Source of the DNA: an uncultured Glaciecola sp. | GTDB taxonomy: Bacteria > Pseudomonadota > Gammaproteobacteria > Enterobacterales > Alteromonadaceae | Direction of reading: 5' to 3' | Assembly (NCBI GenBank): GCA_905479945.1 | Contig: CAJQOP010000080.1 | Coordinates: forward strand, 1-53,223 | Length of the DNA stretch: 53,223 bases | Shown: piece by piece, positions 1-53,223 of the stretch | Layout: each line of letters starts with the position of its first letter | Position numbering within the stretch: position 1 is the first letter of the stretch | The notes under the pieces: generated by a model | Seen by the model: only the letters and a program-made list of their open reading frames with translations | Told to the model about the DNA's origin: nothing | Databases searched by the model: none | Position numbers and translations under genes: made by a program

Positions 1-240
1 ATGAGGATGGTACTTACCAATGACGTCACCGACTACACGGGCAGATTTTTTATAAGGTTTATTAAAGTCGTTCTTCAATTCATTCATGGCGAACAATACG
101 CGGCGGTGAACTGGTTTTAATCCATCTCTTACGTCTGGCAATGCCCGACCTACAATTACACTCATAGCATAATCTAAATAAGAGTTCTTTAATTCGTCTT
201 CGATGTTAATCGGCAGGATTTCGTTAGCGTTATCAGTCAT
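1..240 (-). CDS. gyrA: DNA gyrase subunit A, N-terminal part (runs off the window)
   Basis: Catalytic breakage-reunion subunit of the type II topoisomerase that supercoils DNA. Only the first 80 codons are present; the gene continues past the left edge. Reading from 240 downwards gives [20 protein letters not shown] followed by the signature [20 protein letters not shown] and the K-P-V-H-R-R-V-L stretch, which is the GyrA start of Gammaproteobacteria. The quinolone-resistance region and the active-site tyrosine lie outside. It is divergent from ubiG, the same arrangement as in E. coli, and the 242 bases between them must hold both promoters. Confidence 0.96.
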
Positions 241-482
241 AAACTGCACTGTCCTTTATTATTTGTAGAGGCTTCACAAACTGATGCTATCCATTCTCAA
301 AATGAACGTTGATCTGTCGCAAATCACTCACTTGTTATTTTTAGCCAAGGTTGGCATTAATATATTATCATTAAGACTGTTGAATATGTAGATGTATGTC
401 ATAATAATTTGTATAAAAATTGCGTGTTTATGCGTGTAAGTGACTTGAAAGCTATAAAAGGCAAGAATTCTAAGGAGATGAC

Positions 483-1193
483 ATGAGTTCAGTTAATGTT
501 GATCAAAGCGAAATTGATAAATTTTCGGCTCTAGCATCGAAATGGTGGGACTTAAATGGCGAGTTTAAACCCCTTCATGACATAAATCCTGTGCGACTCT
601 CCTTTATAGAGGAAAAGTCTGAAGGGCTATTCGCAAAAACAATACTAGATGTTGGTTGTGGTGGCGGCATTCTTGCTGAATCGATGGTTAGAGCTGGTGC
701 TGTGGTAACAGGAATTGATCTCGCTAAAGATTCATTAGATGTCGCAAAGTTACACGGTTTAGAATCCGGTATTAGCGCTGATTATCAGTTGATCAGTGCG
801 GAGGACTACGCAGACAAATTTCCACAAAGCGCTGATATAGTTACGTGTTTAGAAATGTTGGAGCATGTCCCGGATCCTGAATCAGTGGTTCGTGCGTGCG
901 CCAAAATTGTAAAGCCTGGTGGTAAAGTGTTTTTTTCTACAATCAATCGCAACATGAAGTCTTGGGTCATGGCCATTTTAGGTGCGGAATATATACTTAA
1001 TCTAGTGCCAAAGGGCACTCACAACCACAATAAGTTTATTACACCTGCTGAATTAACTCGCTGGTTAGATAAAACTAATTTGCTATCGAAGGACATCACA
1101 GGCCTGCACTTAGATCCAATTAAAAATACCTATTATCTATCTAATAAAAACGTTGACGTTAACTATATTCTGTATTCTGAGAATTCTCTATAG
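483..1193 (+). CDS. ubiG: Ubiquinone biosynthesis O-methyltransferase UbiG
   Basis: SAM-dependent methyltransferase carrying out both O-methylation steps of ubiquinone synthesis. The 236-residue protein has the UbiG opening ([13 protein letters not shown]), the SAM-binding motif [15 protein letters not shown], at about residues 55-68, and a post-I acidic residue in GIDLA. The length is close to the 240 residues of E. coli UbiG. A good ribosome site AAGGAG at 472-477 fixes the ATG at 483. It faces away from gyrA and is closed by a hairpin terminator that starts inside its stop codon. Confidence 0.96.
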
Positions 1194-1214
1194 GCACTAG
1201 ATGTAGTGCCTTTT
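1193..1214 (+). terminator. Rho-independent terminator after ubiG
   Basis: Seven-base perfect stem GGCACTA / TAGTGCC around the loop GATG, followed by TTTT. It begins at the last base of the ubiG stop codon, so ubiG is probably a single-gene transcript separate from nrdAB. Confidence 0.8.
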
Positions 1215-1406
1215 AAAAAAAACAACACTATATGTCCGATTTTGTTAAAACAATTAGGAATAGATAAACGCTTTTTAGATTAATTTATTTTATAAAAAAA
1301 TAAATCTAAATAATTAAGTTGCATCCTATATAAGCCCTCCAATTTCATTGCGTTATCGTTAGTCACTACTAACCTCTTTCCTAGATGGTGCCACTCAGTC
1401 TTAAAA

Positions 1407-1454
1407 ACACTATATGTTGGGTTGCATCTGAAGCAAAACCTCACTATCTTGTGT
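1407..1454 (+). promoter_or_regulatory. Tandem NrdR boxes upstream of nrdAB
   Basis: Two 16-base sites resemble the NrdR consensus ACACWATATATWGTGT: 1407-1422 (ACACTATATGTTGGGT, about 14 of 16) and 1439-1454 (CCTCACTATCTTGTGT, about 12 of 16). Their starts are 32 bases apart, the three-helical-turn spacing usual for NrdR pairs. They lie about 115 bases before nrdA, so repression of the class Ia reductase by NrdR is likely. A weaker half-match, ACACTATATGT, lies at 1225-1235. The rest of the 376-base gap 1194-1569 holds the ubiG terminator and, presumably, the nrdA promoter; no other gene is seen in it. Confidence 0.65.
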
Positions 1455-1569
1455 CTATCCTTTATCAAGGGTGTACTAATAAGTGTGGAAAACCATACAT
1501 AAAAAACACATGGTAAGGGAACTAACATCACGCTAACTGAATGCGTAGACCAAAGAGCGATAATAAATA

Positions 1570-3891
1570 ATGACAAATACTCTTCTAGTAACAAAAAGAG
1601 ACGGCACGCAAGAACCTCTCGAATTAGATAAAATCCACAAAGTCGTAACATGGGCAGCCAAAGGCTTATCCGATGTTTCTGTTTCTCAAGTTGAAATTAA
1701 AGCACAGATTCAATTTTATAACGGCATCAAGTCCGCAGAAATTCATGAAACTATGATTAAGTCTGCAGCCGACCTTATTTCAACTGATGCACCTGATTAT
1801 CAATATTTATCTGCACGACTAGCTATTTTTCATCTACGCAAAAAGGCCTACGGTCAGTTTGAGCCGCCAGCCCTTTATACTCATGTAAAGAAAATGGTCG
1901 AAGCAAAAAAGTATGATGAACATTTATTGGTCGATTATACGCCAGCTGAATTTGAAGAAATGGACAAGTTCATTGATCATTGGCGTGATATGAATTTCAG
2001 CTATGCCGCTGTTAAGCAACTGGAAGGTAAATATTTAGTTCAGAACAGAGTGACTGGCGAAATATATGAAAGTGCACAGTTTTTGTATATCTTAGTTGCA
2101 GCTTGTTTATTTGCTAAGTACCCACAACAAACTCGCATGAGTTATATCAAGCGTTTCTATGACGCTGTCTCTACTTTCAAATTATCACTGCCAACGCCTA
2201 TAATGGCTGGTGTTAGAACCCCTACTCGTCAATTCAGTTCTTGTGTTCTCATTGAAGCGGGTGACAGCCTAGATTCAATTAACGCAACAGCGTCGGCTAT
2301 CGTTAAATATGTCAGTCAACGAGCTGGAATTGGCGTAAATGCGGGAAGAATTAGGGCCTTAGGTAGCCCAATACGTGGCGGTGAAGCATTCCACACTGGC
2401 TGTATTCCATTTTATAAGCATTTCCAAACTGCTGTAAAGAGCTGCTCTCAAGGTGGTGTTCGTGGTGGTGCTGCAACCCTTTTCTACCCGTTATGGCATA
2501 TGGAAGTTGAATCCCTATTGGTATTAAAAAATAACAGAGGTGTTGAAGAGAACCGAGTTCGTCATTTAGATTATGGTGTGCAATTTAACAAACTCATGTA
2601 TACCAGAATGATAAAAGATGACTACATCACTTTATTTAGTCCGTCGGATACTCCTGGCTTATACGATGCTTTCTTTGCGGACCAAGATGAATTCGAACGC
2701 TTATACGTGATATACGAAGCTGACGAAAGCATTCGTAAAAAGCGCATTAAAGCAATCGAGTTGTTTAGTTTATTCATGCAAGAGAGAGCAAGCACGGGTA
2801 GAATATATTTGCAGAATGTAGACCACTGTAATACTCACAGTCCATTCGATCCTAAAGTGGCTCCCGTGCGTCAAAGCAATCTGTGCCTTGAAATTGCCTT
2901 GCCAACTAAACCTCTTTCACACATAAACGATGAGGAAGGTGAAATAGCTTTATGCACACTTTCAGCGTTTAATTTAGGTGAAATTAAAAGTCTAGATGAG
3001 TTTGAAGAGTTATCGGATTTGGCGGTTCGCGCGCTAGATTGCTTGTTGGATTATCAGGACTATCCTGTTCCAGCAGCTCACAATGCAAGTATGGGCCGCA
3101 GAACGCTAGGAGTCGGTGTAATTAACTTCGCATACTACCTTGCAAAAAATGGTGTTAAGTACAGTGATCATAGTGCTAATGGTTTAGTCCATAGAACCTT
3201 TGAGGCCATGCAGTATTACTTACTTAAAGCGTCAATGGAACTAGCGAAAGAAAAAGGCGCATGTCCGAAATTCAATGAGACGACATACTCTCAAGGCATG
3301 ATGCCAATCGATACATATAAGAAAGACATTGATGCCATTTGTAACGAACCTTTACATTATGATTGGGATACTTTGCGTCAAGATATTGTTAAGCATGGTT
3401 TACGAAATAGTACACTTTCTGCACTGATGCCTTCAGAGACATCTTCACAAATATCAAATGCGACAAATGGTATTGAACCACCTCGCGGTCATATCAGTAT
3501 CAAGGCTAGTAAAGATGGTGTTTTAAAGCAGGTAGTTCCTGAATATCAGCGCTTGAAAGATGATTACGAGCTACTTTGGGATTTAAAATCAAATGATGGC
3601 TATTTGCAATTAGTCGCTATTATGCAGAAATTTATTGATCAAACTATTTCGGCGAACACCAGTTACGACCCAGGTAAGTTCGAAGGTAATAAAGTACCAA
3701 TGAAGGTGCTTTTGAAAGATCTTCTCACGTCTTACAAATTGGGGATTAAAACGCTTTATTATCACAACACCAGAGATGGCGCTACAGATAATACAGACAA
3801 AGCTTTTGTAGCAGAAGCATCGTCTAAACCCGCTCAGGAGGTCATCATTGAAGAGGATGACGATTGTGCTGGCGGTGCTTGTAAAATTTAG
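1570..3891 (+). CDS. nrdA: Ribonucleoside-diphosphate reductase class Ia, alpha subunit NrdA
   Basis: Large catalytic subunit that reduces ribonucleoside diphosphates to deoxyribonucleotides in the cytosol. The 773 residues compare with 761 in E. coli. It starts with an N-terminal ATP-cone (LLVTKRDGTQEPLELDKIHK). The catalytic cysteines are visible in RQFSSCVLIE and in QSNLCLEIALPT, where C and E form the radical and acid/base pair. A C-terminal shuttle pair ends the protein in CAGGACKI. The radical-transfer and substrate stretch PSETSSQISNATNG is intact. It is the first gene of nrdA-nrdB-yfaE, 35 bases before nrdB, and sits downstream of a NrdR box pair. No strong ribosome site is visible, but the start aligns with E. 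coli NrdA. Confidence 0.98.
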   Translation: MTNTLLVTKRDGTQEPLELDKIHKVVTWAAKGLSDVSVSQVEIKAQIQFYNGIKSAEIHETMIKSAADLISTDAPDYQYLSARLAIFHLRKKAYGQFEPPALYTHVKKMVEAKKYDEHLLVDYTPAEFEEMDKFIDHWRDMNFSYAAVKQLEGKYLVQNRVTGEIYESAQFLYILVAACLFAKYPQQTRMSYIKRFYDAVSTFKLSLPTPIMAGVRTPTRQFSSCVLIEAGDSLDSINATASAIVKYVSQRAGIGVNAGRIRALGSPIRGGEAFHTGCIPFYKHFQTAVKSCSQGGVRGGAATLFYPLWHMEVESLLVLKNNRGVEENRVRHLDYGVQFNKLMYTRMIKDDYITLFSPSDTPGLYDAFFADQDEFERLYVIYEADESIRKKRIKAIELFSLFMQERASTGRIYLQNVDHCNTHSPFDPKVAPVRQSNLCLEIALPTKPLSHINDEEGEIALCTLSAFNLGEIKSLDEFEELSDLAVRALDCLLDYQDYPVPAAHNASMGRRTLGVGVINFAYYLAKNGVKYSDHSANGLVHRTFEAMQYYLLKASMELAKEKGACPKFNETTYSQGMMPIDTYKKDIDAICNEPLHYDWDTLRQDIVKHGLRNSTLSALMPSETSSQISNATNGIEPPRGHISIKASKDGVLKQVVPEYQRLKDDYELLWDLKSNDGYLQLVAIMQKFIDQTISANTSYDPGKFEGNKVPMKVLLKDLLTSYKLGIKTLYYHNTRDGATDNTDKAFVAEASSKPAQEVIIEEDDDCAGGACKI

Positions 3892-3926
3892 AGACATTTG
3901 ATTAAAACAATAAGCGAAAATTAAAA

Positions 3927-5057
3927 ATGAAATACACAACATTTAATCAAGAAAGCAACGATACTATGACCGAGCCTATGTTTTTTGGCAATCCGGTAAA
4001 CGTGGCTCGCTATGATCAACAGAAGCATCCAATTTTCGAAAAATTAATTGAAAAACAAATTTCGTTTTTTTGGCGACCTGAAGAAGTTGATGTAAGTAAA
4101 GATAGAATGGACTTTCAAAAGTTATCTGATGCTGAAAGGCATATATTTATATCTAATTTGAAGTATCAAACACTTCTTGATTCGATTCAGGGACGAAGCC
4201 CTAACATCGCCTTCTTACCTATTATATCGATTCCTGAATTGGAAACTTGGGTAGAAACATGGTCATTTTTTGAAACGATACATTCACGTTCATATACACA
4301 TATTCTCCGTAATCTTTTCTCTAATCCAAGTGAAATTTTTGATGATATTGTCGTTAATGAAGAGATTAAAAAACGTGCGTCTGATATTTCTAAATATTAT
4401 GACGACCTTATTTTTGCGACACAATTGTGGCAAACACAAGGTGAAGGCGAACATGTTGTTGATGGTGTAACTCACTCAATTAATATGCGTCAACTTAAGA
4501 AATTATTGTATTTGTGCATGAATTCGGTGAATGCACTAGAAGCCATTCGATTTTATGTTTCTTTCGCTTGTACTTTTGCATTTGCAGAGCGTGAGTTAAT
4601 GGAAGGTAACTCAAAAATAATTCGATTAATTGCTAGAGATGAAAATATCCATCTTACTTCAACGCAACATGTCCTGAACCTTTGGGCAAAGGGAAAAGAT
4701 GATCCGGAAATGGCTGAAATCGCAGCCGAATGTCATGAAGAAGCCAAAGCGATTTTCATGAAAGCGGTTGAGCAAGAAAAAGAATGGGCGAAGTACTTAT
4801 TCAATAGCGGTTCTATGCTTGGTTTGAATGAAGAAATTTTATGTCAATACGTTGAATATATCGCCAATCATAGAATGGCTGCAATTGGCATGGGCCAACC
4901 TTTTGATATAAAAAGTAACCCATTACCATGGATGAACAACTACCTTAGTTCAGACAATGTACAAGTAGCACCTCAAGAAACCGAAATTAGTAGCTATCTT
5001 GTCGGCCAAATTGACAGTGAAGTAGCTTCGGATGATTTCGAGGCGTTCGAACTCTAA
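3927..5057 (+). CDS. nrdB: Ribonucleoside-diphosphate reductase class Ia, beta subunit NrdB
   Basis: Small subunit carrying the diiron-tyrosyl radical cofactor. The 376 residues match E. coli NrdB in length, and the N-terminus (M-K-Y-T-T-F-N-Q) aligns from the first residue, supporting the ATG at 3927 over the later in-frame ATG. Iron-ligand segments are visible: the [10 protein letters not shown] segment, [11 protein letters not shown], and [13 protein letters not shown]. The C-terminal tail [20 protein letters not shown] is the part that docks on NrdA. The yfaE frame opens within or directly after its last codons. Confidence 0.98.
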
Positions 5058-5058
5058 G

Positions 5059-5331
5059 GTGTCTGAAAAGCTAGTTATTTATAGAGTTCGAGTTGAAGGC
5101 TCGGACTCTTTTCAGTGTGCTAAAGATGATAAGACATTACTAAAGCATATTGAAGACCACGGCATTGAAGTTCACTATCACTGCAGAGAGGGCTACTGTG
5201 GTGCTTGTAGGACAAAACTAATTCAAGGTGAGGTTGAATATATAACAGATCCACTTGCGTTTATTGATGATGATGAAATTCTTCCGTGCTGCTGCAAACC
5301 GACTAGCGATATTCATATAAAACTATATTGA
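5059..5331 (+). CDS. yfaE: 2Fe-2S ferredoxin YfaE, maintains the NrdB cofactor
   Basis: Small plant-type ferredoxin that supplies electrons to rebuild the diferric-tyrosyl cofactor of NrdB. The cluster motif CREGYCGACRTKL plus the late cysteines in ILPCCCKP gives the four ligands. The frame is open from an ATG at 5032 inside nrdB (99 residues). A GTG at 5059, two bases after the nrdB stop, gives 90 residues and fits E. coli YfaE (84 residues) better; neither start has a clear ribosome site. Tight coupling to nrdB supports the role. Confidence 0.92.
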   Translation: MSEKLVIYRVRVEGSDSFQCAKDDKTLLKHIEDHGIEVHYHCREGYCGACRTKLIQGEVEYITDPLAFIDDDEILPCCCKPTSDIHIKLY

Positions 5332-5388
5332 GACAGTGAGCTATAGTTGTTTACTGCACCACCCATCCGTACTAATTTCCGAACAAAA

Positions 5389-5421
5389 AAAGCTGCCTAA
5401 ATGTTAATCATTGGCAGCTTT
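5389..5421. terminator. Terminator between yfaE and the convergent dsbC
   Basis: Nine-base stem AAAGCTGCC / GGCAGCTTT with a 15-base loop, preceded by a run of A and followed by T-rich sequence. It can serve both the nrdAB-yfaE transcript and the convergent dsbC transcript. Confidence 0.7.
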
Positions 5422-5470
5422 ATTGATTCTAACTTTCTATATCTGGCTTTTACTGTCGACTAAAACCGCT

Positions 5471-6253
5471 TTATTTTTGAAACATATCAATAACACGTTT
5501 TGAAGGCTGATAACCTGGAATAATCTGAACATTACCTTCACTTAAATACATAAAAGGTGTTCCCTCTAAACCAACAGTCCGGCCAGCTAATTGCCCCTTT
5601 CTTACACTATCAACGCAAGACGCTTCGTAAGTAGTTTTGACGAAATCGCCCTCATCAGTGCCCGCCTTAATTCGGTCCATGGCATCCAACTTATCGCTAG
5701 CGCACATTATCTGTTTCAAGTTTTCAAATGCAGGTTCACCATCAATCAATTGGCTTCTAGGATAAGGAATGTAGTTAACCTCTATACCGGCGCTTTGATA
5801 GTCTTTTACTTCTTTGTGTAACTTCTTACAATACCCACAAGTAGTATCTGAAAATACATAAAGTTTGCCTATCATTTCACCTGAAGCTGGGTAAGTAACA
5901 AAGTCATTTTCACTTAGTTTAGCAATTTCCTGCTGAACTAAGCCAAGCTGGCCCTTTTGCATTTCTTTTCGAGTTAAATTTACCATATTTTGTAAATCAA
6001 AAACTTCGCCAACAATAGCTCTTGTACCGTCTTTGGTTACTATTAACGATTGCCCATCAATTCTAGCCTCATATAAGCCAGGAAAACTTTCAGCACTTAA
6101 TTCACGCACAACATTGACCGTCGCTGCTTCGAATTGCGAGTTAGCTTTTCTCAAGTTATCTTCGACTTTTCTTAAATCACTGTCTTGAGCAAGTAATATA
6201 CTGGAGAAACAGCTTAAAACAGCGAATAAAAATAGCGTTCTATTAATCATCAT
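5471..6253 (-). CDS. dsbC: Thiol:disulfide interchange protein DsbC
   Basis: Periplasmic disulfide isomerase. The protein (260 residues) has a signal peptide ending at about LLAQD, an N-terminal dimerisation region, and a thioredoxin fold with active site TTCGYCKKLH and a cis-proline in GTPFMYL. A second cysteine pair (MCASD, SCVDS) matches the structural disulfide of E. coli DsbC. A ribosome site AGAGGATGA precedes two consecutive ATG codons at 6253 and 6250. A terminator separates it from purC upstream, so it probably has its own promoter in the short gap. Confidence 0.93.
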   Translation of the reverse strand: MMINRTLFLFAVLSCFSSILLAQDSDLRKVEDNLRKANSQFEAATVNVVRELSAESFPGLYEARIDGQSLIVTKDGTRAIVGEVFDLQNMVNLTRKEMQKGQLGLVQQEIAKLSENDFVTYPASGEMIGKLYVFSDTTCGYCKKLHKEVKDYQSAGIEVNYIPYPRSQLIDGEPAFENLKQIMCASDKLDAMDRIKAGTDEGDFVKTTYEASCVDSVRKGQLAGRTVGLEGTPFMYLSEGNVQIIPGYQPSKRVIDMFQK

Positions 6254-6262
6254 TCATCCTCT

Positions 6263-6288
6263 AAAAAAAGAGTACCTATTGGTACTCT
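6263..6288 (-). terminator. Terminator after purC
   Basis: On the minus strand, the perfect eight-base stem AGAGTACC / GGTACTCT with a four-base loop is followed by seven T. It ends the dapA-bamC-purC transcript just before dsbC. Confidence 0.85.
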
Positions 6289-6317
6289 TGGTATTATACT
6301 TATTTAAAACCTAGGTT

Positions 6318-7028
6318 TTAAAGCGTTAAACCAATGCGTTTAGCAACTTCTATATAGGATTCAACTACTGAGCCAAGCCCTTGCCTAAACCTGTCCTTGT
6401 CTAGCTTTTTACGTGTCTCTTTATCCCAAAGGCGACATCCATCAGGTGTAAATTCATCTCCAAGAATTAGCTCACCATTACTCAAGCCAAATTCAAGTTT
6501 GTAGTCTACAAGCAACATGCCACCCTTTTCGAATAGCGGCTTTAATACATTATTTACGGCAAAAGTAAGGCGTTTCATCTCGTCTATTTGTGGCTGAGTT
6601 GCCCAGCCAAAAGCCGTGATGTGATAATCATTTACCATCGGATCATGCAGTGCATCATTTTTTAAGAAAAACTCAAACGTAGGTGGTTCTAAAATCAAGC
6701 CTTCTTCTATACCCAACCTTTTTACCATTGAGCCTGCAGCAATATTTCTTACAACACATTCAACCGGTATCATGTCCAATTTTTTAACAACACACTCAGT
6801 ATCTGAGACTAATGACTCAACTTGTGTCTTAATACCGGCAGACTCTAACTTCTGCATAATATAATGATTAAACTTATTGTTTACTTCACCTTTACGCTCA
6901 AGTTGTTCAATTTTTTCGCCATCAAAAGCCGAAGTGTCATTTCTAAAAAATAACACCAACTTTTCCGTATCGTCCGTTAAAAAAACTGTTTTTGCCTTAC
7001 CACGATATAACTCGTCTCTTTTTTGCAT
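6318..7028 (-). CDS. purC: Phosphoribosylaminoimidazole-succinocarboxamide synthase PurC
   Basis: SAICAR synthetase, ATP-dependent ligation of aspartate to CAIR in purine synthesis. The 236 residues match the bacterial enzyme. It opens with [15 protein letters not shown], carries the nucleotide-site segment [12 protein letters not shown] and the signature LVDYKLEFG followed by [14 protein letters not shown]. It lies 17 bases after bamC in the dapA-bamC-purC order also seen in E. coli. Confidence 0.97.
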
Positions 7029-7045
7029 CGAAAAAATTCCTAGCC

Positions 7046-8146
7046 CTAAATATCTAAATCTTCGTTACCCATATTGTCTTTAAATGGAGTATATATTTTT
7101 GTTATTTGCTTAACGTCAAAAGGTTTACTTCCACTATCCATAAACGTCACGGTAGTTTTAGCACCAATACCATCTAATTTTAAACGATATTCATCTTTTT
7201 CAATATCGAGTTCATCACCAGAGCTAAACATACCCGACCACCAAGAACTTTCATTACCGTTGTATTGAACGAATAGCAAACCTGTAGATTGGTCTAAATC
7301 TTTGACATCAAATCCCATCTTTCGCAGCACAAGTAGTAATCGAGGCCAGGTATTTTCAAATACTGCGTCTACAACAATAGCTGCGTTACCATCTGCATCA
7401 AAACCTAGTTCAGTACTAAAACCCTGACGAATGGTTGCTATTCGTTGAGTATTAGCCAGTCGAATGCCAAAGTCATACTCAACAATAACGCTATTTAAAA
7501 AGTTAGCTTCTTCATTTCGCTTACTAATTAAATCTAAGTTTGCTAACGAAGACTGTCTCTTAACATCAACATAGCTAACCAACTCTGTCCTTAAAGAAGC
7601 GCTTCTTCCGTGAGGTGCGACATTCATTACAAATTTAAATTTCTTATTAATTTCATCAAAACTATCGGTGAAGTCGTACCAGCTTGATTCGGCTTCTTCA
7701 AGCTCAGTAACCCAATCCGTTATGAGAATGTTTTTATCTTTATCAAACTCGGCTACTCCCACGTTGTTTTTTTCAAGGTAGGTAAGAACAGCATCCCAAA
7801 CCGTTTTTTGCAATGGTTCACTATCATCGATTTGATCAAATATCACCTTTGAGGCTTCTGAACCCTCTTCAACATGCGTTCCTGAGACTAAGGGAAGTAT
7901 GAGTGATGGAGGTAATATTTTCAGATTTTTGCCAGTAAGCTCGGCCGGTGCTTCTTCACCTAACTCAGGCAATATGTAGCGCTGTGAAAAGTTTGGTGTA
8001 TCTAAGTCCGCCGGGACTTCCATAGATTTATGCTGAGAGGCTTCTAAGTATTTGAAACCGCCAGACGCAACTTCACGCTCTTCTTTGCCGGCACAGCCGA
8101 CAATTGAAAACGCTATAAGACTAAAACCAACTACTTTATATTTCAT
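7046..8146 (-). CDS. bamC: Outer membrane assembly lipoprotein BamC
   Basis: Lipoprotein of the BAM complex that inserts beta-barrel proteins into the outer membrane. A lipoprotein signal ends in the lipobox I-V-G-C at about residue 18. An unstructured N-terminal stretch follows, then two helix-grip domains; the segment [16 protein letters not shown] in the second is typical. The 366 residues are slightly longer than E. coli BamC (344). It sits between dapA (11 bases) and purC (17 bases), which confirms the assignment. Confidence 0.92.
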
Positions 8147-8157
8147 TAATAACCTAA

Positions 8158-9036
8158 CTAAATTAAATTCATAGCACTAAGAGTATGTTCGATTGTTTTT
8201 TTGCTATTAAGTTCAGGTAACACCATAGGTAGTCGCAAAAAAGCATCGTCAATGATACCCATTTTATATAATGCCCACTTGGGCATAACAGGATTTGGTT
8301 CAATAAATAAATCCCGATGTAAATTCATAACTTTCTGATTTAACTGTTGTGATTTTTCGAAATCACCTTCCAATGCCGCCTCACACATGCTGCTCATGAT
8401 TCTAGGTGCAACGTTAGCCGTGACAGATATAACGCCATCACCACCCTGACACATGAAATCACAACCCGACTCGTCGTCACCACTAAAGAATAAAAAATCT
8501 TTCGACACCAACTCCTTCGTTGCATGCAATCGACTCAAATCACCAGTGGCGTCTTTTATTCCTATAATATTCTTATGTTTGGACAACTCCACGACTGCCT
8601 CTGGCAACATATCTGCTACTGTTCTGCCTGGCACATTATAAAGCATAAGGGGAATATTGGTAGCATCTGCAATGGCGTTGAAATGCGCAATTATGCCAGC
8701 TTGTTGAGGCTTGTTGTAATAAGGCACAACACTTAGAAAACCGTCCACACCAAGATTGGCCATTTGCTCGGCTAAGAATATTGCTTCTGCAGTTGAGTTA
8801 GCTCCACTGCCAGCTATGACGGGTACCTTTTTATCAACCAACTCTACTATTAGCTTAACTACATCAATATGCTCTTTAAAGGGTAATGTCGCTGATTCAC
8901 CTGTCGTGCCGACTGCAACTATTCCATGAGTGCCATTGCTTATGTGGAACTCCACTAATTTTTGCAAACTACCAAGGTCCACCCTTCCATCAGGCAACAT
9001 TGGCGTTACTAACGCGACATAACTTCCTTTAAACAT
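8158..9036 (-). CDS. dapA: 4-hydroxy-tetrahydrodipicolinate synthase DapA
   Basis: First committed enzyme of lysine and diaminopimelate synthesis, condensing pyruvate with aspartate semialdehyde. The 292-residue TIM barrel carries the GTTGES motif, the tyrosine in LYNVPGRT, and the Schiff-base lysine in IIGIKDATGDL. The frame is open 18 codons upstream, but MFKGSYVALVTPM at 9036 is the conserved start and has a strong ribosome site AAAGGGGG just before it. It leads the dapA-bamC-purC operon and is divergent from gcvR. Confidence 0.97.
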   Translation of the reverse strand: MFKGSYVALVTPMLPDGRVDLGSLQKLVEFHISNGTHGIVAVGTTGESATLPFKEHIDVVKLIVELVDKKVPVIAGSGANSTAEAIFLAEQMANLGVDGFLSVVPYYNKPQQAGIIAHFNAIADATNIPLMLYNVPGRTVADMLPEAVVELSKHKNIIGIKDATGDLSRLHATKELVSKDFLFFSGDDESGCDFMCQGGDGVISVTANVAPRIMSSMCEAALEGDFEKSQQLNQKVMNLHRDLFIEPNPVMPKWALYKMGIIDDAFLRLPMVLPELNSKKTIEHTLSAMNLI

Positions 9037-9217
9037 TATTCCCCCTTTGAATCTGCTCGACATGTTAGTGTTCACGCGCAATAAACACAAGAAGATAACG
9101 CCTCACTGAGCTGTTTTTTTAAGAATATTTCATACCTGAGCGAATTTTAACCAACAATGTTACTCTATTTTTTCTTATGCTAACATTCAGCTTCGTATGA
9201 ATTAGCACAGAAGAAGC

Positions 9218-9778
9218 ATGAACCAACAGATAATTGTAAATATATTAGGTGCTGACAAGCTCGGTATTCTGAGCGAAATAAGTGCGTGTGTGCATGATAA
9301 ATGTTGCAACATTTTAGATAGTCGACATGCCATATACGGCACCGATTTTTCTCTATCTATGATTGTCGAGGGAACTCAGTCCGCAATCACTAAACTTGAA
9401 TTACAGCTTTCTACCCTGTGTATGCAACATGATCTGCTGTCAATGATAAAACGTACAAGCAAACATTCCAAGCAGAACTTGGAACAATTGATTCACTTAG
9501 AATTTACTGGTGAAGATACCAAAGGCATTATCAACCAGGTAGCTCAATTTCTAGCTCGTCGACATGTATCTGTGAGTGCGTTCAGACAAAAAACATATAC
9601 TAGTAAGGCAACTGAACTAAATAGCATAAAATGTAAAATGGTGCTTAGCGCCACTAAAAATATAGACCTCGTTATTTTTGATGAAGAAATTAAACTATTA
9701 ATGTGCAAGCTTGGCCTCTCAGGAAAGGTTACGCATAACGAAATAAAGGAAGAAAATGAACACATTGAAAGTTGGTGA
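9218..9778 (+). CDS. gcvR: GcvR-like ACT-domain regulator
   Basis: Predicted relative of GcvR, the protein that binds GcvA and represses the glycine cleavage genes in E. coli. The 186 residues hold two ACT-type domains; the first begins IIVNILGADKLGILSEIS and the second LEFTGEDTKGIINQVA. There is no DNA-binding domain, as expected for GcvR. Position is strong support: divergent from dapA and overlapping bcp by 23 bases, as in E. coli. Its binding partner is not in this window. Confidence 0.85.
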   Translation: MNQQIIVNILGADKLGILSEISACVHDKCCNILDSRHAIYGTDFSLSMIVEGTQSAITKLELQLSTLCMQHDLLSMIKRTSKHSKQNLEQLIHLEFTGEDTKGIINQVAQFLARRHVSVSAFRQKTYTSKATELNSIKCKMVLSATKNIDLVIFDEEIKLLMCKLGLSGKVTHNEIKEENEHIESW

Positions 9779-10217
9779 TAAAGCACCTCAGTTTTCGTTG
9801 AAAAACGAAGCCGGTGAATCCGTATCGTTAGCAGATTACGCAGGAAAAAAAGTACTTGTTTATTTTTATCCTAAGGCTATGACGCCCGGCTGCACCATTC
9901 AAGCTCAGGGTTTACGGGATATAAAGGATGAACTAGATAAACACAATGTTGTGGTGTTTGGTGTGAGTCCTGATGCTGTAAAACGATTACCAAAATTCAT
10001 TGAAAAAGAATCGCTCAATTTTTCTCTTCTAAGTGATGAAGACCACGCCATTGCCGATCAATTTGGTGTTTGGGGTTTGAAAAAATTTATGGGTAAAGAG
10101 TATGATGGCATTCATAGACTCAGCTTTTTAATAGATGAAAGTGGTGTCATTACTCATGTAATAAACAAGTTTAAAACTAAAGAACATCATCAAGTGATTT
10201 TAGATTTATTAGCGTAA
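9756..10217 (+). CDS. bcp: Thioredoxin-dependent peroxiredoxin Bcp (resolving cysteine absent)
   Basis: Cytosolic peroxidase of the BCP/PrxQ family. The 153-residue protein has the peroxidatic cysteine in PKAMTPGCTIQAQGLRD. In E. coli Bcp the residue five positions later is the second cysteine (C-T-V-Q-A-C); here it is Gln. The partner cysteine is therefore missing, and the enzyme probably works as a 1-Cys type or resolves with an outside thiol. The start overlaps the end of gcvR, suggesting translational coupling. Confidence 0.95.
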   Translation: MNTLKVGDKAPQFSLKNEAGESVSLADYAGKKVLVYFYPKAMTPGCTIQAQGLRDIKDELDKHNVVVFGVSPDAVKRLPKFIEKESLNFSLLSDEDHAIADQFGVWGLKKFMGKEYDGIHRLSFLIDESGVITHVINKFKTKEHHQVILDLLA

Positions 10218-10232
10218 TTTTAGTTACTTACA

Positions 10233-10265
10233 AAAAAGGCCACTGCAAATTGAAGTGGCCTTTTT
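10233..10265. terminator. Bidirectional terminator between bcp and perM
   Basis: Twelve-base stem AAAAAGGCCACT / AGTGGCCTTTTT around a nine-base loop, with A and T tracts on both sides. It serves bcp on the plus strand and can also serve the convergent perM. Confidence 0.85.
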
Positions 10266-10352
10266 AGTTTCTGCGGTTCAGATAACTATTACGGATGTTC
10301 GGTCTCTCGCTCTGCGAACAGACCTAAGTCATGGTAATTCATGCGTCACGTT

Positions 10353-11453
10353 TTACTGCTCACTTACTGCATGAGATACAACTTCTTGCTCAGTGGCTTT
10401 TTGTTGTATGGGTGAAGACCATGCAGTTATTACAGCCTTAACTAAAGTTGCTAATGGAATGGCAAAGAACACCCCCCAAAGGCCCCACATTCCGCCAAAT
10501 ACAAGCACAGCTATAATAATATAAAGGGGATGTAAGCTCACGGCTTCCGAAAACAGAACAGGTACAATCAAATTCCCATCTAAGGCCTGGATGATCATGT
10601 ATACAAGCATTATGTACCAAAATTCGGAACTAACACCAAACTGAAACAGGGCGACCATCGCGACGGGAATAGTCACCACTGCAGCACCAATAAATGGAAT
10701 AAGCACTGAAAATCCGACCAAAACACCAAGCAATAATGAATAACGTAAATCCATAAATGCAAAAGCGGCCGAGGTAACTCCACCCACAATAACTATTTCA
10801 ATTACTTTGCCGCGTATATAGTTCGCAATTTGCAAGTTCATCTCCTCGCCTACTTGAGTAATAAGACGGCGTTCTTTTGGTAATATATTTGAAATGCTCT
10901 GCAAGAATAGTTCTTTGTCTTTTAGCATAAAGAAAATCATCAATGGGACTAGGATCATATATATCAACAAAGCAGCTAAGTTCGCTATGGAACTGACCGA
11001 GAAACTAATGACCTGTTGCCCAATGCCTACTAGGCGTTCATTAATACTTTCCATTGTGTTTTTAATGTAGTCTACTTGTATTACATCTGGGTATCTTTGT
11101 GGCAAGCTCGCTAACCATTTTTGAGCGGAATCCCAAATCAATGGCAACTCTTGCACTAAATTTACGCTTTGTTTTGAAATAACAGGAACTAGACCAACTA
11201 GCAATAATATGCTCACCAATAAAAAAATTATCAGTGTGATAGCTGTTGCTAATGTTCTATTTAATCCTTTGTTGTGGAGTCTTGTTACCGGCCAGTCTAA
11301 TAAATAGGCAATAACGGCAGCCACAATAACGGGCATTAAAATTCCACCCCACACGAGTAAAATAACCGTGGTTACAATGATTAACATGAGTAACATCATT
11401 GCATTAGGGTCAGAAAACTTGCGTTTGTACCATTTGTCAAAAACGCCAAACAT
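10353..11453 (-). CDS. perM: AI-2E family transporter, PerM-like
   Basis: Polytopic inner-membrane protein of the AI-2E transporter (PerM/UPF0118) family, 366 residues. Hydrophobic segments are visible at about residues 17-55, 65-90, 150-180 and several between 205 and 335. The family segment L-V-G-F-S-V-L-I-P-F-I-G-A is present. The substrate is not known for the E. coli member. It is divergent from bepA, as in the E. coli perM-bepA region, which supports the symbol. Confidence 0.88.
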   Translation of the reverse strand: MFGVFDKWYKRKFSDPNAMMLLMLIIVTTVILLVWGGILMPVIVAAVIAYLLDWPVTRLHNKGLNRTLATAITLIIFLLVSILLLVGLVPVISKQSVNLVQELPLIWDSAQKWLASLPQRYPDVIQVDYIKNTMESINERLVGIGQQVISFSVSSIANLAALLIYMILVPLMIFFMLKDKELFLQSISNILPKERRLITQVGEEMNLQIANYIRGKVIEIVIVGGVTSAAFAFMDLRYSLLLGVLVGFSVLIPFIGAAVVTIPVAMVALFQFGVSSEFWYIMLVYMIIQALDGNLIVPVLFSEAVSLHPLYIIIAVLVFGGMWGLWGVFFAIPLATLVKAVITAWSSPIQQKATEQEVVSHAVSEQ

Positions 11454-11610
11454 AGGTGTTATGTATCCTTCTTTTTGATTTATTGGGTAATTGCAATTAT
11501 GGTAAACCTAGTTTGTTGTTAAAACCAGATAAAGTGAAACTATCTTGCACTATTACGGTCTATGTAGCGTAAAGAATTAAACTGAGATTAAGGGCTATTA
11601 AAAACTAATT

Positions 11611-13071
11611 ATGAGTATGAATCTCAAACGAAACGCATTTATCGCTTTAATATGTTGTTCAATACCGATATTAGGCAATGCTCAATCGGTCGATAATAAC
11701 CGAAATAAATTACCTGAGATTGGAGTTGTGGCTTCCGATACCTTAACGATTGATAAAGAGGTCTTGGTAGGTAAGGCTATTATGCGGCAGTTGCGTGGCG
11801 AAGCTCCTATAGTTCATGACCCTGTTATTAATGAATACATTCAAGACTTAGGCAATCGCTTAGTCATTCAAGCAGACAACGCTAAATTTCCATTCTCGTT
11901 CTTTATGCTAAACAATTCCGCTATAAATGCTTTTGCCTTTTTCGGTGGCCATATTGGTATACATTCAGGCTTAATTACGCAAGCAGACTCAGAAAGTGAA
12001 CTAGCATCCGTTTTTGCTCACGAAGTTGCTCACGTAACGCAACGGCATTTAGCCAGAGCTAGTCAGGCGCAAAAACGCAGCGCCCCTCTGCAGATCGCAT
12101 CGTTAATAGGAGGGATCCTTTTGGCTATGGCAAATCCAGAAGCTGGTGTTGCGGCCATACAAGTAGGCACAGCGGGCGCCGCACAAAGCCGTATTAACTA
12201 TACTAGAAGTATGGAACAAGAAGCCGATAATATAGGTATCAGTATGCTAGCAAGAGCTGGCTTTGATCCGAATGGCGCCCCCGCTTTCTTTGGTAAATTA
12301 GCCGCGCAGTCAAGAGGTCAAAGTAGTCAGCTAGAGTTTTTAAGAACGCACCCTATTCCTGAAAATAGAATTTCAGAAACGAGAGCTAGAGCAGCGACTT
12401 ACGGTACTCGAAACATTCCCGCCAGCCTAAATTTTCATCTAGTAAAAGCGCGAATAGTTGCTAGATATGAAGGAAATGCACAAAGAAATATAAATTACTT
12501 TAGCTATCAAGTTCAGCAAAACAAATATGTATTTAGAAAAGCAGCCTTATATGGCTTAGCCCTCTCTTACTTCGAAAGCGAACAATACGCTTCAGCGTCA
12601 CAAATCTTGAACGAATTGCTCAGTGATGATCCAGAAAATTTATTTTATTTGGATGCAATGACAGATGTTTTTATTGAGCAAGGCAATCCGACAGCTGCAA
12701 TCAAAATGCTAACACGCTTATGGCGATACAAGCCACAGAACAAGGTACTTGCGCTAAACTTAGCGAATGCAATGATTAAAGCCCAGCAATATCCTGAAGC
12801 AATTCAAATATTAAGGGATGTTCTGTTAGTTAATCCCGAGCACTTCTTAAGCTACTCCTTACTTATTGATGCCTACACAGCAACTGGACAAAAGAGAGAA
12901 ATGTACAAAACTAGTGCAGAACGCTTTGCCCTATTGCTTGCATACCCAAAGGCAATTGACGAACTTCAGTTTGCATATAATGAAACTGGTGAAGATTACC
13001 TCGAAAAGCAAAGGATAAAGGCAAGAATCGACCAGTTTAGAAATGAAATCATAACGCTCGAGCGCCTGTAA
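11611..13071 (+). CDS. bepA: Periplasmic M48 metalloprotease/chaperone BepA
   Basis: Beta-barrel assembly-enhancing protease that promotes LptD maturation and degrades stalled barrel proteins. The 486 residues have a signal peptide ending near GNAQS, the zinc motif VFAHEVAHVTQRH at about residues 132-144, the third-ligand region SMEQEADNIGISML, and a C-terminal set of TPR repeats from about residue 290. Length and order match E. coli BepA (487). No strong ribosome site was seen; a second ATG lies two codons in. Confidence 0.94.
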   Translation: MSMNLKRNAFIALICCSIPILGNAQSVDNNRNKLPEIGVVASDTLTIDKEVLVGKAIMRQLRGEAPIVHDPVINEYIQDLGNRLVIQADNAKFPFSFFMLNNSAINAFAFFGGHIGIHSGLITQADSESELASVFAHEVAHVTQRHLARASQAQKRSAPLQIASLIGGILLAMANPEAGVAAIQVGTAGAAQSRINYTRSMEQEADNIGISMLARAGFDPNGAPAFFGKLAAQSRGQSSQLEFLRTHPIPENRISETRARAATYGTRNIPASLNFHLVKARIVARYEGNAQRNINYFSYQVQQNKYVFRKAALYGLALSYFESEQYASASQILNELLSDDPENLFYLDAMTDVFIEQGNPTAAIKMLTRLWRYKPQNKVLALNLANAMIKAQQYPEAIQILRDVLLVNPEHFLSYSLLIDAYTATGQKREMYKTSAERFALLLAYPKAIDELQFAYNETGEDYLEKQRIKARIDQFRNEIITLERL

Positions 13072-13269
13072 AAACTAATGAAATTAAATGCTTGCATAGC
13101 GCTTAGTGAGCTTATTTGTTTTGCAGCGCAGCACTTTTATTTGGCATTAGGCAACTGCGGCAGTTCGCCACTATGGCATTCCTTACTCTGGTAACAACTT
13201 TGCCATGGTAGTGATTTTTGCCTAGCAATTTACCGCTCAGCAACTTTTTCTGTCCAGCAGACGTACGTA

Positions 13270-13737
13270 TTATCGACCTTTGATAGCTTGCGTTAAGCTG
13301 TTAATATTTTGTTCCCCAAGGAGTTGCCCTGCAAGAGTTCCATCAGGCCTTATAAGATAGGTTGCAGGTAAGTATTTAGGAGGAGGGAAAGGTAACTGTG
13401 TTTTAACGCTATTGATAAGTGGAAATGAGATGCTGTATTTATCGGCTAATAAAGAGAGTTCGTGGTCTTGCATTGCGTCATAGCTTATACCAAACAAAAG
13501 CGCATTTCCGTCACTATTGCTTAGCTCATGAAATTCATTTAACTCAGGGATTTCTCGTAAACAAGGAGCGCACCACTCTGCAAAGTAATTAATTACGACC
13601 CACTGCCCTTGTAGTTCTTCTAATTTATGTTTTGAACCATCCAGTGTAGTGAAGTCGTATCTCGTGTTAAGTTGATAGCCAATACCTATCGTTAGAGAAA
13701 TGATACCTGCAACAATATATAATAAGACTTTTTTCAC
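13270..13737 (-). CDS. TlpA-like membrane-anchored thioredoxin
   Basis: Predicted periplasm-facing thiol-disulfide oxidoreductase. A GTG at 13737 preceded by GAGAGG gives 155 residues: an N-terminal anchor (VLLYIVAGIISLTIGIG) and a thioredoxin domain with active site AEWCAPCLREIPEL and the cis-proline segment YLPATYLIRPDG. The reading frame extends 30 codons further upstream, but that part overlaps the divergent arsC-like gene and has no ribosome site. It may reduce periplasmic thiols; the substrate is unknown. Confidence 0.85.
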   Translation of the reverse strand: MKKVLLYIVAGIISLTIGIGYQLNTRYDFTTLDGSKHKLEELQGQWVVINYFAEWCAPCLREIPELNEFHELSNSDGNALLFGISYDAMQDHELSLLADKYSISFPLINSVKTQLPFPPPKYLPATYLIRPDGTLAGQLLGEQNINSLTQAIKGR

Positions 13738-13803
13738 TAGCTGCCTCTCAAAAAGGTAAACTTCGTACACTAACAATAGACGATGAACAAAACAGGGATA
13801 ATA

Positions 13804-14160
13804 ATGACCAATTACGTTTACTATCACAATCCTAGATGCAGTAAAAGCAGACAGGGTTTAGCATTGTTAGAGCAAAACGGTACCGACATAGACATCAAAG
13901 AGTATCTAAAGGTTCCATTGATAGAAAAAGAAGTTGAAAGTTTATTCAATGCATTAGGATTAAAGTCTGCTAATGATATGATCCGTAAGAAAGAAAAAGA
14001 ATATACTGAGGCCGGTTTAACCGATGAATCTTCGAATTCACAAGTCATTTCAGCCATTGTTAAATATCCAAAGCTGCTTGAGCGCCCTATTCTTACAAAT
14101 GGAATAAACGCAGCCATAGGCAGACCTTTAGACAATTTGCAGGAACTAATTACAGGCTGA
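13804..14160 (+). CDS. arsC: ArsC/YfgD-family arsenate reductase-like protein
   Basis: Glutaredoxin-type reductase of the ArsC family, 118 residues from the ATG at 13804 (ribosome site AGGGATA). The catalytic cysteine is in YYHNPRCSKSRQ and the ArsC segment L-L-E-R-P-I-L-T-N-G follows. In E. coli the YfgD relative lies next to bepA, as here. There is no arsenic transporter or ArsR nearby, so a role outside arsenic resistance is possible. First gene of a tight run with wrbA and the DUF2069 gene. Confidence 0.9.
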   Translation: MTNYVYYHNPRCSKSRQGLALLEQNGTDIDIKEYLKVPLIEKEVESLFNALGLKSANDMIRKKEKEYTEAGLTDESSNSQVISAIVKYPKLLERPILTNGINAAIGRPLDNLQELITG

Positions 14161-14168
14161 AACACAAA

Positions 14169-14786
14169 ATGACAAATACAAGTATTTGCTTGCTGGTATT
14201 GTATTACAGCAAACATGGTGTAACTAAAAGTATTGCAGATTCAATTGTAAAAGGAATCGAATCTGAGGGTGTAGAAGCTATGCTTCGAACCGTACCTGAT
14301 GTTCATCCTCATATAGAGCAACAGGCTGCTGTGCCAGAAATTGGCGCGCCCTATGTTACTTTAAGTGAACTTGCTCAGTGTGATGGTCTAGCGTTAGGTA
14401 GCCCGACACATTTTGGCAATATGCCGAGCGCAATGAAGTATTTCTTGGACACCACATCTAGTTTGTGGTTAAAAGGTAGTCTAATAGACAAGCCCGCATG
14501 CGTGTTTACTTCAAGTTCAAGTTTACATGGTGGCCAAGAAACCACACTACTAACTATGATGTTGCCATTAATTCATCATGGAATGATAATATTGGGTGTA
14601 CCCTATTCAGAGCCAGGTTTGCATAAAACCAAATCTGGTGGAACTCCTTATGGCGCTTCCGCACTGGGAAATCAAAACAAAACGTCATTAACAGAGGATG
14701 AGAAATCAGTTGCCATTAGTCAAGGAAAACGCCTTGCTCTTATTGCCAAAAACTTAAACCGAGATACAGGAAGCGCAAATGAGTAG
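14169..14786 (+). CDS. wrbA: WrbA-type NAD(P)H:quinone oxidoreductase
   Basis: Flavodoxin-like FMN protein that reduces quinones with two electrons, 205 residues. The FMN phosphate loop is in LYYSKHGVTKSIAD, and the family signature LGSPTHFGNMPSAMKYFLD follows at about residue 77. A further FMN-contact segment is in TSSSSLHGGQETTL. It begins eight bases after the arsC-like gene and overlaps the next gene by eight bases, so the three are probably cotranscribed. Confidence 0.92.
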   Translation: MTNTSICLLVLYYSKHGVTKSIADSIVKGIESEGVEAMLRTVPDVHPHIEQQAAVPEIGAPYVTLSELAQCDGLALGSPTHFGNMPSAMKYFLDTTSSLWLKGSLIDKPACVFTSSSSLHGGQETTLLTMMLPLIHHGMIILGVPYSEPGLHKTKSGGTPYGASALGNQNKTSLTEDEKSVAISQGKRLALIAKNLNRDTGSANE

Positions 14787-15243
14787 TTTAGAAGCAACAG
14801 TACCCATGTCCAGTTTTGTAAAGAAAATGAGATTACTTGCCTTATTTTCTCATATTGGACTTTTGGGCTGGATGGCGATTTGGTATTTTGCTTTACCAAT
14901 GACTGCTGAATATTCCATTTTATTTAAAATATTGATTTATTTGGTGCCGCTATTATTGCCGTTACCCGGCATAGTGCAAGGAAAACCTTACACCCACGCA
15001 TGGGCTAGTTTTATAGTGCTACTGTACTTTTTACACTCAATCACGGTCATATATGCAGAGCCTAGCCAAATGCTATACGCAATTATTGAGCTTATACTCG
15101 CGATTGGTATGTTTGTTGGCTGCAGCACATTTGCGCGCCTAAGAGGCCAAGAGTTAGGCACAGGGTTGCCAAAATTGAAAACGGTAATGGAACAAGAAAA
15201 AGCATTGTTTGAAGGTAAAGCTGATGAAAAACCTATTGAATAA
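14779..15243 (+). CDS. DUF2069 inner membrane protein
   Basis: Small integral membrane protein of the DUF2069 (COG3308) family, 154 residues with four predicted membrane spans at about 20-40, 45-65, 75-93 and 97-117, and a charged C-terminal tail. Function is unknown; the family often follows wrbA. The start overlaps wrbA by eight bases. A second ATG at codon 10 is another possible start. A terminator-like hairpin lies directly after its stop, within the start of the next gene. Confidence 0.88.
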   Translation: MSSLEATVPMSSFVKKMRLLALFSHIGLLGWMAIWYFALPMTAEYSILFKILIYLVPLLLPLPGIVQGKPYTHAWASFIVLLYFLHSITVIYAEPSQMLYAIIELILAIGMFVGCSTFARLRGQELGTGLPKLKTVMEQEKALFEGKADEKPIE

Positions 15244-17194
15244 CTTAGTGAAAAAGCCCCTTAATGGGGCTTCAATTTGCTGCGTAGTACTCGCTCTATC
15301 CGCTTGCGGTGGCTCATCTAATGATCAGCAAATGACTGGCCGAGGAGAATTGCCACCGCCCGTCGTAACCGACAGCGTTGGCCTCATAAATCCAATTACC
15401 TCTTTCGGCAATATTGATTTGTATGGTGATCAAACTATGCAGCAAGGCGGTTCATATGGCTTTGCAATAACAACAAATAATAATAGCCAGATAACATCAG
15501 TTTTATGGCAACAGATAAGCGGCCCGGCTTTAACAATCTTAGCGAGGAATTCACAAACAATTGGATTTGACGCTTTAGAAGCCGGCGATTATGTTTTACA
15601 AGCGGATATTACAACGACTGGTGGCAGTCAACAAATAAGCCACGATTTTTCTGTACAAGCTAGCGTTGATTCAGTTGTAAACGTTCGGCTTGATCATACT
15701 GTAACTGAAAGGGCAAAAGTATCTCTTAGGGTAGACTCACGAGGCAACGACATCAGCACGGCAAACATCGTTTGGCGCCAAGTGGCAGGTCCAGCAGTAA
15801 TAGATTTAACAGTTCAGGAAAACCGTGCATTCTTTGTTGCGCCAGCCGTCAATAGTGATCAATTGATTCAATTTGAAGCAAACGTCACCTTTGCAGATGA
15901 CTCAAGCAAAACTGATACCAGCATTATAACCATTAATGATGCGAATATTAATGAAGATGGCTATTTTCCAAGTAATAATATTGTCGCCACTGAAGACGTA
16001 TTCTCTTTTAATCCTAACTCTCCATTCAAAGAAGCAATTGAGGAATGTATATACACCAATACATTAATTAGTACCTGCACGTTTGGCAAATTGCCATTAA
16101 TCGGACAAAGAACCACCGCTCCGAACATTGAAGATATTTTAAATAGAACATTGGTTTCACATTCATGGATGGGAGAGCGTTTTCGAGAGTATCTCGAGCA
16201 ATCAGTTGCTGGGCCAGATATGTTAAAACTATTAAGGGGTGTCACAGCAGTCGTTATTTCTTATGATGTCCGGCCTTCTTTCTATTGGGCCGCAACGGGC
16301 GCGATATATCTTGATGCTCGAAACTTTTGGGTAACACCCGAAGAGCGTGACAGCTTGAATGAAGTGCCGGATTTTCGCAGCGGATTCAGTAGCGATTTAC
16401 AATTTAGGGTACTTTGGCGATATGTTAAAGACAATGAAGCTTATTTTCCGAGCAGAGGTCTTGCCTCTGCTGACCGCGGCACTAGGGGCTTCACAGCTTT
16501 GGAAGCTGATATATCTTATTTGATGTATCACGAATTAGGGCACGCTAATGATTTCTTTCCATTTAACGTCTGGGCTTCGCTGTCTAACGCGGATAATCCG
16601 CGCAATTATTTTTCAAATAACGGCGCTAATTCAGACCGTCTTACTAATAACTTTCCATTGAATTCATCAGAAATGAAATCAATAGCACAAGTTAGCTTTG
16701 CTGGCGACACTGCCACAAATACACAGAAAAATTATGTAGCAAGCGACATTGAAACTTTCTTCAAGCCAGATATCGCAAGCTCATATTATTCATATTCAAC
16801 CGAAAGAGAAGACTTCGCGACCTTGTTTGAACGCTTCATGATGCAATATAGAATGGGTGCATCCGCGGATATTGGCATCGTAAATACGGAGAACAATCCT
16901 AATTTACTGGTAACTTGGGGTCAACGTGATCGGTTTAATGAAGTAAACATCCAAGCACGACTTCGCTTTACCGTTAACAATATTCTACCTGAAGTAGGAG
17001 ATGTAGCCGCTTTGCAAGCTTCATTGCCCTCCCCTGTATTACTTAGGTCGAACGTCAGCTGGTTTGACAATGTCGATTTAGATTCAGACCCATCTAATCC
17101 CAATCAACTTCAGATTCCGTTTCGCATCGATATGAATAAAGTGGTAGACGAGAGTCATATACATTTAGGACGACCAGATATGCCTAATAACTAG
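15224..17194 (+). CDS. HExxH lipoprotein with PKD-like repeats, putative zinc metalloprotease
   Basis: 656-residue predicted lipoprotein that I do not recognise as a named family. The ATG at 15224 has a ribosome site GAAGG and opens inside the DUF2069 gene. The lipobox L-S-A-C puts the lipidated cysteine at about residue 28. Two Ig/PKD-like repeats follow, each with a W-(R/Q)-Q-(I/V)-(S/A)-G-P-A core (VLWQQISGPA, IVWRQVAGPA). The C-terminal half has YHELGHANDF, with HELGH at residues 436-440, and a later acidic segment EDFATLFERF at about 529-538 that could supply the third, glutamate ligand. Zinc binding and proteolysis are inferred from these motifs only. Confidence 0.75.
   Translation: MKNLLNNLVKKPLNGASICCVVLALSACGGSSNDQQMTGRGELPPPVVTDSVGLINPITSFGNIDLYGDQTMQQGGSYGFAITTNNNSQITSVLWQQISGPALTILARNSQTIGFDALEAGDYVLQADITTTGGSQQISHDFSVQASVDSVVNVRLDHTVTERAKVSLRVDSRGNDISTANIVWRQVAGPAVIDLTVQENRAFFVAPAVNSDQLIQFEANVTFADDSSKTDTSIITINDANINEDGYFPSNNIVATEDVFSFNPNSPFKEAIEECIYTNTLISTCTFGKLPLIGQRTTAPNIEDILNRTLVSHSWMGERFREYLEQSVAGPDMLKLLRGVTAVVISYDVRPSFYWAATGAIYLDARNFWVTPEERDSLNEVPDFRSGFSSDLQFRVLWRYVKDNEAYFPSRGLASADRGTRGFTALEADISYLMYHELGHANDFFPFNVWASLSNADNPRNYFSNNGANSDRLTNNFPLNSSEMKSIAQVSFAGDTATNTQKNYVASDIETFFKPDIASSYYSYSTEREDFATLFERFMMQYRMGASADIGIVNTENNPNLLVTWGQRDRFNEVNIQARLRFTVNNILPEVGDVAALQASLPSPVLLRSNVSWFDNVDLDSDPSNPNQLQIPFRIDMNKVVDESHIHLGRPDMPNN
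15254..15272 (+). terminator. Terminator-like hairpin after the DUF2069 gene, inside the lipoprotein gene
   Basis: Seven-base GC-rich stem AAGCCCC / GGGGCTT with a five-base loop, preceded by AAA and followed by the weak T-rich TTCAATTTG. It lies ten bases after the DUF2069 stop but 30 bases into the lipoprotein reading frame. It may end or attenuate the arsC-wrbA-DUF2069 transcript. Confidence 0.5.
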
Positions 17195-17288
17195 TTTAGC
17201 AGGCGTAAAGAGTGTTTTAAAGAAGAGGCTTAGTCGCCTCCTCGGGCTTACAAACCATCATTAAAAATGGATGTATTATTAGAGCGTT

Positions 17289-17321
17289 AAAGAAGTAAGC
17301 CGTCATCTGCTTAGCTTCTTT
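17289..17321. terminator. Terminator between the lipoprotein gene and hda
   Basis: Long stem AAAGAAGTAAGC / GCTTAGCTTCTTT with a single-base bulge and an eight-base loop, between two convergent genes. A-rich and T-rich flanks allow use from both strands. Confidence 0.65.
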
Positions 17322-17341
17322 AATCCTGCAATACTTTTCTA

Positions 17342-18055
17342 TTAAAGTCCCAACGCTTGTTTGATAAAGGGGATTGTAAGTCTGCGCTTAGCCTGCAGCG
17401 ATTTTTTGTCCAGCTCATTAACAATCATCATTAAGTTTCCAAGATCTCTATCAACTCTGGTGAGCAAAAAATTAATGCTTTCATCCGTTGTTTCAAGACC
17501 TCTATTATCCAGACGAAATTGAATAATTTTACCAAGGTCAGCATCAGACCGATTGGCTAGTTGAAATACAGTTCCCCAATTTAATCGAGAAACCAAGTCA
17601 GGAAGCTTATAACCTGCAGTATTAGGAGCCCCATTGGCTGCAATGACCAATTTTGGTTGATGAAGCTTTTCTATGACTTGGTTAATTAAATCAAAAATAG
17701 CGTTTTCCCACAGTGAGTTTCCTGATATTTCATGCAGGTTATCGATACAAATTAGACCATAATCAGCAACTTCATTAATTAATTCACAAGGCATGTCTTT
17801 TAAAACGAGCATGTCCAGGTAAATTGACTGGACGTCATTAACTTGGGCCTCATTGCAACAGGCGTATAATAGATGAGACTTTCCTAATCCTGCAGAGCCA
17901 AACAAATATGATAAGGCCTTTTGAGACCTTATTTGCGATGTTCCATGTGGACTACAAAACTCTTGAAGATATGAACTTACGAATTCATTATCAAGCGTAT
18001 AAAAAGATAGAAACGTTTCATCGTCTGGCAACGAAACGGGTAAGCTCAACTGCAA
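17342..18055 (-). CDS. hda: DnaA regulatory inactivator Hda
   Basis: AAA+ protein that, bound to the DNA clamp, stimulates ATP hydrolysis by DnaA after initiation (RIDA). The 237 residues begin with the clamp-binding motif QLSLP and carry Walker A GSAGLGKSHLL at about residues 52-62 and an acidic Walker B in YGLICIDNLHEI. The start is a TTG at 18055; an in-frame stop lies just upstream, and GAGG nine bases before it is the only ribosome-site candidate. It follows the DUF2066 gene by two bases, so the two are probably cotranscribed. Confidence 0.94.
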   Translation of the reverse strand: MQLSLPVSLPDDETFLSFYTLDNEFVSSYLQEFCSPHGTSQIRSQKALSYLFGSAGLGKSHLLYACCNEAQVNDVQSIYLDMLVLKDMPCELINEVADYGLICIDNLHEISGNSLWENAIFDLINQVIEKLHQPKLVIAANGAPNTAGYKLPDLVSRLNWGTVFQLANRSDADLGKIIQFRLDNRGLETTDESINFLLTRVDRDLGNLMMIVNELDKKSLQAKRRLTIPFIKQALGL

Positions 18056-18057
18056 GG

Positions 18058-19158
18058 CTAATTACCTCGCCATTCATAATCTATCAACACCTTGCCGCTT
18101 GGTGAACTTGGAGCTAAGCTTTGATACTCTGGTACACGAAGGCTTTTTTCCAATTCTAAAATTGTTTTTAAGCGTGCGGGTGAAACATTCGACCTTAACT
18201 GGAAAGTGCTTATGTCTTTGGTTTGCGAGCTGATTTCTACATTCTGAGTTACTGTTAACGAACTTAATATTTCTAATACTTTACGATATTTCATTAAGGT
18301 ATCGATTTTGGAGACACTGAGCTTCACTTCAAAAAACTCTGTCGTTTCACTTGTATCAATCGCGTACACACCAGCCAAGTATGACGAATACTGGTCGACA
18401 AATTCAGCTAATAAGGTGTTTACATCATTACCCACAATGTCGGTAGTCTTAATAGTCTGACCGTTAGTAACAAAGTACGATAGTTGTAATTTTTCGCTAG
18501 CAGTGAAATTGTCAAAAACCACACCAATTTTGGCACCGATCACATAGTTTGTATTGTATCGAGCGGATTTATTGTAAATTGACGAAGAAAAAAGCCCCCA
18601 AACATCCATGGGTGCAACATTCATAGAATCAGTTAAATCGCCTATAGGCATCACTATTTCGATGCCTCTTTGATAGGCCGCCTGTTGAACGATATTTGAA
18701 TAGTTAACATTGTTTTGTTGCGTAATTAGATTCTTAATTTTTGTTGAATCATCTTCAATTACCAACCACAACAAAGCAGAGGGACGCCTAGCACCCCAAA
18801 TATTCAAACCTTCACTGCGTAGTAATTCGACTATTTTCTGCTGATTAAATTCGGCCTGATAAACCAGCTTTTCACCATCTTGGGAGAAACTACTAGCAAT
18901 TAAAAACTGCTCGAAACTAGCAGCTGACTTTTTAACTTGCGCATTGTTGAGAGTATTGGGGTCGCCGCTCATTTTGACTATAACTTGCTGAAATGCTTTT
19001 TTACCCGCTCGTTTTTGCGCAAATGTAGATTGATCAGTCACCGTTATTTGGCCCACATTCAGATGCTCGATTGGAGCACTAACCGCATATGGAGTCATCA
19101 ATGTAGTAACTCCGATAACGATGAACAACAGCACCTTATTCAAAACAAAGTAATTCAA
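18058..19158 (-). CDS. DUF2066 domain protein, exported
   Basis: 366-residue protein of the DUF2066 family with an N-terminal signal (LLFIVIGVTTLMTPYAVSA). The family stretch around A-G-K-K-A-F-Q-Q-V-I-V-K-M-S-G is present near residue 50, and a short WLVIED segment follows near 130. Function is unknown. The position next to hda and divergent from purMN is common in marine Gammaproteobacteria. It is probably periplasmic. Confidence 0.85.
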   Translation of the reverse strand: MNYFVLNKVLLFIVIGVTTLMTPYAVSAPIEHLNVGQITVTDQSTFAQKRAGKKAFQQVIVKMSGDPNTLNNAQVKKSAASFEQFLIASSFSQDGEKLVYQAEFNQQKIVELLRSEGLNIWGARRPSALLWLVIEDDSTKIKNLITQQNNVNYSNIVQQAAYQRGIEIVMPIGDLTDSMNVAPMDVWGLFSSSIYNKSARYNTNYVIGAKIGVVFDNFTASEKLQLSYFVTNGQTIKTTDIVGNDVNTLLAEFVDQYSSYLAGVYAIDTSETTEFFEVKLSVSKIDTLMKYRKVLEILSSLTVTQNVEISSQTKDISTFQLRSNVSPARLKTILELEKSLRVPEYQSLAPSSPSGKVLIDYEWRGN

Positions 19159-19305
19159 AACAATTTAATCCTTAAGGCTTATAAGGGCCATTGTCAGATA
19201 TTTCTCGGCTTTTTGCATCTGATATTTATTCTTATACGTTTTTTGATACCTTTTCGCGCATTGAACTGCTAAAATTCCGCCTTCGAAATTTTCAGAGGAA
19301 AGCGC

Positions 19306-20349
19306 GTGACTGAGCAAAACAAACCACTAAGCTATAAGGATGCGGGTGTAGATATTGATGCAGGAAATCAATTAGTTGATCGGATCAAATCTGTAGCAAA
19401 GAAAACGCATCGTCCTGAAGTAAGAGGCGGTTTAGGTGGGTTTGGGGCTTTGTGCTCAATTCCAACTAAGTACAAACAACCATTGTTAGTTTCAGGCACT
19501 GATGGCGTTGGTACTAAATTGCGCTTAGCTATGGACCAAAACAGGCATGATGGGATTGGCATCGACTTGGTAGCTATGTGTGTTAATGATTTAATAGTCC
19601 AAGGGGCCGAACCTTTGTTTTTCTTAGATTATTACGCGACAGGAAAGCTAGATGTCGATACGGCAGCAACTGTTGTCACCAGCATTGGCGAAGGTTGCCT
19701 ACTGTCGGGCTGTGCACTTATTGGTGGTGAAACTGCCGAAATGCCTGGTATGTACGAGGGTGAAGACTACGATGTTGCAGGTTTTTGTGTCGGTGTGGTA
19801 GAGGCTGAAGATGTAATAGACGGCTCTAAAGTAGCTGCTGGAAATAAACTTATTGCCTTAGCGTCATCGGGTCCTCATTCTAACGGATATTCACTAATTC
19901 GAAAAATAATAGAAGTTAGCGGCATGGACTTAAGTGCAGACTTGAGCGGCAAGCCTGTGAGTGACCATCTGTTAGAGCCAACCAGAATATATGTTAAAAA
20001 TGTTCTCTCTATATTAGAAAACCACACGGTCAATGCAATTTCACACATTACAGGTGGCGGCTTTTGGGAGAATATCCCGCGCGTTTTACCTGAGAATATG
20101 CAAGCGGTTATTGACGGCAGTAGTTGGCAGTGGCCCGATATATTTAGCTTGTTGCAAGAAAAAGGAAACGTAACTACACATGAAATGTACAGGACTTTTA
20201 ATTGTGGCGTTGGCCTTATGCTAGCAGTTGATGCTAATAGCGCAGAAGTGATCACTCAAGATTTAATTAACCTTGGTGAAAATGCTTGGATAATTGGCGA
20301 AGTTGAGATTTTACAAGACGGTCAAGAGCAAGTGGTTATCAATTCATAA
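19306..20349 (+). CDS. purM: Phosphoribosylformylglycinamidine cyclo-ligase PurM
   Basis: AIR synthetase, ATP-dependent ring closure of FGAM in purine synthesis. The 347 residues match E. coli PurM (345). Visible are the opening [17 protein letters not shown], the substrate segment [22 protein letters not shown], and [12 protein letters not shown]. Ribosome site AGAGGAAAG precedes the start codon at 19306. The stop codon overlaps the purN start by one base (TAATG), so the two are translationally coupled. Confidence 0.97.
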
Positions 20350-20999
20350 TGGGTATTGATAAGAAAAGAATTGTAATATTAGTTTCTGGAAGTGGGTCGA
20401 ATGCGCAGGCTATTATTGATGCTTGTGCAAAAGGAACCATTAACGGTGATGTAGTAAAGGTTATTTCCAACGTCCCCGAGGCTTTTGCATTGGAAAGAGC
20501 TGAACTTGCCGGCATCCCCGCTATTAGTATTGACCACAAATCGTTCGATGGGCGTGAAAATTTTGACCTTGCGCTTGCCGATGAGATTGACTCAGTGCGA
20601 CCAGACCTAATCGTCTTAGCAGGCTTCATGCGGATACTCAGTAATAACTTTGTTAATAAGTATATTGGCAAATTATTGAACATTCACCCATCTTTGTTGC
20701 CCAAGTATCCAGGACTTAGCACACATCAACGTGCAATTGACAATATGGATCAAGAACACGGCACATCGGTACATTTTGTAACGCCTGAGCTTGATGGTGG
20801 TCCGGTAGTTTTGCAAGCAAAAGTACCGGTGTTTGAAGGCGATGATGTGGACGAGTTGGCCTTACGTGTGTTAGCACAAGAACACAAAATTTATCCAATT
20901 GTGATAAATTGGCTTTGTAACGAGCGAATTTCGCTAAGTGCTATGAAAGTGCTTTTTGATGGACAAGTACTACCGGAGTGTGGATATGCAAGTGACTAA
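20349..20999 (+). CDS. purN: Phosphoribosylglycinamide formyltransferase PurN
   Basis: GAR transformylase using 10-formyl-tetrahydrofolate, third step of purine synthesis. The 216 residues contain ILVSGSGSNAQAIID at the phosphate site, the catalytic N-I-H-P-S-L-L-P-K-Y-P-G stretch, and the aspartate in TPELDGGPV. The start codon overlaps the purM stop. The end overlaps the DUF3108 gene by 14 bases. Confidence 0.97.
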   Translation: MGIDKKRIVILVSGSGSNAQAIIDACAKGTINGDVVKVISNVPEAFALERAELAGIPAISIDHKSFDGRENFDLALADEIDSVRPDLIVLAGFMRILSNNFVNKYIGKLLNIHPSLLPKYPGLSTHQRAIDNMDQEHGTSVHFVTPELDGGPVVLQAKVPVFEGDDVDELALRVLAQEHKIYPIVINWLCNERISLSAMKVLFDGQVLPECGYASD

Positions 21000-21699
21000 A
21001 GTGTTAAAGCTGTTCGCAGTGGCAGGGCTGTCGCTTTGCGCTGCAAGCATTTTCGCAATTGAAAAAACTGATCTTCCCTCTCCTTTCTTGGCCAAATACG
21101 ATGCTTACCGTCATGACAATAATGTAGGAAGTGCAGAATTAAGTCTCAAAGCAACATCCGAAGACCTCTACGAATTAAAGTATTCATCTAAAGTGTCACG
21201 CTTTTTCCTATCTGATAAAAGATATGAAACCACATTATTTTCTTTTTCTGATGGCTTCATTACCCCAGTGTCTTATGCTTTCAAACGTAAAGGTACTGGC
21301 CCAAATAAATCTTTGAATGCGACATTTGATAACGACTCAAAAACAATCATTATTAAAGACAAAGAAAATTTGGACTGGAATGGCGAGCTAGATAATCAAC
21401 TTTTCAGAATAGATATATCTAGGCAGCTTGCTCAGGGTAAAAACCAGTTCACCTATAAGTTCCTTAATTATCGCGGTCAAAAAAGAAAGTATCAGATTGA
21501 AGTAGTAGGTAAAGAAACACTTCAATTGCCGTATGGCAATGTTGAAGCAGTTAAAGTAAAAGTAAATCGTGAAAGCAAAAAGCGTCAAACCTTTGCTTGG
21601 TTTGCACCATCGCTCGATTTTGTCCTAGTGCGCCTTCAACAATTTAAAGAAGGTGAAGAGCAAGGTGATATTCGCCTGAAAACCTACCAAGAACTTTAA
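20986..21699 (+). CDS. DUF3108 exported protein
   Basis: 237-residue predicted periplasmic protein of the DUF3108 family. The ATG at 20986 is preceded by GGAG and gives a clean signal peptide (VLKLFAVAGLSLCAASIFA); the frame opens ten codons earlier inside purN without a ribosome site. The family features are a beta-rich fold, a repeated Y-x-A-x-R/N pattern near the start, and the C-terminal FAWFAPSLDFVLVRL, which resembles the closing segment of the domain. Function is unknown. A link to purMN is probably transcriptional only. Confidence 0.85.
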   Translation: MQVTKVLKLFAVAGLSLCAASIFAIEKTDLPSPFLAKYDAYRHDNNVGSAELSLKATSEDLYELKYSSKVSRFFLSDKRYETTLFSFSDGFITPVSYAFKRKGTGPNKSLNATFDNDSKTIIIKDKENLDWNGELDNQLFRIDISRQLAQGKNQFTYKFLNYRGQKRKYQIEVVGKETLQLPYGNVEAVKVKVNRESKKRQTFAWFAPSLDFVLVRLQQFKEGEEQGDIRLKTYQEL

Positions 21700-21734
21700 C
21701 TCCTTTTCGTTGTATACTTCGTGATCTAATAGTT

Positions 21735-21754
21735 GAGGATAGGCATCCTCTTTT
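21735..21754 (+). terminator. Terminator after the purMN-DUF3108 operon
   Basis: Six-base stem GAGGAT / ATCCTC with a four-base loop followed by TTTT, 35 bases after the DUF3108 stop and before fadE. Short stem, moderate support. Confidence 0.55.
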
Positions 21755-21827
21755 GTATCAAATTACTTGATCTTTGCATGTTCAAGTAATACCTTAGACT
21801 TATCTGGTCAGACCTGCAGGAGAAAGT

Positions 21828-24314
21828 ATGAACGAAATATTTTGGATCTTAATAGTCTTGGGTGTTTATGGCGTAACAGCTTATAAACAAACGTCATCTC
21901 AAACAACACTTGTTGCTATTGGCGCAGCCATGTTTGTTGGTACAGCTACTGGCGGCATTGGTGTTGTTGCTTGGGTTATATTCGCTTTAATTGTATTACC
22001 ATTAGCGTACACCCCTTATCGTAAAAAATTTATTACAACAAAATTACTCGCCTTTTATAAGAGTGTAATGCCTGAAATGTCTACTACAGAGCAAGAAGCG
22101 ATAGACGCAGGAACAGTTTGGTGGGATGGAGACCTTTTCAGTGGCAGACCGGATTGGCAGAAATTCCATGCGATTGCGCAACCAAGATTAAGTGCTGATG
22201 AACAAGCTTTCCTTGATGGGCCTTGCGAAGTCGTGAGCAACATGGCCGATGAGTGGCAAATCAACCACGTTGATGCCGACCTTTCAGATGAGATTTGGCA
22301 ATATTTAAAAGACAATAAATTCTTCGCGATGATTATTAAGAAAGAATATGGTGGTCTTGAATATTCCGCTTATGCTCAATCACGTGTACTCCAAAAGCTT
22401 GCTGGCGTTAGTGCCGTGTTATCAAGCACAGTAGGCGTGCCGAATTCCCTAGGCCCCGGTGAATTGTTACAACATTATGGTACAAAAGAGCAACAAGATT
22501 ACTATCTACCTAGATTAGCTGTGGGTGATGAAATTCCTTGTTTTGCACTAACCGGCCCAGAAGCTGGTTCAGATGCAGGTTCTATTCCCGATTTCGGCAT
22601 TGTCTGTAAAGGTAAGTTTGAAGGTAAAGAAGTACTTGGTATGCGTCTAACTTTTTCCAAGCGTTATATCACACTTGCACCAGTGGCTACGGTCATTGGC
22701 CTGGCGTTCAAACTTCAGGACCCAGATGCACTTTTAGGTGATACCGAAGATTTAGGTATTACCTGTGCTTTAATTCCTCGTGATACGAAAGGCCTAGATT
22801 GTGGTCGTCGCCACTTTCCATTGAACATACCTTTTCATAATGGCCCGGTTCGTGGTAAAGATATTTTTGTTCCATTAAGCTATATCATTGGCGGTCAGAA
22901 CATGGCTGGCAAGGGTTGGCGCATGCTAATGGAATGCTTATCAGTTGGTCGTTGTATTACGCTCCCGTCATCTGCAGCAGGCGGCGCGAAGTCTCTAGCA
23001 CTAGCTACTGGAGCCTACTCTCGTATTCGTCGTCAATTCCGTATGCCAATAGGCCAAATGGAAGGTGTTGAGGAGATGTTGGGACGTATAGGTGGAAACG
23101 CTTATTTAATGGATGCGGTGACATCACTCTCTACTGCAGGTGTCGACTTAGGTCAAAAGCCATCAGTTATTTCTGCCATTTGTAAGTATCACTTAACTGA
23201 AAGAATGCGCCAAGTAGTCAATGACTCTATGGATGTTCATGGCGGTAAAGGGATATGTTTGGGACCAAACAACTATTTAGGTAGAGCTTACCAAGGCGTC
23301 CCTATTTCTATTACTGTGGAAGGCGCTAACATATTGACCAGAAATATGATGATTTTCGGTCAAGGTGCTATGCGTTGTCACCCGTATGTTCTCAAAGAAA
23401 TCTATGCATCTCAAATGACTGATCGCGAAGAGCAGTTAGATTCCTTCGACGATGCTGTTTTTGGACATATTCGTTTTGCGGTTAGTAACACCTTCCGTTC
23501 AATTTGGTTTAGCTTAACGGGCGGTCGTTTAAGTTCGGCTCCGTTTAAAGATGAGACGGCAAAGTATTACAAAAGCATGCAAGGCTACAGTGCAAATTTA
23601 GCGCTTTTAACGGACATTTCAATGGGAGTTCTAGGGGGTTCTCTTAAACGTAGAGAAAGACTTTCTGCTCGCTTAGGTGATATTTTAAGTAATCTGTATC
23701 TTGGCTCAGCAGTGTTGAAAAAGTTCGACGAGCAGGGTCGTAACCATGATGATTTACCATTTGTTCATTGGGCAATGCAAGATTGTTTGTCAAAATTAGA
23801 AGACGCTTTAGATGACTTTTTAAGAAACTTCCCATCCGCAGCTGTAGGCATCTCGATGCGTGCGTTAGTTTTACCTTTTGGTAAACGTTACTCTGCCCCT
23901 TCAGATGTTTTAGAGCATAAAATCGCTCATATTTTACAGCATCCAAATAAAACGCGCGATCGTTTAGGGCATGGTCAATACCTAACGCAAGAAGCCGGTA
24001 ACTTGCTTGGAGAAATCGAAGAAACGCTAATTAATATAGTAAAATGTGAGCCTATATTTGACCGCATTTGCAAGGAGCTAGGTGAAAAGCTTCCAATGAC
24101 TAATCTAGATATTTTAGCTGAACGCGCCCTTGAGGCTAAAATCATTACAGAAGATGAAGCTGAGCTAATGAAGAAATCTGAAGCAGGCCGCTTAAATGCG
24201 ATCAATGTCGATGACTTTGATGAGCAGGAGCTGCTAATGTCCACTAGCAAAAAGGTTATCAAACCTAAAACTGCTGTTAAACGCAAAACGACAAAAGCAG
24301 TTAAGGCAGCATGA
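21828..24314 (+). CDS. fadE: Acyl-CoA dehydrogenase FadE
   Basis: First oxidation step of fatty-acid beta-oxidation, FAD-dependent. The 828 residues match the large FadE type of Gammaproteobacteria (814 in E. coli). It has two N-terminal membrane spans (about residues 3-60), the acyl-CoA dehydrogenase core with [29 protein letters not shown] and [13 protein letters not shown], and a long C-terminal extension ending in a Lys-rich tail. A strong ribosome site AGGAGAAAG precedes the ATG. It stands alone between two terminators. Confidence 0.95.
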
Positions 24315-24345
24315 TCTGATTGACCTTATAAAGGTTATGAAAGGT

Positions 24346-24378
24346 AAAAAGGGCCACAGTTTGCTGATGGCCCTTTTT
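24346..24378 (+). terminator. Terminator after fadE
   Basis: Eleven-base stem AAAAAGGGCCA / TGGCCCTTTTT with an 11-base loop and a six-T tract. Strong on the plus strand, and the symmetric A tract may also act on the minus strand. Confidence 0.85.
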
Positions 24379-24414
24379 TGATATTTAACAGTTATTTAAA
24401 GCTAAAAAATCGTA

Positions 24415-24478
24415 TTACCTCCAACACTTACCTCCAACACTTACCTCCAAACTTACCTCCAACACTTGCTTTCAACAC
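24415..24478. repeat. Five-copy 13-base tandem repeat after the adenosine deaminase stop
   Basis: The unit TTACCTCCAACAC occurs at 24415-24427, 24428-24440, 24441-24452 (one base short), 24453-24465, and 24466-24478 (three differences). The array ends directly at the stop codon of the broken adenosine deaminase gene. It shows no stem-forming symmetry. Confidence 0.85.
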
Positions 24479-25438
24479 CTACCTTAAGAATTTTTGCTCG
24501 ACACCACTTCGTTGGATTTGCACAATTTGTTCAGATGAAAGCTGCACTGAGTTTACAGCTAGCCTATATTCATCCTGAATGCTAATGTTCGACACTCCTG
24601 GGTCATAAGTGTTTAAGCTTACAGACAAACCATTTTCAAGAAATAGTTTGATAGGATGATTAGCCGTGTCGGTCCACGCGCCTGTTTGATAATTCGAACT
24701 CAAACAACTCTCCACACCAATCGAGTTTTTTTGCATATAATCCATCAATTTTGCGTCTTTATGTATTGCAACGCCGTGTCCAATTCTAGTCGCGCCAAGC
24801 AATTTTATTGCATCCCATACATAAGCTGGACCAGCTACCTCGCCTGCGTGAACCGTTACTTGCAAGCCAGCATTGCGGGCTAAGGTAAAGTGTTCAACAA
24901 ATAATGCTGGAGGATAATTAACTTCATCTCCGGCCAGGTCAACAGCTATGATTTGATCGGAAAAAGCCAAAATAGATTTTAGTTCAGCAAAACATGAGTC
25001 GACACCATAGGTACGACTTAAAATTCCTATTAATTGATATTGAGTATCGACTGCTGCGTTACCAGCAGCTAAACCCTCAACAACGGCTTCTACCACAGCA
25101 TCTAAGGGTAAATTGAAAGCTTTCGCCATAAAACTCGGAGAAAAACGCAACTCGGTATAATCTAATCCTTCAGCCTTAGCCAACAAAACATTTTCATAGG
25201 CAACTTTAAAGCATGCTTCAGGAGTCGCTAACACTGAAACACCGTAATCGAGTTTTTGGAGAAAGGACATCAAATCACTAGTCTTATCTTTAATGATGAC
25301 GAGGTCTGATAGCTCACGTTGTGAGTCAACTGGCAAAACTACTGAATATTTCTATGCAAGTTCCCATATCAATTTGACAGGAATACTGCCGTCAAGATGG
25401 CGATGAAGATCGACTAAGGGGAATTCTTTATTATACAT
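24479..25438 (-). pseudogene. add: Adenosine deaminase, broken by an in-frame TAG
   Basis: Adenosine deaminase homologue (zinc-dependent deamination of adenosine to inosine). From the ATG at 25438 the frame reads to [12 protein letters not shown], the metal-binding HxH of the family, then meets TAG at 25352-25354 (codon 29) and continues in the same frame for 290 codons to 24479, for about 319 codons in all against 333 in E. coli. HAGEVAGP and the RIGHGV segment are intact. The final zinc motif reads N-T-Y-D-P instead of N-T-D-D-P, so the metal-ligand aspartate is Tyr. No frameshift was seen. Both defects suggest a recent pseudogene; the 285-residue downstream frame alone would lack the metal-binding histidines. 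Confidence 0.85.
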
Positions 25439-25460
25439 AAATCCCGTTCAATTCTTCACA

Positions 25461-26096
25461 TTAGTCTAACTGTAGTTTTTCAACCGCAAGAACAATTTGA
25501 GTTCTCGTTTTTACTTCTAGCTTTTTAAATATAACGCCAATATGGGCTTTCACTGTCGCCTCAGTAACACTGAGTTGAAAAGCAATTTGTTTGTTCATCA
25601 AGCCATTTTTAAGAAGTTTAAGTACTTGAAATTGTTTTGGTGTCAAATCGCTTAATTTAGTCGCAATATCCTTAACATCGCTATTCACAGCTATTAATGC
25701 TTTAGCTAAAGATTCAGGCAACCACCTTTGCCCTTCTAGCACGGCTAGTAAGGCTTCTTTAATAACTGGTGTTGCTGTCGTTTTTGGAATAAAACCATCG
25801 GCACCAAACTCCATAACTTGTGAGACAATCTCGGGCGAGTCACTCGCAGATAACACAACCAAAGGTAAATTAGGAAAAAGTTCCTTTACTCTTAAGAGAC
25901 CGTAAAAATTATCACATCCAGGCATGTTTAAATCGAGAATAACAAGGGAAATCTTCCGCGCTTTACGTAAGACAGCAATAGTGCTGTCGAGCGAATCAGA
26001 TTCAAGGAAAGAAACATTATTAAAGCAAGTGCTCAGTGCTCCTTTTAAAGCCTCCCTGAAGAGTGGATGGTCGTCAGCTATCAAAAATTTATACAT
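25461..26096 (-). CDS. NarL/LuxR-family response regulator, orphan
   Basis: Two-domain response regulator, 211 residues. The receiver domain (about 1-120) has the acidic pair in IADDH, the phosphoacceptor aspartate at about residue 55 in LVILDLNMPG, and the late lysine in FIPKTTA. A LuxR-type helix-turn-helix follows at about 148-205 (LTPKQFQVLKLLKNGLMNKQ). No sensor kinase is adjacent, so its signal and targets cannot be told from this window. It lies upstream of the broken adenosine deaminase on the same strand. Confidence 0.92.
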   Translation of the reverse strand: MYKFLIADDHPLFREALKGALSTCFNNVSFLESDSLDSTIAVLRKARKISLVILDLNMPGCDNFYGLLRVKELFPNLPLVVLSASDSPEIVSQVMEFGADGFIPKTTATPVIKEALLAVLEGQRWLPESLAKALIAVNSDVKDIATKLSDLTPKQFQVLKLLKNGLMNKQIAFQLSVTEATVKAHIGVIFKKLEVKTRTQIVLAVEKLQLD

Positions 26097-26245
26097 TTAC
26101 ATTTCTCTGCTTTTAATTTTTACTATTATTTTATAGCTAGTCGGTTTTATATATACTAGTGCATGCTACACACGTTATATTATCAGAGCTACACACAACA
26201 TCACATAGCTATATACCTTACAACCCTAATATAAGTTTTAAAATA

Positions 26246-26998
26246 ATGTCAGATTTAAAAAATAGTGTCATTCAAGACGATATCTATAAGAACGAGCAAG
26301 CGCAAATTAAAGACTTTAGCTTTAATCGACAAGTAGTCGATGTTTTTCCAGATATGATTGAACGCTCAGTTCCTGGATATTCGAATATTGTTGACGGGAT
26401 TGGCCGTTTGGCTGCTAAATTTAGCATCGAAAATACGAGCATGTATGATTTGGGATGTTCATTAGGCGCTATCAGCTTATCGATGGCAAAACAAAATACG
26501 GTAGACAAAGTAAACATTATCGGTATAGATAATAGTGCTGCAATGGTAGACCGCTGCCAAAGTAATGTTCAGTCTTACAGTTATGCCACACCGATTACGA
26601 TTAAAGAAGCTGATATCATAAGCGCAGATATAAGTGATGCTTCAGTCATTGTAATGAATTTTACTCTACAATTTATCTCACCGATGAGGCGATCAGCCTT
26701 GATGAAAAAGCTTTTCGATAGTTTAGTTCCCGGTGGAATTTTAATTTTGTCCGAAAAAATCAAACTGGGTCATCAAACTATGGATTCAGCTATCATAGAA
26801 TTACATCACGATTTCAAAAGAGAAAACGGCTATAGCGATTTAGAAATAAGTCAAAAGAGGACTGCGCTCGAAAGTGTAATGATACTGGATGAGTATAATT
26901 TGCATGAAGAAAGATTATTAAACGCTGGTTTTGATGCTGTTAGTATTTGGTATCAACAATTTAACTTTGTTTCATTTTTTGCCATCAAAGGAAAGTAA
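26246..26998 (+). CDS. cmoA: Carboxy-S-adenosyl-L-methionine synthase CmoA
   Basis: Makes carboxy-SAM from SAM and prephenate for wobble uridine modification of tRNA. The 250 residues compare with 247 in E. coli. The methyltransferase fold has MYDLGCSLGAISLSM, and the family segment N-F-T-L-Q-F-I and VPGGILILSEKI are present. The frame opens 29 codons earlier; the ATG at 26246 is chosen because it aligns with family starts (M-S-D, then a stretch reading Q-D-D-I-Y). It is followed after one base by cmoB. Confidence 0.95.
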   Translation: MSDLKNSVIQDDIYKNEQAQIKDFSFNRQVVDVFPDMIERSVPGYSNIVDGIGRLAAKFSIENTSMYDLGCSLGAISLSMAKQNTVDKVNIIGIDNSAAMVDRCQSNVQSYSYATPITIKEADIISADISDASVIVMNFTLQFISPMRRSALMKKLFDSLVPGGILILSEKIKLGHQTMDSAIIELHHDFKRENGYSDLEISQKRTALESVMILDEYNLHEERLLNAGFDAVSIWYQQFNFVSFFAIKGK

Positions 26999-26999
26999 T

Positions 27000-27968
27000 A
27001 TGAATTGGACCTCAGCCTTATATGCTTCTCTTGTTGGCACTAATTTAGAAGGATGGATACAAACGCTTATTCCACAGTTAGCCGATTGGCAAGCCTCAGC
27101 GCGACATGGTGATACTAAGAAATGGGAAAAGCAGCTTCAACAACTCCCCAGCATTGATCAGGTGCAATCCACGCTTACTTCGAGTGTCAGTTTAACTCAG
27201 CAAAACCAATTCAGTGAAAATCAACGGGCCCACGTTGAATCAGTCCTTAAACAATTTATTCCATGGCGCAAAGGCCCATTTCATTTCTTTGGCATTGATA
27301 TCGACACGGAATGGCGCTCTGATTGGAAGTGGGATCGCGTTCTTCCACATATAAAGCCATTGGCAAATAAGAAAGTGTTAGATGTTGGCTGCGGCAGTGG
27401 TTACCACCTTTTTCGAATGTTAGGAGAAGATGCTAAGTTGGTTATTGGCATAGATCCAACTGAATTGTTTTTCTATCAGTTCCATATATTCAAAAAGTAT
27501 CTACCTAATTTAAATGTCCATTTTGCCCCTGTTGGCATTGAAGATATGCCCGCTCTCAATGCATTTGATACAGTGTTCTCAATGGGAGTTCTTTACCATA
27601 GAAGAGACCCGATTGAGTTTTTATATCAATTAAAAAACCAACTTGTATCCGGTGGACAATTAGTTCTAGAAACGATTGTAATTGAAGGTGATGAAACCTC
27701 GGTATTGATGCCTGGTGAGCGTTATGCACAAATGCGAAATGTCTGGTTTTTACCTAGTAGCGATGCGCTCGTGCAATGGCTAAGCAGAGTTGGCTTCGAG
27801 GACATTCAAAAAGTAGACGAAAATATGACCAGCACCGATGAACAAAGAGCAACCAAATGGATGACAAATCATTCATTAATTGATTTTTTAGACCCAAATA
27901 ATAAGTCATTAACAATTGAGGGCTACCCTGCTCCAAAACGAGCCGTTTTTATCGCAACTAAAAAATAA
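27000..27968 (+). CDS. cmoB: tRNA U34 carboxymethyltransferase CmoB
   Basis: Transfers the carboxymethyl group from carboxy-SAM to 5-hydroxyuridine at tRNA position 34, producing cmo5U. The 322 residues compare with 323 in E. coli. Visible are the R-K-G-P-F segment, VLDVGCGSGYHLFRMLG, and FSMGVLYHRRDPIEFL. The ATG at 27000 has ribosome site AAAGGAAAG; an in-frame ATG inside cmoA is not supported. Confidence 0.96.
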   Translation: MNWTSALYASLVGTNLEGWIQTLIPQLADWQASARHGDTKKWEKQLQQLPSIDQVQSTLTSSVSLTQQNQFSENQRAHVESVLKQFIPWRKGPFHFFGIDIDTEWRSDWKWDRVLPHIKPLANKKVLDVGCGSGYHLFRMLGEDAKLVIGIDPTELFFYQFHIFKKYLPNLNVHFAPVGIEDMPALNAFDTVFSMGVLYHRRDPIEFLYQLKNQLVSGGQLVLETIVIEGDETSVLMPGERYAQMRNVWFLPSSDALVQWLSRVGFEDIQKVDENMTSTDEQRATKWMTNHSLIDFLDPNNKSLTIEGYPAPKRAVFIATKK

Positions 27969-28225
27969 CCATCAACATTTGGCTGGTAAATAATTCACGC
28001 AATTAGTAATCGGATGAACCTTGTTATTAATACCTTAATTTCTCTCTTCATGAACCTCTTTATGCTCTTCTGAAGTTCTATTGGCATGCTCTTTGTATAC
28101 TCATACTGAGTTTTGATTGATTTACTACTTTTTCATCGCCGGACACACAGTTTATCTGTCAACTGGTGAAAGAATAGTTTCAATTAGCAAGCACAGTAAT
28201 TTATGTTTGATTGTCGGACCAAGCA

Positions 28226-29131
28226 ATGTATAAGGCCAAAATGCAAGAAATAAAGTCATTGATAGCACAATATGTCAATAAAGAAGCACTTCCTGCTGCT
28301 TATAATGACCTTGCACTAAAATGGTACACACCTCTTTGTAAATCGCTTTCACTGCACCATGATAAAGCAAAGCACAAAACTATGTTTATCGGTATCAATG
28401 GATGCCAAGGTTCAGGGAAATCTACGTTAAGCGGCTTATTGAGCTACCTTTTAACGACATATTTCAAAAAATCGTCAATTGTAATCTCACTCGATGATTT
28501 CTATTTAACTAGGGCCCAACGACTCAATTTAGCAAGTAAGGTCCATTCCCTGCTTGAAACCAGAGGTGTTCCAGGTACTCACGATACTGAGCTTATGCAA
28601 GAGGTACTTGAAGCCTTAAGCTTGGGACAAAGCATACAGATTCCAACATTTAATAAAGCAATTGACGACCGTAATAAAATAGATGATTGGCAGGTTGTAA
28701 ATGGGCTTATTGATATAGTTATTGTAGAAGGTTGGTGCTGGGGAACAATGCCGCAAAATGATGATGACTTAGCGCACGATGTTAATGATCTAGAAAAAGA
28801 CCAGGATACCAACAGAGCTTGGCGTAACTATGTTAATCAACAGCTAGCGATTAACTATGTTCCCTTGTATTCGTTTATACATAAATGGGTGTTTTTGCGC
28901 GCTCCTAGCTTTGAACACGTTTATAAATGGCGGTGCGAACAAGAACACAAGCTTAAGTCCACCGCTAAAGATACAAGCAATGTAATGAGCGATGAAGAAG
29001 TGCTCAGCTTCATACAATATTATCAGAGGTTAACAATGCACACATTATGTACACTCGATGCACGTTCAGACTGGGTATTTGAATTAGATAATGATAGAGA
29101 TATCATCACAAGCAGTCAAAATGAACAATGA
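28226..29131 (+). CDS. Glycerate kinase-like P-loop kinase (GLYK/COG4240 type)
   Basis: P-loop kinase related to plant-type D-glycerate 3-kinase and bacterial COG4240 proteins. About 300 residues, with Walker A GINGCQGSGKST at about residues 56-67, an acidic segment ISLDDFYLT, the ETRGVPGTHD loop, and IVEGWCWG. The start is uncertain: TTG 28211, ATG 28226 and ATG 28241 are all in frame and none has a good ribosome site. The gene overlaps the next one by 11 bases and heads a four-gene glucosylglycerate operon, so phosphorylation of D-glycerate to 3-phosphoglycerate is a sound inference. The 242 bases between cmoB and this gene probably hold the operon promoter. Confidence 0.82.
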   Translation: MYKAKMQEIKSLIAQYVNKEALPAAYNDLALKWYTPLCKSLSLHHDKAKHKTMFIGINGCQGSGKSTLSGLLSYLLTTYFKKSSIVISLDDFYLTRAQRLNLASKVHSLLETRGVPGTHDTELMQEVLEALSLGQSIQIPTFNKAIDDRNKIDDWQVVNGLIDIVIVEGWCWGTMPQNDDDLAHDVNDLEKDQDTNRAWRNYVNQQLAINYVPLYSFIHKWVFLRAPSFEHVYKWRCEQEHKLKSTAKDTSNVMSDEEVLSFIQYYQRLTMHTLCTLDARSDWVFELDNDRDIITSSQNEQ

Positions 29132-29987
29132 ATTAATGAGGATTTACAACCGACAAGTTCTTATTTTTACTGACCTAGACGGCACCTTAATGGATCACTA
29201 CAGTTATGAGCATAAGGATGCGAAACACTGTATGAACAGGCTGCTAGGTCATAGCATTCCGATTATCCCAAATACTAGTAAAACCTTCTCAGAACTTTTA
29301 GTGCTGCGTAAACGCTTGAAGTTAAATGGTCCATTTATTATAGAAAATGGGGCTGCTATTTATATCAATAAAAACTTTTTGCCTGAGAAACCCAAAGGAG
29401 CGCTTTGGCAAGAAGGTTTTTGGGTCAAGTCGTTTAGTTCAAAACGCAATTATTGGTTAGGTTTAATAAAAAAGGTAACACCGGAGTACGGTCACTTGTT
29501 TGAATCTTTCTCAAAAATGTCGCAAGAGAGAATTATTGAACTCACAGGCTTATCAGTAGAGGACGCGCTTCTTTCATCTCAAAGACAATTCGGCGAACCC
29601 TTATTTTGGAAAGGCACAGACGAAGAGTTAGAAGGCTTTATTGCCGTACTAAGACGAATGGGCTCTCATCCTGTTAAAGGCGGCCGGTTTTTGCATGTAG
29701 GTGGAGACTGCAACAAAGGTAAGGCCTTAACTTGGCTTTTAAAAGAATATCAGCGACAGCATAAAAATATAACCGTGAGCACTATAGCTTTAGGTGATGG
29801 TAAAAACGATATTGCGATGCTTGAGGTTGCAGATACGGCCGTTCGTATAGCATCTCCAGTAAATGAGCCACCAGAATTACAACGAACAACTAAAATACAC
29901 ACAAGCAGCTTACACGGTCCTAAAGGCTGGGCCGAAGTGTTGGAGCAGTTAATTCCTGAATCGACATTCTTTGCTCAAAGCAAATAG
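29121..29987 (+). CDS. gpgP: Glucosyl/mannosyl-3-phosphoglycerate phosphatase (HAD family)
   Basis: HAD-type phosphatase of the mannosyl-3-phosphoglycerate phosphatase (YedP-like) family, 288 residues. Motif I is FTDLDGTLMD, motif II the threonine in PNTSKTFSEL, and motif IV the acidic pair in ALGDGKNDIAML. Other ATG starts lie ten codons upstream and five codons downstream. Neighbouring GpgS indicates that the substrate is glucosyl-3-phosphoglycerate, giving glucosylglycerate. The gene overlaps the kinase and lies 26 bases before gpgS. Confidence 0.87.
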   Translation: MNNELMRIYNRQVLIFTDLDGTLMDHYSYEHKDAKHCMNRLLGHSIPIIPNTSKTFSELLVLRKRLKLNGPFIIENGAAIYINKNFLPEKPKGALWQEGFWVKSFSSKRNYWLGLIKKVTPEYGHLFESFSKMSQERIIELTGLSVEDALLSSQRQFGEPLFWKGTDEELEGFIAVLRRMGSHPVKGGRFLHVGGDCNKGKALTWLLKEYQRQHKNITVSTIALGDGKNDIAMLEVADTAVRIASPVNEPPELQRTTKIHTSSLHGPKGWAEVLEQLIPESTFFAQSK

Positions 29988-30013
29988 ACATACAAGACAA
30001 CTTAAGGAATAAC

Positions 30014-31243
30014 ATGGCTGATTTTCATCAAAATGGCATTGTAACAACTCTACATAACTTGGAAGACAGATCGATTGAGGATTTGGAGACTGAACTATGC
30101 GAATTTTCTAAAAAGCGGCCACTAGGGCTTATTCTACCGTCTTTATTTTCAGAGCTAGAAGGTAAAGCCCTACCCGCAACTATTGAACATATCAAACAGG
30201 TTCCGTATTTATCAGAAATTGTAATAGGTTTAGATAGAGCTAATTTAGAACAGTATAGACATGCCTTAGGTTTTTTCTCTGCGCTCCCTCAACACCATAG
30301 AGTGTTGTGGAATGACGGGCCTAGATTAAAAGCACTCGATGCCGAATTAAAAGAGCTTGGGCTCGCTCCTAAAGAGTTAGGTAAAGGTCGAAACGTTTGG
30401 TATTGCATGGGTTATATACTCGCATCCGGAAAGGTAGAAAGCGTAGCGCTGCACGACTGTGACATTCTCACCTATGAGCGTTCATTACTTGCTAGATTAA
30501 TTTATCCAGTTGCTAACCCACAGTTCAATTATGAATTTTGTAAGGGATATTATGCGCGTGTGGCAAATGGCAAAATCAACGGTCGAGTATCACGTCTGCT
30601 AGTAACCCCTTTGTTACGTGCGTTAAAAACCACGCTAGGTACTAACGAATACCTCGACTTTATGGACAGTTTCCGCTATCCACTGGCGGGGGAATTTTCA
30701 TTCAGGCGTGATGTTCTTAATGATATAAGGATCCCCAGCGATTGGGGTTTAGAAATCGGCGTTCTTTCCGAGATGCACAGAAATTACTCACCAAATAGAT
30801 TATGTCAAGCTGATATCGCGAAAACGTATGATCATAAACATCAAGACCTCTCCCTGAATAATGAACAGGGCGGCCTATCTAAGATGTCAATAGACATCAC
30901 AAAAGCGCTATTTAGGAAACTTGCAACTCAAGGAACAACATTCAACACAGAAACGTTTAGAACAATAAAAGCGACCTATTTTAGGATAGCATTGGATTTT
31001 GTTGAAACGTACCATAACGATGCTGTCATGAATGGTTTGAAACTAGACATACATAATGAAGAGAAAGCAGTTGAAATGTTTGCTCATAATATTATGAAGG
31101 CTGGTCAGAGCTTTTTAGATAACCCTATGGAAACTCCTTTCATCCCAAGTTGGAATAGAGTAGTTAGTGCGAAACCAGATGTTCTAGAATGTCTTAAAAA
31201 AGCAGTTGAAGATGACTATAAAGAATTTAGTCAAGGGATCTAA
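30014..31243 (+). CDS. gpgS: Glucosyl-3-phosphoglycerate synthase GpgS (GT81)
   Basis: Retaining glycosyltransferase joining glucose from an NDP-glucose donor to 3-phosphoglycerate. The 409 residues include the donor-site region PSLFSELEG (about 42-50), a metal-binding D-C-D in [10 protein letters not shown] (148-150), the phosphoglycerate-site segment [17 protein letters not shown], and [11 protein letters not shown]. Ribosome site AAGGAA. It stands between its phosphatase and the phosphorylase, the core of a compatible-solute pathway. Confidence 0.9.
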
Positions 31244-31244
31244 A

Positions 31245-33029
31245 ATGATTGAGCACTTTCCAAATTTTACGGCTAAAATAAGACACCATCTTGAAGTTAT
31301 TTATCAAGATATTTTGACTTCTGAAGAAATAAAAAACTTAATACCTCAGTTGCAAGCAAGCATTGGGGTGATAGATGAAACTAACTGTCATTATCCTACT
31401 CCGCATAAAAACAGATGGGATGAGTCAGACATTGTCATGATCACATACGGTGACAGCATTATAGAGAACGCTGATGATGTAGAGTTTGGTCTTGGTCAAA
31501 AACCATTAAAAACCTTGTTGCGCTTTGTTAATGAATATTGCGATTCAATTGTTAGTCACATACATATCTTACCCTACTTCCCTTACAGTTCTGATGATGG
31601 ATTTTCTATAATAGATTATTCAGTAGTGAACCAGAGCTTGGGCGATTGGAGCGATATTCGTGATATTTCAAATCAGTATAGTCTTATGACTGACCTGGTT
31701 ATTAATCATTGCTCTGCTCGCAGTCAGTGGTTTGAAAATTTTTTGAAACAAGATGGTATCGGTCACGATTATTTTTTTACTGCTTCTAATACTGATGACC
31801 TCAGCATGGTTGTTAGACCAAGAACATCAGACTTACTTAAGAATGTTGAAACACCTAAGGGTACTCAACATGTATGGTCGACGTTCAGTCACGATCAAGT
31901 AGATTTTGATTTCAGAAATCCAAACGTTTTAATCACATTTGTAGATATTATTAGGCTTTATTTAGATCAAGGAACCAAAATATTTAGACTTGATGCTATC
32001 GCGTTTCTTTGGAAAGTAGTTGGTAATGAAAGTATAAATTTACCTCAAACACATGAAGTTGTCCGTTTATTAAGAACTTTAATTGAACATGCATCACCAG
32101 AAGTATTGATCATTACAGAAACCAACATACCAAATAGAGAGAATTTAACTTACTTTGGAAATGCGAACGAAGCGCATGCTATTTATAATTTCTCATTACC
32201 CCCCTTACTCATAAACACTCTTGTAACTGGCAATTGTAGCTATTTAAAAAATTGGATGATGAGTATGCCGCCAGCCCAGAACGGCACAACATATTTTAAT
32301 TTTATCGCGTCACATGATGGAGTTGGCTTAAGACCTGCTGAAGGTTTACTTTCTGATGAAGAAATCACTGATTTAGCTCATTGTATGCAGAATTTCGGCG
32401 GCAAGGTGTCATGGCGAATGACAGAGAGTGAGATACAAAAACCTTACGAAATGAACATTGCTTTAATCGATGCGATGAAGGGTACTATCGAAGGCCCTGA
32501 CCAATTTCAATTAGAGCGATTTGTTTGCGCTCATGCAATAATGCTTGGCTTAGAGGGTATTCCAGGGATTTATATACATTCTCTACTGGGAACGCCAAAC
32601 GACGAAGAGAAAGTAATTAATACCGGCCAGAATCGAGGAATAAATCGTCATCGATGGGACTTTAAAAGTCTGATTGCACACTTACAAGACGCTGACAGCA
32701 TGCATGCTAAAGTGCTAAGTAAACTTTCCATGCTAATTAGAATAAGAAAAGCACAACGTGCATTTCACCCAAATGCAACACAGTTTACTTTGCAACTCGG
32801 TGAGCATGTTTTTGGATACTGGCGCCAAAGCATCGACCGACAACAAAGCATATTTTGCTTATCGAACATAACAAATGAAATGCAATATGTAAGGCTGTCA
32901 GATATCAACTTAATTGATAACAGCCTTTGGTATGAGCTTATTCACGAGAAGGCAGTGGATGTTAAAACTGAATATTTAAATGTCGCACCTTACCAAACAA
33001 TGTGGATATCTAATAAGGCAACAGGCTAG
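31245..33029 (+). CDS. GH13_18 sucrose phosphorylase-family enzyme, probable glucosylglycerate phosphorylase
   Basis: Alpha-glucosyl phosphorylase of the sucrose phosphorylase family, 594 residues. The TIM barrel has [20 protein letters not shown], nucleophile D250 in [11 protein letters not shown], acid/base E292 in LIITETNIP, and the stabilising D358 in IASHDGVG. Ribosome site AGGG sits just before the ATG, two bases after gpgS. Family members act on sucrose, glucosylglycerate or related glucosides. Location after gpgP-gpgS favours glucosylglycerate, releasing glucose 1-phosphate and D-glycerate. Sequence alone does not settle the substrate. Confidence 0.85.
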
Positions 33030-33066
33030 TATCTTTGACGCTGTTATAGCATTAGTAAAATCAAGA

Positions 33067-33094
33067 GCTAGGGCAAAACTCACCTTGCCCTAGC
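33067..33094. terminator. Terminator between the glucosylglycerate operon and the DUF2189 gene
   Basis: Perfect ten-base stem GCTAGGGCAA / TTGCCCTAGC with an eight-base loop between two convergent genes. There is no clear T tract on either side. Confidence 0.6.
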
Positions 33095-33103
33095 CTTAAG
33101 GCT

Positions 33104-33898
33104 CTATTCGTAGCCTCTGTCACGCTTCACTTCAATAGTGTCAATGTAGCCATGCCAAGATGCGTACCCTAGGATTGGCATGATAACTAAAAATGCAAAA
33201 AAGAAAGTAACAAAACCCAAAAACACACAAAATAGTATAATAGCGGCCCAAAAGAACATCGCTTTTTTGTTCAACCAAACTGCATTCATACTGCTGAATA
33301 CAGCAGTTGCTAAATCAACACGACGCTCCAGTAAAATAGGTTGAGTGAATGCTGTAATGAAGAAGACAAGCACCGTTATTGCAGCACCAACGATAGTTCC
33401 AACTAACAAAAATGGCCATAGACTTTGTAAGGTGTATGCTTCATAAGATGGATACAATGCATGAATTAAAGACGCTATGCGTAACCAAAATATCATCAAT
33501 ACCATTAATAACAACGCAAAAGCCCATTCATTTACTGCATTTCGAGACATTGCTTTTAAAGAATGTCTAAATGAAGGATTATTCTTCTTTGCAAACTGCC
33601 AACTAACATCATAAAGCCCTGCCGCCAAATATGGCCCAAGCAACATAAAGCAAACCATAGCTGGGAAAATAATCATATACCAGCCAGTTGAGTCAACAAG
33701 ATAAAATATTGACCACGGAATAAGTGTGAATATCAAACCGTAGGCCAAACTTATAACTGGCGCACGCTTAAAATCAGTAATGGCTAAGCGAATCCATTTA
33801 ATAGAATCAAAAGTATCTAATTTTTTACACGGTAAAACACGAGCGAAACTACTATTCGTAACCGCTGCTTCGGGCTCTTCATCGAACTGCTGAGACAT
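33104..33898 (-). CDS. DUF2189 integral membrane protein
   Basis: 264-residue inner-membrane protein of the DUF2189 family with about six hydrophobic segments between residues 50 and 250, two before the loop (GLIFTLIPWSIFYLV, MIIFPAMVCFMLLGPYLAAG) and the rest after it. The family segment G-P-Y-L-A-A-G-L-Y is present. Function is unknown. It is convergent with the glucosylglycerate operon and probably unrelated to it. Confidence 0.85.
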   Translation of the reverse strand: MSQQFDEEPEAAVTNSSFARVLPCKKLDTFDSIKWIRLAITDFKRAPVISLAYGLIFTLIPWSIFYLVDSTGWYMIIFPAMVCFMLLGPYLAAGLYDVSWQFAKKNNPSFRHSLKAMSRNAVNEWAFALLLMVLMIFWLRIASLIHALYPSYEAYTLQSLWPFLLVGTIVGAAITVLVFFITAFTQPILLERRVDLATAVFSSMNAVWLNKKAMFFWAAIILFCVFLGFVTFFFAFLVIMPILGYASWHGYIDTIEVKRDRGYE

Positions 33899-34022
33899 AA
33901 CATCTCCTATTTAGCATAATTTAATAAGTCATTGCAGAGCAACGGCTTTTTGGAAACTGAAGGCACAACTTCAATACTTATTCTTTATACTAAATGAGTT
34001 CATCATTAAGTTCAAAATATAC

Positions 34023-34565
34023 TCAAGGAAAATCCACATTAGCTTCGTGCCAATTGATGCTAGTCAAAAACAATGTAGATAATGCATCATTTAATTGACT
34101 AAAACTGGTAATTTCTGTTTTCTTTCCTGTGAGCATTTCGAGCACGAATTGGTGGCAATTGTTGTCAAGAATATGATAATCCCGCAATTGAAACAGGTTT
34201 TCTTTGCAACGTTCGGCTACTTCTTGCACTGCTAACGGTAAATAATCATCATTGCATGCCAAGTAAATGCTATCACCACTCCTGTTTTCTAAAAATCGTT
34301 CCGGAGAGACGGTCCTGATTAAACCACTGCCACTTAATTCATATATGCCGTCATCAACCCATATGCCAGTATGATCTAGCACGCCATATATACCACAAGT
34401 GACAATTGAACCATTTCTTGGCAAAACGCGCTTTGATGACTCGCCTGGTAAGTATCGAACCGTATTTGTACTTTTCATATATGAATTATTTGCTTTATTT
34501 GTTGCATACAATCCCAAACATGCAGCACCTAACCATAACAACGGAGCAGGCATAAAATTCTCCAA
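34023..34565 (-). CDS. LRAT-like (NlpC/P60 superfamily) membrane-anchored protein
   Basis: 180-residue protein with a short hydrophobic N-terminus (about 7-22) and a domain resembling the lecithin:retinol acyltransferase group of papain-like folds. The core is YGVLDHTGIWVDDGIYEL, with a candidate catalytic histidine at residue 65, followed by LDNNCHQFVLEML with a candidate nucleophile at C137. The permuted order, His before Cys, is that of the LRAT group. Bacterial members have no settled substrate; acyl transfer or hydrolysis on lipids is a guess. A second ATG at codon 5 is possible. Confidence 0.7.
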   Translation of the reverse strand: MENFMPAPLLWLGAACLGLYATNKANNSYMKSTNTVRYLPGESSKRVLPRNGSIVTCGIYGVLDHTGIWVDDGIYELSGSGLIRTVSPERFLENRSGDSIYLACNDDYLPLAVQEVAERCKENLFQLRDYHILDNNCHQFVLEMLTGKKTEITSFSQLNDALSTLFLTSINWHEANVDFP

Positions 34566-34623
34566 AAAATTAGTGTTTAAGACATACTACTGCAATCGGC
34601 CCAAAGTCGTGCGATAAAAAATG

Positions 34624-34638
34624 TGACAAAATTTGTCA
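34624..34638. promoter_or_regulatory. Perfect palindrome upstream of alaA
   Basis: TGACAAA-A-TTTGTCA, a 7-1-7 perfect inverted repeat about 76 bases before alaA, in the divergent gap with the LRAT-like gene. It has the look of a dimeric regulator site; I cannot name the regulator. Confidence 0.45.
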
Positions 34639-34713
34639 TAGCCCCTTAACACAGACACTTTGCTGTATTATTCTTAGCCATCCTAAATTATTCTGTTTTA
34701 AGAAAATTAATTA

Positions 34714-35928
34714 ATGTCGAAAATCAACCGGTCTAACAAACTAGCAAATGTCTACTACGACATACGCGGTCCAATTTTAGAGCAAGCAAACAAAATGGAA
34801 GAGGCCGGTGAGCGCATCCTTAAACTCAACATTGGTAATCCCGCTCCATTTGGATTTGAGGCACCTGATGACATTTTAAAAGATGTTATTCATCAATTGC
34901 CTTCATCGCAGGGCTATACAGACGCTCAGGGTATATATAGCGCTCGTGTTGCGGTCATGCAGTACTATCAACAAATGGGTATTGAGAATGTTAAAGTCAA
35001 AGATGTATACATAGGCAATGGTGTAAGCGAACTTATTATGCTATCGATGCAAGCTTTGCTGAACACTGGCGATGAAGTGCTAGTGCCGGCTCCGGACTAC
35101 CCTCTTTGGACTGCCGCGGTAAATTTATCTTCTGGCACACCGATACATTATCAGTGCGACGAGAAGTCCGGCTGGTTTCCTGACCTTGCCGACATAGAAT
35201 CAAAAATAAGTTCGAACACAAAAGCGATTGTGTTAATTAACCCAAACAATCCAACAGGTGCTGTTTATAGTAAAGCCTTGTTGCAACAAATTGCTGATTT
35301 GGCAAGAAAACACAATTTAATTGTTTTTAGCGATGAAATATACGACAAAATATTGTATGACGATGCCTTACATACCTGCATTGCTTCGCTAGCACCTGAT
35401 TTGTTTTGTGTAACCTTCAGCGGCTTAAGTAAAAACTATCGAGTCGCTGGTTTTCGTGCCGGTTGGATGCTGGTGAGTGGTAATAAACTATCAGCAAAAA
35501 GTTATATCGAAGGTTTAACGATTCTCTCCTCAATGCGGATGTGCGCCAATGTACCCTCTCAACATGCAATTCAAACAGCACTCGGCGGATACCAAAGCAT
35601 TAAAGACCTCGTAACTGGCAATGGCCGGCTGCTTCAGCAACGGAATTTAGCATACGAAGGCTTAAATCAAATTGATGGCATAAGTTGTGTTAAGCCTATG
35701 GGCGCGATGTACTGCTTTGCTAAAGTTGATGCGAAAAGGTTTAATATTTCTAGTGACGTTAATATGGTTCTTGATTTACTCAATAAAGAAAAGATTCTAT
35801 TAGTACATGGAAGCGCATTTAATTTGCACGATGGTTGCTATTTCAGACTTGTTTTTTTGCCGCATAAGGAGCAGTTGTCACCCGCCATTGAACAAATGAA
35901 CCGATTCTTTGCGAACTATCGACAGTAA
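34714..35928 (+). CDS. alaA: Glutamate-pyruvate aminotransferase AlaA
   Basis: PLP-dependent aminotransferase making alanine from pyruvate and glutamate. The 404 residues match E. coli AlaA (405). Visible are the opening N-K-L-A-N-V-Y-Y-D-I-R-G-P, the aspartate of INPNNPTGAVYS with later FSDEIYDKI, and the PLP lysine in FSGLSKNYRVAGFRAGW. It precedes yfbR, as in E. coli. Confidence 0.95.
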   Translation: MSKINRSNKLANVYYDIRGPILEQANKMEEAGERILKLNIGNPAPFGFEAPDDILKDVIHQLPSSQGYTDAQGIYSARVAVMQYYQQMGIENVKVKDVYIGNGVSELIMLSMQALLNTGDEVLVPAPDYPLWTAAVNLSSGTPIHYQCDEKSGWFPDLADIESKISSNTKAIVLINPNNPTGAVYSKALLQQIADLARKHNLIVFSDEIYDKILYDDALHTCIASLAPDLFCVTFSGLSKNYRVAGFRAGWMLVSGNKLSAKSYIEGLTILSSMRMCANVPSQHAIQTALGGYQSIKDLVTGNGRLLQQRNLAYEGLNQIDGISCVKPMGAMYCFAKVDAKRFNISSDVNMVLDLLNKEKILLVHGSAFNLHDGCYFRLVFLPHKEQLSPAIEQMNRFFANYRQ

Positions 35929-35996
35929 GTTTATTCGATATCTAGTGCCTCATTTAGCAATTAGTATTATCTAATCAAACAAGGATAAATAATTTA

Positions 35997-36587
35997 ATGA
36001 ACAGTGCTTTTTTAGCATGGATACTGCGCATGCCCTTAATCAAACGTTGGGCTTTGATGCATTCAGTAAAAGATGAGAATGTCGCTGAGCATAGCCATCA
36101 GGTTGCTGTAATTGCGCATTTATTAGCTGTTATTCGTAACACCTATTTTAACGGAAGCCTCAACGCAGAGAAAGCAGCTACAATAGGCCTTTACCATGAA
36201 GTTTCCGAAACAAAACTACAAGATATTAATCACGTCACTAAGTACCATAACCCTGATTTGACACGTGAGTTTAAAAAAATAGAAGAAATAGCCGAACTTG
36301 AATGTTTGCTTACACTTCCAGCCGAATTACAGCCCATATTTAAACCTCTGCTAGTGCAAAAAGAAGTCGACGCAGAATACAAAACATTAGTTAAGGCTGC
36401 TGATCTCATTTCTGCGTACTTGAAGGCATGCGATGAATTACGTTTTCAAAATGCTGAGTTCTCTCACGTAAAGACAAGGTTGGAAAAAATGTTAGTTGAA
36501 TACCAACAGAATATGCCTGAAGTTAATTATTTCTTAACTATTTTTAAAGACAAATGTTTTGTAAGTGTTGACCAATTAGCCGAATAA
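35997..36587 (+). CDS. yfbR: 5'-deoxynucleotidase YfbR
   Basis: HD-domain phosphohydrolase removing phosphate from deoxyribonucleoside 5'-monophosphates. The 196 residues compare with 199 in E. coli. Metal ligands are visible in VAEHSHQVAVIAH, in the H-E of GLYHEVSE, and in the late aspartate of LVKAADLISAYLKA. It follows alaA and precedes another HD-type nucleotide hydrolase, so the pair may trim deoxynucleotide pools together. Confidence 0.94.
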   Translation: MNSAFLAWILRMPLIKRWALMHSVKDENVAEHSHQVAVIAHLLAVIRNTYFNGSLNAEKAATIGLYHEVSETKLQDINHVTKYHNPDLTREFKKIEEIAELECLLTLPAELQPIFKPLLVQKEVDAEYKTLVKAADLISAYLKACDELRFQNAEFSHVKTRLEKMLVEYQQNMPEVNYFLTIFKDKCFVSVDQLAE

Positions 36588-36649
36588 AATAAAACCTTTA
36601 CCCCAATAGACTATTTTAATGGAAATACAATGAAGCTTAGACAGTATAT

Positions 36650-37984
36650 ATGACAGACGTTAATGAATGGACTAAGCGACGACTTACTCGATTAGAAAAA
36701 CGCGATGGTGATCATCGCAATGCTTACCAAAGAGACAAAGCGCGGATAATGCACTCAGCCGCATTCAGACGGTTACAAGCCAAAACTCAGGTTTTGGGTA
36801 TAGGTATTAGTGATTTCTATCGAACTCGTTTAACGCATTCACTTGAAGCGGCGCAAATAGGCACAGGAATAGCATCTCAGTTAAAGCAGAAACAACCCGA
36901 GCTTTGCATTCAGCTTGTTATAGACGAACATCTCATAGAGAGTCTTTGTTTGGCGCACGATATTGGTCACCCACCATTCGGCCATGGTGGCGAAATTGCT
37001 CTGCATTACATGATGCATGAGCATGGTGGTTTTGAGGGAAATGGGCAAACGTTTCGAATCTTAACTAAGCTCGAGACTTACAGTCCTGATGACGGAATGA
37101 ACTTGGCTAAAAGGACATTACTAGGTCTAATAAAGTACCCTAATTATATTGATACTTTAACTAATCAAAGGATTGTTACGAAAAGAGCAGACTCACATCG
37201 CTCAGTTATATCAAAGAACTGGCATCCCCCAAAGGGCTTATACTTATGCGATAAGCCCGCGTTTGACTGGGTTGTCGCACCATTTAGCAAACATGATCAA
37301 GACCAGTTTAGTGAATTTATTGTGGATGATAAGACGCATGCTAAAACATGCTACAAGTCGATAGATTGTTCAATAATGGAACTCGCCGATGACATAGCCT
37401 ACGCCATTCACGATCTTGAAGATGCGATTGTTATGTCTATGGTTACCCGTGATATTTTCGAACTTGAGATTGTAACCCCAATAAAACAACTAGCCCTTCC
37501 TTGGCTCTCTGAACAAATAGACAAACTCACTCGTAATTTGTTTAGTGAAGTCCCCTATGAGCGTAAAAATGCAATTGGCGCCCTCGTTAACTATTTCATA
37601 ACGGGGATAAGTATTAAACGTTTAGACCTGTTTGAGTCTGACATCATCAACTTCAATGCATGTTTCCCCAAAGATTATCAAACAGCCTTGGGCCTATTTA
37701 AATCATTTGTATACAATTATGTCATTCGTAAACCCGAATTACAGCTTTTGGAGTATAAAGGACAGCAGATAGTTATGGAGTTGTTTGAAGCCTTTAGTTC
37801 AGAGCCCGAAAGGCTGCTTCCGACCAATACTGCAAAACGTTGGATTGATGCAGATACTGATGAATCTAAACATAGAGTATTGTCAGATTACATTTCTGGC
37901 ATGACCGATGAGTATGCGACAAGGCTATACAACCACCTATTTTTACCTAAGTCTAATTCAGTGACCGATTCACTAACTCCCTAG
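36650..37984 (+). CDS. dGTPase-like HD-domain triphosphohydrolase
   Basis: Deoxyguanosinetriphosphate triphosphohydrolase-like protein, 444 residues, of the shorter non-E. coli Dgt group. The HD motif is split as usual: RLTHSLEAAQIG, then CLAHDIGHPPFGHGGE, then MELADDIAYAIHDLED. The N-terminal RDKARIMHSAAFRRLQAKTQ is the family start. It releases triphosphate from dNTPs, and some relatives limit phage growth. No clear ribosome site is seen. It follows yfbR by 62 bases. Confidence 0.92.
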   Translation: MTDVNEWTKRRLTRLEKRDGDHRNAYQRDKARIMHSAAFRRLQAKTQVLGIGISDFYRTRLTHSLEAAQIGTGIASQLKQKQPELCIQLVIDEHLIESLCLAHDIGHPPFGHGGEIALHYMMHEHGGFEGNGQTFRILTKLETYSPDDGMNLAKRTLLGLIKYPNYIDTLTNQRIVTKRADSHRSVISKNWHPPKGLYLCDKPAFDWVVAPFSKHDQDQFSEFIVDDKTHAKTCYKSIDCSIMELADDIAYAIHDLEDAIVMSMVTRDIFELEIVTPIKQLALPWLSEQIDKLTRNLFSEVPYERKNAIGALVNYFITGISIKRLDLFESDIINFNACFPKDYQTALGLFKSFVYNYVIRKPELQLLEYKGQQIVMELFEAFSSEPERLLPTNTAKRWIDADTDESKHRVLSDYISGMTDEYATRLYNHLFLPKSNSVTDSLTP

Positions 37985-38039
37985 ATGAAATTTTATCGTC
38001 TTCGATAAGGTCATGTACTACAACTAAAAGGAAGTATTC

Positions 38040-39047
38040 ATGATTTTTAAATTTGATAAAGCAAATTCTCTGAGCGAAAACGATGTAACAGATGAATCTA
38101 TCTATAAACAACGTCGTGATATTTTAAAAAAGCTAGGTTACCTAGGCGCCGGCTCATTACTTGCCGCATCTGGCAGCGCAAGTGCTGGTCCGTTAGATTG
38201 GTTTAGCAGTGATAAGGCCGAAGCTTTTAAGACGACGCCTTTAAGCTTCAAAAAATCAAATTTAAATCTTGAAATTCAAACGCCAGAACAAAAAGCCACC
38301 AGTTACAACAATTTTTATGAATTTGGCACAGGCAAAGGCGATCCAGTAGAAAAGGCGCAATCATTTCAAGTCGACCCATGGTCGTTATCTATTGAGGGAT
38401 TGGTAGAAAAACCGATAACACTTGGATACGAGGATTTGTTTTCGACTTTTAACCTTGAAGAAAGGATATACCGATTACGCTGTGTAGAGGCTTGGTCGAT
38501 GGTTATACCGTGGGTAGGGTTTTCATTGGCAAGTATTATTAAAAAGGCACAACCCCTAAGTAGCGCCAAATATGTTTCTTTTCAAACCTTGTATGACCCA
38601 AAGCAGATGCCTGGCCAGCGCAGCAGGTTTGTTGGCGGCGGAGTTGATTATCCATATGTTGAAGGTCTTCGCTTAGATGAGGCTATGCAGCCTTTAACGA
38701 TGCTTAGTGTTGGTATGTATGGAAAGACACTTCCACCTCAAAATGGCGCACCTATACGTCTTGTAGTGCCTTGGAAATACGGATTTAAGAGTATAAAGTC
38801 GATTGTTAAAATTGTATTAACTGATAAACAGCCACCGACAACTTGGCAAAACTTGGCATCTGACGAATATGGTTTTTACGCCAATGTAAACCCAGCAGTT
38901 GACCATCCACGTTGGTCTCAGGCTCGAGAGCGCCGAATCACAAGTGGCGGTTTACTTACTCAAAACAGAATAGATACTCTTCCCTTTAACGGCTATGAAG
39001 AAGTCGCTTCTTTGTATAAAGGTATGGACTTACGTAAATTCTATTAG
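38040..39047 (+). CDS. msrP: Protein-methionine-sulfoxide reductase catalytic subunit MsrP
   Basis: Periplasmic molybdopterin enzyme repairing oxidised methionines. The 335 residues begin with a twin-arginine signal ([18 protein letters not shown]) and a cleavage site near ASGSASA. The molybdenum-ligand cysteine is in [16 protein letters not shown]. Ribosome site AAGGAAG supports the start. The haem partner msrQ follows after 70 bases. Confidence 0.95.
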
Positions 39048-39117
39048 TAAAAATAATCAAATTTTATTATCAGTATGACTGATTATTCGCAAGCTAAAAA
39101 TTGAATCAATCGATAAA

Positions 39118-39816
39118 ATGAGTAGTATGATTTTTAAAAAACCTATCAGAATTGGCCCGACAAAATTCAAGATTTTTCAATGGATGATGCATATAGTCAT
39201 ACTCGCTTGGCTAATCCTTGTTTTTTATCAAGGATTAACCGACCAACTCGGTGGCGATCCAGTGCAGTCCCTACTAGATTTCACTGGAATTGGTGCACTC
39301 AATTTACTTGTCATTAGTTTAGTCATTAGCCCCATCGCAAGTTATCTTAAATTTGGTCAATTTATCCAACTTCGGCGGCCCATTGGCTTATATTCTGCGT
39401 TTTATGCCTTGTCTCATTTAATGGTATTTATTGCTTTTGAATTGCAATTTGAAATGGGCTTAGTTTTATCAGAAATTATAGACCGTCCTTACATAACTGT
39501 TGGATTCACTGCATTTATCATACTGTCAATATTAGCAATTACTTCTATTAACAATATCAAAAAGAAGATGGGCCGAAAGTGGTTCACATTACATAGCTTA
39601 TCTTATATCGCGGTTATTTTAGGAGGCATACATTATTTGTGGTTAGTCAAATCAGCGTGGTATGAACCTGCGATTTACATCATTGTCTCCTTACTATTAA
39701 TTTTATTACGAAGGAAAAAATTACAAAAATGTTCAAATAGTGCTTGCATGTTTATTTATACAGTACTACTGTATATGCATACAACATGGATATACAGGCA
39801 GCGAGCGCCATTATGA
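39118..39816 (+). CDS. msrQ: Haem-binding membrane subunit MsrQ
   Basis: Inner-membrane b-type haem protein that passes electrons from quinones to MsrP. The 232 residues have six hydrophobic segments. Candidate haem histidines are in YALSHLMVFI, LHSLSYIAVILGGIHYLWLV. The L-R-R-P-I-G-L segment is typical. The last 60 bases carry a LexA-type box and the start region of the following gene, so the end of this gene doubles as a promoter. Confidence 0.94.
   Translation: MSSMIFKKPIRIGPTKFKIFQWMMHIVILAWLILVFYQGLTDQLGGDPVQSLLDFTGIGALNLLVISLVISPIASYLKFGQFIQLRRPIGLYSAFYALSHLMVFIAFELQFEMGLVLSEIIDRPYITVGFTAFIILSILAITSINNIKKKMGRKWFTLHSLSYIAVILGGIHYLWLVKSAWYEPAIYIIVSLLLILLRRKKLQKCSNSACMFIYTVLLYMHTTWIYRQRAPL
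39769..39784 (+). promoter_or_regulatory. LexA (SOS) box in the 3' end of msrQ
   Basis: CTGTATATGCATACAA matches the E. coli consensus CTGT-N8-ACAG at seven of eight fixed positions, with the alternating A/T core typical of strong sites. It overlaps a perfect palindrome, TATACAGTA-C-TACTGTATA (39757-39775), which is two LexA half-sites in outward orientation. A TTGCAT at 39744-39749 stands 17 bases from the TACTGT at the left of the box, resembling the E. coli sulA layout in which the box overlaps the -10 element. Confidence 0.7.
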
Positions 39817-39887
39817 ATAGTATCAGCATGAATAGCATCAGCATGAATAGCATCAACATGAATAACGTAGATATGAATAGCCTTAGC
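39813..39887 (+). repeat. Five-copy 15-base in-frame repeat encoding M-N-S-I-S
   Basis: Unit ATGAATAGCATCAGC at 39813, 39828, 39843, 39858 and 39873, encoding M-N-S-I-S, M-N-S-I-S, M-N-S-I-N, M-N-N-V-D, M-N-S-L-S. The first three copies are nearly identical. Every unit begins with a possible start codon in the same frame. Confidence 0.9.
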
Positions 39888-40286
39888 GGTCATACAGCTC
39901 AGGCATCGCGAGTACTTAACAATACAAGAATAATCCATAACCCTACTCTTGCAGTTTCCAACCTGCACCACACAGCATTTGAGTTACAGCCCACACAGCC
40001 TAAAAAGAGTCGTTGGGCAGCACATGTATCACTTACAACAAAACTCTATTCAAATGACGTCTTAGTGCTTAATGTGAAGCCCACTAAAACAATGTCCTGC
40101 TTCGATATTATTGAACGTTTATTATTCGCCAAAAGCTGCGATGTAATTTATACAGACGAAGCGCTGCCTTTGCATCAGGTAAGAATGTTAAAACAAATGT
40201 CTTTGTTTAGTGGAACGGAAATCGTATTTATATCTGATAGTAGTGAGTTTAATCACCTACATTCAGATGACTTAGAAAAAGCATAA
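39813..40286 (+). CDS. SulA-like SOS cell-division inhibitor (candidate)
   Basis: About 157 residues, overlapping the end of msrQ by four bases. Distant similarity to SulA is seen by eye. SRWAAHVSLTTKLY aligns with the S-R-W-x-x-W-L-T region of E. coli SulA. A segment with K-T-M-S-C-F-D-I-I-E-R-L-L-F-A-K-S-C-D-V-I-Y follows, in the place of SulA's T-V-E-S-M-V-R-A-L-R-x-G-x-Y-x-V-V, then a glycine-containing stretch and a terminal hydrophobic strand, IVFISD. The upstream LexA box supports the call. The exact start is unclear because five ATG codons recur every 15 bases; the first is used here. If correct, it would block FtsZ assembly after DNA damage. Confidence 0.6.
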   Translation: MNSISMNSISMNSINMNNVDMNSLSGHTAQASRVLNNTRIIHNPTLAVSNLHHTAFELQPTQPKKSRWAAHVSLTTKLYSNDVLVLNVKPTKTMSCFDIIERLLFAKSCDVIYTDEALPLHQVRMLKQMSLFSGTEIVFISDSSEFNHLHSDDLEKA

Positions 40287-40323
40287 TTCATCATAACAGG
40301 GCGAAACAACTGTCTACTCGCTT

Positions 40324-40998
40324 TTAAGGGCTTACAAATACTTCTTTCCAAGCACCTTGAATATCATAGAGACATCTTTCTTGCGGTTTAGTTTTTAGAT
40401 TTAAATAGTCGACGGAGTGCGGAATGAAAATAACCACACCAAAATTTTCACTTATTTCAAACTTAATATCAGCAGCCTTAGTTGTTGCACTATTATTGCT
40501 ATCGGACTCATTGCTGCTGTCACTGCCCTGATTGTTTGAACCCGCTGGTTCAAGATCAAATGGCGCTTTAGGGGTACTTGAGAAAAAGGGGTCTTGAGCC
40601 CTACTCGACAAGTTAGACCACTGTTGCTTTAAAATACTTTCCTTCGTTTGCCCCGACAAAAGAACATCATCATATCCATAATCTAAAGAGTTAGAGAGCA
40701 ATACAACCTCACCAGCCAAACGGTATTGTTCTCTGGAGCCTGAGAAATACCAACAAATCTCAAAGTGATCGTTGTTCTCTATCTGCCATTCGCTTGCCTT
40801 CTCGCTTCTTAGGTCAGTTACCGATAAAAGACTCTGAGTTCCAGCCAAGAATCCTCTAAACACCATGGTGCGATTTTTAGGACGCCCATTAGGACAAACA
40901 CTAGCAACTTGGTAGTACTTTGACTGAACTTGGCTGCGATTTATATGCAAACTCCTTGCTAATCGCTGACGCCATAAAGGATATTCTATTTCAAGCAT
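40324..40998 (-). CDS. Pyridoxamine 5'-phosphate oxidase-related FMN-binding protein
   Basis: 224-residue split-barrel flavoprotein of the PNPOx-like (Alr4036-type) group. The N-terminal part has P-L-W-R-Q-R-L, N-G-R-P-K-N-R-T-M-V-F-R-G-F and TDLRSEKASEW, the FMN-binding pattern of the family, then ICWYFSGSREQYRLAG. A Ser/Asn-rich stretch at about residues 152-173 looks like an inserted flexible loop. Function is unknown; this group is not expected to make pyridoxal phosphate. It overlaps tatD by eight bases. Confidence 0.85.
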   Translation of the reverse strand: MLEIEYPLWRQRLARSLHINRSQVQSKYYQVASVCPNGRPKNRTMVFRGFLAGTQSLLSVTDLRSEKASEWQIENNDHFEICWYFSGSREQYRLAGEVVLLSNSLDYGYDDVLLSGQTKESILKQQWSNLSSRAQDPFFSSTPKAPFDLEPAGSNNQGSDSSNESDSNNSATTKAADIKFEISENFGVVIFIPHSVDYLNLKTKPQERCLYDIQGAWKEVFVSP

Positions 40999-41773
40999 TC
41001 GACTTTTTAGTCACTAATGAAAACAACCGATAGAAGTTTTCAGTTGTTATTTTTGCTAGCTCAGTGACGGAAATGCCTCTTAACTCGGCAATAAAATAAG
41101 CAACATCAACAACATTCGCTGGTTGGTTTTCTTTTCCTCTATGAGGAACAGGGGCTAACCATGGGCTATCAGTTTCAATCAGTAATCTATCCAAAGGTAT
41201 TTGCTTTACTGTGTCTTGTAATTCTTTTGCAGATGCAAAAGTTACAATACCAGAAATACTAATATAGAAACCCATCTCAATCGCTTCTTTCGCCATTTCC
41301 AATGATTCTGTAAAACAGTGCAAAACACCAATAGTTGCCTCATCTCTGTACTCATTTAATAAAGAAATGGTGTCTTTATGCGCGTTTCTAGTATGTATAA
41401 TTAGAGGCTTTTTGACGACGTTCGCTGCTTTTATATGGTCAATAAACGAAATTTTCTGAATGTTTTGTGTTTCTTCACTATAAAAGTAGTCGAGCCCGGT
41501 TTCACCTACCGCAACTACATCATCACGACTGACATTGGCTAGTAAGTCTTCATAACTGCAAACATCTTCATGATGAAGTGGATGCACGCCACATGACATT
41601 GATACATTATCAAACTCAGATACTTTGGATCTCATATCATCAAACTCTTTCACTGACACCGCAACGCACAGCATATGTTCTACTTTACGTTTATGGGCGG
41701 CTGCAACAACATCTTTAAGTTCTTGCTCAGTCTTTTTCAGACGATCAAGGTGGCAGTGTGAATCTACAAACAA
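40991..41773 (-). CDS. ycfH: TatD-family metal-dependent hydrolase (YcfH type)
   Basis: TIM-barrel metal-dependent hydrolase/DNase family, 260 residues. Metal ligands are visible in FVDSHCHLDRL, in the glutamate of AVGETGLDYFYS, and in LIIHTRNAH, VLHCFTE and LLIETDSPWLAP. It follows holB with a ten-base overlap in the order tmk-holB-ycfH known from E. coli. A nuclease or D-amino-acyl hydrolase role is not settled. Confidence 0.93.
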   Translation of the reverse strand: MFVDSHCHLDRLKKTEQELKDVVAAAHKRKVEHMLCVAVSVKEFDDMRSKVSEFDNVSMSCGVHPLHHEDVCSYEDLLANVSRDDVVAVGETGLDYFYSEETQNIQKISFIDHIKAANVVKKPLIIHTRNAHKDTISLLNEYRDEATIGVLHCFTESLEMAKEAIEMGFYISISGIVTFASAKELQDTVKQIPLDRLLIETDSPWLAPVPHRGKENQPANVVDVAYFIAELRGISVTELAKITTENFYRLFSLVTKKSNA

Positions 41774-42648
41774 GTGATTTCTCCAAATAATGTGTTCAAT
41801 ATCAGTGATTTATTCAAGCCTGGGTGATTTAATCTCTTAGCAGAACTCAAGCAGGCCTGATAGTTTCCATATGCTTTTGTATTCTTATTCTTTTTATATT
41901 CTTCAATCCAATACTGGCCTAACCAATTAGTCACTTTAGTCGCTTCCGATTGCCATTGCAAAGCAGCCCTATTAGCAGTTTCATTGCCACTTTTAAGTTT
42001 CCGCAGCGTTTCCGTGAATTCATCGAAACCTTTGGTTTCAGGGTCTTCAAGTTCATTTTTGAAAGTAATTGGAGATGAGCCGTGAGCTAGCAATGCTGTT
42101 TTTGTTGGGGCGATGACCCCTATCGACTCAAGCCAAGAGCAGCTTTGCTCAAAGTTCGGTAATGCGACTAATAGTTTTTCACAGCGACTTAATATAGTGG
42201 GCAACAATCGCTGGGGCTCATTCGTGGTCATCAAAAGATAAGTATTGGGTGTTGGTTCTTCTAAGGTTTTTAACAAAGCGTTGCTAGCCGATTCAGACAT
42301 CAATTCAACTGTCTGAATAATGATTACTTTATTACCACTTAATTGCGACGTTTGATTTACTTTAGAAATTGCTAAACGAACCGCGTCAACGCCTATTTGG
42401 CTCTTATCTGTGGTGATCGTGTGGAGATCAGGATGCGATCCTGCCTTTATCAAAAGACATGACTTACATGTATCACAACCCTTAGTTTCCGACTTACATA
42501 ACAAAGCCTTGGCTAATTGTTCTGAAAGCTGTCCTTTACCTACATCCCTTGGCCCCATAAAGAGTAAACCATGATGCAACTTAGATGCATCATAACGACC
42601 GACAAGTTCAGTATATAAGCTACTTAACCAAGGATACATACTATACAC
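41764..42648 (-). CDS. holB: DNA polymerase III delta' subunit HolB
   Basis: Clamp-loader subunit. The 294 residues begin with an AAA+ nucleotide fold whose loop reads MGPRDVGKGQLS, followed by a four-cysteine zinc module (LCKSETKGCDTCKSC) and VELMSESASNALLKTLEEP, the delta' hallmark. It is shorter than E. coli HolB (334). It overlaps the tmk remnant by eight bases and tatD by ten. Confidence 0.92.
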   Translation of the reverse strand: MYSMYPWLSSLYTELVGRYDASKLHHGLLFMGPRDVGKGQLSEQLAKALLCKSETKGCDTCKSCLLIKAGSHPDLHTITTDKSQIGVDAVRLAISKVNQTSQLSGNKVIIIQTVELMSESASNALLKTLEEPTPNTYLLMTTNEPQRLLPTILSRCEKLLVALPNFEQSCSWLESIGVIAPTKTALLAHGSSPITFKNELEDPETKGFDEFTETLRKLKSGNETANRAALQWQSEATKVTNWLGQYWIEEYKKNKNTKAYGNYQACLSSAKRLNHPGLNKSLILNTLFGEITCL

Positions 42649-43252
42649 TCACGCTATCTGAAGCACTGTGCGAAACATACCAATGTTCAAGTGTTTTTAA
42701 CACATCGTCGTGCACTTGTGACATCTCTTGCATTGCGTTTATTTCCGTCGCTTTAGCTGAACTTTCAACTAATTTCTTGTAAGTTCGGCGAGCCTCTTCG
42801 AAAAAAGCTAATCCTGACATTTCAATTCTATCTAGTTCACCACGTCCTCGAGCTCTTGCAAGCCCTACGCTAGGTTCAACATCTAGATACAACACAAAAT
42901 CCGGCTCAAAATCTCCTAATGTCATCTTTTTTAATGACGTTAATATATCTAAATCAATACCTCTTCCACCACCTTGATATGCGACCGAAGACATATCGTG
43001 ACGATCACCAATAACCCACTTATTAGCGAGTAAAGCTGGCCTAATTTTATTTTCGACTAACTGACTTCTCGCGGCATACATTAGGAGTAATTCAGTTTCC
43101 TGGGTCACTTTTTCGTCCCATGTCTGCTTAACGCAATCTCTTATTGCCTCTGCCATTGGAGTTCCGCCAGGTTCGCGCGTGCATTCCACAGCATGACCCT
43201 TAGCAACAAGAAAAGACTTAATTAGCTCAATAACTGAGCTCTTCCCTGCCCC
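42641..43252 (-). pseudogene. tmk: Thymidylate kinase, 5' end missing
   Basis: Thymidylate kinase (dTMP to dTDP) without its N-terminus. Similarity begins abruptly at G-A-G-K-S-S, the end of the P-loop, and runs through ECTREPGGTPMAE, GDRHDMSSVAYQGGGRGID and LYLDVEPSVGLARARGRGE to the normal end. The normal opening, about 10-12 residues with the first beta strand and G-L-E of the P-loop, is absent. The frame is open upstream to 43432 but encodes unrelated sequence and has no good start codon. Since tmk is essential, a complete copy should exist elsewhere, or this is the split 3' half. Confidence 0.8.
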
Positions 43253-43262
43253 AAATATTTGG
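43251..43262. other. Palindrome at the tmk/island junction
   Basis: CCAAATATTTGG, a perfect 12-base palindrome, spans the point where tmk similarity ends. To the right, 43263-43573 is AT-rich and without a credible gene up to brxL. It may mark the end of the inserted DNA; no integrase gene or direct repeat was found within the window to prove it. Confidence 0.5.
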
Positions 43263-43573
43263 TTTGATATTTTTGTAAACGTAGTGAAAACGTCATTGAG
43301 AAGAGTATAACATTCACAATATAGAATTGATTTAAAAGGACTTTCACTTTTAAAAGAGAATCTCCCATGAAAAAAAAGACCACTATTTTCAAAAAATATA
43401 GAACTCAATAGAATCACCGCCTTAACAACCAATCTGTAAACATTATATCATTAGATAACATTAGTTAAAAATTCTAAATCACCTAAAAGTGTAAACCTAA
43501 TTAAATAATTTAATCTTCTATACTAGCGAAATTCATAGCATCTTCTATACGTTCAAGTTATTAGTAAAGTTTC

Positions 43574-45769
43574 TTACTGAACACCCAACGCCTTATAAAC
43601 AGCATCCACAGGATCGCTATAAAAACTAACTTGAAACTTAGTAAAAGTTTCCGCTGGTACTGTTGGGATATCGGTTGCTGAAGCCATTGGCAATAGTACC
43701 TTCGTAGCTCCTGCCTCTAGTGCAACTTGCATACTCGATGCTAGGTCTTGTACTGGGTTTACTACACCGCCAAGAGTCATGCTACCAAGAACAACCATTT
43801 GCTCTTGCACTGGTTTACCCATCAATATCGAACAACAAGATACAAGTGACGATAAACTTGCTGAATGACTGTTACCTGAACTTTGAAGGTCAACAAAATG
43901 CAAATGAAACTCATGCTCAGAAAAACGTGAACTTGCTGCTATTCTATTTAAGTTTCCTTTGAAATAATCAAAGCCAACACGTACTTGTTCTTTTGCTGAT
44001 GTATCTGAACCAAAACCTGAGGTTGAATGCTTACCGTTACCAGGAGTCATTTGGCTTTCTAATCGATAGACACCTAACTTACCTGTAGAGCCATTACTAA
44101 CAAAATGAACAACACCGGCTTTAGCAATACCCGCCGGAATTAAGTTTGAACCACCCTGTTCCGGTACATTTACGAAGAATTCTTCTAATGTTTCATTATC
44201 GATATAGCTAAAGTTAACATCGAAAAATTCCATGCCTCCAATCTTCTTAAGCTGCTCTTTAACTCGTCTACGTACTTCAAGTGCATAGATCAAACATGTG
44301 CGTACTTCATCTTTAGTGTAATCACCGTGTGGCACTAACAGCTTAAGTAAACCAGAAGTGGTTCTTCTTACGCCAATAACATCACGTTGATTTAGGTTGT
44401 TGCCAAGATTAAAGAACTTATCAATAGAGTCTGAGAATGTTGTTTTGCGCATTTCACGCATGTATTCAGCCAAATAGTCTGTGATTAAACCAAAACGGTC
44501 TGTGAAAAACTCAGGGCGCATTTTTGGTATTTCCCAACCTGGAATATAACCATGAAAACGATCAAAGAAGGCACAGTCAATCATATCATCGGGGAATGGG
44601 GCTAATAGATGGCTAGTTTTCACCAGCGTCTCAACGCTGTGGTCAATATTACCAACAAAAACCATAGAAGCTTTAGCCTCAATTGAATCACGACCACGAG
44701 AGAATGAACCAGAGGCCATATAATCTTTCATGATTTGTATGCCATCTTTGTCTTTAAAACGAATGCCTGCGACTTCATCAAATGCGACAACATCCCACAT
44801 ACCTACCAATCCAATTTGGCGAGACGACATGTTATAAAACAAGTTAGCTACTGTTGTTTGGCCACCAGAAACAAGCAAAGAGTTCGGTGAACATTCTTTA
44901 TAAACATGTGATTTACCAGTGCCTCTTGGGCCAAGTTCACACACGTTATAGTTATTCTCTACAAATGGGATCATTCGAGCAATCAAGTGCCATTTTGCAC
45001 GATGCTCTAAGTTGGCTGGTTCCATGCCTATTGAACGAAGTAAAAGATCCATCCACTGATCCATCGTGAATTTTCTTCTAGCATCAAAAACTTCATCCAT
45101 GTTCATTGAAGGCATTTGAATAGGCTTTAAGTTAAACACAGAGAATGGAGAAATCTTTTGACCTTCTTCATAAAAATAACTCAAGGTGATAATGCACCAG
45201 ATACCGCCAGTTAAAAGCTTTTCATTCTCTTTTACTATGCCATTGGGCACTACAGCATCTTTAATACCTAAGTTTGAAAGACTGGCTTCATAAATATCTT
45301 TCTTTTGATTAAGCCTAACAGAGACCTTATCAATTATTTTATAAGTACCTTTTTCACGAATAAGTGATTTGGCTTTTTCCGCTTCATCAGGACGAACATA
45401 GTTATCAGCTAAAATCTTTTTAACTTTTTTCATACCTTCAACAATTTGTTCATCTTCCGCAGACGAACAATACATACCTAGTAAATACTCAAGCACGTAA
45501 ACAGGTACATTCGCACCTTCTTTTAATTGTTTAGTAAGATCTTTTCTAACAATTCTACCCTTAAATTCAGATATCATTAAGTCATCTAAATCTAAACCTC
45601 GTATTTCGGCTTTTTCTTCATTAACGGAAGGAACCACTTGCTCGATCACTTCATCATACGATGTTTCAATTTGTTCGTTTTGATCTTCATTTAAATGTAC
45701 ATGAACATCAACGATGATATTTTTATCAACATTTGAACTGTCGTTATTATTTTCGTTGTCGTTACTCAC
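43574..45769 (-). CDS. brxL: BREX protein BrxL (Lon-like AAA+ protease family)
   Basis: BREX phage-defence component. The 731 residues have an acidic N-terminus, a P-loop ELGPRGTGKSHVYKECSP, a Walker B segment WDVVAFDEVAG, and a C-terminal Lon-like domain containing LSSLVSCCSILMGKPVQ and VLGSMTLGGVVNPVQD. In that domain the Lon serine position lies in SSGNSHSASLS. It starts at GTG 45769 with ribosome site AAAGGAAAG. It lies 12 bases after pglZ, the order of type 1 BREX loci. Confidence 0.9.
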   Translation of the reverse strand: MSNDNENNNDSSNVDKNIIVDVHVHLNEDQNEQIETSYDEVIEQVVPSVNEEKAEIRGLDLDDLMISEFKGRIVRKDLTKQLKEGANVPVYVLEYLLGMYCSSAEDEQIVEGMKKVKKILADNYVRPDEAEKAKSLIREKGTYKIIDKVSVRLNQKKDIYEASLSNLGIKDAVVPNGIVKENEKLLTGGIWCIITLSYFYEEGQKISPFSVFNLKPIQMPSMNMDEVFDARRKFTMDQWMDLLLRSIGMEPANLEHRAKWHLIARMIPFVENNYNVCELGPRGTGKSHVYKECSPNSLLVSGGQTTVANLFYNMSSRQIGLVGMWDVVAFDEVAGIRFKDKDGIQIMKDYMASGSFSRGRDSIEAKASMVFVGNIDHSVETLVKTSHLLAPFPDDMIDCAFFDRFHGYIPGWEIPKMRPEFFTDRFGLITDYLAEYMREMRKTTFSDSIDKFFNLGNNLNQRDVIGVRRTTSGLLKLLVPHGDYTKDEVRTCLIYALEVRRRVKEQLKKIGGMEFFDVNFSYIDNETLEEFFVNVPEQGGSNLIPAGIAKAGVVHFVSNGSTGKLGVYRLESQMTPGNGKHSTSGFGSDTSAKEQVRVGFDYFKGNLNRIAASSRFSEHEFHLHFVDLQSSGNSHSASLSSLVSCCSILMGKPVQEQMVVLGSMTLGGVVNPVQDLASSMQVALEAGATKVLLPMASATDIPTVPAETFTKFQVSFYSDPVDAVYKALGVQ

Positions 45770-45781
45770 AGTTACTTTCCT

Positions 45782-47893
45782 TTAAAAAAAATCGTCTTCA
45801 AATGCTAAATCTATGATCACTGTATGACTGGTAATATTCAGGCTTTCAGTATCTTTCATAACTAATTTGTAGTTTTTCGAGCGGTTAAAACCACTACCCT
45901 CTAATTTAATTTGTACATTACTTTTCCGATCATCCATATTATTTGACTCTGAATCAAACATTACCTTTTCAACACCACTAATAGTTTTACCTTCTGGTGT
46001 TTCAATCCATATGTCTAACTCTCTAGGTTTGAATTTTTCACCAATAGCATCTGTTTTTAAAAACTGAATACGGTCAATATTAGAAACTATTTTGATAGGG
46101 CTATTTAACGGAACCACGCCTACTTTTTGTTTGGCATGCTTAGCCTTTGCTTTATCATCGTGGAGTTCACGAACTTGTAGAATAGGAACACAAATCTCTT
46201 GCGGCATAATGCCGCCATGTATAAATTTTGCACCGCCGTTAAAGTTAAACCGATTACTACCTCTTGGCACCATAAACTCAGCGTCATCACCATTATCTAA
46301 ATCTAACCCCGCTGTATCGGCTATTTTACCTGTCCAATAATAATTGTCTGATGGTAAGTTTGAACCTATTACATAACGTTTTTTCGACTCAACTGTACCT
46401 GTAGGCTCAGCTTTTAGTGCCGTTTTATCTGAATCAGTGACATCTGTCATTTTAAATATGAAACCATGATCAGCCGTAACTAACACCCGACTACCATTTA
46501 GGCGATTAATAATACGAGCAACAAGTTGCTTTATTTCATCTACCGCATTTCTAACAGCTTCAAACGTTTGGTTCTCTGTCGCAGCTTTATCGCCAATAGC
46601 ATCAATTTCATCGTGATAAATATAAACGACTTCCGCTTCTTTAACTTTTTCTCGACCTTCTTTATTTGTCCAATTAAGTACTTCATCAGCTTTAAAAGCG
46701 ATACCACGATGGTTAGTCAAAATTTTATGGCGATTTTTCATACCATGTACTGATAAACCATCCGCCTTATACTCAACTTTATTTTTTAAGTGAGCCGTCA
46801 AAGATTTATGAGGTAATAAACTTCCCATACCCAACTGAGTATATGAGGGTACAACGCCTAATTGAGAACTAACTTCAGATTTAAATCGCTTCTCATCATT
46901 AATTTGTTGATGGATTTCATGAGCAACCTCATAACGTAATGCATCAGAAATAATCACAAAAACACGTTTAACCTGAGTGTTGTTCAAAATGCCTTTAACT
47001 TCTTTATTAAAGAAGTTTTGTTGATTATTTATACCCTGAATTTTCCATTGGCTAGTTAGGTTATCTTTATCAACTAAACTTCCCCAAGCTATGGCTAAAT
47101 CATGTAAATACCAATCCACATAAAGAGATTCAATATCATCAACTAACCCAGTACCTTTAAGAATATCTTTACCTGACTTACTTAAAGCAATCGAATTCTC
47201 ACTAAAGACACGATAGCTACTATCAAATTTGTATATATCAGTTTCATAAGCTTTATACATATCTCGCGCAGAGGTAAAATTGAAACCCTCATCATACTTT
47301 TCTTTAAGCTGGTAAAACTGCTTAGCGGCACGTAATGCTTTGTAGATAGCCTGATAATTTTTATCTTCATAACTCCAATGGCTACGTAAACGTAATGAAA
47401 TCCAACTAGCAATATCAACATGTGAAAACGCGGGTAAATCTTTCGCGAGCATCATAATGAATTGCTGCTCAATCAACTCAAAGGTTTCCACCGATATAAA
47501 GTTTTCAGGTAACGTAAACTCACTTAACTTTTCTTTTATTTCTAACTCATTAGCAACAAGTGCGGATAAGTTGTTATAAGAATCTGACAACGTACGATTT
47601 TCACGCCAACTTTTAACAAAATTAATAACGGCTGAACGTTTAGATGTCGCACTAGTAAACAATGCTTCTATTTCTTTCGGTAACGAAGTTTGTTGTTCAA
47701 ATGTTATTGATGTCGGTAATAAATGTGCTGATAAGTTTTGCATTGCCTGAGAGTTAATTACATCAACATTAGAAGATGCCAAACCATGTGAAAAATCTGT
47801 CACTAATAATTTAACAATAAAATCTTTTAAGCTCGGTTTTCTCTCTTCGTCATTCCATAAACCCCAAACAAACCTACTTATGCCGTTGAGCAA
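45782..47893 (-). pseudogene. pglZ: BREX alkaline phosphatase PglZ, N-terminus missing
   Basis: PglZ-domain protein of BREX. The phosphatase core is intact: RVFVIISDALRYEVAHEI, then VYIYHDEIDAIGDKA, then VLVTADHGFIF. About 703 residues remain from a TTG at 47893; the frame is open to a stop at 47945-47947, but residues upstream look unrelated. Complete type 1 PglZ proteins are longer, at about 830-850 residues, and carry an extra N-terminal domain. The remaining part starts with SLKDFIVKLLVTDF, normally internal. No brxA, brxB, brxC or pglX is present upstream. Confidence 0.75.
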
Positions 47894-48115
47894 AAATGGA
47901 CTTTTGTGAATAATGATAGAAACAAATGTGGTAGTAAGTTTTATTTATTAAAAAAGTACCAAAAACACTCCAAATAAAGTTGGAACCTGACTGCACTGGC
48001 ATAAGTGAACCTTAATAACCATTCGAAACACATCATTAAGTGACTGTGTTAACGTCTTCTGTGCCCATTCCTGACATTAACTATGGGTTGTTCTTTAGGT
48101 CAACTGATAGCCATG
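47894..48115. other. Unassigned gap between truncated pglZ and the insertion sequence
   Basis: 222 bases with no credible gene. It is neither the missing pglZ 5' end nor part of the insertion sequence, so another deletion or insertion event probably lies here. Confidence 0.6.
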
Positions 48116-48142
48116 TGATCTTGCCCCATTAAAATGGACACT
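48116..48142 (+). repeat. Left terminal inverted repeat of the IS3-family element
   Basis: Starts TGATCTTGCCCC and ends TGGACACT; pairs with the right end at 49337-49363. Confidence 0.75.
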
Positions 48143-48959
48143 AATTAAGAATATTCCCTTCAGCTTCAAAGTCCGAAGGGCTTTTATACTTTAGGTAGCT
48201 GTGAAGCCTCCTTTTATTATAGAAGCATTCTATATAATCAAACACATCTATTTGCGCTTCTTGCCTTGTTCTATAGTTGTACCGACGAATTCGCTCTCTT
48301 TTAAGTGACCCAAAAAAACTTTCTACTACGGCATTGTCATAGCAATTCCCTCTAGCACTCATGCTGCATAGGATGCCATTTTCCTTTAACAGCTGCTGAT
48401 AATCATCGCTGATGTATTGCGCTCCTCTATCAGAGTGAATGATGAGCCCATTGCTTGGATTTCTTGCTGCAACAGCCATCCCTAATGCGTTCATCGCAAT
48501 ATGACGACCCATATTGTTATCCATCGACCAGCCAATGATTTTACGTGAGTACAAGTCCATTACGACGGCTAAGTAGACAAAGCCTTGTTTCGTTTGTATA
48601 TAAGTTATGTCTGATGACCAAACTTGATTTACTGCTTTTGAAACAAAGTTTTGGTGCAGTAAATTAGGTGCAGGATCACCGTATGGATTTGATTGGGCCG
48701 TTCTTCGCCACACGCGCTTAGGGCGGCCTTTTAATCGCTCTATTCGCATCAATCTCGCCACCCTATTCTTGCCGTAACTATGCCCCTCAGAATCAAGACT
48801 CGCCTTTATTCTTGGCGCTCCGTAGACACCTCTGCTTTGCTCAAATATCGTTGATATTTTCTCAGTTAGCTTAATGTTTTCCTGTTTAGTTTTGCACAAT
48901 GGTCGACTAAGCCAGGCATAATACCCACTGCGTGAAACATCCAAAACATGACACATCAT
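48141..48959 (-). CDS. IS3-family transposase OrfB (DDE integrase core)
   Basis: 272 residues with the HTH_21 segment GVYGAPRIKASL and an rve catalytic domain: first aspartate in WSSDITYIQTK, second in IIHSDRGAQY, glutamate in NAVVESFFGSLK, spaced as in IS3 elements. The frame is open upstream of the ATG into the end of orfA (R-L-K-F-C-C-I-K-R-H-R-S-S-Y-P), so the active OrfAB fusion is made by a programmed frameshift. Confidence 0.93.
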   Translation of the reverse strand: MMCHVLDVSRSGYYAWLSRPLCKTKQENIKLTEKISTIFEQSRGVYGAPRIKASLDSEGHSYGKNRVARLMRIERLKGRPKRVWRRTAQSNPYGDPAPNLLHQNFVSKAVNQVWSSDITYIQTKQGFVYLAVVMDLYSRKIIGWSMDNNMGRHIAMNALGMAVAARNPSNGLIIHSDRGAQYISDDYQQLLKENGILCSMSARGNCYDNAVVESFFGSLKRERIRRYNYRTRQEAQIDVFDYIECFYNKRRLHSYLKYKSPSDFEAEGNILN

Positions 48960-49003
48960 TTTTACGGGATAACTGCTGCGGTGCCGCTTAATACAACAAA
49001 ACT

Positions 49004-49300
49004 TTAACCGGACTCCTTGGCGAAGAACACCACCGCATCTTTTAAAAAATCACGCTCTTTTTTTACTCTGACCAGCTCTTGCTTCAACTTCGTTAATTCA
49101 TTATTACTGGTTTGTTTATTCCCTTTGAAAGCATCATCACCTTTCAAGCGAAACTCATCACGCCAACGACTTAATTGCCTAAAACTGATCCCTAGTTCTT
49201 CGCAAACACTGTTAGCAGTAACACCATCTTCAGAAGCTTTGAGTAACGCCATACGTTTAAACTCGGCTGGGTATCTTTGATAACTTTTACCTTTTGTCAT
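49004..49300 (-). CDS. IS3-family transposase OrfA
   Basis: 98 residues: a helix-turn-helix (EFKRMALLKASEDGVTANSV, then LGISFRQLSRWRDEF) and a C-terminal leucine-rich coiled coil (ELTKLKQELVRVKKERDFLK). It ends in FFAKESG, the usual IS3 stop region, and overlaps the extended orfB frame. Confidence 0.93.
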   Translation of the reverse strand: MTKGKSYQRYPAEFKRMALLKASEDGVTANSVCEELGISFRQLSRWRDEFRLKGDDAFKGNKQTSNNELTKLKQELVRVKKERDFLKDAVVFFAKESG

Positions 49301-49336
49301 GAAACACCTCCTGTTGTATCTCTACAACAATTATAG

Positions 49337-49363
49337 TGTGTCCACGAAAATAGGGTAAGACTA
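49337..49363 (-). repeat. Right terminal inverted repeat of the IS3-family element
   Basis: On the minus strand it reads TAGTCTTACCC... to GTGGACAC, matching the left end with about nine differences. Confidence 0.7.
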
Positions 49364-49674
49364 GTTTGCCGACTGTCGTAAAAACCGCTCAATGGTCGGC
49401 TTAGAGCGAATTGCAGTCATAGGCTTGAATCAATCGCGACTGGTAAGTTATTGCTCAAAGCAGTCATTGCACTCGCTCCTTACTCTATCTCGCAAAGGTG
49501 CACATAACGCCATGTCTTTGCGCTTATTATGTTGAGGCAAATAACTGCGGGTTTACGTCGGCACTAACAACTAAGCCACTACATGTATCTTAGTCAATTG
49601 ATTATTAGGAAAAAATACATTGAATATGTCGGTCAATATCATTATGTAAAAAATAGTGACATATTAGTGAATTG
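49364..49674. other. Non-coding gap right of the insertion sequence
   Basis: 311 bases with no credible gene. A six-base inverted repeat GCCGAC / GTCGGC at 49368-49400 is present. It has no T tract and no clear function. Confidence 0.6.
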
Positions 49675-50709
49675 TTAGCGCGAATTTTTATGTATTGAAA
49701 GTATATCTTCAATAACAGCGTATCCTGTTTCCAAGCGGCCTGCTCCTGGACCAATTAAGGTAATATCACCTAGTAATTCTGTAGAATAGGTAATAGCATT
49801 TGTCGCGCCTTTAATCGATGCTAATGGATGTTCACTCGATATCATCTCAGGTTTAACTGATGCCAAGAACCTATCGTTGTGCTTTTCAACTGTTCCAATT
49901 AATTTCCAATGCTTATTTAAAGAAGTGGCGTTAGCAATATCATTATTTGTGATATGGCTAATGCCTTCACGATCTATATCATCTAATGTAAGAGATAAAT
50001 CCATTAAAAGGTTGCCCAGAATAACTACTTTTGCGGCAGCGTCATAACCCTCAACATCACCAGTAGGATCTGCTTCAGCATAACCAAGTTCTTGAGCCTG
50101 TTTGAGAGCATCTTCATAAGCAATTCCTGAAAACATCTCACCTAATATATAATTTGTCGTGCCATTAAGGATCCCTTGAATTTTTGTTATACCTGCGGCT
50201 AACAACATTTCATTACCTAAATTTATTGAAGGAGTTCCGCTCATTACGGTGCCTTCAATGCCAATTTGAACATTTTTGCTTAATGCCAATTTACGAAGTT
50301 CAGGAAAATGCAAAGCAACAGGCCCTTTATTAGTCATAGAAACATGCATACCATTATTTAATGCCTGTCTAATATGACTTACTGCTGGCTCACCTGTTTG
50401 TAAATCCGTAAAAGCAAGTTCAACTAGAATATCAGCGCCACTGTTATCAATTGTCTCAGCCGCATTCCAACCAGTGATTGGAGCAATAGTACTTTCTAAA
50501 TCGCCATGTTTTTCTAGATCAGATAATAAAACTTCAGGGTCCAAACCGTCAGGGTTAGAAATACTGCCTTTATACAGGTCACATACAGCTACGATGCTTA
50601 AATTAATACCAAACTTTTTTATTAAAAGGTTTTTTTTGTCACTAATAATTTTAGTTAAGCCTTGCCCAACATTCCCAAAACCGATTATTGCTAATTTATA
50701 TGTTTTCAT
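49675..50709 (-). CDS. Stand-alone homoserine dehydrogenase without ACT domain
   Basis: NAD(P)-dependent interconversion of homoserine and aspartate semialdehyde. The 344 residues have the nucleotide-binding IIGFGNVGQGL at about 8-18, SMTNKGPVALH with the active-site lysine, GTVMSGTPSINLG, GILNGTTNYIL, and EADPTGDVEGYDAAAK. It stops where most bacterial homoserine dehydrogenases carry a feedback ACT domain and is not fused to an aspartate kinase. Ribosome site AGGAAG. It follows the aldehyde dehydrogenase gene by 53 bases, same strand. Confidence 0.9.
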   Translation of the reverse strand: MKTYKLAIIGFGNVGQGLTKIISDKKNLLIKKFGINLSIVAVCDLYKGSISNPDGLDPEVLLSDLEKHGDLESTIAPITGWNAAETIDNSGADILVELAFTDLQTGEPAVSHIRQALNNGMHVSMTNKGPVALHFPELRKLALSKNVQIGIEGTVMSGTPSINLGNEMLLAAGITKIQGILNGTTNYILGEMFSGIAYEDALKQAQELGYAEADPTGDVEGYDAAAKVVILGNLLMDLSLTLDDIDREGISHITNNDIANATSLNKHWKLIGTVEKHNDRFLASVKPEMISSEHPLASIKGATNAITYSTELLGDITLIGPGAGRLETGYAVIEDILSIHKNSR

Positions 50710-50762
50710 TATGTTCTTCCTAAGTTACATCTTTAAAATGTTGAATAATTGTTTTGAGAGCG

Positions 50763-52199
50763 TTATTTTCGTAAATTAAAACAATACGTTTTTATGTCTG
50801 TCATTTCTTTAACAGCATTCATAACACCTTCTCGACCAACACCTGACCCTTTAACTCCGCCAAATGGCATTGCATCAATGCGATAATCACTGCTGTCATT
50901 TATCATTACGCCCCCACAATCCATTGAGTCTGCCAGTTCAAAAGCCAATTCAAGGTCATTGGTAAATATTCCAGTTTGTAAGCCAAATTCGACATCATTT
51001 GCTTGACTTATTGCTTCTTTTTTATCAGAAAATCTATACAAAACAGTTATAGGTCCGAACACTTCTTCTTTGGCAATTAAGCAGTCACTACTTACATTTG
51101 AAATAACAGTAGGTTGAAAAAAGTTTCCTTCCCTTTTCCCACCACACAGTAATGTGGAATTTTTCTCTAGGGCATCTTTTACCATCGCTTCAACTTTAAG
51201 AGCAGCACGATTATTAATCATTGGACCCATCTGCGTAGATTCAGCTAGTTTGTCACCCATAGATATTTTGCTTGCACGCAAACAAAACTCTGAGGCAAAC
51301 TGATCATATAGTTCATCTTGAATATAAATTCTTTGAACATGTAAACAGTTTTGGCCTGCTGCCCAAAAAGCACCACTGACACATGCCTCCATTGCCATCT
51401 CAATATTTGCATCATTCATTACTATTACGGGGCAGTTACTTCCAAGCTCCATTGATACTTTCTTTAAACCTACGTGACTTAGAATTCTTTCTCCGACACT
51501 TTTTCCTCCAGTAAATGAAACCATATTAATGCGAGGATCTGATACGATCTTATCGCCTATATCAATTCCATATCCTGTAACCAAATTTAAGATACCTTTA
51601 GGTAAATTTGTTTTATAAAATAGCTCTACAAGCAGTTTTGCGACAAGAGGTGTCTCATGGTGAGGCAGGAGAATTACTGAATTTCCTGCCGCTATCGCGG
51701 GACCAATTTTATGAGCGACTAAATTTAAAGGGTCATTAAAGGGAGTAATAGCGGCAACAACGCCAAGCGGTATCCGGCGATAATACCCAAACCTATTTTC
51801 AGAGCCAGGAGCTTGATCGAAAGCAATAGTTTCTCCAGTTAAACGCCTCGCTTCTTCCGCGCTAATTCGTATGGTTTCCACACATCTAGAAACTTCTTTA
51901 CGAGCTTCATTAATTGTTTTAATACCTTCACGTGCAATCATTTGTGCGAACAATTCTTTTTGATTACTTAAATTATCAGCAACTTCATTAAGTACAGACA
52001 TCCGTATATTTGAAGAAAGTTTTTTAGCTTTTTGTGCGCCTAACACTGCAGCTTCAATAATAGCGTCCACTTCACTTAAAGAGTTGTTCACAACTGTACC
52101 GACTAAACTGCCGTCTTCAGGGTTTAATACTTGTATCTGTGGTTGTGAGCTTTTTACATCTATAGTAGCTGGAGCAGACAAACTGTCTATTGTAGGCAT
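50763..52199 (-). CDS. Aldehyde dehydrogenase family protein
   Basis: NAD(P)-dependent aldehyde dehydrogenase, 478 residues. The active site is complete: N155 in ITPFNDPLNL, E251 in MELGSNCP, C285 in AAGQNCLHVQR. The C-terminal VMINDSSDYRIDAMPFGGVK resembles the phosphonoacetaldehyde/lactaldehyde group. The usual cofactor-binding lysine (L-K-P-S-E) is replaced by leucine (LLPHHETP). Ribosome site AAGGAAAA. Substrate is unknown; aspartate semialdehyde is suggested by its partner gene. Confidence 0.88.
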   Translation of the reverse strand: MPTIDSLSAPATIDVKSSQPQIQVLNPEDGSLVGTVVNNSLSEVDAIIEAAVLGAQKAKKLSSNIRMSVLNEVADNLSNQKELFAQMIAREGIKTINEARKEVSRCVETIRISAEEARRLTGETIAFDQAPGSENRFGYYRRIPLGVVAAITPFNDPLNLVAHKIGPAIAAGNSVILLPHHETPLVAKLLVELFYKTNLPKGILNLVTGYGIDIGDKIVSDPRINMVSFTGGKSVGERILSHVGLKKVSMELGSNCPVIVMNDANIEMAMEACVSGAFWAAGQNCLHVQRIYIQDELYDQFASEFCLRASKISMGDKLAESTQMGPMINNRAALKVEAMVKDALEKNSTLLCGGKREGNFFQPTVISNVSSDCLIAKEEVFGPITVLYRFSDKKEAISQANDVEFGLQTGIFTNDLELAFELADSMDCGGVMINDSSDYRIDAMPFGGVKGSGVGREGVMNAVKEMTDIKTYCFNLRK

Positions 52200-52293
52200 G
52201 GAGATTTTCCTTTTTTAATGATTTAGCGAACTATAGATATTTTACCTACCAGTTGTGGTGTGCATCAGTCTTAATTTTAAATTAAATGACTAT

Positions 52294-52317
52294 ATATTCT
52301 CTATTTTTAGAGTATAT
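52294..52317. promoter_or_regulatory. Inverted repeat between the aldehyde dehydrogenase and Lrp-type genes
   Basis: ATATTCTCTA-TTTT-TAGAGTATAT, ten-base arms with one mismatch, in the 158-base divergent gap. TTGAT...ATCAA follows at 52317-52334. Either could be the operator of the adjacent regulator. Confidence 0.45.
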
Positions 52318-52357
52318 TGATTTAATTGTATCAATAATTACTGAGGTGTATTGAGTT

Positions 52358-52831
52358 GTGAAATTAAGTAAGCAAGATCTAAAAATATTGGAATTATTGC
52401 AAATAGATGTAAAAACTTCTGTTGAGCAGCTTTCTGAAGAAGTAGGATTATCGACGGCAAGTATACAGCGACATTTAAAGCGCTTAAGAGATAATAAAGT
52501 TATCGCTCAGGAAGTAGCGATAATATCGCCTAACGCTGTTAACCAATCAATGACCTTTATTATATCTGTACAACTAAATAGAAATTATAACGATTGTTTC
52601 AATTATTTTAAAAACAAAGTAAAAAAAAATAATAATATCCAGCAGTGTTATTACATTACAGGTGAAGCGGATTTCGTACTGATAGTGACAGCAAAAGATA
52701 TGGAAAATTTCGAAGAATTTACTCAATTATTCTTTTTTAGTGATATTACTGTTCTTCATTTTAAAACATCTGTAGTTATGGGCAGAACAAAAGTTAGTTT
52801 AGCATTACCTCTTAATTGTGTAGATATATGA
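52358..52831 (+). CDS. Lrp/AsnC-family transcriptional regulator
   Basis: 157 residues with an N-terminal winged helix-turn-helix (LDILELLQ-like ILELLQIDVKTSVEQLSEEV, then LSTASIQRHLKRLRDN) and a C-terminal RAM/ACT-like ligand domain ending in FKTSVVMGRTKVSLALPL. GTG start with ribosome site GAGGTG. It is divergent from the aldehyde dehydrogenase-homoserine dehydrogenase pair, which it probably controls in response to an amino acid. Confidence 0.93.
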   Translation: MKLSKQDLKILELLQIDVKTSVEQLSEEVGLSTASIQRHLKRLRDNKVIAQEVAIISPNAVNQSMTFIISVQLNRNYNDCFNYFKNKVKKNNNIQQCYYITGEADFVLIVTAKDMENFEEFTQLFFFSDITVLHFKTSVVMGRTKVSLALPLNCVDI

Positions 52832-53223
52832 TGTCAACGGTAGTTTAAAACTGACCCTCCTTTAACGTGTTTGGTTTGTATACCAAAGGGCGTTTGCGAG
52901 TTAGCTTTCTAAGGCGGGAAGGGGGCGAAACCGCCTTAGAGGTAATACTCTATTTTTCTGAATTTATGAAAGGACAACGACCGCTTTGGGGCTCACACGA
53001 CTATCAAAACCAGTTTTTTTGGAGCCACCGCTACGACCGCTTATGGCACATTCTTCTCGTACAAATTTGAACGGCGTATGACGGCTTCACGCCCTGAGTC
53101 ATTCAACAAGTATTTGATGCTGCCAATAAAGGAGAATTTCTCGCCTCTAGTGCTTTTAAATATTTGGACTCATCATAAGGCGTTTTGCTCTTCCAACACC
53201 TGTAGACAATACGCACCCATTTA
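52832..53223. other. Non-coding right end of the window
   Basis: 392 bases with no gene I can support. The only notable structures are the hairpin at 52908-52940 and a shorter inverted repeat TTTGGT / ACCAAA at 52870-52887. A frame stays open from about 52967 to the window edge but has no convincing start or family. Confidence 0.55.
52908..52940. repeat. Perfect ten-base hairpin after the Lrp-type gene
   Basis: TCTAAGGCGG / CCGCCTTAGA with a 13-base purine-rich loop. No T tract follows, so it is not a classical terminator; it could be a mobile-element end or a repeated intergenic structure. Confidence 0.6.

Follow-up and report, generated by a model that had tools for sequence, protein, structure and literature searches.

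Gene clusters that unite glucosylglycerate phosphorylase (GGaP) with glucosyl-3-phosphoglycerate synthase (GpgS), the phosphatase GpgP and a glycerate kinase were reportedly described by Franceus et al. 2017. The linkage of these functions is already known in the literature, GGaP genes being often accompanied by glycerate kinase, GpgS or GpgP genes (PMC7178133). The same four functions are found at positions 28226–33029 of the stretch analysed here (53,223 nucleotides from an uncultured marine Glaciecola sp.; hereafter the window), whereas the kinase family, fusions, kinase exchange and upstream element reported below are absent from the portions of that account drawn on here. Our surveys add the presence of an exchangeable kinase, open frames shared by plant-type D-glycerate 3-kinase (GLYK) and GpgP, a GK-I–GalU fusion and a sigma54-like element.

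In Prochlorococcus, recycling of the protective sugar acid glucosylglycerate (GGa) to glucose 1-phosphate (G1P) and 3-phosphoglycerate (3PG) has been proposed; in common with our locus are the GGa synthesis genes, this proposed recycling and glycerate, which appears among the abbreviations of the scheme (PMC11631117). The Prochlorococcus operon includes a putative transporter gene and its synthesis and recycling transcripts change oppositely (PMC11631117), whereas Pfam and NCBIfam revealed no recognised transporter among the annotated flanking genes of the window (cmoA, cmoB, DUF2189 and LRAT-like). Escherichia coli YcjM has the same signature residues as the window phosphorylase, with 38% identity over the aligned part, but its neighbours are genes for an ABC transporter and for sugar dehydrogenases; the annotation of 1368500–1388000 lists neither GpgS nor GpgP nor a glycerate kinase.

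Gene order and enzyme families

The locus comprises the following features.

28081..28097, plus strand: sigma54-like −24/−12 element TTGGCATGCTCTTTGTA, of the form GG-N10-GT (consensus scan)
28226..29131, plus strand: GLYK-type D-glycerate 3-kinase gene from the ORF list, start ATG 28226 (or TTG 28211); P-loop GCQGSGKS, RGVPGTHD; phmmer to PDB
29121..29987, plus strand: GpgP/MpgP-type HAD phosphatase gene, start ATG 29121, 11-base overlap with the kinase gene; NF001218, TIGR01486; motifs IFTDLDGT, NTSKT, GDGKND
30014..31243, plus strand: putative GpgS gene, 26-base gap after the GpgP gene; full-length homology to NF040724
31245..33029, plus strand: GH13_18-type GGaP gene, start ATG 31245, 1-base gap after the GpgS gene; TETN (N307), PYE (E415)
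33066..33095, no strand assigned: 13-pair hairpin, terminator-like when read on the minus strand, lying where the GGaP and DUF2189 genes converge

The spacing of the four consecutive open reading frames (ORFs; −11, +26 and +1) is consistent with a single operon. Identical order and strand occurred in the window and 17 of 37 fetched relative loci. Of 80 named GLYK loci, taken as the best among at least 526 confirmed ones and so skewed towards the window's relatives, 41 showed it too; these include two loci in which one gene appears as two pieces (GpgP in L113, GGaP in L127). The arrangement is therefore not a matter of chance. For the GpgP gene, an in-frame ATG at 29136 would give a 4-base gap, and its longest ORF starts at 29091; the longest ORF of the GGaP gene starts at TTG 31206, from which GGaP residues are numbered here. 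Terminator-like sites in the region numbered four against 3.7 expected, and the hairpin at 33066..33095, the longest stem of the four, is a candidate terminator that is weak on count.

By homology to solved structures and its P-loop, the window kinase belongs to the plant-type GLYK family (phmmer: 6ckg, 3e-22; 7xpc, presumably Arabidopsis GLYK, 2.3e-21). It shares with both the P-loop and the RG-x-x-G-[TS]-HD region, but is bacterial and operon-encoded, and some of its relatives form one frame with GpgP. Pfam and NCBIfam gave generic kinase matches, all under cut-offs, and PF02595 (GK-I) matched neither the window kinase in Pfam nor the 90.5% complete assembly G000. A protein labelled hypothetical (1odf) was also among the phmmer matches; belonging to this family is thus not in itself proof of a glycerate substrate. 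By family precedent only, that of Arabidopsis GLYK, the product would be 3-phosphoglycerate (PMC4378991). Moreover, 30 of the 80 named loci, chosen as the best of at least 526, had no GGa gene within reach, which shows that GLYK has a use beyond the GGa pathway as well; GLYK genes outside clusters had no widely common neighbour, the commonest neighbour family occurring in 5 of 32 loci.

The phosphatase cleared both curated cut-offs (NF001218, 365.3 bits against 362; TIGR01486, 220 against 164.75) and on these matches is of the GpgP/MpgP type, which covers glucosyl or mannosyl specificity. The putative GpgS matched NF040724 over model positions 2–402 of 402 (E = 2e-106), fell below its curated cut-off (356 bits against 700) and resembled solved GpgS chains weakly (best E = 0.00016); the name GpgS is thus given by homology and context only. 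The preliminary description had reported a four-gene run with overlaps or gaps of up to 26 bases and had assigned the enzymes. The run is real, with these spacings in the ORF coordinates and families checked with Pfam, NCBIfam and PDB sequences, and the assignments are supported by the kinase family and by N307 and E415 of the phosphorylase.

Kinase distribution and the proposed turnover loop

The locus is very probably a GGa turnover operon. In the proposed loop, GpgS would join glucose from NDP-glucose to 3-phosphoglycerate and GpgP would remove the phosphate to give GGa. Once the solute is no longer needed, GGaP would convert GGa and phosphate to G1P and D-glycerate, and GLYK would phosphorylate the glycerate to 3-phosphoglycerate, which could return to GpgS or enter glycolysis. 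One promoter before the kinase gene probably reads the whole operon, and GLYK is probably included so that glycerate set free by GGaP is not left stranded. As gene content the closed loop is well supported; we infer the activities, co-transcription, flux direction and RpoN control.

The co-occurrence survey proposed in the preliminary description was run at two levels, and a known glycerate kinase type was present in 75 of 76 GGaP genomes (order and class). In the order survey (119 genomes), GGaP was matched at E ≤ 1e-30 in 40; G005 and G052, with weak matches only (122 and 110 bits), were treated as GGaP-negative. A glycerate kinase of any of three unrelated families occurred in 38/38 GGaP genomes and in 45/81 genomes without GGaP. 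These 38 genomes carried GLYK (21) or GK-I (17), never both or neither, with MOFRL additionally in three, and GpgS was found in 34 of them. GLYK and GK-I, present in 26 and 49 of the 119 genomes, never occurred together (10.7 expected); the surveyed genomes are related, so Fisher and hypergeometric values overstate independence. In the class survey (272 of 274 genomes counted; G000 and G006 set aside), the corresponding proportions were 37/38 further GGaP genomes and 130/234 without GGaP. Exactly one of GLYK (10), GK-I (10) and MOFRL (17) was present in each of the 37, GLYK absences being softer here since at most eight candidates were scored per genome; the sole exception, G126, is 75% complete. 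Among the 17 order genomes with GK-I, the kinase was close to GGaP by coordinates in G114 only. Physical linkage is therefore not needed.

Fusions also link steps of the loop. GLYK and GpgP shared one open frame in 11 fetched loci, and such a fusion is carried by a Methylophaga strain; of the 17 same-order relative loci, six had the first two genes in a single frame. GK-I was fused to GalU in one relative, with both curated cut-offs passed, and GpgS–GGaP in one frame was also seen. A further GK-I fusion, suspected in G313 from open-frame length, was ruled out, because a stop codon closes the GK-I frame.

Each complete round of the loop consumes one NTP and one ATP, and all steps at once would therefore form a futile cycle unless regulated; the suggestion that carbon is reclaimed with little loss holds on paper, at this price. 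The cost also favours a purely catabolic salvage, which is quite possible: GGaP and GLYK would only drain GGa into glycolysis, the 3-phosphoglycerate made by the kinase would rarely reach GpgS, and the two halves would not be active together. In many relatives the loop kinase is GK-I or MOFRL, and both E. coli glycerate kinases make 2-phosphoglycerate, which from the GK-I enzymes enters lower glycolysis (PMC4378991). Direct return to the GpgS acceptor, part of the closed loop as first described, is therefore no general requirement, whereas the gene logic of that loop stands on the GGaP determinants, the kinase in 75 of 76 GGaP genomes and the loop-step fusions. The following observations weigh against salvage alone: genes for breakdown and for synthesis are mixed within a single closely packed cluster; several lineages encode GLYK and the biosynthetic GpgP in one frame; and the GalU joined to GK-I in one relative makes UDP-glucose, a likely GpgS donor.

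The upstream element

Canonical sigma54 sites have GC at −12. A scan with a sigma54 consensus found the window element at p = 0.005 against simple shuffles; it has GG at −24 and the spacing to the −12 element, but GT at −12, and is therefore called sigma54-like only. Of 71 GLYK-led clusters (GLYK followed on the same strand by GpgP and GpgS, or GpgS and GGaP), 47 had the strict form TGGCAYN5YTG upstream and 24 lacked it, whereas the other strand gave 0/71; the 71 contain two identical-GLYK pairs, probably from the same genomes (L036/L084, L033/L086), and L154, with a short upstream, was set aside. Outside clusters it preceded 2 of 36 GLYK genes; some of the 36 lie so close to a contig end that part of a cluster may be missing, and two further genes with short upstreams were set aside. 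The background amounted to 0.0099 per 350 bp per strand. Shuffles, the reverse strand and the rest of the locus served as controls, rather than established sigma54 promoters from these species. Since the search demanded TGGCA and the spacing to YTG, their constancy is no evidence.

A looser scan (first-order shuffles, p ≤ 0.05) gave hits in 2/6 clusters without GLYK, 2/4 GK-I clusters, 2/10 class GLYK loci and 5/30 GLYK genes outside clusters; the strict scan of class loci L148–L157 gave 1/10 (L153; L154 upstream short). When five Glaciecola-type upstreams were aligned, little was common beyond the cmoB end, and the window's element was misplaced in the alignment. Sigma70-type sites showed no excess (11 against 16.7 expected). 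NtrC-type sites scoring at least 9 of 12 occurred upstream in 11 of 47 loci (2.68 in shuffles) and at least 10 of 12 in three (0.28); one candidate, in L034, sits by eye in a terminator-like hairpin. General NtrC control is not claimed, only the L077 site being convincing among the 47.

The conserved element suggests that RpoN controls the operon together with an enhancer-binding protein, and this control may be tied to nitrogen status. That it is instead a site for another regulator is possible, if on the doubtful side. Such a reading draws on the GT of the window, a C at that place in only 9 of 47 copies, the 24 clusters without the element, the single convincing NtrC-type palindrome and the absence of IHF-like enrichment upstream (2 observed, 2 shuffled). 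It is countered by the 47-to-0 strand bias over a low background, by GC forms that the search did not require (in two Halieaceae, two Verrucomicrobiota, L153 and a few others) and by six Alteromonas-type loci in which the flanks have diverged but the element still stands out.

Phosphorylase identity and implications

Published determinants of GGaP are a (T/S)ETN motif at strand beta-5 and a loop-A Glu replacing Gln (PMC7178133). The window phosphorylase has TETN, with N307, and E415 in KPYEMN. The top sucrose phosphorylase chain aligns the Gln of its YQ with E415, and Gln is the usual residue at this place in the aligned sucrose and glucosylglycerol enzymes. The N307–E415 spacing of 108 equals that of N275/E383 in M. 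silvanus, and both determinants occurred in 39/39 aligned proteins, including E. coli YcjM. The Glu of GLRPAEG, once taken for the loop-A residue, is missing in YcjM, L055 and L059; the right column is PYE.

GGaP is reversible and has been used for synthesis in vitro (PMC11009771), so it might make GGa from G1P and glycerate while GLYK clears excess glycerate; this is improbable given the dedicated GpgS and GpgP pair in the same gene run, and abundant cellular phosphate would favour breakdown. That the enzyme is a sucrose or glucosylglycerol phosphorylase with an accidental link to GGa is most improbable, for although its best NCBIfam match is sucrose_gtfA (185 bits, under the cut-off of 334) and its nearest PDB relatives are phosphorylases of these two kinds, the signature residues and their identical spacing led us to reject both identities, and clustering with GpgS and GpgP is a conserved feature.

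Taken with the turnover loop, the near-universal yet exchangeable kinase and the loop-step fusions are good genomic evidence for phosphorolysis and re-phosphorylation as the physiological route. We tentatively picture GGa in marine gammaproteobacteria and some Verrucomicrobiota as a dedicated, RpoN-controlled closed cycle that would serve as a nitrogen-free carbon and energy buffer, with an obligatory but exchangeable kinase from three unrelated families and selection for channelling that repeatedly yielded bifunctional GLYK–GpgP, GK-I–GalU and GpgS–GGaP. Hints about the wiring of the operon come from the shared promoter-like signal and from fused enzymes in relatives, and the sigma54-like element makes the timing of the loop a simply testable question in culturable Alteromonas or Glaciecola. 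The GGa loop could also be relevant to the exchange of carbon between Alteromonas and Prochlorococcus.

Probable operon architecture and enzyme families

The assembly holding the window comprises 4.03 Mb in 132 contigs (90.5% complete; the window is contig C80). The operon and its surroundings are as follows.

Upstream flank: cmoA and cmoB (Pfam/NCBIfam annotation)
28081-28097: sigma54-like element TTGGCATGCTCTTTGTA, from a scan with a sigma54 consensus
28226-33029, + strand: four open reading frames, spacings -11, +26 and +1 bases
Downstream flank: DUF2189 gene, convergent to the operon
34023-34565, - strand: LRAT-like small protein, adjoining the operon; beside the cluster in G090, a genome of the same genus, too

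These spacings bear out the tight run (gaps up to 26 bases) reported in the preliminary description, and its enzyme families were recovered by homology. All kinase matches of the first protein in Pfam and NCBIfam were sub-threshold; it matched solved D-glycerate 3-kinases (6ckg, 3e-22; 7xpc, 2.3e-21) of the plant type (GLYK), and a tree built from 99 GLYK proteins placed it closest to G090 and Glaciecola species. The phosphatase GpgP passed NF001218 (365.3 bits, cut-off 362) and retained HAD motifs. The glucosyl-3-phosphoglycerate synthase GpgS matched NF040724 over its full length (2e-106), under the curated cut-off of 700 bits; it was one continuous match in the window and in the Glaciecola loci L060 and L061. 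In the G090 locus (L023), the - strand GpgS is interrupted near codon 60 and continues in another frame, through a frame change or a sequencing error. The phosphorylase contained both TETN and PYE, with an Asn-Glu spacing of 108 residues, identical to that of N275/E383 in M. silvanus (PMC7178133); both residues are common to 39/39 aligned proteins, including E. coli YcjM. The product specificity of the window kinase would follow family precedent: PMC4378991 gives 3-phosphoglycerate for Arabidopsis GLYK and 2-phosphoglycerate for both E. coli enzymes of the unrelated GK-I type (PF02595).

Association of the kinase with the phosphorylase

A glycerate kinase is an almost fixed partner of glucosylglycerate phosphorylase (GGaP), exchangeable among three unrelated enzymes, as follows from counts in the order Enterobacterales and the class Gammaproteobacteria. 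Strong GGaP occurred in 38 of 119 order genomes, 34 of which held GpgS; GLYK was present in 21 and GK-I in the other 17, with no genome having both or neither. The third type, MOFRL (PF05161), was additional in three (G103, G112, G114). GLYK and GK-I occurred together in none of the 119, and among the 81 order genomes without GGaP, five had GLYK and 45 any of the three kinases. Another 38 class genomes with GGaP held GLYK (10), GK-I (10) or MOFRL (17), never two; the single one without any was 75% complete. Any of the three was found in 130/234 GGaP-negative class genomes. A kinase was thus present in 38/38 (order) and 37/38 (class) GGaP genomes. Each of the ten GGaP-holding order families has one kinase type, which leaves the genomes far from independent and the p-values indicative only.

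The order GLYK-GpgP-GpgS-GGaP was found in the window and 17/37 fetched order loci, and in 7/10 class genomes with GGaP and GLYK. It also occurred at 41 of the 80 GLYK loci with names, a set that leans to the window's kin because it holds the best 80 of 526 confirmed. Of the others among these 80, two reach a contig end after three genes, five lie at contig edges, two have GGaP nearby on the opposite strand, and 30 have no glucosylglycerate (GGa) genes within reach. GK-I adjoins GGa genes in L140, L143, L144 and L145, and GGaP in L057. The cluster is real, conserved and of an already recognised kind: GGaP gene linkage was reported in PMC7178133, which termed the exact function of GGaP unconfirmed, PMC11631117 described a GGa operon of Prochlorococcus in which GGa is recycled to G1P and 3PG, and GGaP enzymology was treated in PMC11009771 and PMC8950772. 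Titles and abstract openings on glycerate kinase, sigma54 or rpoN with GGa, with subscription literature thinly covered, gave no pointer to fusions or a promoter.

Gene fusions

At 11 loci (L034, L038-L042, L079, L085, L105, L117, L148) a single open frame spans GLYK and GpgP. Five genomes of one genus (f2 g6: G001, G027, G049, G069, G103) have two GLYK copies, one in frame with clustered GpgP and the other elsewhere. An NCBIfam scan of three such frames gave a clear phosphatase part and generic kinase matches for the kinase part, and a fixed-motif search of eight found the P-loop and GD..ND motif in all, other patterns being missed in some. The linkers of three Methylophaga loci had no in-frame ATG; two contained GTG/TTG codons. 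Given these codons and an in-frame ATG in the L117 linker, the two proteins may be translated separately at some loci. On the GLYK tree (10 fused rows, L148 left out), at least four changes between fused and other states, three forced by well-supported branches, suggest several fusions or fissions.

Two further frames were found: GK-I with GalU upstream of GpgP-GpgS (L140:4033-6090, +; both curated cut-offs passed) and GpgS with GGaP in a Luteolibacter MAG (L129:9577-12684, +). Each comes from one sequence only, in a draft or metagenome assembly, and may be an error. Every fused pair unites steps of one and the same loop.

The upstream element and the loop

Within 350 bp upstream, the strict form TGGCAYN5YTG occurred at 47/71 clusters (GLYK with GpgP and GpgS, or GpgS and GGaP, downstream on the same strand) and at 0/71 on the reverse strand, where the background rate on each strand is 0.0099 per 350 bp, in a test that was not blind because the pattern was drawn up after a first scan of many of the same loci. 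Outside clusters it preceded GLYK at 2/36 loci, both Moritella (L126, L128). The element was present in 18/19 named Alteromonadaceae, in Colwelliaceae and Echinimonadaceae, in 2/3 Halieaceae, one Pseudoalteromonadaceae and two Verrucomicrobiota; the strict pattern occurred in 0/4 Piscirickettsiaceae, 0/3 loci of family f15 and 1/10 class loci. At six Alteromonas-type loci it is conspicuous amid diverged intergenic DNA. Canonical sigma54 sites have GC at the -12 place; the window element has GT instead and is therefore named sigma54-like only. In Thalassotalea (L077), a perfect 12/12 NtrC-type palindrome, TGCACCTTCATGGTGCA, lies about 130 bases before the cluster's sigma54-like element. GGa is reportedly a mark of nitrogen stress, going by the titles of Behrends 2012, Alarico 2014 and Klahn 2010.

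The closed GGa loop proposed in the preliminary description stands as the best reading of the gene content. It may turn as a cycle or serve synthesis and salvage at different times. One turn of the closed loop would lose no carbon and would consume one ATP plus one NTP, the latter for forming NDP-glucose (with PPi). Control of the loop therefore matters, and the sigma54-like element upstream offers the most useful new lead.
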